From positions 1 through 64,000 of the forward strand of contig CALHGX010000023.1 of the NCBI GenBank assembly GCA_938031185.1: a DNA stretch of 64,000 nt, in the 5' to 3' direction. The DNA is from an uncultured bacterium (lineage in GTDB: Bacteria; Verrucomicrobiota; Kiritimatiellia; CAIKKV01; CALHGX01). Below, piece by piece: positions 1-64,000 of the stretch. The stretch's first letter is position 1; each line of letters opens with the position of its first letter. The notes beneath the pieces were generated by a model that did no database searches, was not told the DNA's origin, and saw nothing but the letters and a program-made list of their open reading frames with translations. The position numbers were made by a program, and so were the translations under genes.

Positions 1-1083
1 GGGCCGGGGCAGATCAGCCCGTCGGGCGTCGTGTGGGTGGCATACGGCGAAGGGACGAATTTTGTCATCAGCGCGACGAACCGTCAGCGGATTTTCGATA
101 TCCGGACCAACGGCGTGAGCCTTGGCTGGAGCTTCTCGTTCGACAGCGTGTGGACGAATTTCACATGGGCCAACGTTACCTCCAATGGCATGATCGAGGC
201 GTGGTTCACCAACTGGCACACGCTGGCGGTCGCGTCGGCGCACGGCGGAGCCTGGGCGCCAGTGGGCGTGCATACAGGCGATGCGGGGTCGGTGTGGACG
301 CTGGCGGTGACCAATTCGCCGATGTTGTTTGGCGGCACGCAGTATGTCTGCATCGGGTGGGCGGCATCGGGCAGCGTGCCGACCAACACCGTGCCGGGGC
401 CGGGGGCGACGAACACCGGATCGTTCGCGCTTACCGAAGATTCGGGGATCGTGTGGCAATGGGCCACGAATTACCATCTCGGCCTGACGGCGCTGGGCAG
501 CGGCACGCTGGCGCCGATGAGCGGCTGGCAGGCGGCCGGCTCCGTGGTGGCGGTGACGGCCACCCCGTCCCTCTACTGGCACTTCGGCGCGTGGAGCGGC
601 GATACCAACGGCTGCGCGATCGCCGGGCCGGTTCTGGATGCCGCTATGACGCAGGCCCGATATTTGACGGCCCAGTTCCTGCCCAACTTGGTGACCAACG
701 CGCCGACACCGGTGCCGGAGTGGTGGCTGGCGGCCTATGGATTGACCAATCCGAGCTTCGCGGCGCAGAACACGAACGACTTTGACGATGATCTGCATTT
801 CTCGTGGGAGGAGTACATTACGGGGACCGATCCGACCAATCCGCACAGCGTGTTGAAGATCGTCTTGCAGGAGACCCGCGGAGGTACGAGCACGGTGCGG
901 TGGTTGAGCGCCACGGGGGCTGTGACGACGCCGTATGTGGTCCAGTGGTCCACGAATTTGCTGTCGGCGGGGTGGATGACGGCCACGAGCAATGTGCCGC
1001 GCGATCCGCCCACCAACACCTTCATTTGGGTGGCGCCGGTGACCGGTCCGCCGGTCTTCTATCGCGTCGTCGTGACGAACTGA
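1..1083 (+). CDS. 3' end of a large secreted protein with an InlB-type repeat
   Basis: The reading frame is open from base 1, so the N-terminus lies outside the window and the GTG at 31 is only the first in-window start candidate. The visible part is rich in Thr, Asn and Trp, as in extracellular PVC proteins. A stretch reading LGLTALGSGTLAP followed by AGSVVAVTATPS and FGAWSGD matches the InlB B-repeat/Listeria-Bacteroides repeat pattern. Near the C-terminus DFDDDLHFSWEEYITGTDPT is the calcium-binding-like linker that usually precedes the terminal beta-sandwich of Verrucomicrobia/Kiritimatiellota exported proteins. The role is probably cell-surface or secreted; no catalytic domain is visible in this fragment. 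Confidence 0.75.
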   Translation, partial: GPGQISPSGVVWVAYGEGTNFVISATNRQRIFDIRTNGVSLGWSFSFDSVWTNFTWANVTSNGMIEAWFTNWHTLAVASAHGGAWAPVGVHTGDAGSVWTLAVTNSPMLFGGTQYVCIGWAASGSVPTNTVPGPGATNTGSFALTEDSGIVWQWATNYHLGLTALGSGTLAPMSGWQAAGSVVAVTATPSLYWHFGAWSGDTNGCAIAGPVLDAAMTQARYLTAQFLPNLVTNAPTPVPEWWLAAYGLTNPSFAAQNTNDFDDDLHFSWEEYITGTDPTNPHSVLKIVLQETRGGTSTVRWLSATGAVTTPYVVQWSTNLLSAGWMTATSNVPRDPPTNTFIWVAPVTGPPVFYRVVVTN

Positions 1084-1097
1084 GCCGGCTTTTCCCT

Positions 1098-1125
1098 TTG
1101 AGTTGCGGCGGCGGCAGAGTATTCT
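1098..1125 (+). promoter_or_regulatory. Candidate promoter of fucI
   Basis: TTGAGT (1098-1103) and TATTCT (1120-1125) are separated by 16 nt, about 50 nt upstream of the fucI start. Both boxes match the sigma70 consensus at 4 of 6 positions or better. This is inference from sequence only. Confidence 0.35.
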
Positions 1126-1174
1126 TTTTGCGTTCAGGCTGGTGAGCAGCCGGAACGCCGGAGGATAGAACACC

Positions 1175-3037
1175 ATGAGCCCACGCGAAGAAACGGTTTC
1201 TTTTGACAAGCTGGCCTGTTCCAAGCGGACGTTTGTGCCGACGGCGCGCGCGTTGCCGGGGCCTGTGCCGACCATTGCCATTACACCGGTGGCGGATGGG
1301 CGCACCGGCGCGTATGAAGCCAACCTGCAAGGCACCTGGCGGATGGCCGAGCGTGTGTACCGGCTGCTGACGGAGAACGTCCGGCTGCCGGACGGCACGC
1401 CGATCCGTGTGGTGGTGGCGCCCGAAATCGTCTACGGCCCGCGCACCGGCGCGCTGGCGCAGGAGTATTATGCCCGCGAAGGCGTCAGCGCCAACATCTG
1501 GGTCAGCCGGTCCTGGGCGTACAGCGACGAGCTGATGAGCGCCTGCATGGGTATCGGCAGTACCGAGTGGCCGCAGGCCGCTTATGGGCTGAATCAGACC
1601 GACCGTCCGGGGGCGGTCTGGCTCAAGGCGTTCACCGCGGCGATGGACGAGAAAAAGCGTCCCGTTTTCTGTGTGTACAATCCCGACTTGGAGGACGAAA
1701 AGGGGCCTCTTGCCCCGTTCGTGGCGGAACGCCTCCTACGGTTTGCGCGCTGCGCGGCTGCCGTTGCGGAAATGCGCGGCAAGAATTATCTGTCTCTCGG
1801 CAGCGTGTCCATGGGCATCATCGGTTCCGATGTCCGGCGCAACCTCCTCCACCACTATTTCGGGATGGGCGCCGTATCCGTGGACATGGTGGCCATACAG
1901 GGCCGCATGGCGCGCGGGTACTACGATCACGAGGAGCTCGAAAAGGCCTTTGCGTTCATGAAGGAGAACTTCCGCTTCGATTTCGGCGAAGGCGTTCGGC
2001 CTCTGCCGCCGGATGACCTGCTGCGGGAATGCCTGAAAATGACGCTGATCACGCGGGACCTGATGATCGGCAACCCCCGACTAGCCGACGAACGGGTGGG
2101 CCGGAAGCAGGGGTTTCGGGCCGACGTGGAATTCGCGCAGGGCTGCCATGCCATTGCCGCCGGGACGCAGGGGCAACGGGCCTGGACGGACCTTTACCCG
2201 AATTTCGACATGACGGAATCGCTTCTTTGCAGTTCCTTCGATTGGAACGGCCCGCGGGCGCCGATGGTCGTGGCCACGGAAAACGACTGCAAGAACGGAA
2301 TGGGGATGTTGGCGGCGACGCTACTGACCGGCATGCCGCAGATGTTTGCCGACATCCGTACCAACTGGACCCCGGCGAGCATTCGCAAGGCCACGGGGCG
2401 GGACGTCAGCAAGCTGGTGCCCGGCGGGCTGATTGACAAGCGCAATTCCGGCGCGGCGGCGCTGGAATACAGCGTGGATGTTTTCAAGCTGGTGGGCGGG
2501 GGGGACCGCACCATTCAGGCAGTGGCGGCCTTGTTGCGGGAACGGAGCGATCTTCGCGAGAAGTTGATCAGAGCGGCGATGCGCAACACCATCTATACGG
2601 CTGCCACGTTGGAATATTTTCCCGGGGACGGCCTGTCGAGCCACTTCCGCACGCCGGGCGGAATTCCGATGACGGCCTATCGGTACAACGTGATCGGCGA
2701 CGAAATCACTTGTTCCGTGGTGGAAGGGGACACCGTGGAATTGCCCCGCGAGGTTGCCGATCACATCAGCGAGGTGACGGACAAGACCTGGCCTGAAACA
2801 TACTGGGCGCCGCGGAACATGACGTCGTTCGAGTACATGTCGCGCATCGGACCGAATCATGACGCGAACTCCTTTGGACTGATCGGCGCGGACCTCCTGA
2901 CGTTCAACGCCATGCTTCGCATCCCGGTCGACATGCACAATGTGCCGCCCGAGCAGGTGTTCCGCCCGACCTTGTGGGATCGGTATGGCGGGGACGATTT
3001 CCGAGTCTGCAAGGCGTTGGGGCCGTTGTACGTCTGA
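1175..3037 (+). CDS. fucI: L-fucose isomerase
   Basis: Cytosolic aldose-ketose isomerase that converts L-fucose to L-fuculose (also D-arabinose to D-ribulose) in fucose catabolism. At 620 aa it is slightly longer than E. coli FucI (591 aa) and collinear with it: the NQTDRPGAVWL, KNYLSLGSVSMGI, GTQGQRAWTD and DWNGPRAPMVVATEND blocks are all present. The metal/catalytic residues known in E. coli (Glu337, Asp361, His528) correspond here to Glu369 (ATEND), Asp393 (FADIR) and His562 (GPNHD). The ATG start has an SD GGAGGAT. No other fucose genes (fucK, fucA, transporter) are adjacent, so the rest of the pathway must lie elsewhere. It fits a lifestyle on fucose-containing polysaccharide. Confidence 0.95.
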   Translation: MSPREETVSFDKLACSKRTFVPTARALPGPVPTIAITPVADGRTGAYEANLQGTWRMAERVYRLLTENVRLPDGTPIRVVVAPEIVYGPRTGALAQEYYAREGVSANIWVSRSWAYSDELMSACMGIGSTEWPQAAYGLNQTDRPGAVWLKAFTAAMDEKKRPVFCVYNPDLEDEKGPLAPFVAERLLRFARCAAAVAEMRGKNYLSLGSVSMGIIGSDVRRNLLHHYFGMGAVSVDMVAIQGRMARGYYDHEELEKAFAFMKENFRFDFGEGVRPLPPDDLLRECLKMTLITRDLMIGNPRLADERVGRKQGFRADVEFAQGCHAIAAGTQGQRAWTDLYPNFDMTESLLCSSFDWNGPRAPMVVATENDCKNGMGMLAATLLTGMPQMFADIRTNWTPASIRKATGRDVSKLVPGGLIDKRNSGAAALEYSVDVFKLVGGGDRTIQAVAALLRERSDLREKLIRAAMRNTIYTAATLEYFPGDGLSSHFRTPGGIPMTAYRYNVIGDEITCSVVEGDTVELPREVADHISEVTDKTWPETYWAPRNMTSFEYMSRIGPNHDANSFGLIGADLLTFNAMLRIPVDMHNVPPEQVFRPTLWDRYGGDDFRVCKALGPLYV

Positions 3038-3047
3038 ACGAAACGCC

Positions 3048-3839
3048 TCACCTGGCCGCCGGCGGAGCCGTTTCGTGCGGTTGCTGCCGGCGTCTTCTTT
3101 CCCAGAGGCGCGTGGTCCAAATGGAGATTTCGTAGAGGACGATCAACGGCGTGGCGAGCATGACCTGCGTGGCGGGATCGGTCGTGGGCGTGATGATCAT
3201 CGCCAATGCCAGCGCCAGGACGACCGCATGGCGGCGTTTGCCGCGCAGTTGGTCTGACCGGACCAGGCCCAGCCGTCCCAGCGCCATCAGCACCGCCGGC
3301 AGCTCGAACGTCAATCCGAAGGCCAGGAGGAGCCGCAGGACGAACGCAATGTAGTCGGTCACGCGCCAGAACTCGACCGGAATGCCCATCCATTCGTTGA
3401 ACCAGAGCATGATGCGAAGGGCCGCGGGCAGGGCATAGAAGTAGCCCAGCAGGATGCCGCCAACGAAGAGCAGGGACGCGAACACCAGCCCGCTGCCCAA
3501 CGCCCGGCGCTCCGCCGGCTTCAGCGCCGGGCCGAGATAACCGGCGAGAATGGCGAGCATGAGGGGAGTGCTGAGAAACAAGCCCCCCCACAGTGCGGTT
3601 TGCATGGCCAATGCCACGCCGCCGGTGACTTCCAGCGTCCGAAGGAAACGATCCGGATCCGCCACCACCGATCGCAGGGGGTGCTTCAAGACGTTCAACA
3701 GGCGCGGAGCCAGTGCGCCGGCAAACGCCATCCCGGCGGCCAGTACCGCGAGGCACTTGAGCAGAACGCCGCGCAGGTCTTCCAAGTGATCCAGGAAGGG
3801 TTTGACGGGGCCGCCGTTTGGTTCAGCCAGCATGGTCAT
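3048..3839 (-). CDS. tatC: Sec-independent protein translocase TatC
   Basis: Multi-spanning inner-membrane receptor of the twin-arginine translocase, which recognises RR signal peptides. The 263 aa protein has the N-terminal FLDHLEDLRG motif typical of TatC, about six hydrophobic segments and the conserved PAVLMALGRLGLV and ITPTTDPATQ stretches near TM4-TM6. Its ATG lies inside the 3' end of tatA, a 17 bp overlap that suggests translational coupling. It converges on fucI with only 10 bp between the two. Confidence 0.95.
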   Translation of the reverse strand: MTMLAEPNGGPVKPFLDHLEDLRGVLLKCLAVLAAGMAFAGALAPRLLNVLKHPLRSVVADPDRFLRTLEVTGGVALAMQTALWGGLFLSTPLMLAILAGYLGPALKPAERRALGSGLVFASLLFVGGILLGYFYALPAALRIMLWFNEWMGIPVEFWRVTDYIAFVLRLLLAFGLTFELPAVLMALGRLGLVRSDQLRGKRRHAVVLALALAMIITPTTDPATQVMLATPLIVLYEISIWTTRLWERRRRQQPHETAPPAAR

Positions 3840-4158
3840 ACGGGTCGCCCTTTACTTGCGGCGGCTCTTCCGTTGGCGGTGCCTCGCGGCATGCGCCGGC
3901 CGTCGGCCGCGTGCGATCCGGATCATGAGAGGGCAACGGCGTATTCGTTTCATCCGGGGGGGGCGAAAGCAGCTCGTCTCGTATGGATCGGGCCGCGCGT
4001 TGCCATTCCTCGATGGTCTTGCCGAGGGAGCGCGCGATGCCCGGGAGGCGTTTGCTTCCGAAGAGCAGCAGGGCCGCGGCCAGGACCAACAGCAATTCAC
4101 CGCCGCCGATGCCCGGCCCGAAAAAACCGATACCGCTCATGGATGCCGGCTCAAGCAT
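3823..4158 (-). CDS. tatA: TatA-family twin-arginine translocase subunit
   Basis: Short inner-membrane subunit that forms the Tat pore with TatC. The chosen ATG (4158) is preceded by GGAGGAG at good spacing, giving 111 aa. The longer ORF-track start at 4212 lies inside a terminator stem and is rejected. One N-terminal TM helix (GGGELLLVLAAALLLFG) ends at the FG hinge and is followed by the amphipathic helix LPGIARSLGKTIEEWQ. The tail is Pro/Glu-rich and disordered. Only one TatA/B-type gene is present, so this may be a minimal TatAC system or a second copy is elsewhere; the long tail slightly resembles TatB. Confidence 0.88.
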   Translation of the reverse strand: MLEPASMSGIGFFGPGIGGGELLLVLAAALLLFGSKRLPGIARSLGKTIEEWQRAARSIRDELLSPPPDETNTPLPSHDPDRTRPTAGACREAPPTEEPPQVKGDPYDHAG

Positions 4159-4171
4159 CCGCTTCTCCTCC

Positions 4172-4204
4172 AAAAAGGAAGAAGCCCCGGACCGTGCCGG
4201 GGCT
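4172..4204 (-). terminator. Rho-independent terminator after pal
   Basis: On the minus strand AGCCCCGG / CCGGGGCT forms an 8 bp stem with a 6 nt loop (4183-4204), followed by a T-rich run ending in TTTTT. It lies between the pal stop codon and the tatA SD, separating the tol-pal and tat transcription units or attenuating between them. Confidence 0.8.
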
Positions 4205-4235
4205 CCCACCACTTCTTGCAGCGCGCAGACGGGGA

Positions 4236-4763
4236 TTACTCGCCCATCAACACGAATTCCACGCGGCGGTTCACGCGCCAGGCCTCTTCATTGTGGCCGG
4301 GATCTTTCGGGCGTTCTTCACCGAAGCTCTTCGTCTGAATGCGGCCGGCATCCACGCCCATGTTCATGAGGACGGCCCGAACCGCCAGCGCGCGTCGCTC
4401 GCCAAGGGCCATGTTGTACTCGTTGCTGCCCCGTTCGTCGCAATGCCCTTCAAGCACAACCGTCACACGGCCATTGGCCTTCATGAACTGCGCCACGGCC
4501 TCCACCTTGCCGATTTCCGAATCGTTTACGCGGGCGCTGTCGAAGTCAAACAACACGTTCGCGAATTGTTCGCCGAGCGGCGCGCCCAGCATTCCTTCGC
4601 GTCCCGGCAGCCCGATTTCGCCTGGCAGACCAGTGTCGGTAATCATATCGCCTGGTCCGAGCCCCGATCCCGCGCCCCGCTTGCCGGGCCGGCGGCATCC
4701 GGTCGCCATCGTGGCCGCCAATCCCGCCACCAATGCCAAGCAAACCCATTGCTTCACCCGCAT
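4236..4763 (-). CDS. pal: Peptidoglycan-associated lipoprotein Pal
   Basis: Outer-membrane lipoprotein that binds peptidoglycan through an OmpA-like domain and works with TolB. The chosen ATG (4763) follows a purine-rich GGAAGGAAGG and begins a lipoprotein signal ending in the lipobox MATGC (Cys23), giving 175 aa. The C-terminal OmpA/MotB domain shows VLFDFDSARV, LEGHCDERGSNEYNMALGERRA and VNRRVEFVL. It is the last gene of the tolQRAB-pal operon, 32 bp after tolB. The longer ORF start at 4826 would overlap tolB and spoil the signal peptide. Confidence 0.95.
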   Translation of the reverse strand: MRVKQWVCLALVAGLAATMATGCRRPGKRGAGSGLGPGDMITDTGLPGEIGLPGREGMLGAPLGEQFANVLFDFDSARVNDSEIGKVEAVAQFMKANGRVTVVLEGHCDERGSNEYNMALGERRALAVRAVLMNMGVDAGRIQTKSFGEERPKDPGHNEEAWRVNRRVEFVLMGE

Positions 4764-4795
4764 CGCGCACCTTCCTTCCTGATGGTTCCGCACGC

Positions 4796-6034
4796 CTATT
4801 CCGCCGACCAAGCCGGCGAAAACCAATCTCCCGAATTAGGGGTCAACGATACCGGCGCATCGCCCAGTGTGTCAAGCACCCAAATTTGGGAACGATGACC
4901 AGCAGTGCGGGCGCAGACCACGTGGCGGCCGTTGGGCGCCCAGGAAGGATCTTCATAGTCCGCGTCGGCCGGGCTTACGACCCGTTCCTCTCCGGTGTCC
5001 GGATGCGCGATGCACACCACGTAGCGTCCGGCGCGGCGGCTGGTGAAGGCGATCCATCCGTTCGGCCCCCAATCCGGCGCGACGTTTTCCCGGCCGCGGC
5101 TGGTCAGCAGGCGGGTGTTTCCGGCTCGATCGGTGATGTACAACTGCGGCGCGCCGACGCCGGCGCGATCGGAGACATAGACAATGCGCGAGCCATCCGG
5201 CGACCACGAGGAGCTGGCTTCCGCGGCTCGAGGCGTCGAGGTCAGTCGCGTCAGCTTTCTGGATCGCAGGTCCAGGATGTAAAGTTCGGGATTGCCGTCA
5301 CGGGAGAGCGCAAGGGAGACTTCCTGCCCGTCGGGCGAAAAGCCGCCCGCCAGATTCATGCCGGGGAAATTGGCGATGCATTGGCGCTGCCTGGTTCCGA
5401 GGTCAATGACGTAGGCGTCGGGGAACCCGCTGCGATAGGAGGTGTAGAGGATACGGCGTCCCTGCCGGCTCCAGGCGGGCGCCAGGCTGATCGAGCGATC
5501 ATGGGTGATCTGGCGCAGATTGGCGCCGTCCGCATCCATCAGGAAAAGCTCCTTGTTGGCCCCCACTCGCCCGACGAGAACGATCTGTGTGCCCGCGATG
5601 CCCGGCACGCCTTTGAGCGCCTTGACGAGATCGTCGGCGACCCGATGGGCCAGTCGCCGCGCCTCGGCCGCGTTTTCTTGATAGGATCGGTCAAGGCGGA
5701 CCGTGCCGCCGGCCGCGTCCCGCGCCTGGCAGCGCACGGCGATCTGGCCGCCGCGCTCTTCGTAGTTTCCCGTGACTGCGTAGGCGCCGGGAGCGGATAG
5801 GGAAAACCATCCGGAGCGCCTGAGATCGTTTTCCAGCGTGGCGCGGAACACGCCGGCGGCGCCGGCGCGTTCGCCCGTGAAGCCTGACAAGTCCAGGGCC
5901 GTCTTGCCTGCGCCGGACTTGATGACGCGGAGATCCTGCGCAGAAGCCGTTGCCGCCAGCAAACCGATCAGCGCGAAGTGATGCCATGTGTTTCTCTTCA
6001 TGATGGAGAGGGCCCTTTCCAAGGATGTTTTCAT
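4796..6034 (-). CDS. tolB: Tol-Pal system beta-propeller protein TolB
   Basis: Periplasmic component of the Tol-Pal envelope-constriction system that interacts with Pal. The 412 aa protein has a signal peptide (ending near ATASAQ), an N-terminal TolB domain and a C-terminal six-bladed beta-propeller recognisable from WD40-like repeats such as APAWSRQGRRILYTSYRSG, SSSWSPDGSRIVYVSDRAG and PSWAPNGRHVV. An alternative ATG at 6001 (MKRNTWHHF) gives a more typical signal peptide. Neither start has a strong SD. It follows tolA by 4 bp. Confidence 0.93.
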   Translation of the reverse strand: MKTSLERALSIMKRNTWHHFALIGLLAATASAQDLRVIKSGAGKTALDLSGFTGERAGAAGVFRATLENDLRRSGWFSLSAPGAYAVTGNYEERGGQIAVRCQARDAAGGTVRLDRSYQENAAEARRLAHRVADDLVKALKGVPGIAGTQIVLVGRVGANKELFLMDADGANLRQITHDRSISLAPAWSRQGRRILYTSYRSGFPDAYVIDLGTRQRQCIANFPGMNLAGGFSPDGQEVSLALSRDGNPELYILDLRSRKLTRLTSTPRAAEASSSWSPDGSRIVYVSDRAGVGAPQLYITDRAGNTRLLTSRGRENVAPDWGPNGWIAFTSRRAGRYVVCIAHPDTGEERVVSPADADYEDPSWAPNGRHVVCARTAGHRSQIWVLDTLGDAPVSLTPNSGDWFSPAWSAE

Positions 6035-6038
6035 GGGA

Positions 6039-6824
6039 CTATTGATCCGTCAGTTCAAATGAGACAACCAGACGGCGGTTGCTAATCAGAAAATCAGCCG
6101 GGATGCCGGAGACCCTCCGCACGGCGCGAACAGCCCGGACTACGGACTCATCCATGGGGGTTGAGCCCGAAGGCGCGACGATGCGGTGGCCGGTGATCGT
6201 GCCGTCCGGGTTGAACGTCAGTTCCATGCGGGTGGTCAGTCCGTACGCGCCCGAGCTCGGCTGATCCCAAGCGGCATAGAGCGCCTGACGGATCATCTCC
6301 CGATAAAGCTGGTCCGGCGTCATGGCCGCGCCGTGCTCCGCGAAGGTCTGACTCGTGTTCAGCAGGCGGCGCAGGTCGGCGTCGGAGAGGCTGGAGCGCT
6401 CGCCCGGTTTTGCGCCACGTTCGAGAAGGCGACGTATTTCTTCCGCCGTCAGCTTGGGTTGGGCCGGTTTTTGCTGGATCGGGCGCGTGACGCGTTTCTG
6501 GCTGACCTCGATCTTGCGCGGAGGTCCAGGCGGTTTTGGTGGCGGCGGTTTGGGCCGCGGGGTTTTCTGCTCGGGCGGTTTTGGCGGAGCAATGTCTTCC
6601 GGATCAGGCGGCGGTTCGGTCGGTGGCGCTGGACGCAGCGCCGCCGTACCCGATTCGGCGGCCGGCGTGGCGACGATCAGCTCGATGGGGATGGCGGCGG
6701 CTGCTGGACGGGACTTGGTGCAGCCGTGCAGGAACATGGAGACAACAAGGACGAGAATGAGCCCGGCATGTGTGCCGGCCACCACGGCCAGGTTGACAAG
6801 AAAGCGCGCGCGATGAGGGGTCAT
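6039..6824 (-). CDS. tolA: TolA/TonB-like energy transducer
   Basis: Envelope-spanning protein predicted to link the TolQR motor to TolB/Pal. The 261 aa protein has an N-terminal TM anchor (residues about 9-32) that contains a His, as in TolA/TonB. A long Pro-rich periplasmic linker follows (PPPDPEDIAPPKPPEQ and on), TonB-like rather than the Ala/Lys-rich helix of E. coli TolA. A C-terminal TonB/TolA-type domain (ELTFNPDGTITGHRIVAPSG) completes it. It overlaps tolR by 4 bp (ATGA). Position in the operon favours a TolA role over TonB. Confidence 0.85.
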   Translation of the reverse strand: MTPHRARFLVNLAVVAGTHAGLILVLVVSMFLHGCTKSRPAAAAIPIELIVATPAAESGTAALRPAPPTEPPPDPEDIAPPKPPEQKTPRPKPPPPKPPGPPRKIEVSQKRVTRPIQQKPAQPKLTAEEIRRLLERGAKPGERSSLSDADLRRLLNTSQTFAEHGAAMTPDQLYREMIRQALYAAWDQPSSGAYGLTTRMELTFNPDGTITGHRIVAPSGSTPMDESVVRAVRAVRRVSGIPADFLISNRRLVVSFELTDQ

Positions 6825-7240
6825 GATCCCTGTTTTCCGCCGGGCGCCGTCACCAACGCCAGGCGCGCCAGCTTGGCTTCATGCAGCACCTGCAGCACGC
6901 GAACCACCTGGCCGTAGGGCACGCCTTCGTCGGCGCGGATGAGAATGACGGTATTGGGCGCGGCCTGCCCGAGGCGCATCATTTCGGCCCGGACCTGCTC
7001 GATGTCGCTGGCTCGTTCGTCCAGAAACACGCGCCCTTGGCGATCCACGGTGATCACCCGCTTGTGTTCGGCGGGCAGCTCGGCCGCCTGGCCTCGCGGC
7101 AGGCGGACGGGAATGCCGGTCTGAATCATGGGAAAGGTAATGACGAAAGTGATGAGCAGCAGAAACGTAAGGTCAATCAGCGGCGTCATGTTGATCTCGC
7201 CGATTGGTCGTTGCAAACGGGCGGAAGACTTGTGCGCCAT
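6821..7240 (-). CDS. tolR: ExbD/TolR family protein
   Basis: Inner-membrane subunit of the proton-driven TolQ-TolR motor. The 139 aa protein contains the signature INMTPLIDLTFLLLITFVI, with the essential TM Asp of the family, then a periplasmic domain with ITVDRQGRVFLD and VILIRADEGVPYGQVV. It lies 6 bp after tolQ and overlaps tolA by 4 bp. Confidence 0.93.
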   Translation of the reverse strand: MAHKSSARLQRPIGEINMTPLIDLTFLLLITFVITFPMIQTGIPVRLPRGQAAELPAEHKRVITVDRQGRVFLDERASDIEQVRAEMMRLGQAAPNTVILIRADEGVPYGQVVRVLQVLHEAKLARLALVTAPGGKQGS

Positions 7241-7246
7241 CGGGAA

Positions 7247-8008
7247 TCACCGCTCCTTTGGGGGCTGCAGAAAGTAGCGCTCCATGTCGTGGGTGAACTC
7301 CTCGCTGAAATTGTCCATTTCCATGCACAGTCGGCGGATCTGGTTGGTGAGCAGATTATATCCGATGAGGGAGGGCAGGGCGACGATCAGACCGACGACC
7401 GTCGTGAGCAAGGCGCCGGAAATGCCGGGCGCCACCTCGCTTAGCATGACGGTGCCGCTGGCGGCCATGGCTCGAAAGGAATCCATCACGCCCCAAACGG
7501 TGCCGAGCAGGCCGAGAAAAGGCGCGCCCGTCACGGCGGTCGCGAGCAGCCCCATGTCTTCTTCGAGAAAGAACCCCTGATCCATGGCGCTGCGTTCGGC
7601 GAGTTTGCGGACGGTATTGATTTCAAAGGGGCCCACCTGCAAACGAGGCGCCCCGCTTGGGTGGTTCAGCGTCAACTCCAATGCGGTTGTCTTCTCACCG
7701 GCTTCCGAAAGAACGCCTCCGCTGGCCTGGGCGTATATCACGGCGAGAGGCCCCCCATATTTCCGACTCTGGATGCGCAACGCGAGCGGATTTTCCTCGC
7801 GGCGATAGGCGGCGAGGAAACGCCGGTTTTCGGCGGCCGCGCGCCGGAACTCGCGGGTCTTCGTGATCATGATGGACCAGGCAAAAATCGAGCCGCCCAG
7901 CAGCAGCAGCACGATGGCCTTTCCGAAAAGGTCCGCGGTGGAAAAGGCGTAGATCACGGTGGATGCGATGCTGGCCAGCGGGCAGCCAGCAAGAAAGAAC
8001 ATCGGCAT
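7247..8008 (-). CDS. tolQ: MotA/TolQ/ExbB proton channel family protein
   Basis: Proton-channel subunit of the Tol motor. The ATG at 8008 has SD GGGAGG 8 nt upstream and gives 253 aa; the ORF-track start 43 codons upstream encodes an implausible Arg/Pro leader. Three TM segments are visible: the first near residues 18-40, then a pair near LATAVTGAPFLGLLGTVWGVM and GALLTTVVGLIVALPSLIGYN, which match the TolQ/ExbB core. First gene of tolQRAB-pal, divergent from the mraZ cluster. Confidence 0.93.
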   Translation of the reverse strand: MPMFFLAGCPLASIASTVIYAFSTADLFGKAIVLLLLGGSIFAWSIMITKTREFRRAAAENRRFLAAYRREENPLALRIQSRKYGGPLAVIYAQASGGVLSEAGEKTTALELTLNHPSGAPRLQVGPFEINTVRKLAERSAMDQGFFLEEDMGLLATAVTGAPFLGLLGTVWGVMDSFRAMAASGTVMLSEVAPGISGALLTTVVGLIVALPSLIGYNLLTNQIRRLCMEMDNFSEEFTHDMERYFLQPPKER

Positions 8009-8256
8009 CAAAAAAACCTCCCAAACACCCTTGGCTCTCTTGTTTGCGGACAAGATGCCCGGCCCCAGGGCCGGCCTGTTCCGCGGAGGCGCGGTTCGCC
8101 CGCCGCACAATCTAGTCCTGTCATTTTCCGAAAACAAGGCGTTCGTTTTTTGAGCCTGGCGGGGTACGGCCGCGCAAAGCGGCGTGGAATGCGCCGGTGG
8201 CAGAAAAGGCGAAGCCTCGCGACAGCGGACGCCCCATTGAAAAAAGATAAAAATTA

Positions 8257-8284
8257 TTGACGGTGGTGGGGCAAAGTGTTGAAT
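8257..8284 (+). promoter_or_regulatory. Candidate promoter of the mraZ (dcw) operon
   Basis: TTGACG (8257-8262), 16 nt spacer, then TTGAAT (8279-8284), which matches the -10 consensus at 4 of 6 positions. It lies directly after an A/T-rich tract that could act as an UP-like element. The ORF track used this TTG as a start codon, but that would place the mraZ start inside the -35 box. Confidence 0.4.
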
Positions 8285-8307
8285 TGTGTCAGGATGTGGA
8301 GTGGAAA

Positions 8308-8332
8308 GGGTCTCCCGTGGGGAACAAGGGGA
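8308..8332 (+). promoter_or_regulatory. Possible MraZ operator (10-bp-spaced G-rich repeats)
   Basis: GGGTC at 8308, TGGGG at 8318 and GGGGA at 8328 recur at exact 10 bp intervals between the promoter candidate and mraZ. Known MraZ sites are direct TGGGN repeats separated by 5 nt, just upstream of mraZ. Only one copy matches perfectly, so this is tentative. Confidence 0.3.
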
Positions 8333-8349
8333 ACAAAAGAGATGAGGGG

Positions 8350-8808
8350 GTGAACGAGCGGCCGGCGGCGTTGGGCATTTTTGTCGGCACGTTCTTTCAT
8401 GCCCTTGATCCGAAAAGGCGGCTCACCATCCCGTCCGAGTGGCGGGAGCAGTCCGGCGAGTCGGAGAGCTTCTACGTTCTTCCCGGGGTGGATCAACCCT
8501 GCCTAGTTGTCTTTCCGGCCCGCGTGATTGCCGGGCGGCTGGAGCGCATCCGTCATCATTCAATCGCCGATGCGCAGGCGCGACAGTTCGCCCGCGTGCT
8601 GGGCTCGCGTTCGCAGCTTGTGCCTTGGGACAGCCAGGGACGCATCCGGGTGAAAGACGAGCTGCTGGCGCTCGCGGGCATCGAGACGCAGGTGGCCCTG
8701 ATCGGAGCGTTTGAGGGATTTGAACTTTGGCATCCGGGACGTTGGCGTGAGTCGGGTTCGATGGATGGCGGCAGCCTGGGCGAGGCGGCTCGATACGTCG
8801 GTTTCTAA
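8350..8808 (+). CDS. mraZ: Transcriptional regulator/cell division protein MraZ
   Basis: AbrB-fold DNA-binding protein that usually represses its own dcw operon. It shows the two MraZ half-domains: FVGTFFHALDPKRRLTIPSEWR near the N-terminus and SQLVPWDSQGRIRVKDELLALAGIE in the second half. The start is uncertain: GTG 8350 (152 aa) is used here, but TTG 8371, giving an N-terminus M-GIFVGTFFH, fits the family length better; neither has a well-spaced SD. It opens the dcw cluster. Confidence 0.88.
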   Translation: MNERPAALGIFVGTFFHALDPKRRLTIPSEWREQSGESESFYVLPGVDQPCLVVFPARVIAGRLERIRHHSIADAQARQFARVLGSRSQLVPWDSQGRIRVKDELLALAGIETQVALIGAFEGFELWHPGRWRESGSMDGGSLGEAARYVGF

Positions 8809-8857
8809 AAGGCCGTTCCGGTCCATGGGCCGGACGGAGAGCGGGAAGGAGTGCGGT

Positions 8858-9085
8858 ATGCAGGCGTCGGTTATCACGCAGTTCATGCAGCTTAACGGGG
8901 CGATTGTTGGCAAGGCGGATCGCTCGCGCTGGTTTCGGCTGCCGCGCCGTGAAGTCGTGACGGTGGGCAGCATGCTCGGCAGCCGATTGATTGGCCGGGG
9001 CGGGCTGCGAATCGTCAGCACCGCCTTGAGCGAGGAAGCGCTTCGGCGTCAGGCCCGGCGTCATGCACAAGCCGGTTCTTCTTGA
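8858..9085 (+). CDS. Hypothetical 75-aa protein between mraZ and rsmH
   Basis: The ATG at 8858 has a strong SD (GGAAGGAG, 6 nt spacing) and the ORF runs 23 bp into rsmH, the type of overlap seen elsewhere in this operon. The product is basic, with no TM segment or recognised motif (MQASVITQFM start, many Arg near the C-terminus). It could instead be a leader ORF that couples translation of rsmH. The ORF-track start at 8711 lies inside mraZ and is rejected. I do not recognise a family. Confidence 0.5.
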   Translation: MQASVITQFMQLNGAIVGKADRSRWFRLPRREVVTVGSMLGSRLIGRGGLRIVSTALSEEALRRQARRHAQAGSS

Positions 9086-9995
9086 GGGGGTCATGGCGCG
9101 GCTGAAGGTTCGGCCGGGCGGACGGTATGTGGACGCCACGGCCGGCGGCGGCGGCCATGCGCGAGCCATCGCCGAGCGGATGGGCCCGGCCGGTCGTCTG
9201 CTGGCGTTGGATCAGGACGAAACGGCCTTGGCTCGAGCCAGAGCGCGGCTCGAGGGAACGCCCGGAACGTGCGTGTTCGCGCGGGCGAATTTCGCGGAAC
9301 TGGAGGAGGTTGGTCTCGAAAACGGCTTTGTCGAGGTGGACGGCGTGCTGATGGATTTGGGGGTTTCGTCCGATCAGCTTGACGAGGCGGAACGGGGGTT
9401 CAGTTTTCTGCGCGACGGCCCTTTGGACATGCGGATGGATCGGCGGCGGCGCCGAACGGCGGCGGACCTGGTGAACACGCTGGAGGAGTCGGAATTGAGG
9501 GACCTGCTGCGAGCGGGCGGAGAAGAGCGGGAGGCGGGCCGCATCGCGCGCGCCATCGTGCGGGCTCGTCCGCTAGCGCGCACGCTGGAGCTGGCGGAAG
9601 TGGTCCGCCGCGCGAAGCGAACGGAGCGGGGCAGACGGATTGATCCGGCCACGAAGACATTTCAGGCGCTGCGCATGGCGGTCAACGAAGAGTTGGCGGC
9701 GTTGGAGCGCGGACTGGAGGGAGCGCTGCGGCTCTTGCGGCCCGGCGGACGACTGCTGGTCATTTCGTTCCACAGCCTGGAGGACCGCCTCGTGAAGCGG
9801 TGTTTTCTCGCGCATGCGGGGCGATGGGAGGCCTTGGAAGCCGGCGGGCGGCGATGGGTGGCCGCCGAGCCGGAAGTGATTTTGGTGGACAGGAAACCGG
9901 TGACGCCTTCGCCGGAAGAGGTGCGGGAGAATCCTCGTGCGCGATCGGCCCGAATGAGGACGGCGCAGCGGAAGGAAGGAGCGAGTCATGCGTAG
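9063..9995 (+). CDS. rsmH: 16S rRNA (cytosine(1402)-N4)-methyltransferase RsmH
   Basis: SAM-dependent methyltransferase (formerly MraW) acting on C1402 of 16S rRNA. The 310 aa length is typical. It starts MHKPVLLEGV, has the SAM-binding DATAGGGGHA, then MDLGVSSDQLDEAERGFSF and the C-terminal LVISFHSLEDRLVK motif. It overlaps the 75-aa ORF upstream and ftsL downstream (8 bp). Confidence 0.96.
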   Translation: MHKPVLLEGVMARLKVRPGGRYVDATAGGGGHARAIAERMGPAGRLLALDQDETALARARARLEGTPGTCVFARANFAELEEVGLENGFVEVDGVLMDLGVSSDQLDEAERGFSFLRDGPLDMRMDRRRRRTAADLVNTLEESELRDLLRAGGEEREAGRIARAIVRARPLARTLELAEVVRRAKRTERGRRIDPATKTFQALRMAVNEELAALERGLEGALRLLRPGGRLLVISFHSLEDRLVKRCFLAHAGRWEALEAGGRRWVAAEPEVILVDRKPVTPSPEEVRENPRARSARMRTAQRKEGASHA

Positions 9996-10368
9996 GAATC
10001 GCAAGAAGCGAACAGATGGATTCATCTTTCCGGCCCCGTTGGCGGTGGCCATAGCCGCCTTGTCGGCGTTCGGCGTTTCTTTCGGGTGCCTGCGGGCCCG
10101 GACGGACGCATTGGGGCGGGAGATCAAGCAGTTGGAGGCGCGCCGGAACACCGCGCGGGAGATGGCGCTCAAAGAGGAAAATCGCTGGGCGCAGGCGCGG
10201 TCGCCGGCCGGGATTGAGGAAGCGCTGAACCGCCACGGCCTGACGATGACCTGGCCGGCCGCCGAGCAGGTGGTTCGGTTGGCGGATGACAGCGGACGTG
10301 AAACGCCGGCGCGGCCGCGGTACGCGGCTTCCCGGTTGTCGCGCTCGGAGCGGATGCGAGTGGAATGA
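9988..10368 (+). CDS. ftsL: FtsL-like bitopic division protein
   Basis: Small (126 aa) protein in the position of ftsL, between rsmH and ftsI, overlapping both (8 and 4 bp). It has a basic cytoplasmic N-terminus (MRRNRKKR), one TM helix (residues about 13-33) and a periplasmic coiled coil (ALGREIKQLEARRNTAREMA) with a following helix, the FtsL/DivIC architecture. FtsL sequences diverge fast, so assignment rests on topology and synteny. The basic C-terminal tail is not informative. Confidence 0.75.
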   Translation: MRRNRKKRTDGFIFPAPLAVAIAALSAFGVSFGCLRARTDALGREIKQLEARRNTAREMALKEENRWAQARSPAGIEEALNRHGLTMTWPAAEQVVRLADDSGRETPARPRYAASRLSRSERMRVE

Positions 10369-12083
10369 CCAGGGCCACGCATGGAGCGGCGCGCATCTTG
10401 TTTGTGGCCGGGCTGGTGTTGCTGGCCATCAGCGGGCTGACGTACCGCCTGACATCCTTGCATCTGGAGGGTTCGCTCGACCGCGCACGAGCGGAGCGGC
10501 GCCGGCTCTACCGCGGCGTCCTGCCGGCCAGCCGGGGGCGGGTGTTTGATTCGAGCGCCGAGACGAACACCCTGGCGATGAACATCCGTGTGGCAGACCT
10601 GTGCGCCGATCCCGCCGTGCTCGTTGCGTCCAATCTGGTTGAAGAAACGGCGGATCGTTTCGCGCGCGAGCTCCATCTGGATGCGGCGGCGTTGCGGCAG
10701 CGTCTGGGGCGCCCTGACCGCCGGTTCGAGTACGTGGCCCGCCGGCTGCCGAAGGAGACCGCGGAGTCGGTGCTGGCGCTGCGCCTGCCGGGGGTGTTCA
10801 AACAGGACGCCTGGGTTCGCAGCTACCCGATGGGCTCGATGATGGCCCACGTGCTGGGCTTCGTGAACGATGAAGAGATGGGGGCGGCCGGCATCGAGCA
10901 GCGATGCGACGCCTACCTCCGGGGGCGCCCGGGATTGCTCGAAAGCCGGTTGGATGGCCAGCGCCGCGAGATGGTGGTGCGGCGCGTTCGCCAGATTCCG
11001 GCGGAGGAAGGCGCGGACGTCTACCTCACGCTGGACCAGCATGTGCAATACATCCTGGAAAAGGCGCTTGACCAGGCGCTGGAGCAGCATCGGGCGCGCG
11101 CCGCGTGGGGGATCGTGCAGCGCGTGGCCACGGGCGAAATATTGGCGATGGCCAGCCGGCCGGCGTACGATCCCAACGACTTCCGCCGCAGCGAGGATGC
11201 TCAGCGGCTGAACCGCGCGATCGGCCAAGTGTACGAGCCGGGTTCCACGTTCAAGGTGGCAGTCATCGCGGCGGCGCTGAACGAAGGCTTGGTGCGACCG
11301 GAAACGGAATTCGACTGCGAAAACGGCCGCTGGCTTCACGAGAACCGGATTCTGCGCGACTATCATCCCTATGCCCGGCTGAATGTGGCGGACATCATCA
11401 AGAAGTCCAGCAACATCGGCGCGGCGAAGATCGCATTGATGCTCGGGGATCAGCGCTTGGACGCTTACTTGCGCGCCTTCGGCGTCGGCCGCCGCCTCGG
11501 CATTGATCTGCCGGGCGAAGAGGCCGGCATCCTGCATCCGGTGGCGCAGTGGTCGCGCATTACCTCCAGCCGCGTGGCGATCGGGCAAGGGGTTTGCGTC
11601 ACGGCGCTACAGATGCTCGGCGTGATGTGCGCCATCGCCAACGGGGGCACGCTCATGCGCCCGTATGTAGTGCGCCAGATCGTCGGACCCGACGGCGCGG
11701 TGCTGCATCGCCAGGAACCGCAGCCGCTGGGGCGGCCGATTCGGCCGGAGACGGCCGACCTGATGCGCGAACTGCTGGCTCGCGTGACGGAGGAAGGGGG
11801 CACGGGACGCCGCGCTGCGTTGCGGGGCTATCGCGTGGCCGGCAAGACCGGCACCGCCCAGAAGGTGCAGGCCGGAGGCTATTCGGAAAGCGACTACATC
11901 GCTTCCTTTGTGGGGTTCCTGCCCGTGGAGGCGCCGCAGATCGGCATGATCATCGTGGTAGACGAGCCGCAGCCGCTGCACACCGGCGGCGTCGTGGCTG
12001 CGCCGGTCTTTGGGATGGTGGCGGAACAGTTGACGCGTTATCTGGACATTCCGCCGGCGGCCTATGCCGTGGCGGCACGATGA
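10365..12083 (+). CDS. ftsI: Septal peptidoglycan transpeptidase (PBP3/FtsI family)
   Basis: Class B penicillin-binding protein that cross-links septal peptidoglycan. It is 572 aa with an N-terminal TM anchor (residues about 10-30), a dimerisation/pedestal domain (RRRLYRGVLPASRGRVFD) and a transpeptidase domain. The catalytic motifs are S294-T-F-K, SSN (KKSSNIG) and KTG (AGKTGTAQK). The context between ftsL and murE supports FtsI rather than PBP2. It overlaps ftsL by 4 bp. Confidence 0.95.
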   Translation: MTRATHGAARILFVAGLVLLAISGLTYRLTSLHLEGSLDRARAERRRLYRGVLPASRGRVFDSSAETNTLAMNIRVADLCADPAVLVASNLVEETADRFARELHLDAAALRQRLGRPDRRFEYVARRLPKETAESVLALRLPGVFKQDAWVRSYPMGSMMAHVLGFVNDEEMGAAGIEQRCDAYLRGRPGLLESRLDGQRREMVVRRVRQIPAEEGADVYLTLDQHVQYILEKALDQALEQHRARAAWGIVQRVATGEILAMASRPAYDPNDFRRSEDAQRLNRAIGQVYEPGSTFKVAVIAAALNEGLVRPETEFDCENGRWLHENRILRDYHPYARLNVADIIKKSSNIGAAKIALMLGDQRLDAYLRAFGVGRRLGIDLPGEEAGILHPVAQWSRITSSRVAIGQGVCVTALQMLGVMCAIANGGTLMRPYVVRQIVGPDGAVLHRQEPQPLGRPIRPETADLMRELLARVTEEGGTGRRAALRGYRVAGKTGTAQKVQAGGYSESDYIASFVGFLPVEAPQIGMIIVVDEPQPLHTGGVVAAPVFGMVAEQLTRYLDIPPAAYAVAAR

Positions 12084-12111
12084 ACGGGGAACGGCGGGGT
12101 TCTGCGGCACA

Positions 12112-13590
12112 ATGAAACTGTCCGACATTCTAAACGAGGTGGACACTCTGGAGACGCGAGGGCCGCTGGATCGGGAGGTTCAGGGGCTGGCCTACGACTC
12201 GAGGGCGGTGCGGCGGGGGTTTCTTTTCGTCGCCTTGCGCGGCGAACATGACGACGGTATCCGCTTTGCCGACGAAGCGCTGGCGGCCGGCGCCGTTGCG
12301 ATAATCTCGGAACATCGAGAGTTTCAGCGGCGGGAAGTGACGCACGCCGTCGTGGCGGATGCCCGCCGCGCCCTGTTTCAGGCGGCCGGCGCGTTTCATG
12401 GGCATCCATCCCGCCGCCTGAAGGTGGTCGGCATCACGGGCACGAACGGCAAGACAACGACGGCGTTCATGCTCCGCGACATCCTGGCGGCTGCTCACCA
12501 CAGCCCGGGCCTGATCGGAACCGTGCAATACGAGGTCGGCCAGCGCATCATTCCGGCCGGACGCACTACGCCGGAGGCGCCGGACATTGAGGCGCTGCTT
12601 CATCAGATGAAGCAGGCCGGTTGCCGTGCGGCCGTCATGGAGGTTTCGTCGCACTCGCTGGCGCAGCAGCGGGTGAGCGGCCTTTCGTTCGATGCGGCGG
12701 TGTTCACCAATCTCACACGTGATCATCTGGACTATCACGGCACCATGGAGCGCTATTTCGAGGCCAAGTGCCTGTTGTTTGACCAACTGGCGGCCGGGGA
12801 GAAGAAAGCGACGGCCGTGCTGCCCGCAGACGATCCCTGGGGGCGTCAGTTGCTGGAGCGGTGCGTGGCGCGGGGCCTGGCGGTCGTGACCTACGGTTTT
12901 TCGGCTGAAGCGCAGGTGCGCGGGGAAGGATTGGCCGCGGATGGCACGGGCATACGGCTTCACGCGCAGACGCCCTGGGGCGTCACGGACCTGCGGCTGG
13001 CCTTGCCGGGGCGGTTCAACGCGGCCAATGCGCTGGCGGCTCTGGCGGCCGGCGGGGCGCTGGGCGTGGGGCCGGCCGTCGCCGCCGAGGCGTTGAGAGG
13101 ATTACTACTCGTGCCCGGCCGGCTGGAGGCGGTTCCGACGGGGCGGGATTTTCAGGTGTATGTGGATTACGCGCACACAGATGACGCGCTAGCCAATGTG
13201 CTTGGCACACTAAGGGAGTTCACGGCGCGCCGTCTGATTGTGGTTTTCGGCTGCGGCGGCAACCGCGACCGCGCCAAACGCCCCTTGATGGGCGCGGTGG
13301 CGGCGCGTCTTGCCGACCATACGATTTTGACGTCGGACAATCCGCGCAAGGAGCCGCCAGGGCGGATCATCGAGGAAATCCGAGCTGGCATGCCGCCCGA
13401 TGCGTCCTGCGACATTTGCGAGGACCGGGCCGCCGCCATTCGCCTGGCTCTCGAGACGGCGCGGGCCGGCGATGTGGTCCTCATTGCCGGCAAAGGGCAT
13501 GAGCGCACGCAGGAGTTCGCCAGCACCATTGTGCCGTTCGATGATCGCCAGGCGGTGCGGCAGGCCTTGCAAGGCATGGAGGCTAAATGA
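12112..13590 (+). CDS. murE: UDP-N-acetylmuramoyl-tripeptide synthetase (MurE), meso-DAP type
   Basis: Cytosolic Mur ligase that adds the third stem-peptide residue. The ATG at 12112 (492 aa, MKLSDILNE) is preferred over the ORF-track start at 12064, which lies inside ftsI. Motifs: P-loop VGITGTNGKTTTAF, HDHLDYHG-like DHLDYHGTMERYFEAK, and TSDNPRKEPP. The DNPR tetrapeptide is the meso-diaminopimelate recognition motif, consistent with dapF in this window. It overlaps murF by 4 bp. Confidence 0.95.
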   Translation: MKLSDILNEVDTLETRGPLDREVQGLAYDSRAVRRGFLFVALRGEHDDGIRFADEALAAGAVAIISEHREFQRREVTHAVVADARRALFQAAGAFHGHPSRRLKVVGITGTNGKTTTAFMLRDILAAAHHSPGLIGTVQYEVGQRIIPAGRTTPEAPDIEALLHQMKQAGCRAAVMEVSSHSLAQQRVSGLSFDAAVFTNLTRDHLDYHGTMERYFEAKCLLFDQLAAGEKKATAVLPADDPWGRQLLERCVARGLAVVTYGFSAEAQVRGEGLAADGTGIRLHAQTPWGVTDLRLALPGRFNAANALAALAAGGALGVGPAVAAEALRGLLLVPGRLEAVPTGRDFQVYVDYAHTDDALANVLGTLREFTARRLIVVFGCGGNRDRAKRPLMGAVAARLADHTILTSDNPRKEPPGRIIEEIRAGMPPDASCDICEDRAAAIRLALETARAGDVVLIAGKGHERTQEFASTIVPFDDRQAVRQALQGMEAK

Positions 13591-14987
13591 GGGATGGCGG
13601 TTTTGATCCCGTCGAACTGGCCCGCTGGTGCGGCGGAGTCTGGCGGCCGGCCGCACCGGCGTTCGTGTCCGCCATCGGCCACGACACGCGCGCCCTAGCT
13701 CCGGGATCGCTTTACGTGGCGCTGCGCGGCGGACGGCATGATGGGCACGCATTTGTGGCGGAAGCATTCCGTCTCGGCGCGGCGGGCGCCCTCGTGGAGG
13801 ACGCGGCCGCCGCGAGCTTGGCGCAGCATGGACCGGTGCTGGCGGTGCCGGACACCTTGACGGCGCTGCGCGCGCTGGCCGCGGGGCATCGCCGGCGGCT
13901 GCGGGCCGTGATCATCGGCGTTTCGGGTAGTGTGGGTAAGACCACCGTCAAGGAGCTGATTGCTCATCTGCTGGCCGCCGCCATGCCGGTGGCGTGCACG
14001 CAGGGAAACTGGAACAACGAAATCGGCCTTCCGTTGAGCCTGCTTGCCATGCCGGTGACGGCGCGCGCCGGTGTGTTCGAGATGGGCATCAGCCACCCGG
14101 GAGAAATGCGGCCGCTGTGCGAGACGCTGCAGCCCGATTGGGGCGTGCTCACGCACGTCGGCCCGGCGCATCTGGAATTTTTTCCCTCCATGGAGGCTAT
14201 CGCGCGGGAGAAGGCGGTGCTGTTGAGCGGCCTGCCGGCGGCGGGGGCGGCCTTCCTGTGTCGGGATCAGGAGTGGTTCGAACTGCTACGGTCGCTGGCG
14301 TCGGCGCCAGTGGTGACGGTGTCCGCCGAAGATGCCGCCGATTTCCGCTGTGTCTTGTGGCGGGCGGCGGAAGGACGGATGCGGGTGCGCGAAGCCGCCG
14401 GTGGGGCGGAGACGGAGCTTCCGGTCCCGTTGCCGGGTCGCCATCAGATTTCCAACACCCTGCTGGCGGTGGCCGTGGCCAGGCGGATGGGGGTGGACTG
14501 GTCCGCCATCAAGGAGGCGCTGGCCCACTACACGGGCCCGGCGATGCGTTGGGAAGTGACGCGCGTCGGCGGCGTGACCTTGATCAACGACGCCTACAAC
14601 GCCAATCCGTTGAGCATGCGGGCCGCGCTCGAAACGTTCGCCTCGGTGCGCGATGCGGCGCGAAAATGGCTCGTCCTGGGCGACATGCTGGAGCTGGGCT
14701 CCGCCGAGCGCAAGGAGCACGAACGCGTGGGGCGTTCTGTCGGCGCGGGAGATTGGGCCGGCCTCATTGCGGTGGGATCGCGGAGCCGTTGGCTGGCGGA
14801 CGAAGCGGAACGGACCGCCGAAGGCCGTTTCAAAGTGATCCGGCGCGCGAACGGCCGCGAGGCCGCCGAACAATTGGCCGCCATCATCGCGCCGGGCGAT
14901 GCCGTGCTGTTCAAGGCGTCTCGTGGCGCGCGGTTGGAAGAGGCGGTGGCCCGGCTTCGGGAGTTGCTGGCGACGAAGAAGGAGTGA
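13587..14987 (+). CDS. murF: UDP-N-acetylmuramoyl-tripeptide--D-Ala-D-Ala ligase
   Basis: Adds D-Ala-D-Ala to the UDP-MurNAc tripeptide. The 466 aa protein has the ATP P-loop GVSGSVGKTTVKE, the WNNEIGLPLSLL block, MGISHPGEM and the C-terminal DAYNANPLSMRAAL motif of MurF. Its ATG overlaps the murE stop; mraY starts 7 bp after it. Confidence 0.95.
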   Translation: MRDGGFDPVELARWCGGVWRPAAPAFVSAIGHDTRALAPGSLYVALRGGRHDGHAFVAEAFRLGAAGALVEDAAAASLAQHGPVLAVPDTLTALRALAAGHRRRLRAVIIGVSGSVGKTTVKELIAHLLAAAMPVACTQGNWNNEIGLPLSLLAMPVTARAGVFEMGISHPGEMRPLCETLQPDWGVLTHVGPAHLEFFPSMEAIAREKAVLLSGLPAAGAAFLCRDQEWFELLRSLASAPVVTVSAEDAADFRCVLWRAAEGRMRVREAAGGAETELPVPLPGRHQISNTLLAVAVARRMGVDWSAIKEALAHYTGPAMRWEVTRVGGVTLINDAYNANPLSMRAALETFASVRDAARKWLVLGDMLELGSAERKEHERVGRSVGAGDWAGLIAVGSRSRWLADEAERTAEGRFKVIRRANGREAAEQLAAIIAPGDAVLFKASRGARLEEAVARLRELLATKKE

Positions 14988-14994
14988 GGAACGC

Positions 14995-16098
14995 ATGCTC
15001 TACTATCTGCATTTGCTGAACGAATGGCTGTCCTGGCTGCGCGTCTTTCGCTACATCACGGTGCGAGCGCTGGCCGGAGCGGTGACGGCTTTTGTCTTGA
15101 GCATGTGGCTTGGCCCGCGCGTCATTCGCACGCTGCACCGCCTCCGCATCGGGCAGCCCGAGCGCACGGATGCGGAGGCGCCCGGCCTGGGAACGATGCA
15201 TGGCCACAAGGCCGGCACACCGACGATGGGCGGGCTGCTGATCATCGGCGCGGTGGTCGTCAGTGCGCTGTTGTGGACGCCGCCCACAAACGCCCACGTG
15301 GGATTGACGCTCCTGACCATGTTGTTCATGGGCGCGGTGGGCTTGATGGACGATTGGCGCAAGGTGCGGCAACGCCACAGCCGCGGGCTCAGCGCGCGGG
15401 CCAAGTTGTTGCTGCAAACCGGCTGGGCGCTGGCCGTGGCCGCCGTGCTGCTCGGGCATGCGGACACCGGCGTCCTCACCCGGCAGTTGATGGTGCCGTT
15501 CTTGAAGGCGCCGCTGATCCCGGACATGGGCGTGTGGCTAGCGGCGGCGTTCGTCGCGCTGATTCTGGTCGGTTCCTCCAACGCCGTGAACCTGACCGAC
15601 GGACTGGACGGCTTGGCGATCGGCTGCACGGGCTCCGTCGCGCTGGCCTATCTGGCGATGGCCTACGTGGCGGGGCATGCTAAATTTGCGGAGTATCTGA
15701 TGGTGCCGCACGTGGCGGGGGGCGGCGAGCTGGCGGTCTTTTGCGGTTGCCTGCTGGGCGCGAGTCTCGGTTTCCTGTGGTACAACTGCCATCCGGCGCA
15801 GGTCTTCATGGGGGACACGGGCAGTCTGGCCATCGGAGGAAGCATTGCCATGGTAGCCGTTTTGATCAAACAAGAACTGGTGCTGATCATCGTCGGCGGC
15901 GTGTTCGTCATGGAGGCGGTCAGCGTGATTCTGCAGGTGGTGAATTTCAAGCTGCGCGGGCGCCGGATTTTCGCGATGGCGCCGATCCACCATCATTTCC
16001 GGCTGCGGCGATGGAGCGAAACGCAGGTGACGGTGCGCTTCTGGATTCTTTCCATTCTGTTCGCCTTGCTTGGTCTGGCGACGCTGAAGATACGGTGA
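14995..16098 (+). CDS. mraY: Phospho-N-acetylmuramoyl-pentapeptide-transferase
   Basis: Integral membrane enzyme that makes lipid I from UDP-MurNAc-pentapeptide and undecaprenyl phosphate. The ATG at 14995 follows GAGGAA and gives 367 aa with about ten TM helices. Hallmarks: GTPTMGGLLI, the Mg-binding LMDDWRKV, NAVNLTDGLDGLAIG, FMGDTGSLAIGG and the MAPIHHHF motif. The ORF-track start at 14899 is inside murF. Confidence 0.96.
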   Translation: MLYYLHLLNEWLSWLRVFRYITVRALAGAVTAFVLSMWLGPRVIRTLHRLRIGQPERTDAEAPGLGTMHGHKAGTPTMGGLLIIGAVVVSALLWTPPTNAHVGLTLLTMLFMGAVGLMDDWRKVRQRHSRGLSARAKLLLQTGWALAVAAVLLGHADTGVLTRQLMVPFLKAPLIPDMGVWLAAAFVALILVGSSNAVNLTDGLDGLAIGCTGSVALAYLAMAYVAGHAKFAEYLMVPHVAGGGELAVFCGCLLGASLGFLWYNCHPAQVFMGDTGSLAIGGSIAMVAVLIKQELVLIIVGGVFVMEAVSVILQVVNFKLRGRRIFAMAPIHHHFRLRRWSETQVTVRFWILSILFALLGLATLKIR

Positions 16099-16101
16099 CG
16101 A

Positions 16102-17445
16102 ATGCGCGGAACGGATCAGCGATGGAGATCGGCTTTGGTGCTGGGCTGCGGGGCCAGCGGTGAAGCGGCGGCGCGTTTGCTGCTGAGGGAAGGCGTGGCC
16201 GTGACGGTGACGGATGCCGCCCGGGGGGACGAGGTGGAGCGCCGGGCCACGGCGATGCGCGCGATCGGCGCGGAGGTGTTGACGGGGGCTACGGAGGTTC
16301 CGGCGGGGCGGTTCGATGCGGCGGTGCTCAGTCCCGGCATTGCGAGCGCATCGCCGTGGGTGCGTTCGTTGCGGTCCCGGGGTGTGCCGGTGGTCGCGGA
16401 ACTGGAGCTGGGGTGGAGCCGCCTGCGGTCGCGCGTGCTGGCGATCACCGGCACCAACGGCAAGAGCACGATGACCGCCTTGTGCCGGGATGCGCTGTGC
16501 GCGGCGGGGTTTTCGGCCGAAGCTGCCGGCAACTTCGGGTGGCCGGTTTGCGCGCTGGCGACCGCCGACGCGCATCCGGACTGGACGGTGCTCGAGGTCA
16601 GTTCGTTCCAACTGGAGGCGGTGGAGCGCTTCCGCCCGGACGTGGGGGTGCTTCTCAATGTGCAGCCGAACCATCTTGATCGGCACGGCGACATGGCCAC
16701 ATACATGGACATGAAGGCGCGAATCTTCACTCGCATGACGGCGGACGATACGGCCGTTCATGGCGATGATTTGCCGCCGGACATGCTGCGCCGTTTGAGC
16801 GGACCATGGCGGCGCCGGACGTTCGGGCGACGCGCGTCTTCCGACGCGGCCCTCGAAGACGGACGGGTTCGGATTGGCGACCAGTCGCTTGATTTGACCG
16901 GTACGGCGTTTGATAACGAGGTGTTGGGCCTGACGGCGGCCGCGGCCGCCGCCGCCCTGCAAAGTTGCGGCGTCGGCATGGATGCGCTCCGCCGGGCCAT
17001 GATCGCCTTTCAACGGCTGCCGCACCGGATGCAACCGGCGGGCGAACGCCGCGGCGTGCGCTTCGTGAACGACTCCAAGGCCACCAATCTGGCGGCCCTG
17101 GCGGCCGGGGTGCGGATGGCCGGCGGTCCGGTGCGTCTGATCGCTGGCGGATTGCTCAAGGAGTGGGATTTGGAGGCTGTCAAAAAACTCCTAGTCAACC
17201 GTGTGGTGGGCGTCTATATTATCGGAGCCGATGCCGCCAAATTGGAAGAAGCATGGGGCGATGTATTGTCTTGCTCCGTGTGCGGCAATCTGGAAACGGC
17301 CGTGCGAGCGGCTTGGAAGGAGGCCAGATCGGGGGACGTGATACTGCTTTCGCCTGGCTGCGCGAGTTTCGATCAGTTCAAGAATTTTGAGGAGCGAGGG
17401 GATCTGTTCGTTCGTGTGGTGGAATCGTTGGAGGAGCCGTTGTGA
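16102..17445 (+). CDS. murD: UDP-N-acetylmuramoylalanine--D-glutamate ligase
   Basis: Mur ligase that adds D-Glu. The 447 aa protein shows the N-terminal Rossmann motif LVLGCGASGEAAA, the P-loop AITGTNGKSTMTAL, EVSSFQLEAV, NHLDRHG and the C-terminal LLSPGCASFDQFKNFEERGD signature. The SD is weak, so translation is probably coupled to mraY, whose stop is 3 bp upstream. It overlaps the next gene by 4 bp. Confidence 0.95.
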   Translation: MRGTDQRWRSALVLGCGASGEAAARLLLREGVAVTVTDAARGDEVERRATAMRAIGAEVLTGATEVPAGRFDAAVLSPGIASASPWVRSLRSRGVPVVAELELGWSRLRSRVLAITGTNGKSTMTALCRDALCAAGFSAEAAGNFGWPVCALATADAHPDWTVLEVSSFQLEAVERFRPDVGVLLNVQPNHLDRHGDMATYMDMKARIFTRMTADDTAVHGDDLPPDMLRRLSGPWRRRTFGRRASSDAALEDGRVRIGDQSLDLTGTAFDNEVLGLTAAAAAAALQSCGVGMDALRRAMIAFQRLPHRMQPAGERRGVRFVNDSKATNLAALAAGVRMAGGPVRLIAGGLLKEWDLEAVKKLLVNRVVGVYIIGADAAKLEEAWGDVLSCSVCGNLETAVRAAWKEARSGDVILLSPGCASFDQFKNFEERGDLFVRVVESLEEPL

Positions 17446-18302
17446 AAAAAACGCAGGTTGTTGGAATGATTGCCGTGTTGCATGTGGTTGTGATCGGTCT
17501 CATGGTCATGCAGGGGTGCCGGACGACACCGCCGCCGACCCCTCCGCCGGAAGCGGCGCCCATGCCGCCCGCCGAGCTGCCGGAGACCCAGGTGCGCGCC
17601 GTCCCCGTGCGGCCCCCGGCCCCGATCGAATGGCCGCAGGCCGTCGCGGAACCTAAGATCTACGTGGTCAAGACGGGCGACAGCTTGGGATTGATCGCGA
17701 AGCGGTTCAACGTGACGGTGCGCGACATCGTCGAGATGAACAAGCTGACCAATCCGAACAAGATTCACGTGGGTCAGAAGCTTCAATTGCCGGGCTACGT
17801 TGACTTGAATGCGCCGGAACCGGCGCGGCCCGCGCGCAAGAAGCCAGCGCCCGCGGCGGCGAAGCCGAAGGAGCCCGTGGTGGCGGGGGGCGGGGAGTAC
17901 ATCGTCAAGTCCGGCGACAGTCTCTCCAAGATTGCGCATCAGCAGGGCACAACCGTGAGGGCGCTCAAGGAACTGAACAAGCTCACGAGCGACCGAATTC
18001 GCGTCGGCCAGAAGCTGGCGCTGCCGCGCGCGGCAGGTGCGTCGGCGGTGGCGGCGCCCCGGCCGGCGGTGCCTGCGCCCGCGGGGGTGGCGGCGGCCGC
18101 TCCGGTGCCCGCGGACGCGGTGCCGATCGAAACGCCTGAAAGTGCGGAGGTCCTGCACATTGTGGAGCCGAACCAAGACTTGAATGGGATTGCGATGATG
18201 TACGGCGTGCGCGTCGAGGAGATCATGAAGCTCAACGGGCTGACCAGCGCGGAAGTGACGCCGGGGCAGACCCTCAAGATTCCGCCGGTGTCCGAGATGT
18301 AA
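17442..18302 (+). CDS. LysM-repeat lipoprotein inside the dcw cluster
   Basis: Predicted peptidoglycan-binding envelope protein. The 286 aa product starts at GTG 17442 (4 bp overlap with murD) and has a signal peptide with a marginal lipobox (VMQGC, Cys26). A Pro-rich linker leads to three LysM domains at about residues 73-117 (YVVKTGDSLGLIAKRF), 153-196 (YIVKSGDSLSKIAHQQ) and 232-281 (HIVEPNQDLNGIAMMYG), separated by Ala/Pro-rich linkers. The insertion between murD and ftsW, with overlaps on both sides, means co-expression with divisome genes and suggests a septal wall-binding role. No catalytic domain is seen. Confidence 0.88.
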   Translation: MKKTQVVGMIAVLHVVVIGLMVMQGCRTTPPPTPPPEAAPMPPAELPETQVRAVPVRPPAPIEWPQAVAEPKIYVVKTGDSLGLIAKRFNVTVRDIVEMNKLTNPNKIHVGQKLQLPGYVDLNAPEPARPARKKPAPAAAKPKEPVVAGGGEYIVKSGDSLSKIAHQQGTTVRALKELNKLTSDRIRVGQKLALPRAAGASAVAAPRPAVPAPAGVAAAAPVPADAVPIETPESAEVLHIVEPNQDLNGIAMMYGVRVEEIMKLNGLTSAEVTPGQTLKIPPVSEM

Positions 18303-19441
18303 TGCGCAAGACCCCGAGCATTCTGGTCGGGATCGTGCTGGTGTTGCTGGCGCTGGGCATTGTGATATTGGCCAGCGCCAGTAGTGTGAAGGGGGACAGC
18401 GCGAGGTATCGCGACGCGCAGTACTTCCTCAAGCGCCAACTGCTTTGGCTGGCGGTGGCGCTGGCAGCTGGGTTCGCGGCGTTTCGCATAGACTACCGGT
18501 ATTGGCAGCGCTATTGGGTGCCGATTGGTCTGCTCGCTCTTCTCCTGTTGGCGGCCGTCCTGGTGCCGGGCATCGGCGTCAAGAAAGGCGGCAGCTATCG
18601 GTGGCTCTACGTGGGGCCGATCGGATTTCAGCCGTCTGAATTCGGCAAGTTTGCCACTGTGATTTGTCTCTCCGCCTGGGCCGCCCGGGTGGGGCGGCGC
18701 ATGACATCGTTCGGCGACGGGCTGGTGAAGCCGCTGCTGGCGCTGGGCGTGTGCCTCGCCCTCGTACTGAAAGAGCCCGACTACGGCACGACGTTTCTCA
18801 TCGCGGCGGTAGGCGTGGCGATGCTCTATGCCGGGGGGAGCCGGTGGGGGTATCTGCTGGTGGCCGGCATACTGGGCACGGCGGTTTTCACGCTGGCGGT
18901 GCTGCGCGATCCGGTTCGGACGGGCCGTATTCTGGCCTTTTTGATGCCGGACAAGTATCCGGACGTGTACTATCAGATCGGACAGTCGAAAGATGCTTTT
19001 GTGCTTGGCGGGCTGCGCGGTGTCGGTCTTGGGGAAAGCATTCAGAAGCATTACTATCTGCCGGAGGCGCATACGGATTTCATTTTGGCGATCATTGGGG
19101 AGGAACTTGGGTTGCCCGCGACAGGGCTGGTGGCGCTATTGTTTGCCGGCCTCCTTGTCTGCGGGCTGATGATCAGCCTGGCCGCTCCGGATTTGTTCGG
19201 ACGGCTGGTCGCGTTTGGCATCACGTTGACGATTGTCCTGCAGGCGGCCATCAACATCGGCGTGGTGACGGGATCCCTCCCCACCAAGGGGCTGCCGCTG
19301 CCCTTCATCAGCTATGGAGGAACCAGCCTTGTCATGTCGCTTGTTCAGATCGGCGTGCTGTTGAACGTGGCCCGGCGCGCGGCGTGGTCTTCCGATGATC
19401 GGGAACGGCAGGCGGTGCGGGATCGGACGCAGTGGCTGTGA
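18302..19441 (+). CDS. ftsW: Septal peptidoglycan polymerase FtsW (SEDS family)
   Basis: Lipid II glycosyltransferase that acts with FtsI at the septum. The 379 aa protein has about ten TM helices with SEDS hallmarks: GGSYRWLYVGPIGFQPSEFGK, LKEPDYGTTFLI, YLPEAHTDFILAIIGEELG and TKGLPLPFISYGGTS. RodA is the alternative, but position next to murD and partnership with ftsI favour FtsW. The start overlaps the LysM gene stop by one base (TAATG). It is the last dcw gene visible. Confidence 0.92.
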   Translation: MRKTPSILVGIVLVLLALGIVILASASSVKGDSARYRDAQYFLKRQLLWLAVALAAGFAAFRIDYRYWQRYWVPIGLLALLLLAAVLVPGIGVKKGGSYRWLYVGPIGFQPSEFGKFATVICLSAWAARVGRRMTSFGDGLVKPLLALGVCLALVLKEPDYGTTFLIAAVGVAMLYAGGSRWGYLLVAGILGTAVFTLAVLRDPVRTGRILAFLMPDKYPDVYYQIGQSKDAFVLGGLRGVGLGESIQKHYYLPEAHTDFILAIIGEELGLPATGLVALLFAGLLVCGLMISLAAPDLFGRLVAFGITLTIVLQAAINIGVVTGSLPTKGLPLPFISYGGTSLVMSLVQIGVLLNVARRAAWSSDDRERQAVRDRTQWL

Positions 19442-19491
19442 GGTGCGGTTGGGCTGCGATGCAAGGCGCCATGCCTGAAGCGGCTTTACCG

Positions 19492-19519
19492 TTGTCTCGA
19501 TTGTCGAGTGCGGTATACT
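19492..19519 (+). promoter_or_regulatory. Candidate promoter of lpoB
   Basis: TTGTCT (19492-19497), 16 nt spacer, TATACT (19514-19519, 5 of 6 matches), 26 nt upstream of the lpoB ATG, with SD GGGAGG between. It suggests that lpoB and the next gene are transcribed independently of the dcw operon. Confidence 0.55.
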
Positions 19520-19545
19520 GGAGGCTTGAAGGGAGGATCAATTCC

Positions 19546-20175
19546 ATGAAGAACAAAAGTGCATGGCGGCGGGCGAGTAGCGCGACGGCGGCGGTTGTAT
19601 GCGGGCTGGCCTTGTGCGGGTGTTCGGCGTTCCGGGCCAAGGTGACGCCGATGGACGTGGACAAAGGCCGACCGCTGACGGCGGATTACGACTATGCGGA
19701 TTTGCGCTGGCTGGGCCGCACGGTGGGCCAGGAGATGATAAAGAGCGATTTTCTGCGCAAGGCGGAAACGCCGCCGATCATGGTCGTGATGGGGATTCAG
19801 AATCGAACCGAGCAACATATTGACACAAAGGCCATCACAGACACGATTCGCACGGAAGTGATTCAATCCGGCCGCGCGCAGTTCGTCAACGAAGCGCGCC
19901 GCGACGCGCTGCTCAAGGAGCAGGGGTATCAACTGGCCCATTGTCCGCCGGAAGCGCGCGTCACGGCGGGCCGTCAACTCGGTGCGCGCTACATGCTGAC
20001 TGGCTCGCTGGTGGAAATCAGCAAGGAGTCGCCCCGCGAGGTGCGGCTTTCGAAGCGGCAGGACGTGTATTACCAACTGACGGCGGAGGTCACCGATTTG
20101 GAGAGCGGACTGATCGCGTGGACCACCCAGCTTGAACGCCTGCGCAGCGCCCGCAGACCGCTTATCGGCTGGTAG
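19546..20175 (+). CDS. lpoB: LpoB-family penicillin-binding protein activator lipoprotein
   Basis: Outer-membrane lipoprotein family that stimulates a class A PBP in E. coli. The ATG at 19546 (SD GGGAGG) gives 209 aa with lipobox LCGC (Cys26). The core matches LpoB: VVMGIQNRTEQHIDTKAITDTIRTEVIQSG, QLGARYMLTGSL, YYQLTAEVTDLESGLIAWT and the terminal PLIGW. No class A PBP is in the window, so the partner would lie elsewhere. It sits directly after ftsW and before a lipoprotein of the type often found beside LpoB. Confidence 0.85.
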   Translation: MKNKSAWRRASSATAAVVCGLALCGCSAFRAKVTPMDVDKGRPLTADYDYADLRWLGRTVGQEMIKSDFLRKAETPPIMVVMGIQNRTEQHIDTKAITDTIRTEVIQSGRAQFVNEARRDALLKEQGYQLAHCPPEARVTAGRQLGARYMLTGSLVEISKESPREVRLSKRQDVYYQLTAEVTDLESGLIAWTTQLERLRSARRPLIGW

Positions 20176-20197
20176 CCATCTTCCGAGGGGCGCCGGC

Positions 20198-21331
20198 ATG
20201 AGCATTTGCTCGCGAGACGCCCGGCGCAGTGCCGGCGCGTGGGTTCTAGCCGCCGCCCTTCTTTGCGCCGGCTGTCGCGGGCCTTCCCTGAACGCGGCCC
20301 GATGGAATTTCTATGCGGGCCGCTTGGAGCGTGCGGAAAGCGATCTGAGCAGCTCCGGCACGGGCGGGCGCGACGCGGTGTTGCACTACATGGAGCGGGG
20401 GATGATTCGTCATGCCCGTGGGGATTACGAAGGAAGCGTCAGGGATTGGCTCGCGGCGGTGCAACTTCAGGAGCGGCTGGAAACGCACAGTGCTAGCAAG
20501 GCGGCGGCCAGCATGGTCGTTAACGACACCTTGCTCGATTTTCGCGGGTATCCCTTTGAACGGGTGCTGCTGCACACTTTCTTGGCGCAGAACTTCATGA
20601 TGATGGAGCGCTGGGACGAGGCGGCGGTGGAGGGCCGCAACATCGTGCGGCGGTTGGGGCGGATGGATGGGTTTCCCGATGACCCCTTCAGCCGTTATGT
20701 GGCAGGCTTTTCGTTCGAGATGATCGGCGACGGGGAGAACGCGGCGGTGCAGTACCGTCTGGTTTCGCAGTTGCTCAAGACGATTTGCGTGGAGGCGGAT
20801 ACCGGGCGTTTGGCGCAGCCGGACCCAATGACGACGGCCGGCGGGGAGGGGCGGCCTTCGCATGAGCTGGTCTGTTTTTTTGGGCTGGGACGGATGTTGT
20901 CCGGTTCGGCGTGGGAGGAACCGCCGCGGGTGGAAATCCACACGCGCGGCGCGCGGCTTGGCGCAGGGTGGGTATTGGCCCATACCACGCGGCTGATGGC
21001 GGAGAGCGAATCGCGGATGGCGGCCCGGCGCTTTTCCAAGACCGTGGCGCGCATCGCCGTCAAGGAGTCCATCGCCTCGGCGCTGGAGCGGGAGAACGAA
21101 GCGGTGGGCGCGTTGGCGCGCTTGATCCTTTTCTCCATGGAAACACCGGATTTGCGTTGCTGGGAAACGCTGCCCAAGTGGATGGGCGTCGCCCGGGTGC
21201 CGTGCCCCGCCGACCTGACATCCTTCGAGTTGCGGGTGAGCAATGGCCGAACGATTACCGTTTCGTCGCGCATCGCGCGCCGGGATCGGACGTTCGTCGC
21301 GGTTTGCCGGGACTATGCGACCAGACCCTGA
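20198..21331 (+). CDS. COG3014-like lipoprotein paired with LpoB
   Basis: Predicted outer-membrane lipoprotein (377 aa from ATG 20198; lipobox LCAGC, Cys26). The N-terminal half is helical and TPR-like (GRLERAESDL, RGDYEGSVRDWLAAVQL). The stretch VNDTLLDFRGYPFERVLLHTFLAQNFMMM plus AAVEGRNIVRRL resembles the uncharacterised COG3014 family, which is often a neighbour of lpoB. The C-terminal half is unassigned. It lies 22 bp after lpoB, so probably the same transcript. Function is unknown; a role in regulating peptidoglycan synthesis is inferred only from its neighbour. Confidence 0.7.
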   Translation: MSICSRDARRSAGAWVLAAALLCAGCRGPSLNAARWNFYAGRLERAESDLSSSGTGGRDAVLHYMERGMIRHARGDYEGSVRDWLAAVQLQERLETHSASKAAASMVVNDTLLDFRGYPFERVLLHTFLAQNFMMMERWDEAAVEGRNIVRRLGRMDGFPDDPFSRYVAGFSFEMIGDGENAAVQYRLVSQLLKTICVEADTGRLAQPDPMTTAGGEGRPSHELVCFFGLGRMLSGSAWEEPPRVEIHTRGARLGAGWVLAHTTRLMAESESRMAARRFSKTVARIAVKESIASALERENEAVGALARLILFSMETPDLRCWETLPKWMGVARVPCPADLTSFELRVSNGRTITVSSRIARRDRTFVAVCRDYATRP

Positions 21332-21345
21332 TCGCCTCGAAGGCG

Positions 21346-21777
21346 TCAGAAGACCAGTGAGATGACCCACAGCAGCAGAATCACGGCGCAGATGAGCATG
21401 GCGATTGCCTTGTTGCGTTGAATGCGCCGTTCCTGATGCAGATGATGAACGCCCTGGATGCCGCCGGCGGAAAAATAGCTTGCGAAGCGGCGGTCTTTGT
21501 GAGGCGCAAGGCGATGGTCCGCGCCGGGATTGAGTTCCTCTTCGCGCGCCGCAGGCGGCGCGGCGTCAAACAGTTCGCCTTGCGCGGTCTGGCTCCGCGC
21601 CGGGACGGCGGGCGCGTTTCGCGCGGGTGAGCTGGCGGCCGGGCCGGGAAACGAACGCGCTGATCGCCGGCCGGCGCGCTCCACATGCCGCTTTTCGGCT
21701 TGCAGTCGTTCCAGTTCACGCTCGACGGCCGCCAGCCGCTCGGCCAGCGCGGACGGTTTGGCTCGAGAGGGGGCCAT
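21346..21777 (-). CDS. Hypothetical tail-anchored coiled-coil protein
   Basis: 143 aa, no recognised family. An N-terminal predicted coiled coil (LAERLAAVERELERLQAEKRH) is followed by a low-complexity Ala/Pro linker and a C-terminal TM helix (AMLICAVILLLWVISLVF) ending at the last residue, a tail-anchored layout. It converges on the LpoB-linked gene and follows the next coiled-coil gene by 9 bp, so the two are probably one transcript. Confidence 0.65.
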   Translation of the reverse strand: MAPSRAKPSALAERLAAVERELERLQAEKRHVERAGRRSARSFPGPAASSPARNAPAVPARSQTAQGELFDAAPPAAREEELNPGADHRLAPHKDRRFASYFSAGGIQGVHHLHQERRIQRNKAIAMLICAVILLLWVISLVF

Positions 21778-21786
21778 CGGTTTCGC

Positions 21787-22515
21787 TCAAACGCCCTTGC
21801 TCGTCAGTGCCAACCAGATGGCAGCCACGAGGATGATCACGACTATCGCCGGCAAGGAAAAGGCAAGGCCGATCTTGAGCCAGGTGCCAAAGCCGGTGGG
21901 TGTCGCCGCTGCCGTCTCGCGCGCGCCGGCGGGTTGACGATAGGGCGGTTCAACGGGCAGCGGAGCGCCTCCAGCGGCTTCCACGGCCGCCAGGGCCTTG
22001 ACGAATTCCTTGCGAACCGTGTCAATCAGCACCACGGCCTTGTTCAATTCCTCGCGAAAGTTCTCGTCCGTCCACGACGCGTCATTGATGCCTTCCAATT
22101 CCTGCAACATCTGAGCGAAACGGTGTCGCGTGCCGGAGTAGATTTCCGTCAGGCGGGCGGACCGGTCCTCCAGTTTTTCCAGCGTGACCAGGCTTTCGTT
22201 GATCCGGTCCACCATTTCCTTGCGACCGCGATCGTACTCATCTTGTTTCTGCAGCATTTCCTCGAGCGCCTGCTTCTCGCGCTCCAAGTCCGTTTGCCGC
22301 CGCTGCAGCCGGTCTAACTCCTGCTTCACCCCGGCCACGCTGGCGCCGGTTTCTTCGCGGCGACGCGCCATGCGGGCGAGGTTGAGGTCCGAAACGGGGC
22401 GCGCCGGCAGTTCGTCCGGGCGCGGGCCGACGATGTCGGTTCCCTGGCCGACGGACGACGACCGGATGGCGCCACGCCGTTGCCTCAAGTCATCATCGAA
22501 AAAATCGGTGCTCAT
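21787..22515 (-). CDS. Hypothetical coiled-coil protein with C-terminal TM helix
   Basis: The ATG at 22515 (SD GGGGAGG) gives 242 aa. The N-terminus is acidic and polar (MSTDFFDDDL). A long predicted coiled coil spans about residues 60-190 (VKQELDRLQRRQTDLEREKQ), and a single TM helix sits near the C-terminus (FSLPAIVVIILVAAIWLAL). No known domain is recognised. It shares the coiled coil plus tail-anchor layout with the next gene. Possible roles are structural or scaffold; nothing catalytic is visible. Confidence 0.7.
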   Translation of the reverse strand: MSTDFFDDDLRQRRGAIRSSSVGQGTDIVGPRPDELPARPVSDLNLARMARRREETGASVAGVKQELDRLQRRQTDLEREKQALEEMLQKQDEYDRGRKEMVDRINESLVTLEKLEDRSARLTEIYSGTRHRFAQMLQELEGINDASWTDENFREELNKAVVLIDTVRKEFVKALAAVEAAGGAPLPVEPPYRQPAGARETAAATPTGFGTWLKIGLAFSLPAIVVIILVAAIWLALTSKGV

Positions 22516-22611
22516 GGTCCACCTCCCCGCGGCTGCCGCCGGCTCTCTCGCGCTTGCGCCCACTCTCGAGTTTACTGTTCCGACACCGCGCCTGCGGCGC
22601 GCCAGTCTCTC

Positions 22612-23118
22612 TCAGGGCCGGAAAATGTCTTCGATTGTCTGTTTATGTTCAATGATTTTCTCCGTCTGACGATCGCTTTGGCGGATCGTCTTCAGGCCTT
22701 GTTGCAGCAGGGCCGCGGCCAGGGCGGTGATCGCGAGCGAGACGGCCATCATGATCAGAATTGTCAGATATTTCGACCGCTGAATGAGGCACTGCAGCGG
22801 AATGACGAGCAGAAGAAAAACCGCCAGTGCCGCGGCCGAAGCCAGATGCCGCTCGGCCAGGGGCCAGGGGACGTGGGGCAACGCATAAAGCCGCACGGCC
22901 GTCGCCGCGGCCAGCATCATTCCTCCGCCGATGAGCAACACGGCCAGGTTCGACCAGACGTGGGCATTGTCGTTGCCGACGGCTTTGCCGACGATGCGCA
23001 TGGCCACCAGCATGGCCACCAGGGCGCCGCCGCCCAGGAGCATGGTCTCGAGTGCGGTCGGCGGGGCGCCCGCCAGGGCGTTGATCACGTCCAAGGCTTC
23101 CTGTCGCCACTGATTCAC
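22612..23118 (-). CDS. Hypothetical four-TM membrane protein
   Basis: GTG start at 23118 with SD GGAAGGA, 168 aa. About four TM segments are visible (around MLLGGGALVAMLVAM, LAVLLIGGGMMLAAATAVRL, AAALAVFLLLVIPL, and LTILIMMAVSLAITALAAAL), then a charged cytoplasmic-type tail. No family is recognised. The ORF-track start at 23232 has no SD. It is the first of three minus-strand membrane genes. Confidence 0.65.
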   Translation of the reverse strand: MNQWRQEALDVINALAGAPPTALETMLLGGGALVAMLVAMRIVGKAVGNDNAHVWSNLAVLLIGGGMMLAAATAVRLYALPHVPWPLAERHLASAAALAVFLLLVIPLQCLIQRSKYLTILIMMAVSLAITALAAALLQQGLKTIRQSDRQTEKIIEHKQTIEDIFRP

Positions 23119-23324
23119 GACGGTCCTTCCCGTGGTGTTACGCGATGGCTCTGACCTTACCAGCAAGCGTGGCTCGGCGGCAAGCGCAAATGCCGAAGCG
23201 TGCGGCTCGATGAACGGTGCGCTAGCCGCCAAAGCAGGCGCAAGGTGCTCTGATTCGGGTTGATTCCTCTATCGGGGAGCGATAAGAACAGAACGTCGGT
23301 ACGGCATGGCAAGGAGGGCGCGCG

Positions 23325-23576
23325 ATGAGACAATTCCCGAAAGGACGATGGGTGGCGGCGGCGGCATGCATTTGGTGCGCATGGGCGGTGGCGGCATTTG
23401 GGCGGGATTCGGCGGCGGCGCCGGCGGTGCCGCCGGGCTTTGAACGGCCGCTTGTGATTGATCGGAAGCTCGAAAGGGACGTCCAGGCGTTGGAAAAGAA
23501 AGTGGCCGCGCTGGAGGCGCAGGTGGCCGCGCTGGAAAAGCGGCTGCAAGCGTTGGAAGGCAAGCCGCGCCCCTGA
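23325..23576 (+). CDS. Small exported coiled-coil (leucine-zipper-like) protein
   Basis: 83 aa with SD GGAGGG upstream of ATG 23325. An N-terminal signal peptide (RWVAAAACIWCAWAVAAFG) is followed by a C-terminal run of heptads (LEKKVAALEAQVAALEKRL) that should form a short oligomeric coiled coil, somewhat like Lpp-type or trimerisation stalks. No lipobox Cys is at the expected cleavage site. It is 22 bp upstream of nadE and probably co-transcribed, though functionally unrelated. Confidence 0.7.
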   Translation: MRQFPKGRWVAAAACIWCAWAVAAFGRDSAAAPAVPPGFERPLVIDRKLERDVQALEKKVAALEAQVAALEKRLQALEGKPRP

Positions 23577-23598
23577 ACCGTTTCGGATTCGTTGACTG

Positions 23599-25494
23599 AT
23601 GAAGAAGCAGAATCTTCGAGCGCACGTGGTGCAAATGGAAGTCCGTCCGGGCCGGCCGGCCGAAAACGCGCGGCGTATGGTGGATTTTGTGGATCGGGCC
23701 CGGCGCGCAGGGGCGGATGTTGTCGTGTTTCCCGAAATGGCCGTTCCTGGCTATCTAATTGGCGACGAATGGGAGCGTCATGCCTTCCTGCGGGAATGCG
23801 AACGGTGGGGACACCAGGTGCGCGAACACGCTCACGGCGTGACGGCGATTTTTGGCAATGTCGGCGTGGATTGGCAGCGGAAGAACGAAGACGGCCGGGT
23901 GCGAAAGTACAACGCCCTTTTTGTGGCCGAAAACGGCCGCTTTGTTGCTCCGTCCGGTTCCCGGTATGATTTCGTCATAAAAACGCTGCTGCCGAACTAC
24001 CGTGAATTCGACGAGAGTCGGCATTTCTTCGATCTTCGGAAGCTGGCCTTGGAGGAGGGCTGCGACGTTCGAGATCTAATCCGGCCTGTTTGGGCCGGAG
24101 GGGTCACGCTGGGCTGCGCGCTTTGCGAGGATGCGTGGGATCCGGACTATTCCGTTTCGCCCCTGCGCATTCTCGCGGCGGCGGGCGTGGAGGTCTTCGT
24201 GAACGCCAGTTGTTCGCCCTACACCCTGAACAAGAACGACAAACGCATCCGTCTGCTCTCGGCGACGGCGCGAACATTGGGGCGTCCGTTAATTTACGTG
24301 AACAACACGGGCATACAGGACAATGGTAAGACCGTTTTCACGTTCGATGGGGCCAGTTGCGTGTATGACGGACACGGGGGGCGGCTGGACGGGCCGCCGG
24401 CGTTTGAAGAGGGCGTGCTGGATGTGGTCGTGCCTCTGGACGGGTCGCGGTTCGGCGCAGGAACGCGACCGGCGGAGGATGGGACCGAAATGATTTACCG
24501 AGCGCTGGCCTATGGAACAAAGAAATTCATGGCCGCAGTGGGGGTAGAGCGGGTGACGGTGGGCGCATCGGGCGGCATTGATTCGTCCGTGGTGGCGGCG
24601 CTCTACGCCAGCATCCTGCCGCCGGAGTCCCTTCTGCTGCTGAACATGCCCAGCCGTTTCAATTCCGGCACAACGATTGCCGTGGCGCGGGAACTGGCGG
24701 AGAACCTCGACTGCTATTACGCCGAGGCGCCCATTGAAGACAGCGTTCGCATGACCGTCGGGCAGTTGGACGGCCTTCAGGTGCGTCGCCCTCGAAGCGG
24801 AGGCGCCCGGCGCTTGAGCCTATCCGGTCTTCAGCGGGAAAACATTCAGGCGCGCGATCGCTCGGCTCGGGTACTGGCCGCGGCCGCCGCCGCATTCGGC
24901 GGGGTGTTCACCTGCAACGGGAACAAGGCGGAGATGACGGCGGGATATGCTACCCTTTATGGCGACCTGGCCGGGTATCTGGCGAACATCGCCGATCTGT
25001 GGAAGGGGGAGGTGTACCAACTGGGCCGCCACCTAAACGAAAAAGTGTTCGGGCGAGTCGTGGTTCCAGAGGGTGCATTTCGGGTGACTCCTTCGGCGGA
25101 ACTAAGTGCGGAGCAGGCGGTGGATGAAGGCAAGGGCGATCCGCTGATCTATCCGTATCATGATCGGCTGTTCTGCTCTTGGGTGGAGTGGTGGGATCGC
25201 GTCACGCCGGAGGAAATACTGGATTGGTATGCGGAGGGCGTCCTGGCGGAACGGATTGGCTATGAGGGACGCATTGAAGCGCTGTTTCCGACGCCGCGCG
25301 AGTTCATCGCGGATTTGGAACGCTGGTGGGGACAGTACCAGGGGCTTGGGGTGGCGAAGCGCATTCAAGCGCCCCCGGTGTTGGCGGTGAAGCGGCGGGC
25401 CTTTGGCTTTGACCATCGAGAGGCGCAGTTGGGGGCGCGGTACACGAGCCGCTACTTGGAAATCAAACAACGCCTTCTGGAAGGGACGGCCTGA
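23599..25494 (+). CDS. nadE: Glutamine-dependent NAD+ synthetase
   Basis: Final enzyme of NAD biosynthesis: amidates deamido-NAD using ammonia from glutamine. The 631 aa protein has an N-terminal nitrilase-type glutaminase domain (VVFPEMAVPGY with the Glu, DFVIKTLLPNYREFDE with the Lys, LGCALCEDAWD with the Cys) and a C-terminal synthetase domain with the ATP pyrophosphatase loop GASGGIDSSVVAAL. Length fits the two-domain NadE class. It converges on the hybrid kinase gene. Confidence 0.95.
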   Translation: MKKQNLRAHVVQMEVRPGRPAENARRMVDFVDRARRAGADVVVFPEMAVPGYLIGDEWERHAFLRECERWGHQVREHAHGVTAIFGNVGVDWQRKNEDGRVRKYNALFVAENGRFVAPSGSRYDFVIKTLLPNYREFDESRHFFDLRKLALEEGCDVRDLIRPVWAGGVTLGCALCEDAWDPDYSVSPLRILAAAGVEVFVNASCSPYTLNKNDKRIRLLSATARTLGRPLIYVNNTGIQDNGKTVFTFDGASCVYDGHGGRLDGPPAFEEGVLDVVVPLDGSRFGAGTRPAEDGTEMIYRALAYGTKKFMAAVGVERVTVGASGGIDSSVVAALYASILPPESLLLLNMPSRFNSGTTIAVARELAENLDCYYAEAPIEDSVRMTVGQLDGLQVRRPRSGGARRLSLSGLQRENIQARDRSARVLAAAAAAFGGVFTCNGNKAEMTAGYATLYGDLAGYLANIADLWKGEVYQLGRHLNEKVFGRVVVPEGAFRVTPSAELSAEQAVDEGKGDPLIYPYHDRLFCSWVEWWDRVTPEEILDWYAEGVLAERIGYEGRIEALFPTPREFIADLERWWGQYQGLGVAKRIQAPPVLAVKRRAFGFDHREAQLGARYTSRYLEIKQRLLEGTA

Positions 25495-25496
25495 CT

Positions 25497-25524
25497 GCGG
25501 GCGGGGTTCAGCCGAATCGCCCGC
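25497..25524. terminator. Candidate bidirectional terminator hairpin
   Basis: GCGGGCG / CGCCCGC forms a 7 bp stem with a 14 nt loop in the 36 bp between convergent nadE and the hybrid kinase gene. There is no T-tract, so it would be a weak or Rho-assisted terminator. Confidence 0.35.
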
Positions 25525-25530
25525 TGCCCG

Positions 25531-27435
25531 TCAACTGGAGGATGGCTCCAGCGCGCGTCGCACGGCGACCAGCAGTTGCTCGTCGGAAAAGGGCTTTTGC
25601 AGGAAACGCCATGACCCGACGGGGACCTGCTTGCGCGCATAGTCGCGCGAAAAGCCGCTGGTGAGCAGCACTGGCGTGTCCGGCTTGATGTTCTGCAGCG
25701 CCTCGAAAAGCGCCCGACCATGCAGATCGGGCATGACGAGGTCCTGCACCACAAGGCTTGTGGCGTCTGCATGGCGGCGGAAAACGCGGAGACAATCCTC
25801 GCCGGAGGTCGCCGTGTGGACGCGAAAACCCGCTCCTTCCAGCGCGGCGCGCGCCTGCTTCAGTGCGGCGGCGTCGTCATCCGCCACGACCACGGTATCT
25901 CCGCCTTGAGCCGGATGGGCGCTGGCGCCGCCCACTGCTTCAGTGCTCGGCAGGTAGATGGTGAAGGTGGCGCCATGGCCGGGACGGCTGGAGACGCGGA
26001 TCCAGCCGCCACAACGTTGGACGGCGGTATGTACGACGGATAGTCCAAGCCCGAGGTGGCCCCCAGCCCCTTTTGTGGTGAAGAAAGGTTCGAAAATTCT
26101 GTCGAGAGCTTCGGGCGGGATGCCGGGGCCGGTGTCGCGTATCCGCAAGATGGCATACCGCCCGCGCCGGGCGTTGGGGTTGAGCCGTTGATCTGGCTTG
26201 AGAGAGGCCTGTTCTCGCGCGTCAATCGAGACACGGCCACCGCGGGGCATGGCCTCCGCTGCGTTGAGGAGCATGTCCACCATCACGTCCACCAGTTGAG
26301 CCGGATCAGCTAACACCGTGGGCAGAGCCTTGAGATTTCGGACACGAACAACGATATTCTTTTGGCGCAGTTGCTCCTCCAGAAGCCCCAGCGCGCTTTG
26401 AATGGCGGTTCCAAGCGGCACACGCTGGATGTTGATATCCTTCTCGATGTCGCTGGCGCGGGCTACGCTGAGGATGCGTTTGGTCAACGTGGAGGCGTGC
26501 CGGACGGCTTCCAGGATGCGACGGGCGTCGGCGGCGGGACGGGTGTTTGGCGCGAGGTACTCCAGCATGGAGGAAGCGTGGCCCGCCATGAGCGTGAGCA
26601 GATTGTTGAACTCATGTGCGATGTTGCTGGCCAGCTTGCCGATGGCCTCCATCTTCTGCCGCGCCATCATGTGCGATTCGTGCCGACGGTACGCGCTGAG
26701 ATCGCGAAAGGCAATGACCACGCCCATCAACATGCCGGTGCGGTCGTTGATGGGCGACACCGTGCAGTTAATGGGACGATGTGTGCCGTCCGCGGAAATC
26801 AGTGTGCGATCGCCGTTGTCCGGATGGGCTGATTCTTCGGTCGCTTTGCCGTCAGAGTGTGCTTCGACTTCGACGGTGCGGAAAACGGTTTGCAGCGGGC
26901 GGCCGATCGCCTCCTCACGCCGCCAACCGGTAAGGTGCTCGGCCACCGGATTCATGAAAGCCACCCGATTGTTCACGTCCGCCGCGATGACGGCATCGCC
27001 GATGCCGGTGAGCGTGGCCTCGAGCCAGCGAGTGCGCTCCTCGAGCTGGCGTTCCATGCGGGCGCGATAGAGCGCCATGTCCAGCGCCACCGCCAATTCG
27101 CGTTCCACAAACGGCTTGATCAAGTATCCGAAGGGCGCGGTGAGCTTGGCCGACGAAAGGGTTTGTTCATCGGCGTAGGCGGTGAGGTAGACGATGGGGA
27201 TCTCCAGTTCCGAATAGATTCGGCGGCCGGCTTCCAAACCGCTGGTACCGCCGGGCAGGCGCACGTCCATCAGCACCAGATCTGGCCGTTTGCGGCGGGC
27301 CAACGTCAGCGCGTCCTCTCCGGTGGCCGCCTGGCCGACGACCTCATAGCCCAGGCGGCGGAGGGTCTGGGCAAGGTCGCGGGCCACAATGGCTTCGTCC
27401 TCCACAACGAGCAACCGCGCTTTTTTCCCGGCCAT
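25531..27435 (-). CDS. Hybrid sensor histidine kinase (REC-PAS-HisKA-HATPase-REC)
   Basis: Cytosolic signalling protein without TM helices; start ATG 27435 with SD GGGAG, 634 aa. Domains: an N-terminal receiver with phosphoacceptor Asp57 (LVLMDVRLPG), a PAS domain at about 135-250 (VAFMNPVAEHLTGW), HisKA with His274 (NIAHEFNNLL), an HATPase_c with N, G1 and G2 boxes (LLNAAEAM, DTGPGIPPEALDRIFEPFF, LGLGLSVVH), and a C-terminal receiver (VVQDLVMPDLHG). The N-terminal receiver suggests that another kinase feeds it. No cognate regulator is adjacent. The ORF-track extension to 27600 lacks an SD. Confidence 0.92.
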   Translation of the reverse strand: MAGKKARLLVVEDEAIVARDLAQTLRRLGYEVVGQAATGEDALTLARRKRPDLVLMDVRLPGGTSGLEAGRRIYSELEIPIVYLTAYADEQTLSSAKLTAPFGYLIKPFVERELAVALDMALYRARMERQLEERTRWLEATLTGIGDAVIAADVNNRVAFMNPVAEHLTGWRREEAIGRPLQTVFRTVEVEAHSDGKATEESAHPDNGDRTLISADGTHRPINCTVSPINDRTGMLMGVVIAFRDLSAYRRHESHMMARQKMEAIGKLASNIAHEFNNLLTLMAGHASSMLEYLAPNTRPAADARRILEAVRHASTLTKRILSVARASDIEKDINIQRVPLGTAIQSALGLLEEQLRQKNIVVRVRNLKALPTVLADPAQLVDVMVDMLLNAAEAMPRGGRVSIDAREQASLKPDQRLNPNARRGRYAILRIRDTGPGIPPEALDRIFEPFFTTKGAGGHLGLGLSVVHTAVQRCGGWIRVSSRPGHGATFTIYLPSTEAVGGASAHPAQGGDTVVVADDDAAALKQARAALEGAGFRVHTATSGEDCLRVFRRHADATSLVVQDLVMPDLHGRALFEALQNIKPDTPVLLTSGFSRDYARKQVPVGSWRFLQKPFSDEQLLVAVRRALEPSSS

Positions 27436-27836
27436 GTTGTCTCCCTGATCGGCGACGAATTGACGAGAAGTAGTCTTGCACGGCAAGGCGGCAGATGGCA
27501 AGCGCGAGGAACAGGAGGAGAGAAAAAAGAGATCGTTGGACCACGGACCATGGAAGGACACTGTGATTGAGGAACAGGGAATTAGGCCGGAACGGGACAC
27601 GCGGAACCGACGCCAGATCTCGGGGAAAACGTGAACGAAAGCAGCAGGCGATCAGATGGTTCTCGTAAATGAGAACGCGGCGTGATGAGTTGACAAGCCT
27701 TTGCTGGACAAAAGAACTGGTGAGATCGCTACAGCCGCAGGATAACAAGAAAGCGGTCGTCTCAGGTGTGGGGAATTTGTATTTTCGGTGTCAAATGGCC
27801 CGAAAGATGCTTTAGCGCAGGGAGGAGGGTCAGATA
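27436..27836. promoter_or_regulatory. 401-bp intergenic region upstream of a small membrane gene
   Basis: I see no supported gene here. Base composition is less GC-rich than the neighbours. It contains a perfect inverted repeat GTTCTC-N6-GAGAAC (27659-27676) followed by a consensus TTGACA (27690-27695) whose matching -10 is weak. This may be an operator/promoter for the small plus-strand gene, or upstream control of the divergent hybrid kinase gene. Confidence 0.3.
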
Positions 27837-28112
27837 ATGCTCGCCTTGTATGATACCGCATTGAGTTTTTTGATTGTGTTGATTTTTTCGGTCTGGGTTT
27901 GGCGGCTGAAGCGCGGGATGAACCGGGCGCCGGAATCGGCGCCGTCTGCCGAAGCTCCCCCGGCAGAGCCTTCTCCAAACCATGTCACGCTTGTGGCCCG
28001 TCCTCATGCGGTGGCGGCGACACATTCGCCGGTGACGAAGCGAGCCGCTTCAGCAACGGCTGCGTCGCGGACAGTGCGCGAAGGTGGCGTTCCCACGTGG
28101 ACGATTGACTAA
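27837..28112 (+). CDS. Small single-TM membrane protein, unknown function
   Basis: 91 aa with SD GGAGGAGGG 7 nt before the ATG. One N-terminal TM helix (LSFLIVLIFSVWVWRL) is followed by a disordered Pro/Ala/Ser-rich cytoplasmic or periplasmic tail. No family is recognised. The strong SD supports translation. It converges on the BatD-BatE gene with 14 bp between them. Confidence 0.6.
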   Translation: MLALYDTALSFLIVLIFSVWVWRLKRGMNRAPESAPSAEAPPAEPSPNHVTLVARPHAVAATHSPVTKRAASATAASRTVREGGVPTWTID

Positions 28113-28126
28113 AGGTCCGGGCGGCC

Positions 28127-29935
28127 TCACCAACTTGTGTGGCGGACTGCGGAAGAGGGAATCCATCCGGTGAGGCGTTCGCCGGCTGCGCGGGTCCAAA
28201 TTCCTTCGGGTTCAGATAGTCGCACGACTTCGCCTTCCTCAAAGGCGCCAGTGGCAAGCGCGCGATCGCTGGGAGCGATGCGAACGGGAATGTTTTCGGT
28301 GAGGATAACCGCCTCGCATTTGTTAGGGAGGCGGATTGCCGGCTGAAAGACGGCTCCGGCGATCAGTGCGGCTGCGCATGTCGCCATTGCGGTCGTGAGC
28401 CACCGGGCGGAGCGTTTCCGTGCCAGCCGAATCGTCAGGAGTATTGCCGTGAGCCCATACAGGGCGATCAGGACGGTTCGTTGCTCTGAGGGGCTGACTA
28501 TTCGCCACAGCGGGATTGCGGCGTTACTGTTGGGAGACAGGCGGCGGAGCATGGCTCGCGTGGCTGTGTTCCGGGGACTCAAGAGCAGGGCGCGTCGGTA
28601 GTTCAATACGGCCTCGCCCTTTCGTCCCGCTTTCCAACAGGCCGCGCCCAGGTTGTGGAACAGCTCCGGCGCGTAGCGGCCATCGGCAAGAATCCGGGCA
28701 TACAAGTCAACGGCCTCCGAGAAGCGACCTTCCTTGAAGCGCTCGCTCGCGAGACGAAACTGATCGCTTGCGGCTTTGTCGGCCGCGGCCGGTGCCGGTT
28801 TGCGCACGACCATGAGGCCTTCAGTGACCAGCCAGACGGTCAGCAGCAGAACCGCAACGACTTGGAGGGCAACACCGGTCTTTCGGTTTCTGGGCCGCCA
28901 CAGGCGCACGGCGGCCATGAGCAGGACTGCCAGTGCGGGTAGCCCTCGAACAGGGCGAACAAGCGAATGGGGTGAGGGCGCATGCTTCTGGCGCCAGACA
29001 GCGGGGGCGGGCTTGATGAGCGTGGTGTCCTCCTGCGCCTCGGATGATGAAACGGCACGCGGGGGCCGGCGAACAGTCGGGGCGGCAGGCGGCTCTGGGG
29101 ATACGGCCAAATGGAACGGTCCGAGTTGCGCTTGGCGGAAGGCCTCTTCGGCTGGATCAAAGTAGGAAATGGAAGCGGTGGGAATCAGGACGGAATTTGT
29201 GGTCAGAGGAACCAGCGTCTGTCGGAAAACACGCTTGTCGGCGCGTGATTGGCTGGAGTCGAGTTCAGGATCATACGCCTTGAAGAGCGGCCCCGGGTCG
29301 AAGCGCGGCGGGGCCATGGCTTCCATGTCGCCGTCGCCGGAGACGGTTATCGTGATGGTCACGAGATCGCCCGGCGTGGGGTTGGTTGGCGCGACGGCGC
29401 AGGCAAAAGCGAAGCGGCCCACCAGTCCGGAATAGTCCAGCGGACGGCCTTCCGTTGGAATCGGACGCACCACGAGATCGAGAGGCGTGACGGGGATCGA
29501 GACGGGCTGTTCTTCCCGAAGGGTCATGAAGAACGTTCGCGAGAGAGCGATGACGGAGGCGCGTAGGACGGGGGCGCATCGGATCGTGCCGGCTTTTGGC
29601 GCGCGGGCCAGGCATCGAAAGCGGCGCATCTCATAGGATTTGCCTCCGATCGAGACGGGGGCGGCGGCAAGCTCCTCGAAGGGCTGAATCAGCAGTTCTT
29701 CGGGGGCAGGAAAGCCACCGACCTGGAAGGCCGAGGAAAGGTTGATCTCAGGGGCTGAATAAATCTCGAGATACAGCGTCACCTGTTGGCGCTCGAACGG
29801 CGAAGGGGGCTCGGCCTTGATTCGGGCGAAGAGCGTGTCCGGCGTTTGGGCGGTCACGACTCCTGCGCACAGGACGGCCGCGAGCAGCGAAAGACCGATG
29901 AGCGTTTCCTTTTCGGTTTGCATATTCGGCGCCAT
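28127..29935 (-). CDS. BatD/BatE fusion-like membrane protein (BatD domain, TPR, SH3)
   Basis: About 602 aa from ATG 29935 (ATG 29923 is an alternative; neither has an SD). It has a signal peptide and a BatD/oxygen-tolerance-type N-terminal half (FARIKAEPPSPFERQQVTLY, PTPGDLVTITITVSGDGDM) with beta-sandwich repeats and TM helices around PALAVLLMAAVRLW and VVAVLLLTVWLVTEG. A TPR segment follows (ASERFKEGRFSEAVDLY, PELFHNLGAACWKAG), then more TM helices and a C-terminal SH3b domain (IPVRIAPSDRALATG). In Bacteroidetes BatD and BatE are separate genes downstream of a MoxR ATPase and VWA proteins; none of those is adjacent here. The ORF-track start at 29992 would overlap a promoter-like element. 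Confidence 0.75.
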   Translation of the reverse strand: MAPNMQTEKETLIGLSLLAAVLCAGVVTAQTPDTLFARIKAEPPSPFERQQVTLYLEIYSAPEINLSSAFQVGGFPAPEELLIQPFEELAAAPVSIGGKSYEMRRFRCLARAPKAGTIRCAPVLRASVIALSRTFFMTLREEQPVSIPVTPLDLVVRPIPTEGRPLDYSGLVGRFAFACAVAPTNPTPGDLVTITITVSGDGDMEAMAPPRFDPGPLFKAYDPELDSSQSRADKRVFRQTLVPLTTNSVLIPTASISYFDPAEEAFRQAQLGPFHLAVSPEPPAAPTVRRPPRAVSSSEAQEDTTLIKPAPAVWRQKHAPSPHSLVRPVRGLPALAVLLMAAVRLWRPRNRKTGVALQVVAVLLLTVWLVTEGLMVVRKPAPAAADKAASDQFRLASERFKEGRFSEAVDLYARILADGRYAPELFHNLGAACWKAGRKGEAVLNYRRALLLSPRNTATRAMLRRLSPNSNAAIPLWRIVSPSEQRTVLIALYGLTAILLTIRLARKRSARWLTTAMATCAAALIAGAVFQPAIRLPNKCEAVILTENIPVRIAPSDRALATGAFEEGEVVRLSEPEGIWTRAAGERLTGWIPSSAVRHTSW

Positions 29936-29970
29936 TGCGGGCGGGTGCGCCACATGTCCTTGCAGCGTGG

Positions 29971-29999
29971 AATATAACAGAGATCGGTTCATGCGTCAC
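29971..29999 (-). promoter_or_regulatory. Candidate promoter of the BatD/BatE gene
   Basis: On the minus strand GTGACG (29999-29994), 17 nt spacer, TATATT (29976-29971). Transcription would begin near 29964, leaving a short leader before the ATG at 29935. This supports the internal start choice. Confidence 0.4.
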
Positions 30000-30239
30000 G
30001 AGGGGCGGTATCGGCTCGGTGAAGCCGGGGGCGGCTTCGCGTCAACCCGACGCGGGCGTTCGCGCGACGTATGGAGAGGGAGGCGACGTCAAGCCGAAGG
30101 CCCGGAGGGAAAGCGAAAGCCTGTGCCGCTCAGCCCCTATGAAGGTCCTGCTTTTTCCATTGAACCGCGGGGGGCAGGCTGATACTTGTTATCGGAGCGC
30201 CTTGGCGGGGTTGGCCGCAAGGCCGAGGGAGCCATTTAC

Positions 30240-31262
30240 ATGAGCAAGACATCCAAGTCCGAAGAACCCCAGGCCGCCGCCCTGAATGCCGTTTTGGCCC
30301 AGATTCAGAAGGAGTTCGGCGAAGGCGCCATCATGCGGCTTGGTGAGGCTGAAGTGCACAAGCCGGTGCCGGCGGTGTCCACCGGCGCGTTCACGCTGGA
30401 CCTGGCGCTGGGCGTGGGCGGGCTGCCGCGCGGACGTGTGGTGGAGCTGTTCGGCCCGGAATCCTCGGGAAAAACGACCGTGGCCTTGCATGTGATTGCC
30501 AGCGCGCAGAAGAACGGTGGGCTGGCGGCGTTCATTGATGCGGAACACGCGCTGGATCCGGCGTATGCGCGGAAAATCGGCGTGAACCTGGACGAGCTGC
30601 TGGTGTCTCAGCCTTCCTCGGGCGAAGAAGCGTTGACGATTTGCGAGACGCTGATCCGGAGCAACGCGCTGGATGTGATCGTGGTGGACTCGGTGGCCGC
30701 GCTGGCGCCGAAAGCGGAAATTGACGGTGAAATGGGCGACGCGCACGTGGGGCTTCAAGCGCGGTTGATGTCGCAGGCGCTGCGGAAGCTTACGGCGGCC
30801 ATCTCGTCTTCCAAGACGCTGTGCATTTTCACCAACCAGATTCGCGAGAAGATTGGCGTGATGTTCGGCAATCCGGAAACGACCCCAGGCGGGCGCGCCT
30901 TGAAGTTCTATGCGTCCGTGCGATTGGACATCCGGAAGATCAACACGCTCAAGGACGCCTCCGGGCGAGTGATCGGCTGCCGGACGCGCGTCAAGGTGGT
31001 CAAGAACAAGGTGGCGGCGCCGTTCACCGAGGCGGAGTTCGACATTCTTTTTGCCCGGGGAATCAACTGGAGCGGGTCGGTGGTGGATGCGGCGGTGGAC
31101 CACGGCCTCATAGAGAAGCGGGGGTCATGGCTTTCCTTCGAAGGCACGCAGATCGGTCAGGGGCGCGACGCGGCGGCCGAGCAACTGGCGAAGGACCCCG
31201 AGCTCGAGAAGCGGCTGATCGAGAAGGTGCTCGAAAAGGCGCGGCTGCCGCACGGCGGCTGA
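30240..31262 (+). CDS. recA: Recombinase RecA
   Basis: ATP-dependent strand-exchange protein and LexA co-protease. The ATG at 30240 follows GAGGGAG and gives 340 aa. Landmarks: [12 protein letters not shown], Walker [26 protein letters not shown], Walker [13 protein letters not shown], and [23 protein letters not shown]. The acidic C-terminal tail is shorter than in E. coli. No recX or obvious LexA box is adjacent. It converges on queF with 3 bp between them. Confidence 0.97.
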
Positions 31263-31265
31263 TGG

Positions 31266-31685
31266 CTACCGCGGCCAGCGCGCTTCGACTGTGATGGCGA
31301 TGCCGCCGCGGGGATTGAAGACGCCGCGCACCTCGATGCGCCGCGGCCGAATCGCCTTCACGACATCCTCCAGAATTCGGTTGATCGCCTCTTCGTGAAA
31401 CGTGGGATGGTTGCGGAAGGCGAAGAGGTACAGTTTGAGCGCCTTGCTCTCCAGACACTTGCGGTTCGGCACGTACTCGATGACGATATGGCCGAAATCC
31501 GGCTGGCTTGTGATCGGACAGCGGGAGGTGAACTCCGGGCAATCGAAGCGCACCACGTAGGGGCGCTTCGGGAAAGGGTTCGGGAACGCCTCAAGGCGGG
31601 CTTCATCCGGCGACTGCGGATAGGACGTGTCATTCTTTTTCAGCAAGGTCAGGCCCGCGAACCGATCGCTGCGTTTTTTCTTCAT
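31266..31685 (-). CDS. queF: NADPH-dependent 7-cyano-7-deazaguanine reductase
   Basis: Reduces preQ0 to preQ1 in queuosine tRNA modification. At 139 aa it is the unimodular (YkvM-type) QueF. It has the active-site Cys region CPEFTSRCPITSQPDFG, the family motif ESKALKLYLFAFRNH, and FHEE, where the Glu contacts the substrate. It is the last gene of a minus-strand run beginning with the SH3 protein, 4 bp after the cyclase gene, an unusual functional neighbour. Confidence 0.95.
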   Translation of the reverse strand: MKKKRSDRFAGLTLLKKNDTSYPQSPDEARLEAFPNPFPKRPYVVRFDCPEFTSRCPITSQPDFGHIVIEYVPNRKCLESKALKLYLFAFRNHPTFHEEAINRILEDVVKAIRPRRIEVRGVFNPRGGIAITVEARWPR

Positions 31686-31689
31686 GGGG

Positions 31690-33840
31690 TTATTTCTCCG
31701 TCATACTCCAGACACCGTCCCAGGCCGCGGGTGGATGCGCCAGCAGTTCGCGGCAGCGGGCTGCGAAGGCCGCGGAGGGCGGATCCGAAGCAGCGCCGTT
31801 CTCGAACCAGCGCAGCGCCTCATCGAAGCGTCCCGCGTAGTAGGCGGCGAGCCCCTGTGCGTAGCGGTCTAATTTCTCGCGATCGGCGGCCTGCTCCGGC
31901 GAAAGCGGCTCGAACACGCGCACGGGTTCCTTGCGCCCCACCACGCGGATCAGTCCTATTTCGCGGGTGGGGATCGCCTCCCCCGTTTGACGCCGCGTGA
32001 ACTCCGAAATCAAAATCGAAGTGCCGAAGATTTTGTTGATGCCCTCCAGCCGCGAGGCGAGGTTGCCCGCGTCGCCCAGGAACGTGTAGTTGAAGCGCTG
32101 GCGGGAGCCCATGTTGCCGACGACGACGGGACCGGTATTGATGCCGATGCGCGCGTAGAGGTCGCGGCCGACTCGTTCGCGAAAGACCGGGCGCAGCTCG
32201 GCGAGGCGGCGCTGGCAGGCGAGCGCGGCGCGCACGGCCCGGATGGCGTGGTCCTCCTGCGCGAGCGGGGCGTTCCAGAAGGCGATTACGGCATCGCCTT
32301 CATACTTGTCCACCGTGCCGCCTTCCGCATAGATGATCTCGGTCATGGCCGTGAGGTAGTCGTTGAGCAGCGCGGTCAAGGTTTCCGGATCGAGCGCCTC
32401 CGACAACCCCGTGAACCCCTGAACGTCAGAAAAATAGATCGAAAGCGTGCGCTGTTCGCCTCCGAGCCGGAGCCGCTCGGGATTGCGCACCAGCTCCTCG
32501 ATGACGACGGGGCTGAGGTACTGGCGGAACGCGCCCTTGATGAAGCGCTTCTGGCGGCCCTCGGTGGCGTAGTTGACGACCAGCGCGCAGAGCATGGCCG
32601 GCAACGCCGCGGCCAGGGCGGGCACGACGGGCAGCCACAGGCCGGCCGCATAGTACCACAGGCCCGCCAGGGGCGGCAGAGACAGAAAGAGGAGGAACCA
32701 TGCGACGGTCCATGCGGCCGAAGCAGCGGCTCGAAGGGCCATGCCGGCCAGAATGGCCAGGGCCAGGACGAAAACAGCACGCCAAAGCAGCGGCGTTTCC
32801 CGGATGAAATCCCCCGAGAGCAGGTTGTCGAGAAAGGTGGCGTGGATTTCCACACCAGGATACACCGCCGCCACCGGCGAGGACTTCAGGTCAAAGAGCC
32901 CCGGCGCCGTGAAGCCGACAAAAACGTACTTGTTTCGGAACTGATCGAGCGGCACCAGCGAATCCCCGCCTTCGCGAAGGCGTAGTTCCGACTCGATCAC
33001 GGACGCAATGCTCACGGTGGCATGGGTTTGGGAAGGCCCCCGAAAACGCAGGATGGCGAAGCCGTTTCGGTCAAGAGGAACGGCTTTCTGGCTGGCGGCG
33101 AAGATGCGGCGCGCTTCGATGCGAATTCGAGGCGCGGAATTTGCGGCAGCCCATGCGCCCATTCCCAAGGAAGGCAATGGGCGGCCATCGAAGAGCACGA
33201 GCGGTCGCAGCCGCCGATAGATGCCGTCGGAATCCGGGTTGCCGAAAACGGTGGCGAGCATGCGCGCGCGGGAAACGATCGGCGGGGTGGGAAAAGTGGC
33301 GCGGGGCACGGAGAATATGGCGGCAACGGCGTTGGACGCGACGCTCAACTCAATGGCGGGTTCCGGCGCTTCGGAAGGCCACCGGGTTGCGTCACCCGAG
33401 GTCTGGCCGGCGAAGACGGCGATGGTGGAACCCGGCGTCGTGGCGAGGGCGGCGGCGAACGCTTCGTCGTCCTCCACACCGTAGACAGACGGCTCGGAGT
33501 AGATGACGTCAAAGACGACCGCACGGGCGCCGGCGCGCCGGCAGAAGTCGGTCACCGCGCCGTAGACTTCGCGGGGCCAGGGCCAGGACCAGCCCCGCCG
33601 GGCACCCCAGTCGAGACTGTTCTGATCGAGAAAAACGAGCTGAATCTCTCCGGTGGCTTTGCCGGGCTTGCAGAGGAGGGAGGCGCGCCAGTCCCACGTG
33701 CGGGCCTCCCAACGTTCCAGCCAGCCGTTGCGTTCGACGATCAGCGAAATGGCGGCGGCGAGCAGCCCGATCAGGGCGCCTTGAAGCAGGCGGCCGGCGA
33801 TGGCGCGGGTGGGCGTCTTTTCTGGCGGGTGAGGCCCCAT
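31690..33840 (-). CDS. CHASE2-domain adenylate/guanylate cyclase (class III)
   Basis: 716 aa membrane sensor cyclase. An N-terminal TM helix leads to an extracytoplasmic CHASE2 domain (about residues 50-340: VFLDQNSLDWGARRGWSWPWPRE, RAVVFDVIYSEPS), then three TM helices (about 345-430) and a class III cyclase domain. Both metal-binding Asp regions are present (YFSDVQGFTGLSE and DKYEGDAVIAFW), plus FLGDAGNLASRLEGINK; the Lys in DKYEGD favours ATP as substrate. The start overlaps the M48 gene stop by one base (TGATG). No cAMP effector gene is in the window. Confidence 0.9.
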   Translation of the reverse strand: MGPHPPEKTPTRAIAGRLLQGALIGLLAAAISLIVERNGWLERWEARTWDWRASLLCKPGKATGEIQLVFLDQNSLDWGARRGWSWPWPREVYGAVTDFCRRAGARAVVFDVIYSEPSVYGVEDDEAFAAALATTPGSTIAVFAGQTSGDATRWPSEAPEPAIELSVASNAVAAIFSVPRATFPTPPIVSRARMLATVFGNPDSDGIYRRLRPLVLFDGRPLPSLGMGAWAAANSAPRIRIEARRIFAASQKAVPLDRNGFAILRFRGPSQTHATVSIASVIESELRLREGGDSLVPLDQFRNKYVFVGFTAPGLFDLKSSPVAAVYPGVEIHATFLDNLLSGDFIRETPLLWRAVFVLALAILAGMALRAAASAAWTVAWFLLFLSLPPLAGLWYYAAGLWLPVVPALAAALPAMLCALVVNYATEGRQKRFIKGAFRQYLSPVVIEELVRNPERLRLGGEQRTLSIYFSDVQGFTGLSEALDPETLTALLNDYLTAMTEIIYAEGGTVDKYEGDAVIAFWNAPLAQEDHAIRAVRAALACQRRLAELRPVFRERVGRDLYARIGINTGPVVVGNMGSRQRFNYTFLGDAGNLASRLEGINKIFGTSILISEFTRRQTGEAIPTREIGLIRVVGRKEPVRVFEPLSPEQAADREKLDRYAQGLAAYYAGRFDEALRWFENGAASDPPSAAFAARCRELLAHPPAAWDGVWSMTEK

Positions 33841-34754
33841 CAGATGCTCTTCGCGAACTCTGCGAAACGTTCCCGTCGCTGCGCGGGCGCCGGGGGATTC
33901 GCGGCGCCAGTGATTTGACGGCGCGCCTCGGCGGCTCGGGCCGAGGGGTCGGGGTGTGTCCGGGCGAATCCCGGTCCGCCCGGTTTCTGGCGGCGGGCCA
34001 TTTCGTTCAGCATGGCGGTGAGGCCGTTGGGATCGTAGCCGGCGCGGCGCAGAATGGCGATGGCGGTGGCGTCCGCCTGCCGCTCGAAGGAGCGGGAGTA
34101 ACCGCTGTTGACGAGGGTGGCGGTGATGTCCTGGACGGCGCCTTCAAAGGTCTTGGTCAATTCGGCCAGTTCCTGGCCGCCGAGGTTCTTGGCGGATTCC
34201 GAGGCCAGCACCATGAGGGCGGAGGTGAGACGGCTGCGGCGGATGGCCTGCAGGCCATGGCGATGCTGGACGTGCGCGATTTCGTGGGCGAGGACGGCGG
34301 CCACGGCGTCTTCGTCGGGGCAACAGCGCAGCAGGCCGCGGGAAACCAGGATGAAACCGCCCGGAGCCGCAAAGGCATTGATTTCGTCCGTGTCGAGAAT
34401 CAGGAAGCGGTAGCCGCCGAAGGTTTCCGGCCGGTCGGAGAACAGCGCCAGCGCCTGGCCCAGGACATTCACGTAGTCGTTGGCCTTTTCATGGGCATAC
34501 GGCTGGTACATGTTCAGAATGGTGGCGGCGACGGTGCGGCCGATGTAGTACTCCTGCTCCGGCGTGATGGACTCGAAGGTGCGGCCCACCGCTTCGGTGG
34601 AGCGCTTGATGGAGCCGGCCTGCTCTTCGGTGATGACGCCGGTGGCCGCCGCGACCGAGGCGCCGACCTCGGACACTTCACGCAGGGCGCGGCATCCGGC
34701 GGCGGTCAAGGCCGCCAGGCCGATCAGGAAGAGGCGGCGGGCATTCGTGTTCAT
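33840..34754 (-). CDS. M48-family metallopeptidase lipoprotein (BepA/LoiP-like)
   Basis: Predicted periplasmic zinc protease for envelope quality control. The ATG at 34754 (SD GGGAGG) gives 304 aa with lipobox TAAGC (Cys21). The M48 domain has HExxH in LAHEIAHVQHRHG, a helix with SFERQADATAIAIL supplying the third ligand Glu, and INAFAAPGGFILVSRGLL upstream. A C-terminal RTHPDPSARAAEAR motif is typical. There are no TPRs, unlike BepA. It overlaps the SH3 gene by 4 bp; SH3 plus M48 lipoprotein pairs recur in PVC genomes. Confidence 0.9.
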   Translation of the reverse strand: MNTNARRLFLIGLAALTAAGCRALREVSEVGASVAAATGVITEEQAGSIKRSTEAVGRTFESITPEQEYYIGRTVAATILNMYQPYAHEKANDYVNVLGQALALFSDRPETFGGYRFLILDTDEINAFAAPGGFILVSRGLLRCCPDEDAVAAVLAHEIAHVQHRHGLQAIRRSRLTSALMVLASESAKNLGGQELAELTKTFEGAVQDITATLVNSGYSRSFERQADATAIAILRRAGYDPNGLTAMLNEMARRQKPGGPGFARTHPDPSARAAEARRQITGAANPPAPAQRRERFAEFAKSI

Positions 34755-35239
34755 GGATGTCCTCCCGTCGCGAGGCCGCCTTCGGCCAGAAATGCGGCCA
34801 GCCGGGCGGGCGGAACCGCCTGGCGTTCCATTCGATCCACCCAGGAAAAATCCACGTTTCGATTGGCGGCGCGGAACTGTTTTTCCACGTCCGCGTTGAA
34901 GCCCTTGCCGGCGAGAGCCAGCTCGCCGCTTGATGCGGCCTGCGCGGGGGTTTCCCCGGGCCGAAGCGTCACCACGCTGCGGGTGAGGGCCGAGTTGTGC
35001 ACCCACCCGGTCAGCCGACCGTCTTCGGTCCGCACCCGGACCCAGCTTCCGCTTCGTTCGTCCACCGCGACCCGCTGTCCGTAAGCGAGCGCGCCGGCGA
35101 CCGTGGCGAGGAAGGAGGGTGTTGTGCGAACGTCCGCCGACCGGACCTGGACGCTTAAGGTTTCCGCGGCGAACGCGCCGCGCGCCGCGACGAGCATGAC
35201 GACCGCAGTGGTGAGGGCCAATCGCGCGAGCCGGATCAT
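34751..35239 (-). CDS. Exported SH3b-domain protein
   Basis: 162 aa with signal peptide (ALTTAVVMLVAARGAFAAE). A bacterial SH3 domain lies at about residues 27-85 (SADVRTTPSFLATVAGAL, WVRVRTEDGRLTGWVHNSAL). The C-terminal half carries conserved-looking FNADVEKQFRAANRNVDFSWVDRME, of unknown function. It overlaps the downstream M48 peptidase by 4 bp, so the two are translationally coupled and likely act together in the periplasm. First gene of the SH3-M48-cyclase-queF operon. Confidence 0.85.
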   Translation of the reverse strand: MIRLARLALTTAVVMLVAARGAFAAETLSVQVRSADVRTTPSFLATVAGALAYGQRVAVDERSGSWVRVRTEDGRLTGWVHNSALTRSVVTLRPGETPAQAASSGELALAGKGFNADVEKQFRAANRNVDFSWVDRMERQAVPPARLAAFLAEGGLATGGHP

Positions 35240-35293
35240 AGGCGCTTTTCCTCCTGCCTTTTGGGGGCATGTTAGCAGACGGCGGAACGCAGT

Positions 35294-36298
35294 TCAACCG
35301 TTTGCCGTGCCGCCGTCGGGCGCTATGCCTTCGCGCCGCCACACGTCGAGCATCAGTTCATAGCGCTGGAGGCGCATGCCGGTGTAGATGCAGTTGCTCG
35401 TCGAAAAAATGTAGCCGCCGCCGGGCATGCCGTGGCGGAGCGCGTAGCGGGCGGAGGCGATGACCTCCTCGTCCGTGCCGGTGTCGAGCATTCCGCAGCT
35501 CACATTTCCCATCAGGCACACCTCGTTCCCATACTGGCGCTTGACCTCGGCGATATCCACGCCGCCCTGGGGGTCGAGGGAGTGGAGCACATGCGGGCGG
35601 GCCTGGATGAGCTGGTCGAGAATGGGCATGATGTTGCCGTCCGTGTGCTTGATCGTGTAGAAGCCCATATCGCGCAGGGCGCGAATGGTGGCGGCGAGGT
35701 AGGGCGTGACGAATTCCGAGAAGAGCGAAGGGCTGAGGAACGGACCGTTGTTGAAGCAGTAGTCCGAGCACATGCCGAAGCCGTCCACGCCGCCATGGCG
35801 GTGCACCATTTCCGCCACGCGCAGAGCGTCATCCACCGCGGCCTGGGCTTCCGCCTTGAGCTGCTCCGGCTCGTCGGCGATGCGCCACGAGAACTTCTCC
35901 ATGCTGTTTCCACCGGGAATCGCAAAGGTGGGGTCGAGATAGAGCATGAGGAAATAGCGATCGCCGGTCTTTTCCCGGATCAGGTCCACGAGCCGCAAGC
36001 CTTCTTCGGTGCTGGTGGGGGGCGCGGGATGGACGAAGATGGCGCTGTGTTCGAACCGCTCGGCGGTCGCGATGTAGATGTCCGCCATGTCGCGGCGGTG
36101 CAGTTCCCGCTCCTTTTCCTCCATCTGCTGCCATTGGTGGTAGGAGCGGTGATGGGGATGCACCTTGCCCAGCGCCTCCATGGTCAGGTAGAACACCAGC
36201 TCGAAGTGGGGCACGCGGCCCGGGATGGGGCGGTGTTCAATAGCGCGGATGATGGTTTCGCGAGGCGTGAGTTTTTCAGCGGACGCCATGGTGTTCAT
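35294..36298 (-). CDS. UroD/MtaA-superfamily protein coupled to the ATP-grasp operon
   Basis: 334 aa TIM-barrel of the uroporphyrinogen decarboxylase/corrinoid methyltransferase superfamily, starting at ATG 36298 with a 4 bp ATGA overlap with the ATP-grasp-GNAT gene. N-terminal TPRETIIRAIEHRPIPGRVP is the family opening. Where MtaA-type enzymes have H-x-C-G, this protein has KHTDGN, so one expected zinc thiolate is an Asp; a later Cys remains (TSNCIYTG). It lacks the HemE decarboxylase hallmarks, so a haem role is unlikely. Coupling suggests a function in the beta-lysine-like pathway, perhaps methyl transfer; substrate unknown. Confidence 0.75.
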   Translation of the reverse strand: MNTMASAEKLTPRETIIRAIEHRPIPGRVPHFELVFYLTMEALGKVHPHHRSYHQWQQMEEKERELHRRDMADIYIATAERFEHSAIFVHPAPPTSTEEGLRLVDLIREKTGDRYFLMLYLDPTFAIPGGNSMEKFSWRIADEPEQLKAEAQAAVDDALRVAEMVHRHGGVDGFGMCSDYCFNNGPFLSPSLFSEFVTPYLAATIRALRDMGFYTIKHTDGNIMPILDQLIQARPHVLHSLDPQGGVDIAEVKRQYGNEVCLMGNVSCGMLDTGTDEEVIASARYALRHGMPGGGYIFSTSNCIYTGMRLQRYELMLDVWRREGIAPDGGTANG

Positions 36299-37854
36299 AG
36301 CAGGGAAAGCTCCTCCGACAGGTCCTTGGCGCATACAATCTTATCGTCCCCGGGCGCGTAGAAATCGCGAAGTCGCGCCACGATTTCGTAGGCTGCGTCG
36401 CGGTAGAAACCGCGCGTGGATTGATATCGCGGCTGGCTCGAGGTTTCAATGATGGCCATGCGGCCGCCTTTGAGTCGGATCTGGCTTTCGGCGAATTCGA
36501 GCAAGGCCTTGCCGAGGCCACGGCGTTGGTGGGATGGCGCCACCACGATCCAGTAGATGTCGTAGCTGCCCAGCGTGCACGGGATGGGGCCGAAACAAAT
36601 CCATCCGACCGGTTGCGCCTGATCCTCCACGACGAAAGACTGATAGTGCCCGAGTTCGCCCTCTTGGGCAGCTTGTTCGAGGACCTCGGCGGCCACTTCG
36701 ACCTCGTCGTCCCGGAAAAAGCCGGTATGGCGGACGAGCGAAAGGACGGCGTCGAGGTCTCCGGCCCGCATCCGGCGAATGTTCGCCTCGCCCCGAGCCG
36801 TTTTCGGCTTGGCCGTCCGGCCGGATCCCGCCGCCGGTCGAGGCCGTCGGTGGTGGGCGTTTTCCACCAGGGCGGCCACGAAATCCTCGAATGGAATACC
36901 GGCGGCGTGAAGCGCCCCAACGAATCCGGTGTCCGGCGCAATGTCGGGATTGGGATTTACTTCCAAGATGAAAAGGCGGCCTTCCGAATCGGCCCGAAAA
37001 TCCACCCGGGCGTAGTCCTGGCAATCCAGCGTGCTCCAGGCGGCCAGCGCATGACGGCGGAGTTGTTCCGCCAGGGCCTGATCCAAGGGCGCTGGAACGA
37101 CCCGCCGGGTGTGCTGGTATTCGAAAGAGTCTGGAAGCCATTTGGCGGCGTAGTCTACGATGCGGGGGCGGTCGCGGCCGAAATCGTCGAACACCACTTC
37201 CGAGGGCGGCAAGATCTCCACCTCGCGTCCGCGCTGATACAGGGCGACGTTCAGTTCCCGTTCGCCGACAAAAGACTCGATGAGCGCCGGTTGACGAAAA
37301 TTGGCATGCACGCGCGCCACAGCCCGCCGAAGTTGTTCGAGATCTTCCGGCACAACGGACTGGGCGTCAATGCCCTCGCTGGCGTCGGTTTGAAGAGGCT
37401 TGACGATCCAGGGCGACGGGGGGAGCCGCCCCGTGTCCCACCCGTCGGACACGGGCGCCAGCACGCCCGGGGGCACCGGCAGCCCCGCTTCCCGCAGGAC
37501 CGCCTTGGCGCGCCACTTGTCGTTAGCCAGCGACTGGCAGGCGCTGGTGTTGCCGGTGCAGGATTTGCCGAAGGCCATGCAGATAGCAGGCACGTAGGCC
37601 GCGTCGGCGGGGCGATTCGGAAAGCTTTCGACCAGATTGAAGAGAATACGCTCGGGCGTGGCCGCCAACAGGGGCGGCAGTTCGCAGAGATCGGACAACG
37701 CGGCTACGCGGTGGGATGCGCCGAGCCGGTCGAGGGCCGCGGTCACCGCCTTGACCTCCTCCAGCACGCCCACCTCGCTCTCGATGCCGTGGCCCGAGGC
37801 GGCGGCGCGCGGCGCGTTGTGAATAATCAGGACCGGTGGAAGTTTTCCGTGCAT
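36295..37854 (-). CDS. ATP-grasp ligase (D-Ala-D-Ala ligase-like) fused to a GNAT acetyltransferase
   Basis: 519 aa two-domain protein. Residues about 1-345 form an ATP-grasp ligase (FNLVESFPNRPADAAYVPAI, PWIVKPLQTDASEGIDAQSV, ALIESFVGERELNVALY, DYARVDFRADSEGRLFILEVNPNPD), with the Mg/ATP-binding Glu and Asn of LEVNPNPD in place. An Ala/Pro linker leads to a GNAT domain at about 370-510 (IRRMRAGDLDAVLSL, WIVVAPSHQRRGLGKALLEFAE as the acetyl-CoA pyrophosphate loop). It starts where the preceding ATP-grasp gene stops (1 bp overlap). The fusion suggests sequential ligation and N-acetylation of one metabolite. Confidence 0.85.
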   Translation of the reverse strand: MHGKLPPVLIIHNAPRAAASGHGIESEVGVLEEVKAVTAALDRLGASHRVAALSDLCELPPLLAATPERILFNLVESFPNRPADAAYVPAICMAFGKSCTGNTSACQSLANDKWRAKAVLREAGLPVPPGVLAPVSDGWDTGRLPPSPWIVKPLQTDASEGIDAQSVVPEDLEQLRRAVARVHANFRQPALIESFVGERELNVALYQRGREVEILPPSEVVFDDFGRDRPRIVDYAAKWLPDSFEYQHTRRVVPAPLDQALAEQLRRHALAAWSTLDCQDYARVDFRADSEGRLFILEVNPNPDIAPDTGFVGALHAAGIPFEDFVAALVENAHHRRPRPAAGSGRTAKPKTARGEANIRRMRAGDLDAVLSLVRHTGFFRDDEVEVAAEVLEQAAQEGELGHYQSFVVEDQAQPVGWICFGPIPCTLGSYDIYWIVVAPSHQRRGLGKALLEFAESQIRLKGGRMAIIETSSQPRYQSTRGFYRDAAYEIVARLRDFYAPGDDKIVCAKDLSEELSLL

Positions 37855-38837
37855 CAGCGTACACGCGACAACGCGCCTTCAAGAATCGTGCGGATGAGGT
37901 CTGAATAGGTTACCCCCTCCTGCGCGGCGATCAGGGGCAGATCGGAATGGTCCGGGTGCAGGCCGGGCAGAGGATTGACCTCCATAAACGCCGGCAAACC
38001 GTGCCGGTCGAGCCGGATGTCGACCCGGCCGGCGTCGCGGCACTCCAGGACGCGATAGCTTTCCAGCGCGAGCCGTTCCACGGCGCCGATCAACTCGTCC
38101 CGGTGCGGCCGCACATAGCGAACCAGTTGCTCGCAATGCTCCTTGACGTGGTAGGAATAGATGTCCGTCTGGGCGTGTTCGAGGATTTCCACTTCCATCA
38201 CGCCGAGCACCCGCGCCGACGGCCCTTCACCGACCAGGCCGACGGTGAACTCACGGCCGGGCAGGTATTCCTCGATCAGGACCGGTTGCCGAAACCGGTC
38301 GATGAGCGCCCGGCAGGCGGGGACAAGATCCTCGGGCTGTTCCACTCGGGATGTGTGGTCAATGCCCTTGCCGGTGCCTTCGGCGAGGGGTTTGACGAAA
38401 AGCGGAAACTCCAGGCTGATATTGTTCAAGTGGGCCGGGTCTCGCGCCACATGGAATCGGGGCGTGTGCAGTCCTGCCGACTGCACGAGCCGTTTGGCAA
38501 CGGACTTGTCCAACGTGACGGCGCAGACCAAAGGGTCAGAGAAAGTATAGGCGATGCCGTACGCATCCAGGAGACAGGGCACTTGGGATTCGCGACCTCG
38601 GCCGGCCACGCCCTCCGCGATATTGAAGACGGCATCCCACCGGTCTCCTTTTACGAGCCGGGCGCAGAGGTTTTTCACGTGTCCGATCCGATCGGTTCGA
38701 CAGCCGAGGGTTCGAATGGTTTGTTCCAGCGCGTTGATTGTGGCGTCCGAATCGAATTCCGCGACGGCCTCGGGGGAGAAACCCATGGCGAGATACTCGC
38801 TTCGCAGGTCATAAGTCAGGCCGATCAACGCGTTCAT
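37854..38837 (-). CDS. D-Ala-D-Ala ligase-like ATP-grasp protein
   Basis: 327 aa carboxylate-amine ligase of the ATP-grasp superfamily: VFNIAEGVAGRGRESQVPCLLD, TLDKSVAKRLVQSAGLHTPRF, PLFVKPLAEGTGKGIDHTS, PVLIEEYLPGREFTVGL and FMEVNPLPGLHPDHSDLP. The N-terminal FNIAEG variant and its neighbours set it apart from the peptidoglycan Ddl, so it probably ligates another amino acid. It starts at ATG 38837 without an SD, next to a -35/-10 pair that would place transcription start at the ATG. It shares a start/stop base with the next gene. Confidence 0.85.
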   Translation of the reverse strand: MNALIGLTYDLRSEYLAMGFSPEAVAEFDSDATINALEQTIRTLGCRTDRIGHVKNLCARLVKGDRWDAVFNIAEGVAGRGRESQVPCLLDAYGIAYTFSDPLVCAVTLDKSVAKRLVQSAGLHTPRFHVARDPAHLNNISLEFPLFVKPLAEGTGKGIDHTSRVEQPEDLVPACRALIDRFRQPVLIEEYLPGREFTVGLVGEGPSARVLGVMEVEILEHAQTDIYSYHVKEHCEQLVRYVRPHRDELIGAVERLALESYRVLECRDAGRVDIRLDRHGLPAFMEVNPLPGLHPDHSDLPLIAAQEGVTYSDLIRTILEGALSRVR

Positions 38838-38846
38838 GGCCGGTTA

Positions 38847-38876
38847 TGAGACCACACGCATCCGCGCGTTGTCAAG
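38847..38876 (-). promoter_or_regulatory. Internal promoter, probably leaderless, for the ATP-grasp genes
   Basis: Minus-strand TTGACA (38876-38871, perfect -35), 18 nt spacer, TCTCAT (38852-38847, 4 of 6), then only 9 nt to the ATG at 38837. The expected start point coincides with the ATG, which lacks an SD. Confidence 0.5.
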
Positions 38877-38958
38877 GCGCGCGCCGGAGGGGACCGGTTT
38901 GGACGGTGTGTGGCATAGGGCGCAGCGCGGCGGATCGTTGCCGGACGGCCGGAGGCGA

Positions 38959-40296
38959 TTAGAATCCGGCGAATTCGGTTTGGCGCGGGTCTCCGGGAGA
39001 ATATTCGCGATGGCCATTTCGCTGGCGTACCGTTACGGCCGGGGCGATGGCCGAGAGGCGTCCCGAGGCGAGCCCCCACACGCCCGTCGCGGCCCTCTTT
39101 GGAAATGCGCGTCGGGCGGTTTCCGGGACGATCGGCTCGGGATAGTTCACCAACAAGCCCTCGTAGTTCCTCAATACCGTGTGCGTGGGACTGGACGAGA
39201 CGATGTAGTTCGGGAGCAGGGGAATCTTGCCGCCGCCGTGCGGCGCGTCCACGACGAACTGCGGGATGGCCAAGCCGCTCAGACGCCCGCGGAGGTACTC
39301 CATGATTTCGATGCCGCGGCTCAACGGGGTGCGGAAATGCTCGATGCCGCGGACGAGATCGCATTGGAAGAGGTAGTAGGGACGCACTCGCATGCGAACC
39401 AACGCGCGGCAGAGCTCTTCCATGATGAGGGGCGAATCGTTCACTCCGCGCAGGAGCACGGATTGGTTTCCGAGGGGGATGCCCGCGTCCGCCAGCCGCG
39501 TGCAGGCGGCGGCCGATTCGGCCGTCACTTCCTGTGGATGATTGAAATGGGTGTTGATCCAAAGGGGGTGATACTTGCGGAGCATGCGCGTGAGTTCTTC
39601 GGTGATGCGCTGGGGCAGGACCACCGGGGCGCGGGTGCCCAAGCGGATGATTTGCACGCTCGGCACGGCGCGCAGAGCCGCCAGGATGCGCTCCAGCAGA
39701 GAGGTGGACATGGTGAGCGGATCGCCGCCGGAAACCACCACGTCCGTGATTTCCGGGTGCGCGGCGAGGTATTGGGCGACCTCGCGCAAACGGGCCACGG
39801 AAAGAGAAGTCTCCCGGGTGCCGGCCACCCGCTTGCGGGTGCAATGGCGGCAATACATGGCGCACATGGTGGTGGAAATGAGCAGTGCGCGGTCCCGGTA
39901 GCGATGCACGAGGCCGGGCACGGGCATGTCCGCCTCCTCTTCCAGCGGATCGGGCGTGAGGAAGCTCGGATCGCAAAGTTCCTGCGCCTGCGGGACGCTC
40001 ATGCGGAAGATGGGGTCCTGATAGCCCGGGACGCGAATCAGCGAAGCATAGTAGGGCGTGATCGCCAGGGGATAGCGTTCCACCACTTTCTCGATCGCGC
40101 GATGACCCCGCAAGGGGGGAAACTGCTCCGTCAGTTGCGCAAAGGACCGGATGCGGTTTCTTATCTGCCAGCGCCAGTCATCCCAGCGGGCATTTGCGCG
40201 AACGGGCGCCGGCGGCGTCTCGCTCGTCAATGCGGATGGAAGCGGAGGTTCGTCGGCGGGGGACTGTATTGACGCGGCGGCTTCCTGGCGATCCAT
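38959..40296 (-). CDS. kamA: KamA-type lysine 2,3-aminomutase (radical SAM, PLP)
   Basis: 445 aa from ATG 40296 (SD AAAGGA). The radical-SAM cluster motif is C145-x3-C149-x2-C152 (MCAMYCRHCTRKR). The clostridial lysine 2,3-aminomutase aligns with a constant offset of 20 residues: Cys125/129/132 become 145/149/152, PLP-Lys337 becomes Lys357 (PHGGGKIP), and the two lysine-recognition aspartates Asp293 and Asp330 become Asp313 (QCDLVRG) and Asp350 (VVDAPHG). Retention of both acids favours L-lysine as substrate and beta-lysine as product, rather than glutamate. It is longer than the EF-P enzyme EpmB. A GNAT domain (the AblB reaction) is encoded two genes downstream. Confidence 0.9.
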   Translation of the reverse strand: MDRQEAAASIQSPADEPPLPSALTSETPPAPVRANARWDDWRWQIRNRIRSFAQLTEQFPPLRGHRAIEKVVERYPLAITPYYASLIRVPGYQDPIFRMSVPQAQELCDPSFLTPDPLEEEADMPVPGLVHRYRDRALLISTTMCAMYCRHCTRKRVAGTRETSLSVARLREVAQYLAAHPEITDVVVSGGDPLTMSTSLLERILAALRAVPSVQIIRLGTRAPVVLPQRITEELTRMLRKYHPLWINTHFNHPQEVTAESAAACTRLADAGIPLGNQSVLLRGVNDSPLIMEELCRALVRMRVRPYYLFQCDLVRGIEHFRTPLSRGIEIMEYLRGRLSGLAIPQFVVDAPHGGGKIPLLPNYIVSSSPTHTVLRNYEGLLVNYPEPIVPETARRAFPKRAATGVWGLASGRLSAIAPAVTVRQRNGHREYSPGDPRQTEFAGF

Positions 40297-40327
40297 GGAG
40301 GCATCCTTTCTGCGTGGTGAGGGGTTT

Positions 40328-40357
40328 GTTATATTCCTGCGGGAGTTTTTCAAGCAA
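40328..40357 (-). promoter_or_regulatory. Candidate kamA promoter
   Basis: Minus-strand TTGCTT (40357-40352), 18 nt spacer, TATAAC (40333-40328, 5 of 6), about 30 nt upstream of the kamA ATG and its SD. kamA can therefore be expressed separately from tetR. Confidence 0.5.
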
Positions 40358-40407
40358 CCGGCGCATGGGGCGCACGCGACGGACATTCTTTGAGCGCTGT
40401 TCATCGG

Positions 40408-41037
40408 CTATTCCAGCCAAGAGGCCACGCCATCAAGCAGCAGGCGGGGCACATCGTCCGCCAGCGCGGACAGCTCCTCCTTGTTCATCCCCAGCATGGC
40501 CAACCCCAGCATGCCCAGGGGCAGGCCGACGGCGGCGCACGCCAGACGGCGGAGATGGCCGGCATCCGCGTCGGCCTTGGCACGTTCGCTCAACATTTTT
40601 TCGATCGCGGCCAAGTGGGTGAGAAAGGGTTGTTCCATGGTGGGTGCCGTTCCACGGCGAAGGCGGCTCATCACCCGCGCCTGAAAGAGGATGGCCACCT
40701 CGTCGGGATGAGCGTGAAAGAAAGCGGCATGAGTCCGGGTGATGTGGTGGAAAGCGTCTCGGAGCGTGGCGGCCTCGGACCATCCAGGGCGCAGCGTTGC
40801 CTTCAACTGTTCGAATACCCCCTCGACCAAGGTTATCAGCAGCGCGTACTTGTCCTCAAAATGGCGGTAGAACGTCCCTTTGCCAATGTCTGCCCGTTCC
40901 GTAATATCCTCGATGGTGGCCGCATCCACTCCTACTTCGGCGAAAACGGCCAAGGCGGATTCCAAAAGCCTTCGCCGAGTATTTCCGGCTCTCCGGGCTG
41001 TACGCCCTTTTTGGGTATTTGCTGGCTGATCAATCAT
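40408..41037 (-). CDS. TetR/AcrR-family transcriptional regulator
   Basis: 209 aa with an N-terminal TetR HTH (RRRLLESALAVFAEVGVDAATIEDITERADIGKGTFYRHFEDKYAL) and a helical ligand-binding C-terminus without an assignable ligand. It is the gene upstream of kamA on the same strand, with its stop 50-80 bp before the kamA promoter. Repeated palindromes in the 320 bp upstream region overlap its promoter, which suggests autoregulation and possible control of the divergent MshEN gene. Whether it controls kamA is not shown by the sequence. Confidence 0.88.
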   Translation of the reverse strand: MIDQPANTQKGRTARRAGNTRRRLLESALAVFAEVGVDAATIEDITERADIGKGTFYRHFEDKYALLITLVEGVFEQLKATLRPGWSEAATLRDAFHHITRTHAAFFHAHPDEVAILFQARVMSRLRRGTAPTMEQPFLTHLAAIEKMLSERAKADADAGHLRRLACAAVGLPLGMLGLAMLGMNKEELSALADDVPRLLLDGVASWLE

Positions 41038-41045
41038 ATACTTCA

Positions 41046-41079
41046 GCGAATGATCTGTCGCTGGCGACCATACAGTCGC
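41046..41079. promoter_or_regulatory. Tandem palindromic TetR operator candidates in the tetR leader
   Basis: Two adjacent 16 bp inverted repeats: GCGA-N8-TCGC (41046-41061) and GCGAC-CATACA-GTCGC (41064-41079), just upstream of the tetR ATG. The second shares GCGACCA-x-AC-x-GTC with the copy at 41178. A weaker TGAC-N7-GTCA lies at 41097-41111. Confidence 0.5.
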
Positions 41080-41164
41080 TTGCGGCTAAAAGGTCGTGAC
41101 ATATTGGGTCATGCCATCCATGAACAACAATATATGGACATTAGTGTGCGATTCATTTGCGAAC

Positions 41165-41193
41165 AAAATAGTCATAAGCGACCAAACGGTCAA
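41165..41193 (-). promoter_or_regulatory. tetR promoter overlapped by an operator palindrome
   Basis: Minus-strand TTGACC (41193-41188), 17 nt spacer, TATTTT (41170-41165). The palindrome GCGACC-AAAC-GGTCAA (41178-41193) covers the -35 box and resembles TetR-family sites of the GACC-N4-GGTC type. On the plus strand a -10-like TTTAAT (41202-41207) lies just beyond it, so the same operator could also control the divergent MshEN gene. Confidence 0.5.
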
Positions 41194-41355
41194 TACAGAA
41201 TTTTAATCTTTTTCAAACACGGTATGGAGACCGGCGACGATTCTCTCCGATGAGAAAAAATAACGCTTCATCAGGTCCGCAAACTGCTGTAATAAGTCAC
41301 TAGTCTGATGGATGTGGCGCGCGTTGGTTCGACTCGTGCCGGCGGGGAGGCACCG

Positions 41356-42249
41356 ATGAAGGATGATCGGATGAGTGACAAGAGCGATTCGGAGAGCCAG
41401 GTGTGGAATGCGATTGCCGTTTTTGAACAGATACTGCAGACACTGCCGAATGATCGTGTTTCGTTGGAAGCCCTCTCGCATGCCTATGAGCAAGTTGGGG
41501 ATGCGGCCAAGGCACGGGAGTATTTCCTGCGGCTGGCCGGCATTGTGTTGGAGGAAAAGGACTTGGATGCCGCACGGCAGCTATCCGAAAACCTCCGCCG
41601 ATATGATGACGGCGACCCGGCTGTTTCGGAAATGCAGCGCCGCATTCGAGAAAGCTTGCGGCAGACGCCGTCCCCTGTCGCGCCAGGGCCGGAGACATCC
41701 GCCCGACAGGGCAAGGCACAGGAGCGGGCCGGCGTTACGGAGGATCTCAAACGACAAAAGGCCAATATTGCCGCGGAATTGAGTTTTGCCTGGGCCCTCT
41801 ACCAGGCGGGCGAACTGACGCAGGAGGAGTACGCGACAGTGGCGCAGGATCTCACGGAGGTTTCGATGGCGCCCGGCGGCGTGACGATTTCCACGCTGCA
41901 CGCGCTTCAGGACCGTAACTCCGCCAGTCTGGAGCGGGCCATTTGTTTCGCGGCTCGGGAACGCGGCACACCGGTGTTGCCGCTGCAGTTTTTTGAGGTG
42001 CAGGAGAAGACCGCGCAACTATTGCCGCTGGAGTACATGATCCGCAACGGCGTCATGGTGTTCGATCTGATTGGGAATGAGGCGCTGGTGGCGATCATGA
42101 ATCCCTTCAACACGTCGTTGATGGAGGAAGTGGAAGCCAGGCTGCGCCGGAAATGCCACTTTTATCTGGCCCTGCCGGCGGATTTTGACGCCGTGATCGG
42201 CCAGATCAAGAGCAAGGTGGAAGGCGCCGCTCCTTCAGTGAGCGGATGA
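41356..42249 (+). CDS. TPR-MshEN (GspE N-terminal domain) protein
   Basis: 297 aa from ATG 41356 (SD GGGGAGG). The N-terminal half is TPR-like (FEQILQTLPNDRVSLEALSHAYEQVGD, AREYFLRLAGIVLEEKD). The C-terminal half is a MshEN/T2SSE-N domain (ATVAQDLTEVS..., PLQFFEVQEKTAQLLPLEYMIRNGVMVFDLIGNEALVAIMNP). There is no secretion ATPase domain, so it is a stand-alone version. MshEN domains can bind cyclic di-GMP, but the ligand motif is not obvious here. It converges on a GspB-like gene, which supports a link to a type II secretion or type IV pilus-like system. Confidence 0.8.
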   Translation: MKDDRMSDKSDSESQVWNAIAVFEQILQTLPNDRVSLEALSHAYEQVGDAAKAREYFLRLAGIVLEEKDLDAARQLSENLRRYDDGDPAVSEMQRRIRESLRQTPSPVAPGPETSARQGKAQERAGVTEDLKRQKANIAAELSFAWALYQAGELTQEEYATVAQDLTEVSMAPGGVTISTLHALQDRNSASLERAICFAARERGTPVLPLQFFEVQEKTAQLLPLEYMIRNGVMVFDLIGNEALVAIMNPFNTSLMEEVEARLRRKCHFYLALPADFDAVIGQIKSKVEGAAPSVSG

Positions 42250-42257
42250 CGCGCCGC

Positions 42258-42965
42258 CTATTGCGAGGAACCGCCCACGCGGAGCATACGCCGCTCGCCT
42301 TTGTAGGACAGCACCGCGCCGGCGGCCGAGACGGACTCAAGCCGGACGCCGTCAATTTCTTCACCGACCACGACCAGTACACCGTTCAAACGGGCGGCGC
42401 CGCGTCCGGATGCGCCGCCGATGACCCCCGTGAGCTGCAAAAACGGCCAGACCACCGTTTCGCGCGGGGGCGGGGCGGGTGCGCGCGGCGAAACGGCGCG
42501 CTGTGGAGCAGCGGGGCTGGCGGCGGTCGGCGGCGAGGGCGTTTCAGAAGGCTTCTCACTGTCGCCGGCTGCTGCATCGGCGGGCGGTGGCGCAGAAGCC
42601 GGAGCCGGCAGCGGAACGGCAGGGGGCGCCTCGGATGCGGGCGGGGGCCGCATCACCAAAGCCATGCCGCTGGCGACGATGCGGGAGAGAAAGTTTTCTT
42701 CCGCCGAAGCCGCGGGCGACGCTCCGCCGGTCGCCGGCGGCCAGGACAGCCATCCCATTCGGTTCAGCAGAAGCGCGCCCAAGGTGGCCAGTAACACGAA
42801 AAACAGGATCGTAAAGATGACCCGTTTCGCAGAGCCTCTTGGAGCGGCCGGCTCAGGGGCGGCCGTCGGTGCCGCTGCGGGAAGCGGCGGCGGCTCCGGA
42901 GGGGGCTTGTTTTTCAATCCCCATTGGCTCCGGTTCTTCTTGAGCGTCTCATCTATCAAGCTCAT
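42258..42965 (-). CDS. GspB/PilP-like type II secretion accessory protein
   Basis: 235 aa. It starts MSLIDETLKKN, like GspB/ExeB proteins (MSLILDAL...). A Pro/Ala-rich cytoplasmic stretch leads to one TM helix (RVIFTILFFVLLATLGALLLN), a long periplasmic Pro/Ala linker and a C-terminal small beta domain (FLQLTGVIGGASGRGAARLNGVLVVVGEEIDGVRLESV) of the GspC/GspB/PilP type. It overlaps the TPR gene upstream by 4 bp. No secretin or pilin gene is in the window. Confidence 0.75.
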   Translation of the reverse strand: MSLIDETLKKNRSQWGLKNKPPPEPPPLPAAAPTAAPEPAAPRGSAKRVIFTILFFVLLATLGALLLNRMGWLSWPPATGGASPAASAEENFLSRIVASGMALVMRPPPASEAPPAVPLPAPASAPPPADAAAGDSEKPSETPSPPTAASPAAPQRAVSPRAPAPPPRETVVWPFLQLTGVIGGASGRGAARLNGVLVVVGEEIDGVRLESVSAAGAVLSYKGERRMLRVGGSSQ

Positions 42966-43858
42966 GGACGGTTCCTGCCCTGCCCCTGAAGATCGGCGTC
43001 ACCGTCCGCATCGTGATGGTGCGATTCCCGGTCGCACACATGGCGATTCTCCGCGGCGGCCAGAAAGCGCAGGATTTGTTCCGCGGATTCCGGCGGCTGT
43101 TCGCCGGTCCGCAGCATTTGCGCGCGGCGTAGCAGTCCTTCGCGGTTTGGAAAATCCCGGGCCACCGTTTCGTAGGCCTCCGCGGCACTGACGAGACGGC
43201 CGGCCGCCTCCTCCAGGTAGCCAAGATACGTCAGAATCTCGGCGCGATCGAGAGCGTGTTGTTCGGGGTCGTCGAGAGGCTGATCGGCCCATTGCGCCAA
43301 CGCCGTTTTGAGGTGGTCGCGCGCGCCGGCCCATTCTCCGTGTCGAATGCACAGGCGGCCCAGCTCCATGCGCAGGCGGTAGTCCCGCGGGTTTTTTCGC
43401 AGCGCGGAGCGAAGCAATTCCTCGGCCGCGTCTCGGCGTCCGATGGCGCGGTCCAACCAGTAGGCGGCGACCAGGTGGGCCTCCACGTTGCGCGGGTCCG
43501 TGGCCGTGGCCATGCGCAACCAGGGCATGATCTCGGCGATGCGGTTGTCGGCGATATGCGCATGGGCTTCGGGAATGAGGCGCTCGCGCCAGCGACGGAA
43601 GAGGGTATCGGCCGCCACCGGCGGCGTGTGCGGCACGCCGCCGTGGAAATAGGCGTCGGCTTGTTCGTAGAAATGCGCTCCGACGGCGCGGCGGCTTTCG
43701 CCCAGCAGCCGTTCCGCGAGGTCTGCCGGCTGTTCGGAAGGGACCAGCAGGGCGCGCTCTTTGAGTTGCGCGGCGGTGATGGCGATGCCGCACAGCAGCA
43801 GCGCCATGACGAGCCAGGGATTGCGGAATGTCCAACCATGTTCTTGGTCTTGTTTCAT
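42962..43858 (-). CDS. TPR-containing membrane-anchored protein
   Basis: 298 aa with one N-terminal TM helix (NPWLVMALLLCGIAITAAQL) and a helical TPR-rich domain (AHLVAAYWLDRAIGRRDAAEELLRSAL, RLRMELGRLCIRHGEWAGARDHL, TYLGYLEEAAGRLVSAAEAYE). The C-terminus is His/Asp-rich (DRESHHHDADGDAD), possibly metal-binding. No specific family is recognised. It is coupled to the GspB-like gene by ATGA and follows the ABC permease by 64 bp. Confidence 0.75.
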   Translation of the reverse strand: MKQDQEHGWTFRNPWLVMALLLCGIAITAAQLKERALLVPSEQPADLAERLLGESRRAVGAHFYEQADAYFHGGVPHTPPVAADTLFRRWRERLIPEAHAHIADNRIAEIMPWLRMATATDPRNVEAHLVAAYWLDRAIGRRDAAEELLRSALRKNPRDYRLRMELGRLCIRHGEWAGARDHLKTALAQWADQPLDDPEQHALDRAEILTYLGYLEEAAGRLVSAAEAYETVARDFPNREGLLRRAQMLRTGEQPPESAEQILRFLAAAENRHVCDRESHHHDADGDADLQGQGRNRP

Positions 43859-43922
43859 GTCGCAGTCGGCTTCGCCGAGGACGGCAGCGGGCCGCCCGCG
43901 CCGGCGAGCGCCCCCCCATGCG

Positions 43923-44708
43923 TCATTGCCATTCGCTGCGCGGGAAACGCTTGTTTCGGTACGCCAGCCAGGCCGCCATCAGCAGAACCGCGGTGAACAG
44001 GGCTCCGTAGAACAGCGTGAGCGCCACGGTGTCCCAAGGGGCAGGTCCCCAGTCGTGAACCAGGCGCCGGCGCAGGTCAAACAGTTCCAGATGCGGCATG
44101 AGGTAGTAGAGGGCGTGCAGCAGCAATCCGGTTGCGCGGCCCATGTCCGGCAGCAGCATGGGAACCTGGGGCACCACAAAGAAAGCCGCGCCGCTCAAAA
44201 CGAAGGCGCCGGCGCAGGCGGCGTCGCCGTGCCACCGGGTGGAAAGCGCCAGCGCCAGGGCGGTGAGCACGGCCAACAGCGCCAGGTGGAGCAGCAGCGC
44301 CTGCAGCAGCGTGACGGGATCGAAATGGCCTCCTCGCGCCCATACCACCGCCAGCGTCAACACGTAGAATGCCGCCAGGGCGAGCGAGGCGGCCAGCCAG
44401 GCGCCGAGCCACTTGCCGATCATGAGTTCCGCCCTCGATACCGGTTTGGCGAGGAGCGCGAAAATGGTGCCTCGCGATTCCTCCGTGGGCAGTTGGCGCG
44501 CCCCGAGCACGACGGCCAGGATCCAGCCAAAAAGCCACGCGCCCAGAAGGCCCACGTCCGCCACATAGCGGACCAGACCGGACAAACCGAACACGTTCAG
44601 GGAGACGAGCGCCAGCAGCAGTCCTCCGAGGAGGATCAGCAGCACGTAGACGTCCTTGCGCCGAATGGCCTCGAGCCACACCATGTGGGCGATGGTTCGA
44701 ATGCGCAT
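43923..44708 (-). CDS. ABC-2 type transporter permease
   Basis: 261 aa with about six TM helices (VYVLLILLGGLLLALVSLNVF, WLFGWILAVVLGARQL, and others) and the EESRGTIFALLAKPVSR motif typical of ABC-2 permeases of the NosY/CcmB-like group. It lies 3 bp after the ATPase gene. Substrate unknown; the TPR and GspB-like genes downstream suggest a link to envelope export. Confidence 0.85.
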   Translation of the reverse strand: MRIRTIAHMVWLEAIRRKDVYVLLILLGGLLLALVSLNVFGLSGLVRYVADVGLLGAWLFGWILAVVLGARQLPTEESRGTIFALLAKPVSRAELMIGKWLGAWLAASLALAAFYVLTLAVVWARGGHFDPVTLLQALLLHLALLAVLTALALALSTRWHGDAACAGAFVLSGAAFFVVPQVPMLLPDMGRATGLLLHALYYLMPHLELFDLRRRLVHDWGPAPWDTVALTLFYGALFTAVLLMAAWLAYRNKRFPRSEWQ

Positions 44709-44711
44709 GTT

Positions 44712-45458
44712 CTACATCTCCCCGCGCGGTTGGGACACGACCCGGACAAAGAATTTCTCGAGACTTTCTCCCGCGGGCACGAGCTGACGGGCGGGCCCCT
44801 GCGCCGCCAGACGGCCGCCCGCCATGATGGCCAGGTGATCGCAGACGAGCTCAACCTCCGACAGCTCATGCGACGAGAAAAAAACGGTCTTGCCCGCCTC
44901 GCGCAGACGAAGAATCAGCCGTCGAATGTCGAGCCGCGCAATGGGGTCGAGCCCGGCGGTCGGCTCGTCCAAAATGAGCAGGTCCGGATCGTTGATCAAC
45001 GCCTGAGCCAAGCAGACGCGCTGGCGCATGCCGCGCGAGTAGGTGGCGATGGGCCGGTCGGCCGCCGCCGTGAGGGCGAGTTCCTCGATCAGGCGGTCGG
45101 CACGGTCGCGAAGGATCCGACCGGACAGACGAAACAGGCGGCCGGTCATACGCAGCAGTTCGCGGCCGGACAGGAAGCGATAAGTGTCCGGGTTTTCCGG
45201 CAGATAGCCGATGCGCTCGCGAGCGATGGCGCGGCGGACATCTTCTCCGAAGAGGCTGGCGCGGCCCGCCGTGGGCGAAAGGAAACCGAGCAGGACATGC
45301 ATCGTGGTGGTCTTGCCGGCGCCGTTCGGGCCAAGGAATCCGAAAACACGGCCCTCCGGCACGTCCAGGTCCAGGTCGCGAACCGCATGAACAACGGATC
45401 CGCGGGCGGCAAAGGAAACGGACAGGCCGCGGATTTCAATGGCGTTCACGATCGGCAT
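44712..45458 (-). CDS. ABC transporter ATP-binding protein
   Basis: 248 aa nucleotide-binding subunit: Walker A GPNGAGKTT, Q-loop region GYLPENPDTY, signature YSRGMRQRVCLAQAL, Walker B LLILDEPTAGLDP and the switch His in FFSSHELSEVE. The close fit to exporter ATPases of ABC-2 systems and the adjacent permease define a two-gene exporter. Confidence 0.93.
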   Translation of the reverse strand: MPIVNAIEIRGLSVSFAARGSVVHAVRDLDLDVPEGRVFGFLGPNGAGKTTTMHVLLGFLSPTAGRASLFGEDVRRAIARERIGYLPENPDTYRFLSGRELLRMTGRLFRLSGRILRDRADRLIEELALTAAADRPIATYSRGMRQRVCLAQALINDPDLLILDEPTAGLDPIARLDIRRLILRLREAGKTVFFSSHELSEVELVCDHLAIMAGGRLAAQGPARQLVPAGESLEKFFVRVVSQPRGEM

Positions 45459-45482
45459 TATGCAAAAGCCGGGCCAAACCTG

Positions 45483-46502
45483 TCAATGGCCGGCCGCGCC
45501 CTGGCTTGGTGTTGCGCCACTGGTGGCCGTTATCGGACGGACCAATTCGGCGCAGGCCTTGGCGCGCAGCGCCATGCGGGTCGGATGCAGCTCGTCCTCG
45601 GGCGTCAGCAGGGGCGGAGCACCGGTGGCGATGCTGTGGAGGATGGCGCCGAAGAAATCCATGGGTTTGTCGTTTAGCGGCAGCGGGCCTTCATCCCGGT
45701 CGTTGAGAACGAGACGGGTGCGGCTGGCGCCGTCCACGGCTTCGACGAAGCCGTGCCGGCCGAAAATGCGCAGCGCCTCGTTGCCCCAGTGTCCGAAGGC
45801 GCGGGGATTGAGGTAGTTGATGACGGCCGCGCCCACCGCGCCGTTTTCCAGCGCGAGCAGCACGGAGGCCGCGGTGCGCAAGGCGCCGGGGCGGGGGTTG
45901 GCGAGCTGCGTTTCCAAGGCGGAGACCGTACGGATGCGAACGCCCGTGACATGCTCGACAAAGCGGAAGGCATGGACGCCGACCTGCAGGAGGAGGCCGC
46001 CATCCAAGTCTTCGTCCTGCGGGCGGCCCTCGTGCATGGGATAGGACTTTTGGGCAAAGACCTGCACGATCTCGCCCAGCACCCCTTGGCGGATCAGATG
46101 GCGCATGGCGAGGAAAGGTTGTTCGAAGGCCGTGCCGGCCATCTCGTGGAAGTGCCGGCCGGTTTCGCGGGCGGCGGCCAGAATGGCGTCGAGGTCGGCT
46201 TCGTTGAGGGCGCAGGGCTTTTCGGCGTAGACATGCTTGCCGGCGCGCAGGCATCGTATGGCGTCGCGGGCCTGGTCGCAACGGCGGGGGGAGCAAAGCG
46301 AAACCAGGTCCACGTTCGGATCGGCCAACAGTTGTTCGAGCGAGGAATAGACGACGGCGGTCTCCGCGCCCGGGGTGTCCGGCGCAAGACGTGCCTTGTC
46401 GAATGCGGCCAAGGCGGTCAAGCGGATTTGGGGATAGCGGGGTAACAGGGAATGGATCTGATGCCCGTTTTCGCCGTAAAGTCCAACGCGAATGATTTTC
46501 AT
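45483..46502 (-). CDS. Gfo/Idh/MocA-family oxidoreductase
   Basis: 339 aa NAD(P)-dependent sugar/inositol dehydrogenase-type protein with an N-terminal Rossmann domain (RVGLYGENGH, VDLVSLCSPRRCDQARDAIRCLRAGKHVYAEKPCA, where EKP is the family motif) and a C-terminal alpha/beta domain. Start ATG 46502 with SD AGGAGT. It is divergent from GH172 with a LacI-type operator between them, pointing to carbohydrate catabolism; the substrate cannot be assigned. Confidence 0.88.
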   Translation of the reverse strand: MKIIRVGLYGENGHQIHSLLPRYPQIRLTALAAFDKARLAPDTPGAETAVVYSSLEQLLADPNVDLVSLCSPRRCDQARDAIRCLRAGKHVYAEKPCALNEADLDAILAAARETGRHFHEMAGTAFEQPFLAMRHLIRQGVLGEIVQVFAQKSYPMHEGRPQDEDLDGGLLLQVGVHAFRFVEHVTGVRIRTVSALETQLANPRPGALRTAASVLLALENGAVGAAVINYLNPRAFGHWGNEALRIFGRHGFVEAVDGASRTRLVLNDRDEGPLPLNDKPMDFFGAILHSIATGAPPLLTPEDELHPTRMALRAKACAELVRPITATSGATPSQGAAGH

Positions 46503-46517
46503 CTCTTCACTCCTAGC

Positions 46518-46529
46518 CCAAGCGATTCG
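46518..46529. promoter_or_regulatory. LacI-family operator between Gfo/Idh and GH172 genes
   Basis: CCAAGCGATTCG fits the LacI/GalR-type palindrome C-n-AA-n-CG-n-TT-n-G, with the central CG dyad and outer CC/GG pairs matching (46517-46530 CCnAAnCGnTTnGG). It lies 15 nt upstream of the Gfo/Idh start and about 145 nt upstream of GH172. The LacI gene 1.1 kb downstream is the obvious candidate regulator. Confidence 0.6.
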
Positions 46530-46673
46530 GGCGTACTCTATGACAGGGCGGCCGCGTTGCCCATAGCTTTGTGCGGGCGTTCGGCGCTTGGCATGGCGCG
46601 CCCTTTTGCGCTACCGTATCGGCGCCGCTCGACATCAGGCAGAAGGCGGCTGTTCGAAATCAGGAGGTATCGC

Positions 46674-47798
46674 GTGAACGAAGCGTTGTTTGTTCTGCCC
46701 GCGAAGGGCGTGGAAACCCGGTGGGCGACGGCGGAGAACATGGCGGCCGCCAAAGGGCAGGCGGCCCGGACGAATGCGGGGCGCAAGGGTTATCCGTTTT
46801 TTCCCCTCGACGCGGGCGAACAACGCGCGATTGCGGAAGTCAAGGGCATGAGCGGCATGGTGCGGTGGCTCTACTTCACGACGCTGGATCGCAGTCCGCT
46901 CATGTTGCGCGGCCTGCGGTTGGACATCTATTGGGACGGGGCCGCGCGGCCGGCCGTCAGTGCGCCGCTGGGCGATTTGTTCGGGCTGGGACTGGGGCTG
47001 TGCGTGCCGTTTCAGTCGGCGCTAAACGGCAGCGCGGAAGGCAAGAGTTTCCACTTGAACATTCCCATGCCTTTTCGAAAGGGCATGAAGGCTGTTGTGA
47101 CAAACGAGACGGACCGGCGGCAAGGGTGTTTTGCTTACGCGGTGGAGATGACGATCGGGGATGAGCTGCCGCCGGATGCCGGGTATTTTCACGCGCACTG
47201 GCGGCGGGAGAATCTGACGGAGTATCAGCGGGACTATGAAGTGTTGCCGCGCGTGGCGGGGCGCGGGCGTTTCCTCGGCGCCGTGTACGGCGTGCGGGTG
47301 AATCAGGAGGATTATCTGAAGCTCTGGTGGGGGGAAGGCGAGCCGAAAATCTATCTCGACGGCGATACCGCCTGGCCTACCATCGCCGGATCAGGCATGG
47401 AGGATTATTTCGGATCGGCTTGGGATTTTGCCGGGCCGTACGCCCAGCTTTACCATGGGTTGCCGGTGTGCGACATGGACCGGATGCGATTCTCCATGTA
47501 CCGCTATCACGTGCCCGATCCGGTGTATTTCCAGAAGGATTGCCGGATGACCATTCAGCAGATGGGAAGCTGGGGGCCGACCACGCGGTTGCTCCTGCAT
47601 GATCACGGCAAGCCGGTTTATCGCGCCGGCGAAGGACTGGTGGAGGAGCGGTTGAACATCGTGGATCCTGCCCGACGCTACGGTCTTTTCGAACGGCGCG
47701 ACGACTGGTCGAGTTGCGCGTATTTCTACCTGGATCGGCCCGAGAACGATCTGCCGCCTCTCGCGCCGCTGGAGCAGCGTATCGCCGATTTGAACTGA
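46674..47798 (+). CDS. GH172 (DUF2961) family glycoside hydrolase-like protein
   Basis: 374 aa from GTG 46674, which has a near-perfect SD (AGGAGGT, 5 nt spacing); the ORF-track start at 46452 lies in the Gfo/Idh gene. DUF2961 members were re-classified as GH172 after a bifidobacterial difructose-anhydride enzyme was characterised. Family blocks: RWLYFTTLDRSPLMLRGLRLDIYWDG, AAVEMTIG-like FAYAVEMTIGDELP, GSGMEDYFGSAWDF and FSMYRYHVPDPVYFQKDCRMTIQ. No signal peptide is visible, so it is probably cytoplasmic. The actual substrate is unknown. Confidence 0.88.
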   Translation: MNEALFVLPAKGVETRWATAENMAAAKGQAARTNAGRKGYPFFPLDAGEQRAIAEVKGMSGMVRWLYFTTLDRSPLMLRGLRLDIYWDGAARPAVSAPLGDLFGLGLGLCVPFQSALNGSAEGKSFHLNIPMPFRKGMKAVVTNETDRRQGCFAYAVEMTIGDELPPDAGYFHAHWRRENLTEYQRDYEVLPRVAGRGRFLGAVYGVRVNQEDYLKLWWGEGEPKIYLDGDTAWPTIAGSGMEDYFGSAWDFAGPYAQLYHGLPVCDMDRMRFSMYRYHVPDPVYFQKDCRMTIQQMGSWGPTTRLLLHDHGKPVYRAGEGLVEERLNIVDPARRYGLFERRDDWSSCAYFYLDRPENDLPPLAPLEQRIADLN

Positions 47799-47813
47799 CC
47801 GCGGAATGCGCGG
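47799..47813 (+). terminator. Weak terminator-like hairpin after GH172
   Basis: CCGCG-GAATG-CGCGG immediately after the GH172 stop codon, followed by CGGTTTCC. A 5 bp stem with little T-tract, so only suggestive. Confidence 0.3.
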
Positions 47814-47919
47814 CGGTTTCCTTCGACTGCGGCGCAGGAGCGGATCGAGGTCAGGATAGAGGCGGCGGGGGCGCAACGCTTTCGCGTTCGATGAGCCCCA
47901 CCGGCGGAACCAATACGGT

Positions 47920-48960
47920 TCATCGCGCCATATCGGTTGCGGCGGTTCGATCGGGTCCGTTCAGGCGCTGCAGCAGGAGGGCGCAAGCTTGCCGGCCCGC
48001 TTCGCTGCGGTCTTCCCGCACCATGGTGAGCGGCGGCATACAGCAGTCGCCCACATACACCTGAATCTGATCGGGCTGTCCATCGCGTGTCTGCCCGAGA
48101 TGATAATCGCCGATTCCGACGATGCTCAAGTCGGCGGGCACACGCAGTCCGAGCTTGGCGGCCTCCTGCCAGGCGGCGACGGCCACATAGTCCGGCGCCG
48201 CCAGGACAGCGGTGGGGCGCAGGCGTTCCTGGAGCAGCGCCCGAATGGCGGCGCGGGTGGACGGCGTGCCCGCGTAGTCGGTGGCCACCACGCGCCGGTT
48301 CTCCGGTCCGAGGCCGGCCGCTTCCATGGCGCGCCGATAGCCGGCGACGCACTCGACTCCGGTGTGATGTGCCGGACAGGCCAGCACGGCAATGCGCCGA
48401 TGGCCGGCTTTGCGCAGGGTTTCAACCGCGAGCAGGGCGGCGAGGCCGGTGTCGCACAGCACACTGAAGGCGATGCCCTCCGTTGGACTGAACAGTGCCA
48501 CCATCGGAACGTCTCGTTGCTGGTACAGGTTGAGCATTTCTGGAGACGGCTTCTTCTCGACGCTCGCGATCAGCAGCCCTTCCACCCGCCGTTCCAGGCA
48601 TATGTCCAGCGCTTCCGCCTGCCGGGCGGCCACATTGGCGCCGAAGTGCAGAATTTCAAAGCCGTGTGCGGCCGCGTGGTCATGGGCGCTTTGCACCGCC
48701 TCCACATGGTGGGGCGTTAACGGCGTGATGGCGCCGAGAAGAAAAGTGCGGCCGGTGGACAGCTCCCGCGCGGCCGCATGGGGATGATAGCCGCAGGCGG
48801 CCGCGGCTTCCAATATTCGTTGTCGGGTGACTTGGCTGACACGCTTGGTGTTGGGGAAACGCAGCGCAATGGACACGGCCGCCACGGAGACGTCCGCGCG
48901 GGCGGCCACATTCGCCAGAGACGGCCGGCTGATCGTTGAGGCGATTTTCTTTCTACCCAT
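47920..48960 (-). CDS. LacI-family transcriptional regulator with premature in-frame TGA
   Basis: 346 aa to the first stop. N-terminal LacI HTH (SLANVAARADVSVAAVSIALRF, hinge AAARELSTGRTFLLGAI) and a periplasmic-binding-like effector domain (ILHFGANVAARQAEALD, DYVAVAAWQEAAKLGLRVPADLSIVGIGD). The frame ends at TGA 47922-47920, but continues in the same frame for 22 codons to 47851, encoding PPVGLIERESVAPP, the usual LacI C-terminal tail. So either a recent nonsense mutation or a base error truncates it. It probably controls the adjacent Gfo/Idh and GH172 genes. The ATG at 48960 has no SD but sits next to a promoter. Confidence 0.85.
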   Translation of the reverse strand: MGRKKIASTISRPSLANVAARADVSVAAVSIALRFPNTKRVSQVTRQRILEAAAACGYHPHAAARELSTGRTFLLGAITPLTPHHVEAVQSAHDHAAAHGFEILHFGANVAARQAEALDICLERRVEGLLIASVEKKPSPEMLNLYQQRDVPMVALFSPTEGIAFSVLCDTGLAALLAVETLRKAGHRRIAVLACPAHHTGVECVAGYRRAMEAAGLGPENRRVVATDYAGTPSTRAAIRALLQERLRPTAVLAAPDYVAVAAWQEAAKLGLRVPADLSIVGIGDYHLGQTRDGQPDQIQVYVGDCCMPPLTMVREDRSEAGRQACALLLQRLNGPDRTAATDMAR

Positions 48961-48969
48961 GGAGAGCCG

Positions 48970-48998
48970 AGTTTAGGACAGAATGGCTGCGGCATCAA
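48970..48998 (-). promoter_or_regulatory. lacI promoter, probably leaderless
   Basis: Minus-strand TTGATG (48998-48993), 17 nt spacer, TAAACT (48975-48970), then 9 nt to the ATG at 48960; no SD. The adjacent CAAC-N4-GTTG inverted repeat may be an operator half. Confidence 0.45.
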
Positions 48999-49054
48999 CC
49001 CAAGTTGTCAACTGCATTGCCGGCCGGCGGTGGGAAGAGGGGCTTGGGGATTTC

Positions 49055-50817
49055 TTACCAGACGGTCAGGTCGAGCACGAACGATTTGCCGTCGTCGTAG
49101 ACCGCGGCGGCTCGACGCCGGAGGGTTTCCATGCCGTTTGTTCCGGCCGCGGCCCGAGCCTGCCGAATCCACCTCTCATACGGCAGGTAGTAGTCAATAT
49201 CCTGGTCCTCGTAGATGTCGGTCTTGACGATGAGATGCGTGACATTCCATCGCTCCCGCAAGGCGCGCCAGGGGGCGACGTTGGTGGCGAAGTAGGCTTC
49301 AAAAAGCGCCCGTGTGCGGCGGCGGGTTTCGTGCACATAGTTTCGGTGGTAGGCGAGAGATGATTCCTTGCTCACCAGCACCCGACGGGCTGTCATGTAG
49401 GGAAGGGTATTGATGACGCGGCTGTCGGGCCAGCCAGCTATCAAGGCGTCCGGCGGCAGGGTGGCGATGAACTCCAGCAGTCGACGATCCGCCCGATGGA
49501 GTCGGATGGACAAGTTGCGCCCGGCGCTTGGCATGCCGCCGAAAAGGGCCAGCACGGCGACGAGAAGAAGGGGGCCGCCCAAACGGCCGGTCCAGCCGCC
49601 CAGACCCGGATGGCGCCTTTCGAGAAGTGCGCCGAGTCGGCGGGACAGGAGCATAAGACTGAGCGGACCCAGCAGAATCCAGAGCAGTTGCGCGGGATAG
49701 CGGAACAGGCGATCGGGAAGATGCAAGAGCGGAAAGCCGAAATAGGCCACAAAGTGGCCGATCAACGTCGCCGGCACGAAGGCCCACAGGCGGCGCAGAG
49801 CGGGAAGGGATCGCCACCCGAGCGCCACGCCCGCGGCGGCCAAAAGGGTCCATGCCGCCGCAAAGCCACTGCCTGCGAGCGGCGGGACCACTTGGGCGTG
49901 GACGCGGGGCAAGAAAGGATTGTGCTTGTTGACGAACGCGGTCTCGACCGATTCGCGCCATTCGTTCCGAAGGCTTTCCATCCATGTGTCATCCATTCCG
50001 GGTGATCCGCGGCCTCGCTTTCCGGCCTCCGGATAGACCATCCAGTCCGCCGTTCCAAGGGGCGGGCCGTAAGGGCGCGTTGCCGCCAGGGTTGGCCAGT
50101 GGAGCAGCACGAGCAGCGCGGCCATGCCGGCAAGGAGCAGCAGGCGCTTGACGAAGGACGCGGGCGGCGCCTTTTTGCCGGATGCGCCGAAAAGCCACAT
50201 AAGGCTCCAGGAAAGGAAAATGGTTACGGCCACAGGCGGATAAACCGCCATCGCTGCGGCCGAGAGGAGCGCCATGACGCCGTAATGTCCTTCCATGCAC
50301 GCGGACATGGCGAAAGCCAGCAAGGGATAGCGAAGGCGCGAGGGAAGCCGCCTTCAATTCTATTGAGAAAGACGGGTGAAGACAGGGCCAGCGCCAGTGA
50401 CGCTGCCGCGGCGACGGGTCTGCCCAGCCGTCGTCCGCATCGGTACACACCGATCAGGAAAAGCGCAAAGCACGCGGCGGCGAGAATCCGCGCGAAGGGC
50501 CGCGGATCGGCTACTCGCGACGCGGCGGTCATGAGAAATCGGTAGCCGATCGGATGACAGGCCCTCAGGTATTGCTCGGGATCGCCATGGCGCGCGCCGG
50601 CCGTCGAAGGAGGTATCCGATAAGGGGCGATGTGCTGGCAGACATCGTCGGGGAAGGATGATCCGCCAAACACCTCGCGGTAATACGGAACCAAGGCGGG
50701 CATGAAAAGCGCGACGATCAGGAAAGGCCGCCACCGCGCGAACACGCGCAACGGTCGAACGAGCGGCCGGGGCGTGCAGGCGAGCGGGGCAGCGATCGTC
50801 GGTTCATCCGGGATCAT
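49055..50817 (-). pseudogene. GT-C-like polytopic membrane protein, frameshifted
   Basis: One gene is split over two frames. The N-terminal part starts at ATG 50817 (ATGA overlap with the flippase-like gene) and runs to RIEGGFPRAF; the C-terminal part resumes one frame over at YPLLAFAMSACMEG. The paralogue two genes upstream reads RAFGYPL at this point, so a single G is missing near 50330. Joined, it encodes about 585 aa with roughly ten TM helices and a soluble C-terminal domain (LIAGWPDSRVINTLPYMTARR). It resembles GT-C mannosyltransferase-type proteins; no sugar donor can be assigned. The alternative to a pseudogene is an assembly error. Confidence 0.8.
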
Positions 50818-51764
50818 GACTTGCTGTTTAAGGGGCCATTCAAGTGCAAGTGTCGTCGCAAGAACGGGAGACCGCCGAGGGCGGGCAGAAGGTAGCGCGT
50901 GGTGCAGAGCCATCCGAGGGCGGCAGCGGCTTCGCGCGGCATATACGGCGCGTAGAAGAGCAACAGGGCCGTGTCGCGCGTGCCAACGCCGGCGAGCGTC
51001 AAAGGCAACAATCCGGCGAAGATGGCCAGCGCGCTCAGCCCCATGCTGTCCGCATAGGGCACGTTCTGCCCCAGGGCGCGGATGAACATCCATATCTGTG
51101 CCAGATGCAGGAACCAGATGAAAAGGGAAACGGCCACGACGCCGAAGAGCATGGCGCGGCGCGACCAGAAGGCGCGATGCATCTCGAGCCACGACCGGTG
51201 GATGGATTCCACACGACGCCGCCAGCAGCCTGAAAAGGGGCGCGCGATCTGCCGGAACAAGAACTCGGCCGTGCGCGCGTGGCCCAGCAACAACCAGCCG
51301 GCGGCCAGCGCGACCGTGACGGCCGCTGTCAGCAGCCAGAACGAGGCGTTGTTTTTCGGCTGCATCAGCAACCCGACCGCGCACCACGCGAGCAGGGAGA
51401 GGGTGTCCAGCGTCTTCTCGAACACGACCAGCGGCAGCGCGAGAGCCGATTGCCGGGCATCGCGATCGCGGATGAAGGCCGCCTTGATCAGGTCGCCCAT
51501 CTTGGATGGCAGAAGCAAATTGAGCACGCTGGCGGCCAGCGTCAACGAGACCGCTTCGCCCAATCCCATTCGAACGGAAGCGGGCGCCAGCCATGTCAGC
51601 CGCCAGCCGGTCAGGAGTGTGAGGGGGATGACCATACCGAGGCCGAGCAGCAACCAGCCCTTGTCGCAGCGGGCCAGGGTGTCCAGCATGCGGGGCGTGT
51701 CCAACCGCGAATACAGCAGCGCCAGCAGTCCGAGGCTGACAAACAAGGCGAGCAGCTTTCGCAT
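50814..51764 (-). CDS. UPF0104/AglD2-type flippase-like membrane protein
   Basis: 316 aa from ATG 51764 (SD GGAG); the ORF-track start at 53036 is an out-of-frame extension through the upstream gene. Eight or so TM helices match the lysylphosphatidylglycerol synthase TM-region family (LLLPSKMGDLIKAAFIRD, LAGVGTRDTALLLFYAPYM, where GxGxRD-type is conserved). Members are often encoded beside glycosyltransferases and thought to move lipid-linked substrates. Here it lies between two GT-C-like genes, 14 bp after one and overlapping the other. Confidence 0.85.
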   Translation of the reverse strand: MRKLLALFVSLGLLALLYSRLDTPRMLDTLARCDKGWLLLGLGMVIPLTLLTGWRLTWLAPASVRMGLGEAVSLTLAASVLNLLLPSKMGDLIKAAFIRDRDARQSALALPLVVFEKTLDTLSLLAWCAVGLLMQPKNNASFWLLTAAVTVALAAGWLLLGHARTAEFLFRQIARPFSGCWRRRVESIHRSWLEMHRAFWSRRAMLFGVVAVSLFIWFLHLAQIWMFIRALGQNVPYADSMGLSALAIFAGLLPLTLAGVGTRDTALLLFYAPYMPREAAAALGWLCTTRYLLPALGGLPFLRRHLHLNGPLNSKS

Positions 51765-51778
51765 GGCAGGTGCTCCGG

Positions 51779-53560
51779 CTAGGGCGGTCCGGCGGCGGAT
51801 TCCCCGGTCCAAATCGCCGCGAGTTTTTCTGTGCCGACTACACGATAGTCGCGCCAATGGAAGACCACCGCCGCCGGCGGCGGATTGGCGAGGGCCAGTT
51901 CTTCCTTGCGGCGGCCGTTCAGCAGTTCGCGGAGGGTGGCATCGAACGGTTTGAAAAGTTGCGCATTGCGGACGAACTTCTTGCCGTAACGATCGTCGTG
52001 TAGCAGCAGGTGGGTGATGCCTTCGGCCCGGCAGAACGCCAGAACTTCGTTTCGGTTGGTGGCGTAGAGCGCCCGGAGCGTGCGTTCCGTCAGGGCTTTG
52101 TTTCGTTTCCAGGACTCGTCCAGCCAAGGGAGAAGCTGTTCGGCGCCCGGTGTTATGGAAAGCGCCGTCCAGAACGGCACGCTTTCGGTATCGAAGGGGT
52201 GCCCGGCTATCCGGCTGTCGGCCGGGAGCGTTCTCAAGAACTCCCACAAGGGCCATTCCCGGCGCCCATTGAGACGCATGCCGGCATCGCGCTGAATACC
52301 GTCCCCGCCCCAGAACAGCAAGGCGGCCATGAAAGCCGTTGCGGCCAGGTTGCGGTGCGTGGCGCGCCGGGCGCGATGCCGATCTCTCGGCCAAAGCAGC
52401 CCGATGGAGGAAATCGCCAAGGCCAAGGGGAACATGGTCATGCCGTATTGCAGATATCGTTCGGGTATGTAGAGCAGACGGAACGCGAAGCGGCGCGCCA
52501 AGCCGTACAGGATCGGGGAGGCTAACAGGATGGAAAAGGCGGCGGTGGGCGAGGGACTTCGGCGCCAGAGGGGCAGCAGGCCCGCCGCGACGATCCATGC
52601 GAAGGGGCCCCACTGGCGCAGGCGCCGCGGCCATCGCGGCGGATGAAAATACGTGCTGTCGCTGTTGGGATTGAAGGCGGTGGCCAGGTAAATCCGCATG
52701 GTTTTCCAGGGCGGGGCGAAGGGCACCTTCTCGGTGCGGCCGCCATGTTGAAACGCGGGATCGGCCAGTGTTTCCCGAACGGTGGGCAAGCGGCCGCGCC
52801 GGGGTTTGAGAAAAGCGTTGTCCACGGACACCACCGCATAACAGCAAAGCGCGAGAACCGCGAAACGCAGCAGGCTCCGCCGGAAGGCAGGTGAACGGAA
52901 ACGGACGCCCTGCCACAGGCGAAACAGGCCTTCGGCGCCAAGCAGGAGGGCCATGATGGTCGGGTATGTTGCGGACGCCAGGAGCAGCGAGGCGCCACGG
53001 GCGATGGGACGGCGCGACAGCGCACCGGCGAGCCACAGCGCCATCAGGGGATAGCCGAATGCCCGTTGCAGGCCGCCCGCCATGTTTTCGACGATGTTAT
53101 CCGTTCGCAGCATCAGAAACCCCAGAAGGATGGCCGCCGCCAGCCCTGCCCGGCGCGAACGGGCCAGGATCCACATGGAGATGGCCACGATCAGATAGGC
53201 GAGGGCCTTGACCAGCTTGGCGGCGGCAAACAAGCCGCACCAAGGCACAAAAAGGCGGTACAACGCGCGAATGCCTATGGTGGAAAATGCCAGCATGTCG
53301 AGGGCGAGCGGATCCTCCGCGAGGCGGGGCGGGTTGGCGTAACGGTGGAAGGGGAACAGGTGAATTCGGGCATCCGTGCACTGAATCAGGGGATCGAAGA
53401 GCGAACGGTGGTTGGCGTGCACCCAGCATCCGGCATGGATGAAAAAAAGCGCCCAAAGCAGGACGATGCTGATGACATGCCAGCGCCTCCAACGCGCGTG
53501 GGCCGGCGCGCTCCCGCTTGGCGGGACGGGTTGCGGATCGTTTTTCGGCGCGTTGGTCAT
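51779..53560 (-). CDS. GT-C-like polytopic membrane protein
   Basis: 593 aa with about ten TM helices after a short Pro-rich N-terminus, and a soluble C-terminal domain (LPADSRIAGHPFDTESVPFW, EVLAFCRAEGITHLLLHDDRYG). The topology is that of GT-C or PMT-type sugar transferases using polyprenyl-phosphate sugars, but the catalytic acid cannot be identified by eye. It is a paralogue of the frameshifted gene 1 kb downstream (shared RAFGYP and LPADxxIAG...THLxxxxD patterns). It lies 29 bp after pgpA and 14 bp before the flippase-like gene. Confidence 0.75.
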   Translation of the reverse strand: MTNAPKNDPQPVPPSGSAPAHARWRRWHVISIVLLWALFFIHAGCWVHANHRSLFDPLIQCTDARIHLFPFHRYANPPRLAEDPLALDMLAFSTIGIRALYRLFVPWCGLFAAAKLVKALAYLIVAISMWILARSRRAGLAAAILLGFLMLRTDNIVENMAGGLQRAFGYPLMALWLAGALSRRPIARGASLLLASATYPTIMALLLGAEGLFRLWQGVRFRSPAFRRSLLRFAVLALCCYAVVSVDNAFLKPRRGRLPTVRETLADPAFQHGGRTEKVPFAPPWKTMRIYLATAFNPNSDSTYFHPPRWPRRLRQWGPFAWIVAAGLLPLWRRSPSPTAAFSILLASPILYGLARRFAFRLLYIPERYLQYGMTMFPLALAISSIGLLWPRDRHRARRATHRNLAATAFMAALLFWGGDGIQRDAGMRLNGRREWPLWEFLRTLPADSRIAGHPFDTESVPFWTALSITPGAEQLLPWLDESWKRNKALTERTLRALYATNRNEVLAFCRAEGITHLLLHDDRYGKKFVRNAQLFKPFDATLRELLNGRRKEELALANPPPAAVVFHWRDYRVVGTEKLAAIWTGESAAGPP

Positions 53561-53589
53561 GACGATGGATTGGATGGGAGGGTTCCTCG

Positions 53590-54099
53590 CTACAGCCCTT
53601 GGGCGGACAGGCTGCGAAGCAAGGTCCAGTAGAGCAGATGATTCGCCGCGAGACTTTGCAGACCCGAGACCGCGTCATCCAGCACGATGCCCCAGCCGCC
53701 GGGCAGGCGCTGCATCTGACGCGCCGGCGGAAGTTTCAGGACGTCAAAGAAGCGGTGAAAAAAGAAGGCGGCGAGAAGCGTCCAGGGCGTGATCGGCACT
53801 CCGATCATCGTGAGCGGGAAGGTAAGGTATTCGTCCGCGACGATGCGGCGGTCATCCTTGCGGCCGAAATGCCGTTCGGCCATGCCGCAGATGGGAATGG
53901 CCGGCAGGATCATGGCGACGGCCAGAAGGGCGTGACCGAGGACGCCGGTTTTGGCGGCGGCCCAGGCGAGCGGCAGGCCGGGCAAGGTGCCCACCGTGCC
54001 GGGCATCCATCGGGAGCGGCCGGCCCCAAACCCCGTGGCGATCGCCAGCCACAGGCGCTGCAAAGCGGAAAGAAACGTGGATTGCATGGCCTTCAGCAT
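53590..54099 (-). CDS. pgpA: Phosphatidylglycerophosphatase A
   Basis: Membrane enzyme of phosphatidylglycerol synthesis, removing phosphate from PGP. About 169 aa from ATG 54099 (54087 is possible); the 790 aa ORF-track extension is antisense to the atp genes. Family features: GRSRWMPGTVGTLPGLPLAWA, RIVADEYLTFPLTMIGVP, FFFHRFFDVLKLPPARQMQRLPGGWGIVLDDAVSGL. It is divergent from atpB and upstream of the GT-C genes. Confidence 0.88.
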   Translation of the reverse strand: MLKAMQSTFLSALQRLWLAIATGFGAGRSRWMPGTVGTLPGLPLAWAAAKTGVLGHALLAVAMILPAIPICGMAERHFGRKDDRRIVADEYLTFPLTMIGVPITPWTLLAAFFFHRFFDVLKLPPARQMQRLPGGWGIVLDDAVSGLQSLAANHLLYWTLLRSLSAQGL

Positions 54100-54210
54100 A
54101 GCGGCTTGCGGCGTCGGCGCAACGGAAAAGGCGTGCGGCGGGGGATCGTTCTTGCGGGGGCGGTTTACGGTGTGCGATAGTGGAAGGGATATTACCGCGG
54201 ATGGTGCGGC

Positions 54211-54945
54211 ATGCAGGAGGCGATTCGTCGGGTCTGGATACCCCTGCCTCGCGTGGCGGGGATTGACATGAGCGTCACGAATGACGTGGCGCTGCTGTGG
54301 GTTGCGGCGGCGCTGACCTTCGTGGTGTTGTTGCCGGTGTGCCGACGGCGCACCCTCGTGGCGCGGGGGTTCTATCAGAATCTGGTCGAGGGTTTGATCG
54401 AACTGGTGGAACGGGAAATCGTGGCCGACAGCGTGGGACGTCGGGGGCGCTTCTGGGCGTCCTTCCTGCTGACGCTGTTCTTTTTCATCTTGTTCAGCAA
54501 TCTGCTGGGCCTGGTTCCGTTGCCGCAGGTGTTCGAATCCGTCACGGCGGACATCAACGTCGCGGCGGCCCTGGCGCTGATGGTGTTTGGCGTGACCGTT
54601 TTCCTCAGCATCCGGCGGCGCGGGCTGCTCGGTTTTGCCCGCTCGTTCCTGCCGGCGGGCGTGCCCTGGTGGCTGGGATTTCTCGTGGTGCCGATCGAGA
54701 TCATCAGTTGGGTGGCGCGGCCCATTTCGCTGGCCGTGCGATTGTTCGCCAACATGATGGCCGGTCATGCGCTGTTGTTTGTTTTTATCGGGTTGGCGAT
54801 GGGCTCGGTGGCCCTGCTTAAGCCGCTGCCGCTGGCGGGGGCGATTTTCATGGACGTATTCGAGCTGTTCGTCTGTTTTATACAGGCGTTCATCTTCACG
54901 ATGTTGGCGGGCATTTACATCCGCGAGGCGATGGAAGAGACCTGA
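54211..54945 (+). CDS. atpB: F0F1 ATP synthase subunit a
   Basis: Proton half-channel subunit, 244 aa, five or six TM helices. The essential Arg lies in the conserved RPISLAVRLFANMMAGHALL, and the C-terminal helix has FVCFIQAFIFTMLAGIYIREAM. An alternative start is ATG 54268 (MSVTNDVALLW), near GGGGA. First gene of a four-gene atpBEFH run. Confidence 0.94.
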   Translation: MQEAIRRVWIPLPRVAGIDMSVTNDVALLWVAAALTFVVLLPVCRRRTLVARGFYQNLVEGLIELVEREIVADSVGRRGRFWASFLLTLFFFILFSNLLGLVPLPQVFESVTADINVAAALALMVFGVTVFLSIRRRGLLGFARSFLPAGVPWWLGFLVVPIEIISWVARPISLAVRLFANMMAGHALLFVFIGLAMGSVALLKPLPLAGAIFMDVFELFVCFIQAFIFTMLAGIYIREAMEET

Positions 54946-55194
<249 letters not shown>

Positions 55195-55207
55195 GAGAGG
55201 AAAGACA

Positions 55208-55699
55208 GTGAACTTGACGATCGATCCCGGCCTGGTGGTCTGGACGTTGATCACCTTTGCGGGGTTGCTCCTGGTGCTGTCCCGGGTGGCCTTCAAACCC
55301 CTGCAGAAGATTTTGTCCGAACGGGAGCGGCTGATCGAAGAGTCGTTGCGCAAGGCGGCTGAAGCCGCGGAGGAGGTGGAGCGGATTCGCCGGCGGAACG
55401 AAGAGGCGATGGGGGCGGCTCGTGCGGAAGCGGCCCGCATTTTGGAAGAAAGCCGCCATCTGGCTGCCGAAGCGAGGCAGGAAAGCCTGCGGGAAGCCCG
55501 GCGCGAAGCGGAGGCCATCCTGGCGGAGGCGCGCAATGAGATGGATCGGGAAATCCGCCGGGGGCTGGACGAACTGAAGCAGACGGTGGCGAATTTGTCG
55601 GTGCGGGTGGCGCAGGAAGTGATCCGCGAAGAGATGAATCCCGAACGCCATGAGGCGTTGGTGAAGGATTTTGTGGAGCGATTGAAACGGGCCTCATGA
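55208..55699 (+). CDS. atpF: F0F1 ATP synthase subunit b
   Basis: 163 aa peripheral stalk: one N-terminal TM helix (VVWTLITFAGLLLVLSRVAF) followed by KPLQKILSERERLIEES and a long charged coiled coil. Single b type; no b' gene. Overlaps atpH by 4 bp. Confidence 0.94.
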   Translation: MNLTIDPGLVVWTLITFAGLLLVLSRVAFKPLQKILSERERLIEESLRKAAEAAEEVERIRRRNEEAMGAARAEAARILEESRHLAAEARQESLREARREAEAILAEARNEMDREIRRGLDELKQTVANLSVRVAQEVIREEMNPERHEALVKDFVERLKRAS

Positions 55700-56235
55700 C
55701 GGCGGAAAGCCAAAGAGCCGCGCACTACGCTGCCGCCCTGGCCGCGCTGGGACGGGCGGCCGAACTGGACGGCCGGCTGGATCGGGACGTGGCCGAAACG
55801 CTTGACCTGCTGGCGGGCCATGCCATGCTGGATGCAGCGGAATCGGATGCGCGGATAGCCCCGGAAGGGCGCCGCGCCATCCTGCGCGAATTGCTGGGCG
55901 AGACGGCGCACCCTATCTGGCTGGGCTTTCTGGAAACGCTGGCCTCCGCGGGGGACTGGCACCTGCTGCGGGATATCGCGGCGGCGTATTTCGAGGAGCG
56001 GGGCCGCCTGTCAGGCGGTTTGGCCGGCGAGATCGCCTCGGCCTATCCGCTGGATGAGAACTCAGTGCGGGCGCTGGAAGAGGCGGTGCGGTTTCGCCTG
56101 GGACGGCCGGTGCGACTGCATGTGCGGATCAGGCCGGAGTTGGTGGGCGGCGTGGCCGTTCGGGTCGGAGACTGGTTGATAGACGGAACGGTGTTGGCGG
56201 GGCTGAAGCGAATGCGGGAGGCGTTGACGGCATGA
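55696..56235 (+). CDS. atpH: F0F1 ATP synthase subunit delta
   Basis: 179 aa. The N-terminal helical domain starts with the typical AAHYAAALAALGRAAELDG; the C-terminal part PVRLHVRIRPELVGGVAVRVGDWLIDGTVLAGLKRMR matches the OSCP/delta signature. It is followed with a 4 bp overlap by prc rather than atpA, so the F1 genes must be elsewhere. Confidence 0.93.
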   Translation: MTAESQRAAHYAAALAALGRAAELDGRLDRDVAETLDLLAGHAMLDAAESDARIAPEGRRAILRELLGETAHPIWLGFLETLASAGDWHLLRDIAAAYFEERGRLSGGLAGEIASAYPLDENSVRALEEAVRFRLGRPVRLHVRIRPELVGGVAVRVGDWLIDGTVLAGLKRMREALTA

Positions 56236-58370
56236 TACGGCGCGTGTGGTATGTGGTGGGGCTGGCCGGCTTGGGGGCGATGGCGGCGGCTTTGATGAAG
56301 GCGCCGGTGGCAGCGGAGGCGCCGTCCGGGCCCACCAAGGGCATTCTGGCGCCGGACCGCAAGGAACAGGAGGCGGCGAGATTGTTCGCGCAGCGGTTTC
56401 CCCGGGGCCACTTGCGGCGGTTGGAGCTGGATGTTTCGGTCGCCACCAACGCCATTGAAATTTATCTATCCACGCTGGATTTCGACCGCAGCTACTTCCT
56501 CGCCTCGGATGTCCAGTCGTTTCGGGCGCGCGCACCGCAGGCGGCGGAGGCCCTCCGGGCCGGCGAACTGCAACTGGCGTTCGACATATTTGAAGTGTTC
56601 CGCGCCCGCGTTCGCGACCGCGTTGCCTATGTGGATCGCCTGCTGGCGGAGGGGTTCGATGTGGATCGCGACGAAAGTTATTTATGGAAACGCCGCGACG
56701 CGCCGTGGCCGGAGGGGCCGGCGGAATGGAACGAGCTGTGGCGCAAGAAGATAAAGAACGAGTACGTGGCTCGGCTGGTCGCTCGCAAGCTGGCCGAGGA
56801 AACGCAGGCCGACAAAGCGGGGGGCGTCACCAACGGCGTGGCTGAGGAGAGCTTGGCGCCCGAGGCGTTCATTCGCAAGCGTTATGAACAGTACCTCACG
56901 ATTCTGGAAGACTACGATGCGGAATCCGTTGTCCAGCGCTACTTGAGCGCCTTCGCGCAGGTGTACGACCCGCACTCGGACTACATGACCCGCGATGGAA
57001 CGGAGGATTTCGACATCGGCATGAAGCTGTCGCTCATGGGCATCGGCGCGCTGCTCAGTGCGGAAGACGGCATGGCCAAGGTGGAGCGGATCATACCCGG
57101 CGGGCCGGCCGATCGGGACGGCCGGCTCAAGGCCGGGGATCGCATCGTTGCGGTCGCGGAAGGCGACGGTCCGCCGGTCAGCATTCTGCATTGGCCCCTG
57201 CATAAGGCGGTGCAGGCGATTCGCGGGGCGAAAGGCACACGGGTGGTTCTGACCGTCGTTCCGGCGTCGGACATTTCGGGCGCCATCACAGTGAAGATTG
57301 ACCTGATTCGAGACGAGGTGCAGTTGGAGGAGCAGGCGGCCAAAGGGCGGATCGAGGAGATCGAAGCGGCACCGGGGCGGACCAACCGGCTGGGGGTCGT
57401 TTCGTTGCCGGCCTTTTACGTGGACATCCGCAACCGGATCAACGAGCCGAAGGGCGAGTTTCGCAGTTCGTCGCGCGATGTCGCGCGGCTCCTGACGGAA
57501 CTGCAGGCGCAGGGCGCCGAGGGCATGGTGCTCGACTTGCGCAACAACGGCGGAGGTTCGCTCACCGAAGCGGTGGAGATGACGGGGCTCTTTTTCGAAT
57601 CGGGGCCGGTGGTGCAGGTCAAGGAACGCCGGGGCATTCAGGTGCTGGGCGATGCCGATCCAGCCGTGGTGTATGGCGGGCCGCTGGTGGTGCTGGTGAA
57701 CCGCCAGAGCGCGTCGGCGTCGGAAATTCTGGCGGGTGCGTTGCAGGACTACGGCCGGGCCGTGATCGTGGGGGACGCCAAGACCCACGGCAAGGGGACG
57801 GTGCAATCGTTGGTGGCGTTGGACGACAAGCGCCCCGAGATGGGTTCCATCAAAGTCACCACGGCCAGTTTCCACCGCATCGCCGGGGGCTCGACGCAGT
57901 TGCGGGGCGTGACCCCGGACATCGTTGTCTCCTCCTTGCTCGATGCGCTGGAGATCGGCGAGGAGTACCTGCCTCATGCCATGGCTTGGACGGTGGTGGG
58001 GCGGGCGTTGTATCGTCCGACGGCGCAGGTCACGCAGTGGATTCCGGAATTGCGGGAGCGGTCGCTGGCTCGCCGGCGCGCCGATCCTCGTTTTGTGGCG
58101 CACGAGGAAATGGTGCAACGCCTGGCGGAGCGGCATCGTTCGCGCGAGATGTCGCTGCGTCTGGCGGACCGCCTTGAGCTGGCCCGGATCGAACGACGGC
58201 TGGGGGCGGCGGAGGAGCACGAAACCGGGGAGGAACCCGGCCCGCCCGAACGGAGCAAGGACCTGGCGATGGAAGAGGCGCTGCGCATATTGTGCGACCT
58301 GATTGATTTGAGCCAAGGAAGGAGTTCCACGAATGGAAATTCCGTTTTGGAAGATGCACGGGGCCGGTAA
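56232..58370 (+). CDS. prc: Carboxy-terminal processing protease (Prc/Tsp, S41)
   Basis: Periplasmic protease for tail-specific degradation or processing. The 712 aa protein has a signal peptide/TM start, an N-terminal Tsp helical domain (LSTLDFDRSYFLASD, VYDPHSDYMT), a PDZ domain (ALLSAEDGMAKVERIIPGGPADRDGRLKAGDRI) and an S41 core with catalytic Ser in NRQSASASEILAGAL and Lys in AKTHGKGTVQS. The C-terminal Tsp extension follows. It overlaps atpH by 4 bp and dapF by 38 bp. Confidence 0.94.
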   Translation: MIRRVWYVVGLAGLGAMAAALMKAPVAAEAPSGPTKGILAPDRKEQEAARLFAQRFPRGHLRRLELDVSVATNAIEIYLSTLDFDRSYFLASDVQSFRARAPQAAEALRAGELQLAFDIFEVFRARVRDRVAYVDRLLAEGFDVDRDESYLWKRRDAPWPEGPAEWNELWRKKIKNEYVARLVARKLAEETQADKAGGVTNGVAEESLAPEAFIRKRYEQYLTILEDYDAESVVQRYLSAFAQVYDPHSDYMTRDGTEDFDIGMKLSLMGIGALLSAEDGMAKVERIIPGGPADRDGRLKAGDRIVAVAEGDGPPVSILHWPLHKAVQAIRGAKGTRVVLTVVPASDISGAITVKIDLIRDEVQLEEQAAKGRIEEIEAAPGRTNRLGVVSLPAFYVDIRNRINEPKGEFRSSSRDVARLLTELQAQGAEGMVLDLRNNGGGSLTEAVEMTGLFFESGPVVQVKERRGIQVLGDADPAVVYGGPLVVLVNRQSASASEILAGALQDYGRAVIVGDAKTHGKGTVQSLVALDDKRPEMGSIKVTTASFHRIAGGSTQLRGVTPDIVVSSLLDALEIGEEYLPHAMAWTVVGRALYRPTAQVTQWIPELRERSLARRRADPRFVAHEEMVQRLAERHRSREMSLRLADRLELARIERRLGAAEEHETGEEPGPPERSKDLAMEEALRILCDLIDLSQGRSSTNGNSVLEDARGR

Positions 58371-59157
58371 CGACTTTGTGCTGGTGGATGACCGTGACGG
58401 GCAGTTTCCCGCGGCCGACGCGAAATGGATTGCGGCCGTGGCGGCGCGGCGGACCGGCGTCGGCTGCGAAGGCGTGATCCTCATTCAACCCTCCGGCTCG
58501 GCGGATTTTCGCATGAGGTTCTTCAATCCCGACGGCGCGGAGGCGGACATGTGCGGCAATGGGGCGCGCTGCGTGGCCCGTTTGGCGCACGAGATCGGCG
58601 TGGCGGGAGCCGAGATGACGATCGAAACTGCCGCAGGGGCGCTGCGGGCACGGGTGAGAGGCGAGCGCGTCAAGTTATGGATGACCACGCCCCGCGACTG
58701 GCGGATGAACCGGCGGCTCACGGTGAACGGACGGGACTTTGTTTATCACTATGTGAACAGCGGCGTGCCGCATGTTGTGATCGAGGTGGAGGATTTGGCG
58801 AGTGCGGATGTGGCCGGGCTCGGACGCGCTATTCGGCGTCACGAGGATTTCCGTCCGGCGGGCACCAATGTGAACTTCATTCACGTGACCGGCGCCGGCG
58901 CATTGCGCATCCGCACCTATGAGCGGGGGGTGGAAGCAGAGACGCTCGCCTGCGGCACGGGAATGGTGGCAGCCGGGCTGATCGCCGGGCGGCTGGGACG
59001 GACGAGGCCGCCGGTCGCCGTCACCTGTGCCAGCGGCGATGTGCTGACGGTGGATTATCGTTTAAGAGAGGATGGGGCCGAGGACGTGACGCTCGAGGGG
59101 CCGGCCGAGCATGTTTTCCGTGGCGTTTTGCCGTATCCCCCATCCCGGAGCCAGTAG
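58333..59157 (+). CDS. dapF: Diaminopimelate epimerase
   Basis: Converts LL-DAP to meso-DAP for lysine and peptidoglycan. 274 aa; the ATG follows AAGGAAGGAG inside the prc 3' end. Catalytic cysteines lie in MCGNGARCVA and LACGTGMVAA; the N-terminal KMHGAGNDFVLVD is diagnostic. Agrees with the meso-DAP-type MurE in the window. Confidence 0.96.
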   Translation: MEIPFWKMHGAGNDFVLVDDRDGQFPAADAKWIAAVAARRTGVGCEGVILIQPSGSADFRMRFFNPDGAEADMCGNGARCVARLAHEIGVAGAEMTIETAAGALRARVRGERVKLWMTTPRDWRMNRRLTVNGRDFVYHYVNSGVPHVVIEVEDLASADVAGLGRAIRRHEDFRPAGTNVNFIHVTGAGALRIRTYERGVEAETLACGTGMVAAGLIAGRLGRTRPPVAVTCASGDVLTVDYRLREDGAEDVTLEGPAEHVFRGVLPYPPSRSQ

Positions 59158-59197
59158 CTGGGGGTCGTGCCGCAGCCGCGCGGAAACGGGCCAACGA

Positions 59198-59983
59198 ATG
59201 CGTATTGCCACGTTTAATGTCAATTCCATCCGGTCGCGGCTGGATACCGTGCTGGACTGGTTGGCGAAGAATCGTCCGGATGTGCTCTGCCTGCAGGAAA
59301 CCAAAACGCCGGACGCGGACTTTCCGGCCGTTGCCATTCGGTCGGCTCGGTATCATGTGTTGTTTCGCGGGGAGCCGAAGTATAACGGCGTGGCGATTGT
59401 ATCCCGGGTTCAGCCGGATGAGAAAGGATTCGGTCTGGACGGCGGGACGCGCGCTGACGAGACACGCTTGGCGTGGGCGCGGTTTGGCGATGTGTGGGTC
59501 GTCAATACATATGTTCCCCAGGGCCGTGACATCGAGCATGAGATGTACGCCTACAAGCTGGAATGGTTCAAGCGCTTGAGGCTTTTCTTTGAAAAGCATC
59601 TTCGTCCCGACTGGCTGGTGGCGTGGGTGGGGGACCTCAACATAGCGCCGGAGGCCAAGGATATTCATAATGCCGAGAAACAGGCCCATCATGTTTGTTT
59701 CCATCATGAGGCTCGGAAGGCGTTCGAACGAACGAAGGCGTGGGGTTTTGAGGATGTTTTTCGGCGGCACCACCCGGAGGGTGGACAGTACAGCTATTTC
59801 GACTACCGACAGAAAGAAGCGGTGGAAAGAGGCTTGGGGTGGCGGGTGGACCACATTCTGGCCACGAAGCCGCTGGCCGAGCGTTCGACGGACGCGTTCA
59901 TTGATTTGGCGCCGCGGCGGGCGGAACGCCCGTCCGATCACGCGCCGGTGATCGCGGACTTCCGGCTCCCGTCCAGCCAATAG
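59198..59983 (+). CDS. xth: Exodeoxyribonuclease III
   Basis: DNA-repair AP endonuclease/3'-5' exonuclease of the EEP superfamily; 261 aa from ATG 59198. Motifs: RIATFNVNSIRSR, LCLQETKT (metal Glu), VGDLNIAP, YFDYRQ and the C-terminal PSDHAPVIADF. The ORF-track start at 59111 lies inside dapF. Confidence 0.94.
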   Translation: MRIATFNVNSIRSRLDTVLDWLAKNRPDVLCLQETKTPDADFPAVAIRSARYHVLFRGEPKYNGVAIVSRVQPDEKGFGLDGGTRADETRLAWARFGDVWVVNTYVPQGRDIEHEMYAYKLEWFKRLRLFFEKHLRPDWLVAWVGDLNIAPEAKDIHNAEKQAHHVCFHHEARKAFERTKAWGFEDVFRRHHPEGGQYSYFDYRQKEAVERGLGWRVDHILATKPLAERSTDAFIDLAPRRAERPSDHAPVIADFRLPSSQ

Positions 59984-60080
59984 TTCCGGGTTGATCCCGC
60001 GAGAGCCAGGTTCCTTGTTGAAGAGACCCTGCCCCGGGCTCTGAATACGGACGGAGGGGCGTGAGAAAAGGCCTCCTTGG

Positions 60081-61088
60081 TCAGCGCGGGCTGTGGAACG
60101 GCATCGGTTCGCAGAGCGCCCGCAGGTTGGCGGGCGGCGTGCCGGGTGGAATCTCGCAGCCGGCGTTGACAAGGTAGGGGTCGCCGGCGGCCGCATAGGC
60201 CGAAGCCAGCGCGGCGCGGATGCCTTCCGGGGTTCCGAAGCGGATGACAGCGGCCGGATCGAGATTGCCGGCCAGGACTACCTGCGGACCGACGGCCTGA
60301 CGGGCCACGGTCAAATCCACCATGTGATCCACATCCAGAATGTCCACGTTCAGGGTGGCGATGCCGGGCAGCAGGTGGGTGATATTGCCGCAGATATGGA
60401 GCCGCGCCAGCCCGCCGGCCTTGTGGATGGCATCCACCAGTTGTTTTTCGCGCGGCAGGATCAAGCTTTCATAGAGTTCACTGGAAACCTGGCTCGCGAT
60501 GGCGTCGCCGATGCCGATCGTGTCCGCGCCCGCGGCCAACTGCGCCAGGGAGAAGTCCACGGCCGTTTGCAGGCAGCGATCCATGAGGGCTGCGGCGAAC
60601 GGCTCATCGTCGATCAGATCCAAGAGGAAGGTTGTGACCCCCCGCAGGTCGGCCGCTTCGGCCGCTGGTCCTTCCACCCACCCGAGGATGGAATAGTCTG
60701 CCGCGTGTTTCTGGAAGAGGCGAATCGCCTCGATGCGGTCCCGCATCCGTTCGGCCGTGAGGGGATGGGGGCGGGGCAGGCTCGAGAGGTCTTTGGAGTC
60801 CTCCAGGGGGAGGCGCAGGCATCGGGGAACGCCGTCGCGCACGAATTCGATTTGGGCGCCGAACCCCTGCGTTTCGCGATACGGATCGGAAATGGCGCTG
60901 ACCTGGTCCATGCCGAAGTCACGGGCGCAGCGCAGGTTGGACTCCACGAGCACGCGGTGGTCGGAGGCAAAGGCGCCGTAGTTGGAGCCGATGTATTCCG
61001 CGGCGAACTGCATCAGGATGGGGACGCGCGGCAGATGATCTGCGGGGCGGCCCCCGAGCACCGCCATGTATCGTTCCCGCCCTGTCAT
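60081..61088 (-). CDS. UroD/MtaA-family corrinoid methyltransferase-like protein
   Basis: 335 aa from ATG 61088 (MTGRERYMAVLGG). The superfamily of uroporphyrinogen decarboxylase and methylcobamide:thiol methyltransferases; the zinc-site pattern H-x-C (RLHICGNITH) and a distal Cys (NAGCEIPPGTP) match the MtaA/MtbA type rather than HemE. The ORF-track TTG start at 61124 coincides with a -35 box and is rejected. No corrinoid protein is adjacent; it stands alone, divergent from the FHA-sigma54 activator. Confidence 0.82.
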   Translation of the reverse strand: MTGRERYMAVLGGRPADHLPRVPILMQFAAEYIGSNYGAFASDHRVLVESNLRCARDFGMDQVSAISDPYRETQGFGAQIEFVRDGVPRCLRLPLEDSKDLSSLPRPHPLTAERMRDRIEAIRLFQKHAADYSILGWVEGPAAEAADLRGVTTFLLDLIDDEPFAAALMDRCLQTAVDFSLAQLAAGADTIGIGDAIASQVSSELYESLILPREKQLVDAIHKAGGLARLHICGNITHLLPGIATLNVDILDVDHMVDLTVARQAVGPQVVLAGNLDPAAVIRFGTPEGIRAALASAYAAAGDPYLVNAGCEIPPGTPPANLRALCEPMPFHSPR

Positions 61089-61095
61089 GAGATGG

Positions 61096-61124
61096 ATCAT
61101 TATGTCCCGATCGGCGGACGTCAA
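61096..61124 (-). promoter_or_regulatory. Probably leaderless promoter of the MtaA-like gene
   Basis: Minus-strand TTGACG (61124-61119), 17 nt spacer, AATGAT (61101-61096), then 7 nt to ATG 61088. Transcription would begin at or within a base or two of the ATG. No SD is present. Confidence 0.5.
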
Positions 61125-61170
61125 TTCGTAAAGGCGCCGGCCGAAGCGTGTGTTCGTTTGTACGCAGGGG

Positions 61171-61199
61171 TTGACAACTGTAGGCGCGCGTCATAGCAT
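61171..61199 (+). promoter_or_regulatory. Probably leaderless promoter of the FHA-sigma54 activator gene
   Basis: Perfect TTGACA (61171-61176), 17 nt spacer, TAGCAT (61194-61199, 4 of 6), then 8 nt to ATG 61208. No SD precedes the ATG. It is back-to-back with the MtaA-like gene promoter, 46 bp apart. Confidence 0.55.
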
Positions 61200-61207
61200 T
61201 GGCACGC

Positions 61208-62587
61208 ATGAAGGACACCAAAAGCCGACCCGCCGCGCATGCCATCGGTTCGCCGACGGTCATTCTCTCCAAGCATGGCGTGCCGCACGCGCTGCTGCTG
61301 CAGAAGTACAAACTGCTCATTGTCAACGGCCCCGATCAGGGCAAGGAAGCGGTGATAGACAAGGAGGTTTTCACCATCGGCGCGGGCCGGCAAAACGACC
61401 TGGTGTTGCAGGATGCGGCGGTTTCGCGGGCGCATTGCGAGATACAGGTGCAGGCGGAAGGATTCCTTTTGCGGGATTTGAACAGCACCAACGGCACGTT
61501 GATTCACGGGGTTCGGATTTGCGAGGCGTATCTGGAGCACGGCACCGAGTTTCAGGCCGGCGGCACGAAGGTGGTGTTTTGTCCGCTGCAGGAGGCCACG
61601 GAGCATCTGCTGAGCGCGCGGGAATCGTTCGGGCGTCTGCTGGGGCGCAGCGTGGCGATGAAGCGCGTGTTCCACCTGGCGGAGCGCTTCGCGCCCACGG
61701 ACACGCCGATTTTGATCGAAGGGGAGACGGGCACCGGCAAGGAGCTGCTGGCGGAAGCGATTCACGCGCACAGCCGCCGGAGCGAACGGCCATTTTCGGT
61801 GGTGGATTGCGGCACGCTGGCGAAGGGGCTGGTGGAAAGCGAGCTGTTCGGGCACGTGCGCGGGGCCTTTACGGGCGCCGTGAGCGATCGGGTGGGCGCG
61901 TTTCAGCATGCGGGCGGCGGCACGGTTTTTTTGGACGAGGTGGCGGAGCTGGCGCTCGAACTTCAACCGAAGCTGCTGCGAGTGCTGGAGAAGAAGGAAG
62001 TGCGCCGGGTGGGCGCGAACGAATTGAAGCCGGTGGATGTGCGCGTGCTGGCCGCGACGAACAAGCGCCTGGAAGGCGAAATCAACGCCGGCCGTTTTCG
62101 CGAGGACCTTTTTTACCGTTTGTCCGTCGTGAAGATCGAGATGCCGCCTCTGCGCAAGCGCAAGGAGGACCTCCCGCTGTTGACGCGTCATTTTCTCGAG
62201 GAGCTGGGCGGACCGGATGCGGTGGCGCGGGTGGCGGATTTCGATCGGACCATGGAGCTTTTCCGGCGGCACGACTGGCCGGGGAACGTCCGCGAGTTGA
62301 AGAACTTGATCGAGATGGCTTTTCATGGCAGCCGGGATCGGATTGATTTCTCTTCGTTTCTTTATCTGGGCGGTTTGCGGGAACGACGGGGGACGGAGGA
62401 ACCGGTGTTCGATCTTGGGCGTCCGTTCAAGGAGGCCAAAGGGGATCTCGTGGAGCGTTTCGAGAAGGAATATGTTCAAGGGTTGCTCGAGCGAAACAGG
62501 TGGAACGTGTCGCAAGCGGCCCGCGAAGCGCGGATCGAGCGAGCCTATTTGCAGCGCCTCATCAAGAAACACCGTTTGAGCCCATAA
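61208..62587 (+). CDS. FHA-domain sigma-54-dependent transcriptional activator
   Basis: 459 aa from ATG 61208. An N-terminal FHA phosphothreonine-binding domain at about 45-115 ([36 protein letters not shown]) is followed by an AAA+ sigma54-interaction domain with Walker [11 protein letters not shown], the GAFTGA loop ([12 protein letters not shown]) and Walker [10 protein letters not shown], then a C-terminal Fis-type HTH ([20 protein letters not shown]). The FHA input suggests control by a Ser/Thr kinase; none is in the window. Target promoters are unknown. Confidence 0.93.
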
Positions 62588-62595
62588 TCCGGGCG

Positions 62596-62620
62596 AGCCG
62601 CCGCCTGCCGGCAGGGGGCT
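62596..62620. terminator. Candidate terminator hairpin between convergent genes
   Basis: AGCC...CCTGCCGGCAGG...GGCT, an extended GC-rich dyad around a perfect CCTGCC/GGCAGG palindrome, in the 32 bp between the activator and the convergent ABC exporter gene. No clear T-tract. Confidence 0.35.
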
Positions 62621-64000
62621 CAGTAGTCGTGGCGGGCAAGGCTGCGCCGCCCCAACCAGAGGGGCGTCACGGTGAAGATGGCCGTGAGCAGCGCGAGCCA
62701 TCCCGTGGCGGCGGCGACGGCCATCCGCATCGCCTCCAGGTCGAGCCTTCCGCGGAAATAACCGTGCAGCGCCCCGCCGTAGGGGACGATGCCGAGCACC
62801 AGGAAGAGCAGGCTCAACGCGAGGTTGAGCGTTCCGCCGAATCCTGAAACAATGGCCATCGGGTTGGACTGCCGCGGATCAAGAAACACTGCGCCCAATC
62901 CCGTGGACAAGCCGGACACCGCCAGCGAAACGGCCGCGGCCAGCCCGAAAGCCATCAGCCGGATCGCCGGATCCACCTGCAACATGCGGGTGGAAACCAG
63001 CATCAGCGTCATGCTGACGGAGAGCGTGGCGGCCAGCGCCAAGGCGAACTTGGTCATCAGGATGCGGCTCGGACGAGTGGGCGCGAGCCCCAGGAGCCAG
63101 AATGCCTGCCCTTCGAGACTGAGCTGCGGGTACACGAAACGGGCGGACAGCGAGCAGAGGACGGACGCGACGCTGAACACGTTGAGAAACGCGATCACGT
63201 TGCGCCACTCCTCGGGCAGCGTGTGGTAACGAAAGGCCCGCAGGCTGGCGAAATACAGGGCGAGCAGACCAAAAAAGATCAGCGCCTGCGACCATTGGAC
63301 GGGATCGCGGAAGAACGTTCGGATGTCCTTCAAGGCGATGGCGCGGGCATCGCCGGGCAGGAAGCGCAAGAGCCGCTCCAAGCCTGGGAACAATACCATG
63401 CGGCGGCGAATTCTTGCGCCGGCGGCGCCCGAGGCCAACTGGAGCGCCGGATAGAAGCACGCGCCGCCGACGTGACGGACCAAGTGGACGGCCAGCAGCG
63501 TGTTGGACGCCAGGACGCACCAGAACATGAGACCGCGGCCCCATTGTCCACGGGTGAGGGCCAGCACGCCTTCGGAGGTCCACCAGCTCGGCAGCAGCGG
63601 CCAGGAGGCGGCCCGGAGGCCGGGGATCGATCGGGACAGGACGAACGCGGCTTGATCGGCGGAAGGATCCGGCCGCCCCGGCGGCAGGCGCGTGAGGTAG
63701 GCGACCAAGGCGGCCAGCATCAACCCTGCGGCGCCGAGCCATCGTCCGCGAGGCGTCCACCGGACGAGGAGCAGAACAGCCAAGGCGCCGACCGCGGAGC
63801 ACCACAGGAGAAAAGGAATCGAGAAACACAGCGTCCAGAACGGAAACGAAACCCCCATTCGCTCGTGCCATCCATAGGCGGCGGCGAAAGGTAAGACCAT
63901 GAAGAAAAAAGCCCAGGAGCCGAGCGCCGAGGACTGCAGGAGCTTGTAGCCGACGAGGGCGTCCATCCGGAACGGTTTCACCAGCAGATAGGAGTTCTCG
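62620..64000 (-). CDS. Putative ABC exporter membrane protein (5'-truncated by window)
   Basis: The frame stays open to base 64000 (residues ENSYLLVKPFRMD precede the ORF-track start), so the N-terminus lies outside the window. At least 460 aa, with about ten TM helices and a cytoplasmic stretch LPGDARAIALKDIRTFFRDPVQWSQ typical of ABC-2-like putative exporters (ABC_tran_2 type). The ATPase gene is expected upstream, outside the window. Substrate unknown. Confidence 0.7.
   Translation of the reverse strand, partial: ENSYLLVKPFRMDALVGYKLLQSSALGSWAFFFMVLPFAAAYGWHERMGVSFPFWTLCFSIPFLLWCSAVGALAVLLLVRWTPRGRWLGAAGLMLAALVAYLTRLPPGRPDPSADQAAFVLSRSIPGLRAASWPLLPSWWTSEGVLALTRGQWGRGLMFWCVLASNTLLAVHLVRHVGGACFYPALQLASGAAGARIRRRMVLFPGLERLLRFLPGDARAIALKDIRTFFRDPVQWSQALIFFGLLALYFASLRAFRYHTLPEEWRNVIAFLNVFSVASVLCSLSARFVYPQLSLEGQAFWLLGLAPTRPSRILMTKFALALAATLSVSMTLMLVSTRMLQVDPAIRLMAFGLAAAVSLAVSGLSTGLGAVFLDPRQSNPMAIVSGFGGTLNLALSLLFLVLGIVPYGGALHGYFRGRLDLEAMRMAVAAATGWLALLTAIFTVTPLWLGRRSLARHDY

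Follow-up and report, generated by a model that had tools for sequence, protein, structure and literature searches.

A 64,000-nucleotide stretch of contig CALHGX010000023.1 (the window) carries, all on its minus strand, kamA, two ATP-grasp ligase genes (AG1 and AG2, the second fused to a GNAT domain) and a UroD-superfamily gene. Pfam and HMM searches confirmed this arrangement, which an original prediction made from the same DNA had described. The kamA gene (38959..40296) encodes a 445-aa KamA-family radical SAM aminomutase with a lysine-type active site; its reading frame is open to 40404, and the ATG at 40296, with GAAAGGATG just upstream, is the most plausible start. After a gap of 121 bp follows AG1 (37854..38837; 327 aa), an ATP-grasp ligase with the fold of D-Ala-D-Ala ligase (Ddl) (Pfam Dala_Dala_lig_C, 3e-28). 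The fusion gene (36295-37854) consists of the ligase AG2 (36835..37854; residues 1-340; Dala_Dala_lig_C, 9e-24) and the GNAT half (36298..36798; residues ~353-519; PF00583, 4.6e-11). The last of the four is a UroD/MtaA-superfamily gene (35294..36298; 334 aa; URO-D, 7e-18), which we judge to lie outside the conserved module. The AG1 stop codon (37856-37854) and the AG2 start (37854) have one base in common, and the AG2 stop (36297-36295) and the UroD ATG (36298-36296) overlap by 4 bp (ATGA). The overlaps of 1 to 4 bp predicted among the last three genes were thus borne out; the end coordinate given for the cluster, 40357, matches no gene boundary. The gene immediately preceding kamA, in the same orientation, encodes a TetR-family regulator (40408..41037; 209 aa; PF00440, 1e-14).

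KamA scored 304.1 bits against TIGR00238 (KamA family), above the cut-off of 199.2, and 495.3 bits against TIGR03820 (AblA equivalog), below the cut-off of 525.4, and it is therefore not filed as an AblA equivalog. It matched PDB 2a5h (E 4e-135) and was 52% identical over 390 residues to the lysine 2,3-aminomutase (LAM) of C. subterminale, the structure of which has been solved. The window KamA retains the CxxxCxxC motif, R134, D293, D330 and the PLP lysine K337 (LAM numbering). D293, D330 and K337 were kept in 70/70 operon KamAs compared, and R134 and CxxxCxxC in all 69 that had letters at those positions (69/69). With the start at 40296, the residues first numbered D313, D350 and K357 correspond exactly to LAM 293/330/337 plus 20. 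Since the lysine-type site is complete and conserved in the 70 operon KamAs, beta-lysine is the likely product, as had been proposed; the enzyme is very likely to convert L-lysine to beta-lysine, as judged from its residues. In the tree, AblA and LAM fall outside the operon KamA clades.

Both ligases have the fold of Ddl and its full set of residues for ATP, Mg and the oxyanion, which places them in the ATP-grasp/Ddl superfamily. The ATP/Mg residues K97, K144, E180, E187, K215, R255, D257, E270 and N272 were present in 69/69 AG1 and at least 88/90 AG2 sequences. The AlphaFold model of AG1 (pLDDT 93.7, pTM 0.92) matched Ddl or D-Ala-D-Lac ligases in all 50 PDB matches listed (query-normalised TM 0.72-0.79), and Foldseek assigned the Ddl fold to AG2 (target-normalised TM ~0.8) in the model of the whole fusion (pLDDT 89.8). 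Donor and acceptor residues are, in contrast, altered. In place of Ddl Y216, AG1 has E or W and AG2 has W. G276 and S281, which bind the acceptor carboxylate in Ddl, are kept in AG1 and lost in AG2. Neither ligase reached any Ddl cut-off (TIGR01205, 245.65 bits: AG1, 124.8; AG2, 94.8), whereas a separate, genuine Ddl in the same genome did (289.4 bits). AG1 and AG2 are thus predicted ATP-grasp ligases of the Ddl fold that are not Ddl. AG2-like ATP-grasp genes (29-34% identity) were also seen on rhizobial plasmids, with no KamA annotated nearby in the two records examined; given this different context, we rejected them as relatives of the module.

The GNAT half is joined to AG2 by a linker (residues 342-353) modelled at low confidence (pLDDT < 50). 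It matched PDB 2r7h (E 3.3e-32; 8.6e-53 with a family profile), named by its depositors "putative D-alanine N-acetyltransferase of GNAT family." This title and the Ddl fold of both ligases would suit a cell wall function, with AG1 and AG2 as accessory D-Ala-D-X ligases and the GNAT as a D-alanine acetyltransferase. We rejected a Ddl or cell wall role, which we consider extremely improbable, on the grounds of the genome's own Ddl, the replaced Y216 and the missing G276 and S281 of AG2; moreover, the module is tied to KamA and occurs in archaea. Archaea have no peptidoglycan.

A second option is that the locus encodes a version of the AblA/AblB pathway, the characterized combination of KamA and a GNAT (PMC1224877), which yields the osmolyte N-epsilon-acetyl-beta-lysine. 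In both, a KamA-type lysine 2,3-aminomutase is followed by a GNAT acetyltransferase. However, the AblB model TIGR03827 found no match in the fusion at E <= 0.001 and gave 349 bits for the positive control, a genuine AblB encoded next to KamA in a relative from the same class (L191), and we rejected an AblB identity for the GNAT. Together with the two extra ligases, which are co-inherited almost perfectly (see below), and a KamA clade distinct from AblA and LAM, this makes the simple AblA/AblB osmolyte pathway improbable. The initial idea of a beta-lysine dipeptide or amide instead of that osmolyte gains from the GNAT result and from the presence of two ligases, and such a conjugate is still the best candidate for the product.

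KamA, AG1, AG2 and the GNAT occurred together in Planctomycetota/Kiritimatiellae-type bacteria, Alpha- and Deltaproteobacteria, Magnetococcales, Acidobacteriota, Bathyarchaeota and Methanomethylophilaceae, as well as in many families of the window's own class. Two ligases and a GNAT beside KamA, as first noted in the window, are therefore common to two domains of life, and such recurrence across bacteria and archaea indicates that the arrangement is not due to chance. Within 4 kb of AG2, the 42 loci with full flanks contained KamA in 36/42, AG1 in 34/42 and the GNAT in 37/42. At the genome level, all 41 genomes with an AG2/GNAT match (E <= 1e-30) had a KamA match (E <= 1e-60; 41/41), and 39/41 had a strong AG1 match (E < 1e-85). 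The co-occurrence also held where the partners lay on separate contigs (G054, G063, G300, G341 and G020). Across 193 genomes of the class, AG1 and AG2 were either both present (35) or both absent (156), with one genome for each of the two mixed states (Fisher P = 3.6e-36). The two genes were separated by 20 nt or less in 52 of the 62 same-strand operons, and two Methanomethylophilaceae loci (L089/L090) encoded KamA-AG1 and AG2-GNAT fusions. Mirror-tree correlations (KamA-AG1, 0.71; KamA-AG2, 0.90) fit co-inheritance, although they are confounded by shared species history. In the open-license papers searched, no account of this cluster turned up, and the gene set apparently has not been described so far.

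Co-occurrence in related genomes, checked for all four genes, held for KamA, AG1 and AG2-GNAT and failed for the UroD gene. The latter had been taken for a coupled pathway enzyme, and its 4-bp overlap with AG2-GNAT in the window would favor a pathway of all four genes. Yet it was near AG2 in only 1/42 loci with full flanks and beside the operon in no order-level relative, and the 2.5-Mb genome of the window has 19 URO-D family matches. Only the Pfam superfamily was matched above its cut-off; the scores against the HemE, MtaA and CmuA models were far too low (TIGR01464, TIGR01463 and NF040654; 19.4/303, 41.6/235 and 29.9/400 bits, respectively). We rejected the UroD gene as a pathway member, and a pathway that includes it is highly unlikely.

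A better fifth member here is the upstream TetR gene. Homologous TetR genes (84-146 bits) directly preceded KamA in most order-level relatives in which the upstream side was covered, and also in five other loci (L046, L048, L050, L067 and L083). The original prediction missed this conserved regulator gene, and could not have seen the deacetylase of other lineages, described below. The regulator is of the TetR type. Its presence points to a ligand, rather than salt, as the controlling signal. Control by a riboswitch or other RNA was rejected, as Rfam searches of the window stretch and of eight loci returned neither a Na+ or c-di-AMP riboswitch nor any other match.

An acetylpolyamine-amidohydrolase-like deacetylase is an additional member of many loci, although not of the window's operon. 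Its RPPGHHA and EGGY zinc-site motifs were intact in 18/18 sequences, and within the HDAC superfamily it was nearest to acetylpolyamine amidohydrolases (E 5.5e-71), from which it differs in being fused to GNAT domains and encoded within the operon. This partner could mean that the product is a polyamine-like cationic conjugate rather than an osmolyte, its charge set via acetylation and deacetylation. Related loci point the same way: in L068, L093 and L100, diverged AG1, AG2 and GNAT genes stood beside a pyruvoyl (agmatine-forming) arginine decarboxylase in place of KamA, so a link to beta-lysine is not a constant feature of the ligase pair. The hosts, judging by record titles, are not restricted to saline sites either. 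On the other hand, no spermidine or putrescine synthesis gene recurred beside the KamA-type operon, and beta-lysine is itself a di-amino acid, so a deacetylase need not imply polyamines. On this evidence, a polyamine-like product is unlikely. Among other neighbors, LysA is encoded close to the operon of one Smithella locus, in line with the beta-lysine reading favored below.

Beta-lysine occurs in several antibiotics. The module could by this precedent make a secreted natural product (an antibiotic or siderophore), with the GNAT conferring self-resistance in the manner of streptothricin acetyltransferase, to whose model (NF000487) the deacetylase-GNAT has a weak match (22.6 bits). However, the scan of recurrent neighbors recognized neither exporters nor NRPS or PKS families, the one exception being an MFS-kinase fusion gene close to four Bathyarchaeota loci. 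The module is also spread over many families of the class, occurs in archaea as well and often includes the deacetylase. We therefore regard a secreted product as very unlikely.

Our analysis favors another interpretation: TetR-kamA-AG1-AG2/GNAT is probably a conserved module that makes a small amide or short peptide containing beta-lysine and bearing an N-acetyl group. KamA would first turn L-lysine into beta-lysine. AG1 would then activate a carboxylate as an acyl phosphate and couple it to an amine acceptor with a carboxylate of its own, as the retained Ddl residues G276 and S281 suggest. AG2 would use the same chemistry to form another amide bond, here with an acceptor lacking that carboxylate geometry, e.g., beta-lysine, through its beta- or side-chain amine, or the AG1 product. 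The tethered GNAT would acetylate a free amine, and the acetylpolyamine-amidohydrolase-like enzyme, where present, may take off the acetyl group for turnover.

A close known parallel is the osmolyte NAGGN. In Pseudomonas aeruginosa, NAGGN is made by Ngg, which acetylates and ligates glutamine, together with AsnO (PA3459-PA3461); the genes form a compact operon with a regulator and are conserved across bacteria (PMC8070244). As a single enzyme that acetylates and ligates amino acids into a small intracellular peptide, Ngg may be a counterpart of AG2-GNAT, in which predicted acetyltransferase and ligase domains share one polypeptide. The module differs in having an aminomutase, two Ddl-fold ligases and a C-terminal GNAT, and its substrate would be beta-lysine instead of glutamine. 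No AsnO-type asparagine synthase was among the scanned or recurrent neighbors of the operon. The best reading is that the product would be made like NAGGN but via different enzymes. Most likely, and this is the weakest part of our proposal, it would serve inside the cell as a protective solute or stress metabolite, like NAGGN. An osmotic role gains nothing from the RNA searches above, and the TetR regulator speaks rather against it, as does the origin of several module hosts from freshwater lakes, judged by record titles as a rough guide to habitat. A bolder version is possible but on balance doubtful: bacteria and archaea would share a new nonribosomal pathway whose product, an N-acetylated tripeptide or branched amide of beta-lysine, would be a compatible solute or stress metabolite of a new class. 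Its two ligases would differ in acceptor specificity, and in many lineages a zinc deacetylase devoted to the pathway would undo the acetylation.

If the proposal is true, a whole small-molecule pathway has been overlooked so far because its ligases resemble D-Ala-D-Ala ligases and its GNAT resembles a generic acetyltransferase. Beta-amino-acid solute chemistry, so far a matter of a modified monomer (N-acetyl-beta-lysine), would come to include ligated products, two amide-forming enzymes would have new specificities, and the names of many genes would be corrected. The recurrence of the module from Kiritimatiellae-type bacteria to Bathyarchaeota implies that its product is probably important to many environmental microbes.

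All of the genes considered here are encoded on the minus strand of the window. TetR (40408-41037) comes first, followed by kamA (38959-40296), a Ddl-like ATP-grasp ligase gene (AG1; 37854-38837), a second ATP-grasp gene fused to a GNAT domain (AG2-GNAT; 36295-37854) and a UroD-like gene (35294-36298). A Shine-Dalgarno-like GAAAGGATG places the kamA start at 40296, which gives the same +20 residue offset as the original prediction. The gap between kamA and AG1 is 121 bp. As originally observed, the last three genes overlap, with 1 bp shared by AG1 and AG2 and 4 bp by AG2 and the UroD-like gene. The source genome (G000, the window being its contig C23) comprises 2.47 Mb and is 89% complete.

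We obtained 80 loci by scanning genome contigs, followed by gene calling and profile labeling (taxa as in the record titles). KamA-AG1-AG2(-GNAT) was found in Planctomycetota, Kiritimatiellae, Lentisphaerae, Alpha- and Deltaproteobacteria, Magnetococcales, Acidobacteriota, Calditrichaeota, Bathyarchaeota and Methanomethylophilaceae; the last encode the entire set in two genes, a KamA-AG1 and an AG2-GNAT fusion. Neighbor counts were limited to the 42 loci flanked by 3.5 kb or more. Within 4 kb of AG2 we observed KamA in 36, AG1 in 34, GNAT in 37 and all three in 31 of these loci. Part of the loci scored as lacking GNAT are explained by Bathyarchaeota, where a diverged GNAT adjoins KamA. All 41 genomes in which AG2 or its GNAT was detected had a KamA match, and 39 had a strong AG1 match. 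The genes were on different contigs in several of these genomes, so they are linked by function and not by position alone. Among 193 class genomes, 35 had both AG1 and AG2, 156 had neither and one each had a single ligase (P = 3.6e-36, relatedness left uncorrected). KamA was more common (100 of 193), as expected from the other uses of its family.

In four loci of Bathyarchaeota-type archaea (L082, L085, L086, L091), AG1, KamA and the diverged GNAT share a strand, and the opposite strand carries AG2 in convergent orientation. On the far side of AG2, L082, L085, L086 and L087 have a gene for an MFS-kinase fusion, 608 aa long in L082. Rhizobial plasmids (e.g., pNGR234a) carry AG2-like ATP-grasp genes (29-34% identity; L163:5806-6816, L164:4857-5867); in the two records inspected, the annotation shows no KamA close to them.

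The UroD-like enzyme, originally coupled to the pathway, was rejected as a member. Such a gene lay near AG2 in 1/42 loci and in no order relative, it scored under every specific UroD-type cutoff, and the 2.5-Mb genome has 19 URO-D superfamily matches, a marked expansion of UroD/MtaA-like proteins. We treat its overlap with AG2 as a local arrangement.

The best solved relative of KamA was Clostridium subterminale lysine 2,3-aminomutase (2a5h; E = 4e-135; 52% identity over 390 residues). KamA scored above the KamA family cutoff and slightly under the AblA equivalog cutoff. The predicted lysine-recognition aspartates and PLP lysine (D293, D330 and K337) did not vary among 70 aligned KamAs from the operon; R134 and the SAM cysteines were likewise unchanged in every sequence with a letter there. 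D293 and D330 bind the side-chain ammonium of lysine; in glutamate 2,3-aminomutase, both are replaced by other residues. The operon KamAs formed three clades separate from AblA/LAM (FastTree, midpoint rooted). This was the only KamA-family protein found in the incomplete genome, so neither EpmB nor a second AblA was seen. In two class relatives (L188, L190), AblA-clade KamAs adjoin sodium/solute symporters, not ligases.

Family profiles and AlphaFold models assign both AG1 and AG2 to the D-Ala-D-Ala ligase fold. Residues K97, K144, E180, E187, K215, R255, D257, E270 and N272 (Escherichia coli DdlB numbering) were retained in 69/69 AG1 and at least 88/90 AG2 sequences, which suggests that both enzymes should make acyl phosphates. 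In place of Y216, AG1 sequences mostly have E (or W), and every AG2 sequence has W. G276 and S281 hold the acceptor carboxylate in Ddl; AG1 has G and S there in 69/69 sequences, and AG2 mostly D/C and A/S. This pattern points to an acceptor with a neighboring carboxylate for AG1 and one without for AG2. The genome encodes a separate Ddl, over its cutoff. A third Ddl-like ATP-grasp with K144Q and E180Q in Ddl numbering (L144:6090-7139; C18:14194-15084 in the window's own genome) overlaps an upstream open reading frame without any Pfam match, and many class genomes have similarly strong matches to it.

The GNAT domain covers residues ~353 to 519 of the fusion, after a linker modeled with low confidence. 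Its closest solved structure is 2r7h (family profile E = 8.6e-53), titled "putative D-alanine N-acetyltransferase of GNAT family," a name that is probably a context-based guess by the depositors. The AblB model did not match the GNAT of this fusion; elsewhere it detected AblB adjoining KamA in one class relative.

In most order-level relatives whose sequence covers the upstream side, and in five planctomycete-type loci, KamA is directly preceded by TetR. A protein of 580 to 770 aa that combines a GNAT-like region at its N terminus with a zinc deacetylase domain, its C terminus often being the operon's GNAT, occurs near AG2 in 11/42 full-context loci. This GNAT-deacetylase(-GNAT) lies within the KamA/AG operon in L092, L095, L102-L105, L108-L111, L123 and L124 and is separate in L059, L061, L083 and L194; its hosts are Alphaproteobacteria and some planctomycete-type genomes. 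The deacetylase domain is closest to acetylpolyamine amidohydrolases, with catalytic motifs intact in 18/18. Since the deacetylase leans to polyamine-like substrates, no riboswitch was found in the operon's stretch of the window or in eight loci, and some hosts come from freshwater, a polyamine-like conjugate stays our main rival explanation for the operon's product. Three deltaproteobacterial loci (L068:6257-10940, L093:466-5150, L100:752-5161) combine a pyruvoyl-dependent arginine decarboxylase with diverged AG1 and AG2, two GNATs and a methyltransferase; KamA was absent from the stretches analyzed. Their ligases are possibly the same pair, acting on agmatine. In several Smithella-type loci, a PLP decarboxylase gene follows a few genes downstream, and the one examined was barely above the LysA cutoff; this fits a lysine demand but could be chance.

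Judging from the families in this conserved gene set with intact active sites, KamA would convert lysine to beta-lysine, AG1 and AG2 would form two ATP-dependent amide bonds, and GNAT would add one acetyl group, optionally removed where the deacetylase occurs. As to what beta-lysine is joined to and what the product does in the cell, we can offer guesses. The best analogues of the operon are the osmolyte NAGGN, for which a single enzyme acetylates glutamine and then ligates a second glutamine (PMC8070244), and the AblA/AblB osmolyte (PMC1224877), although the AblB of the latter differs from the operon GNAT. Our search of open-licence papers found no description of the cluster, which is weak evidence of absence. 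The enzyme families are already known; their combination and the predicted product are, as far as we found, new.
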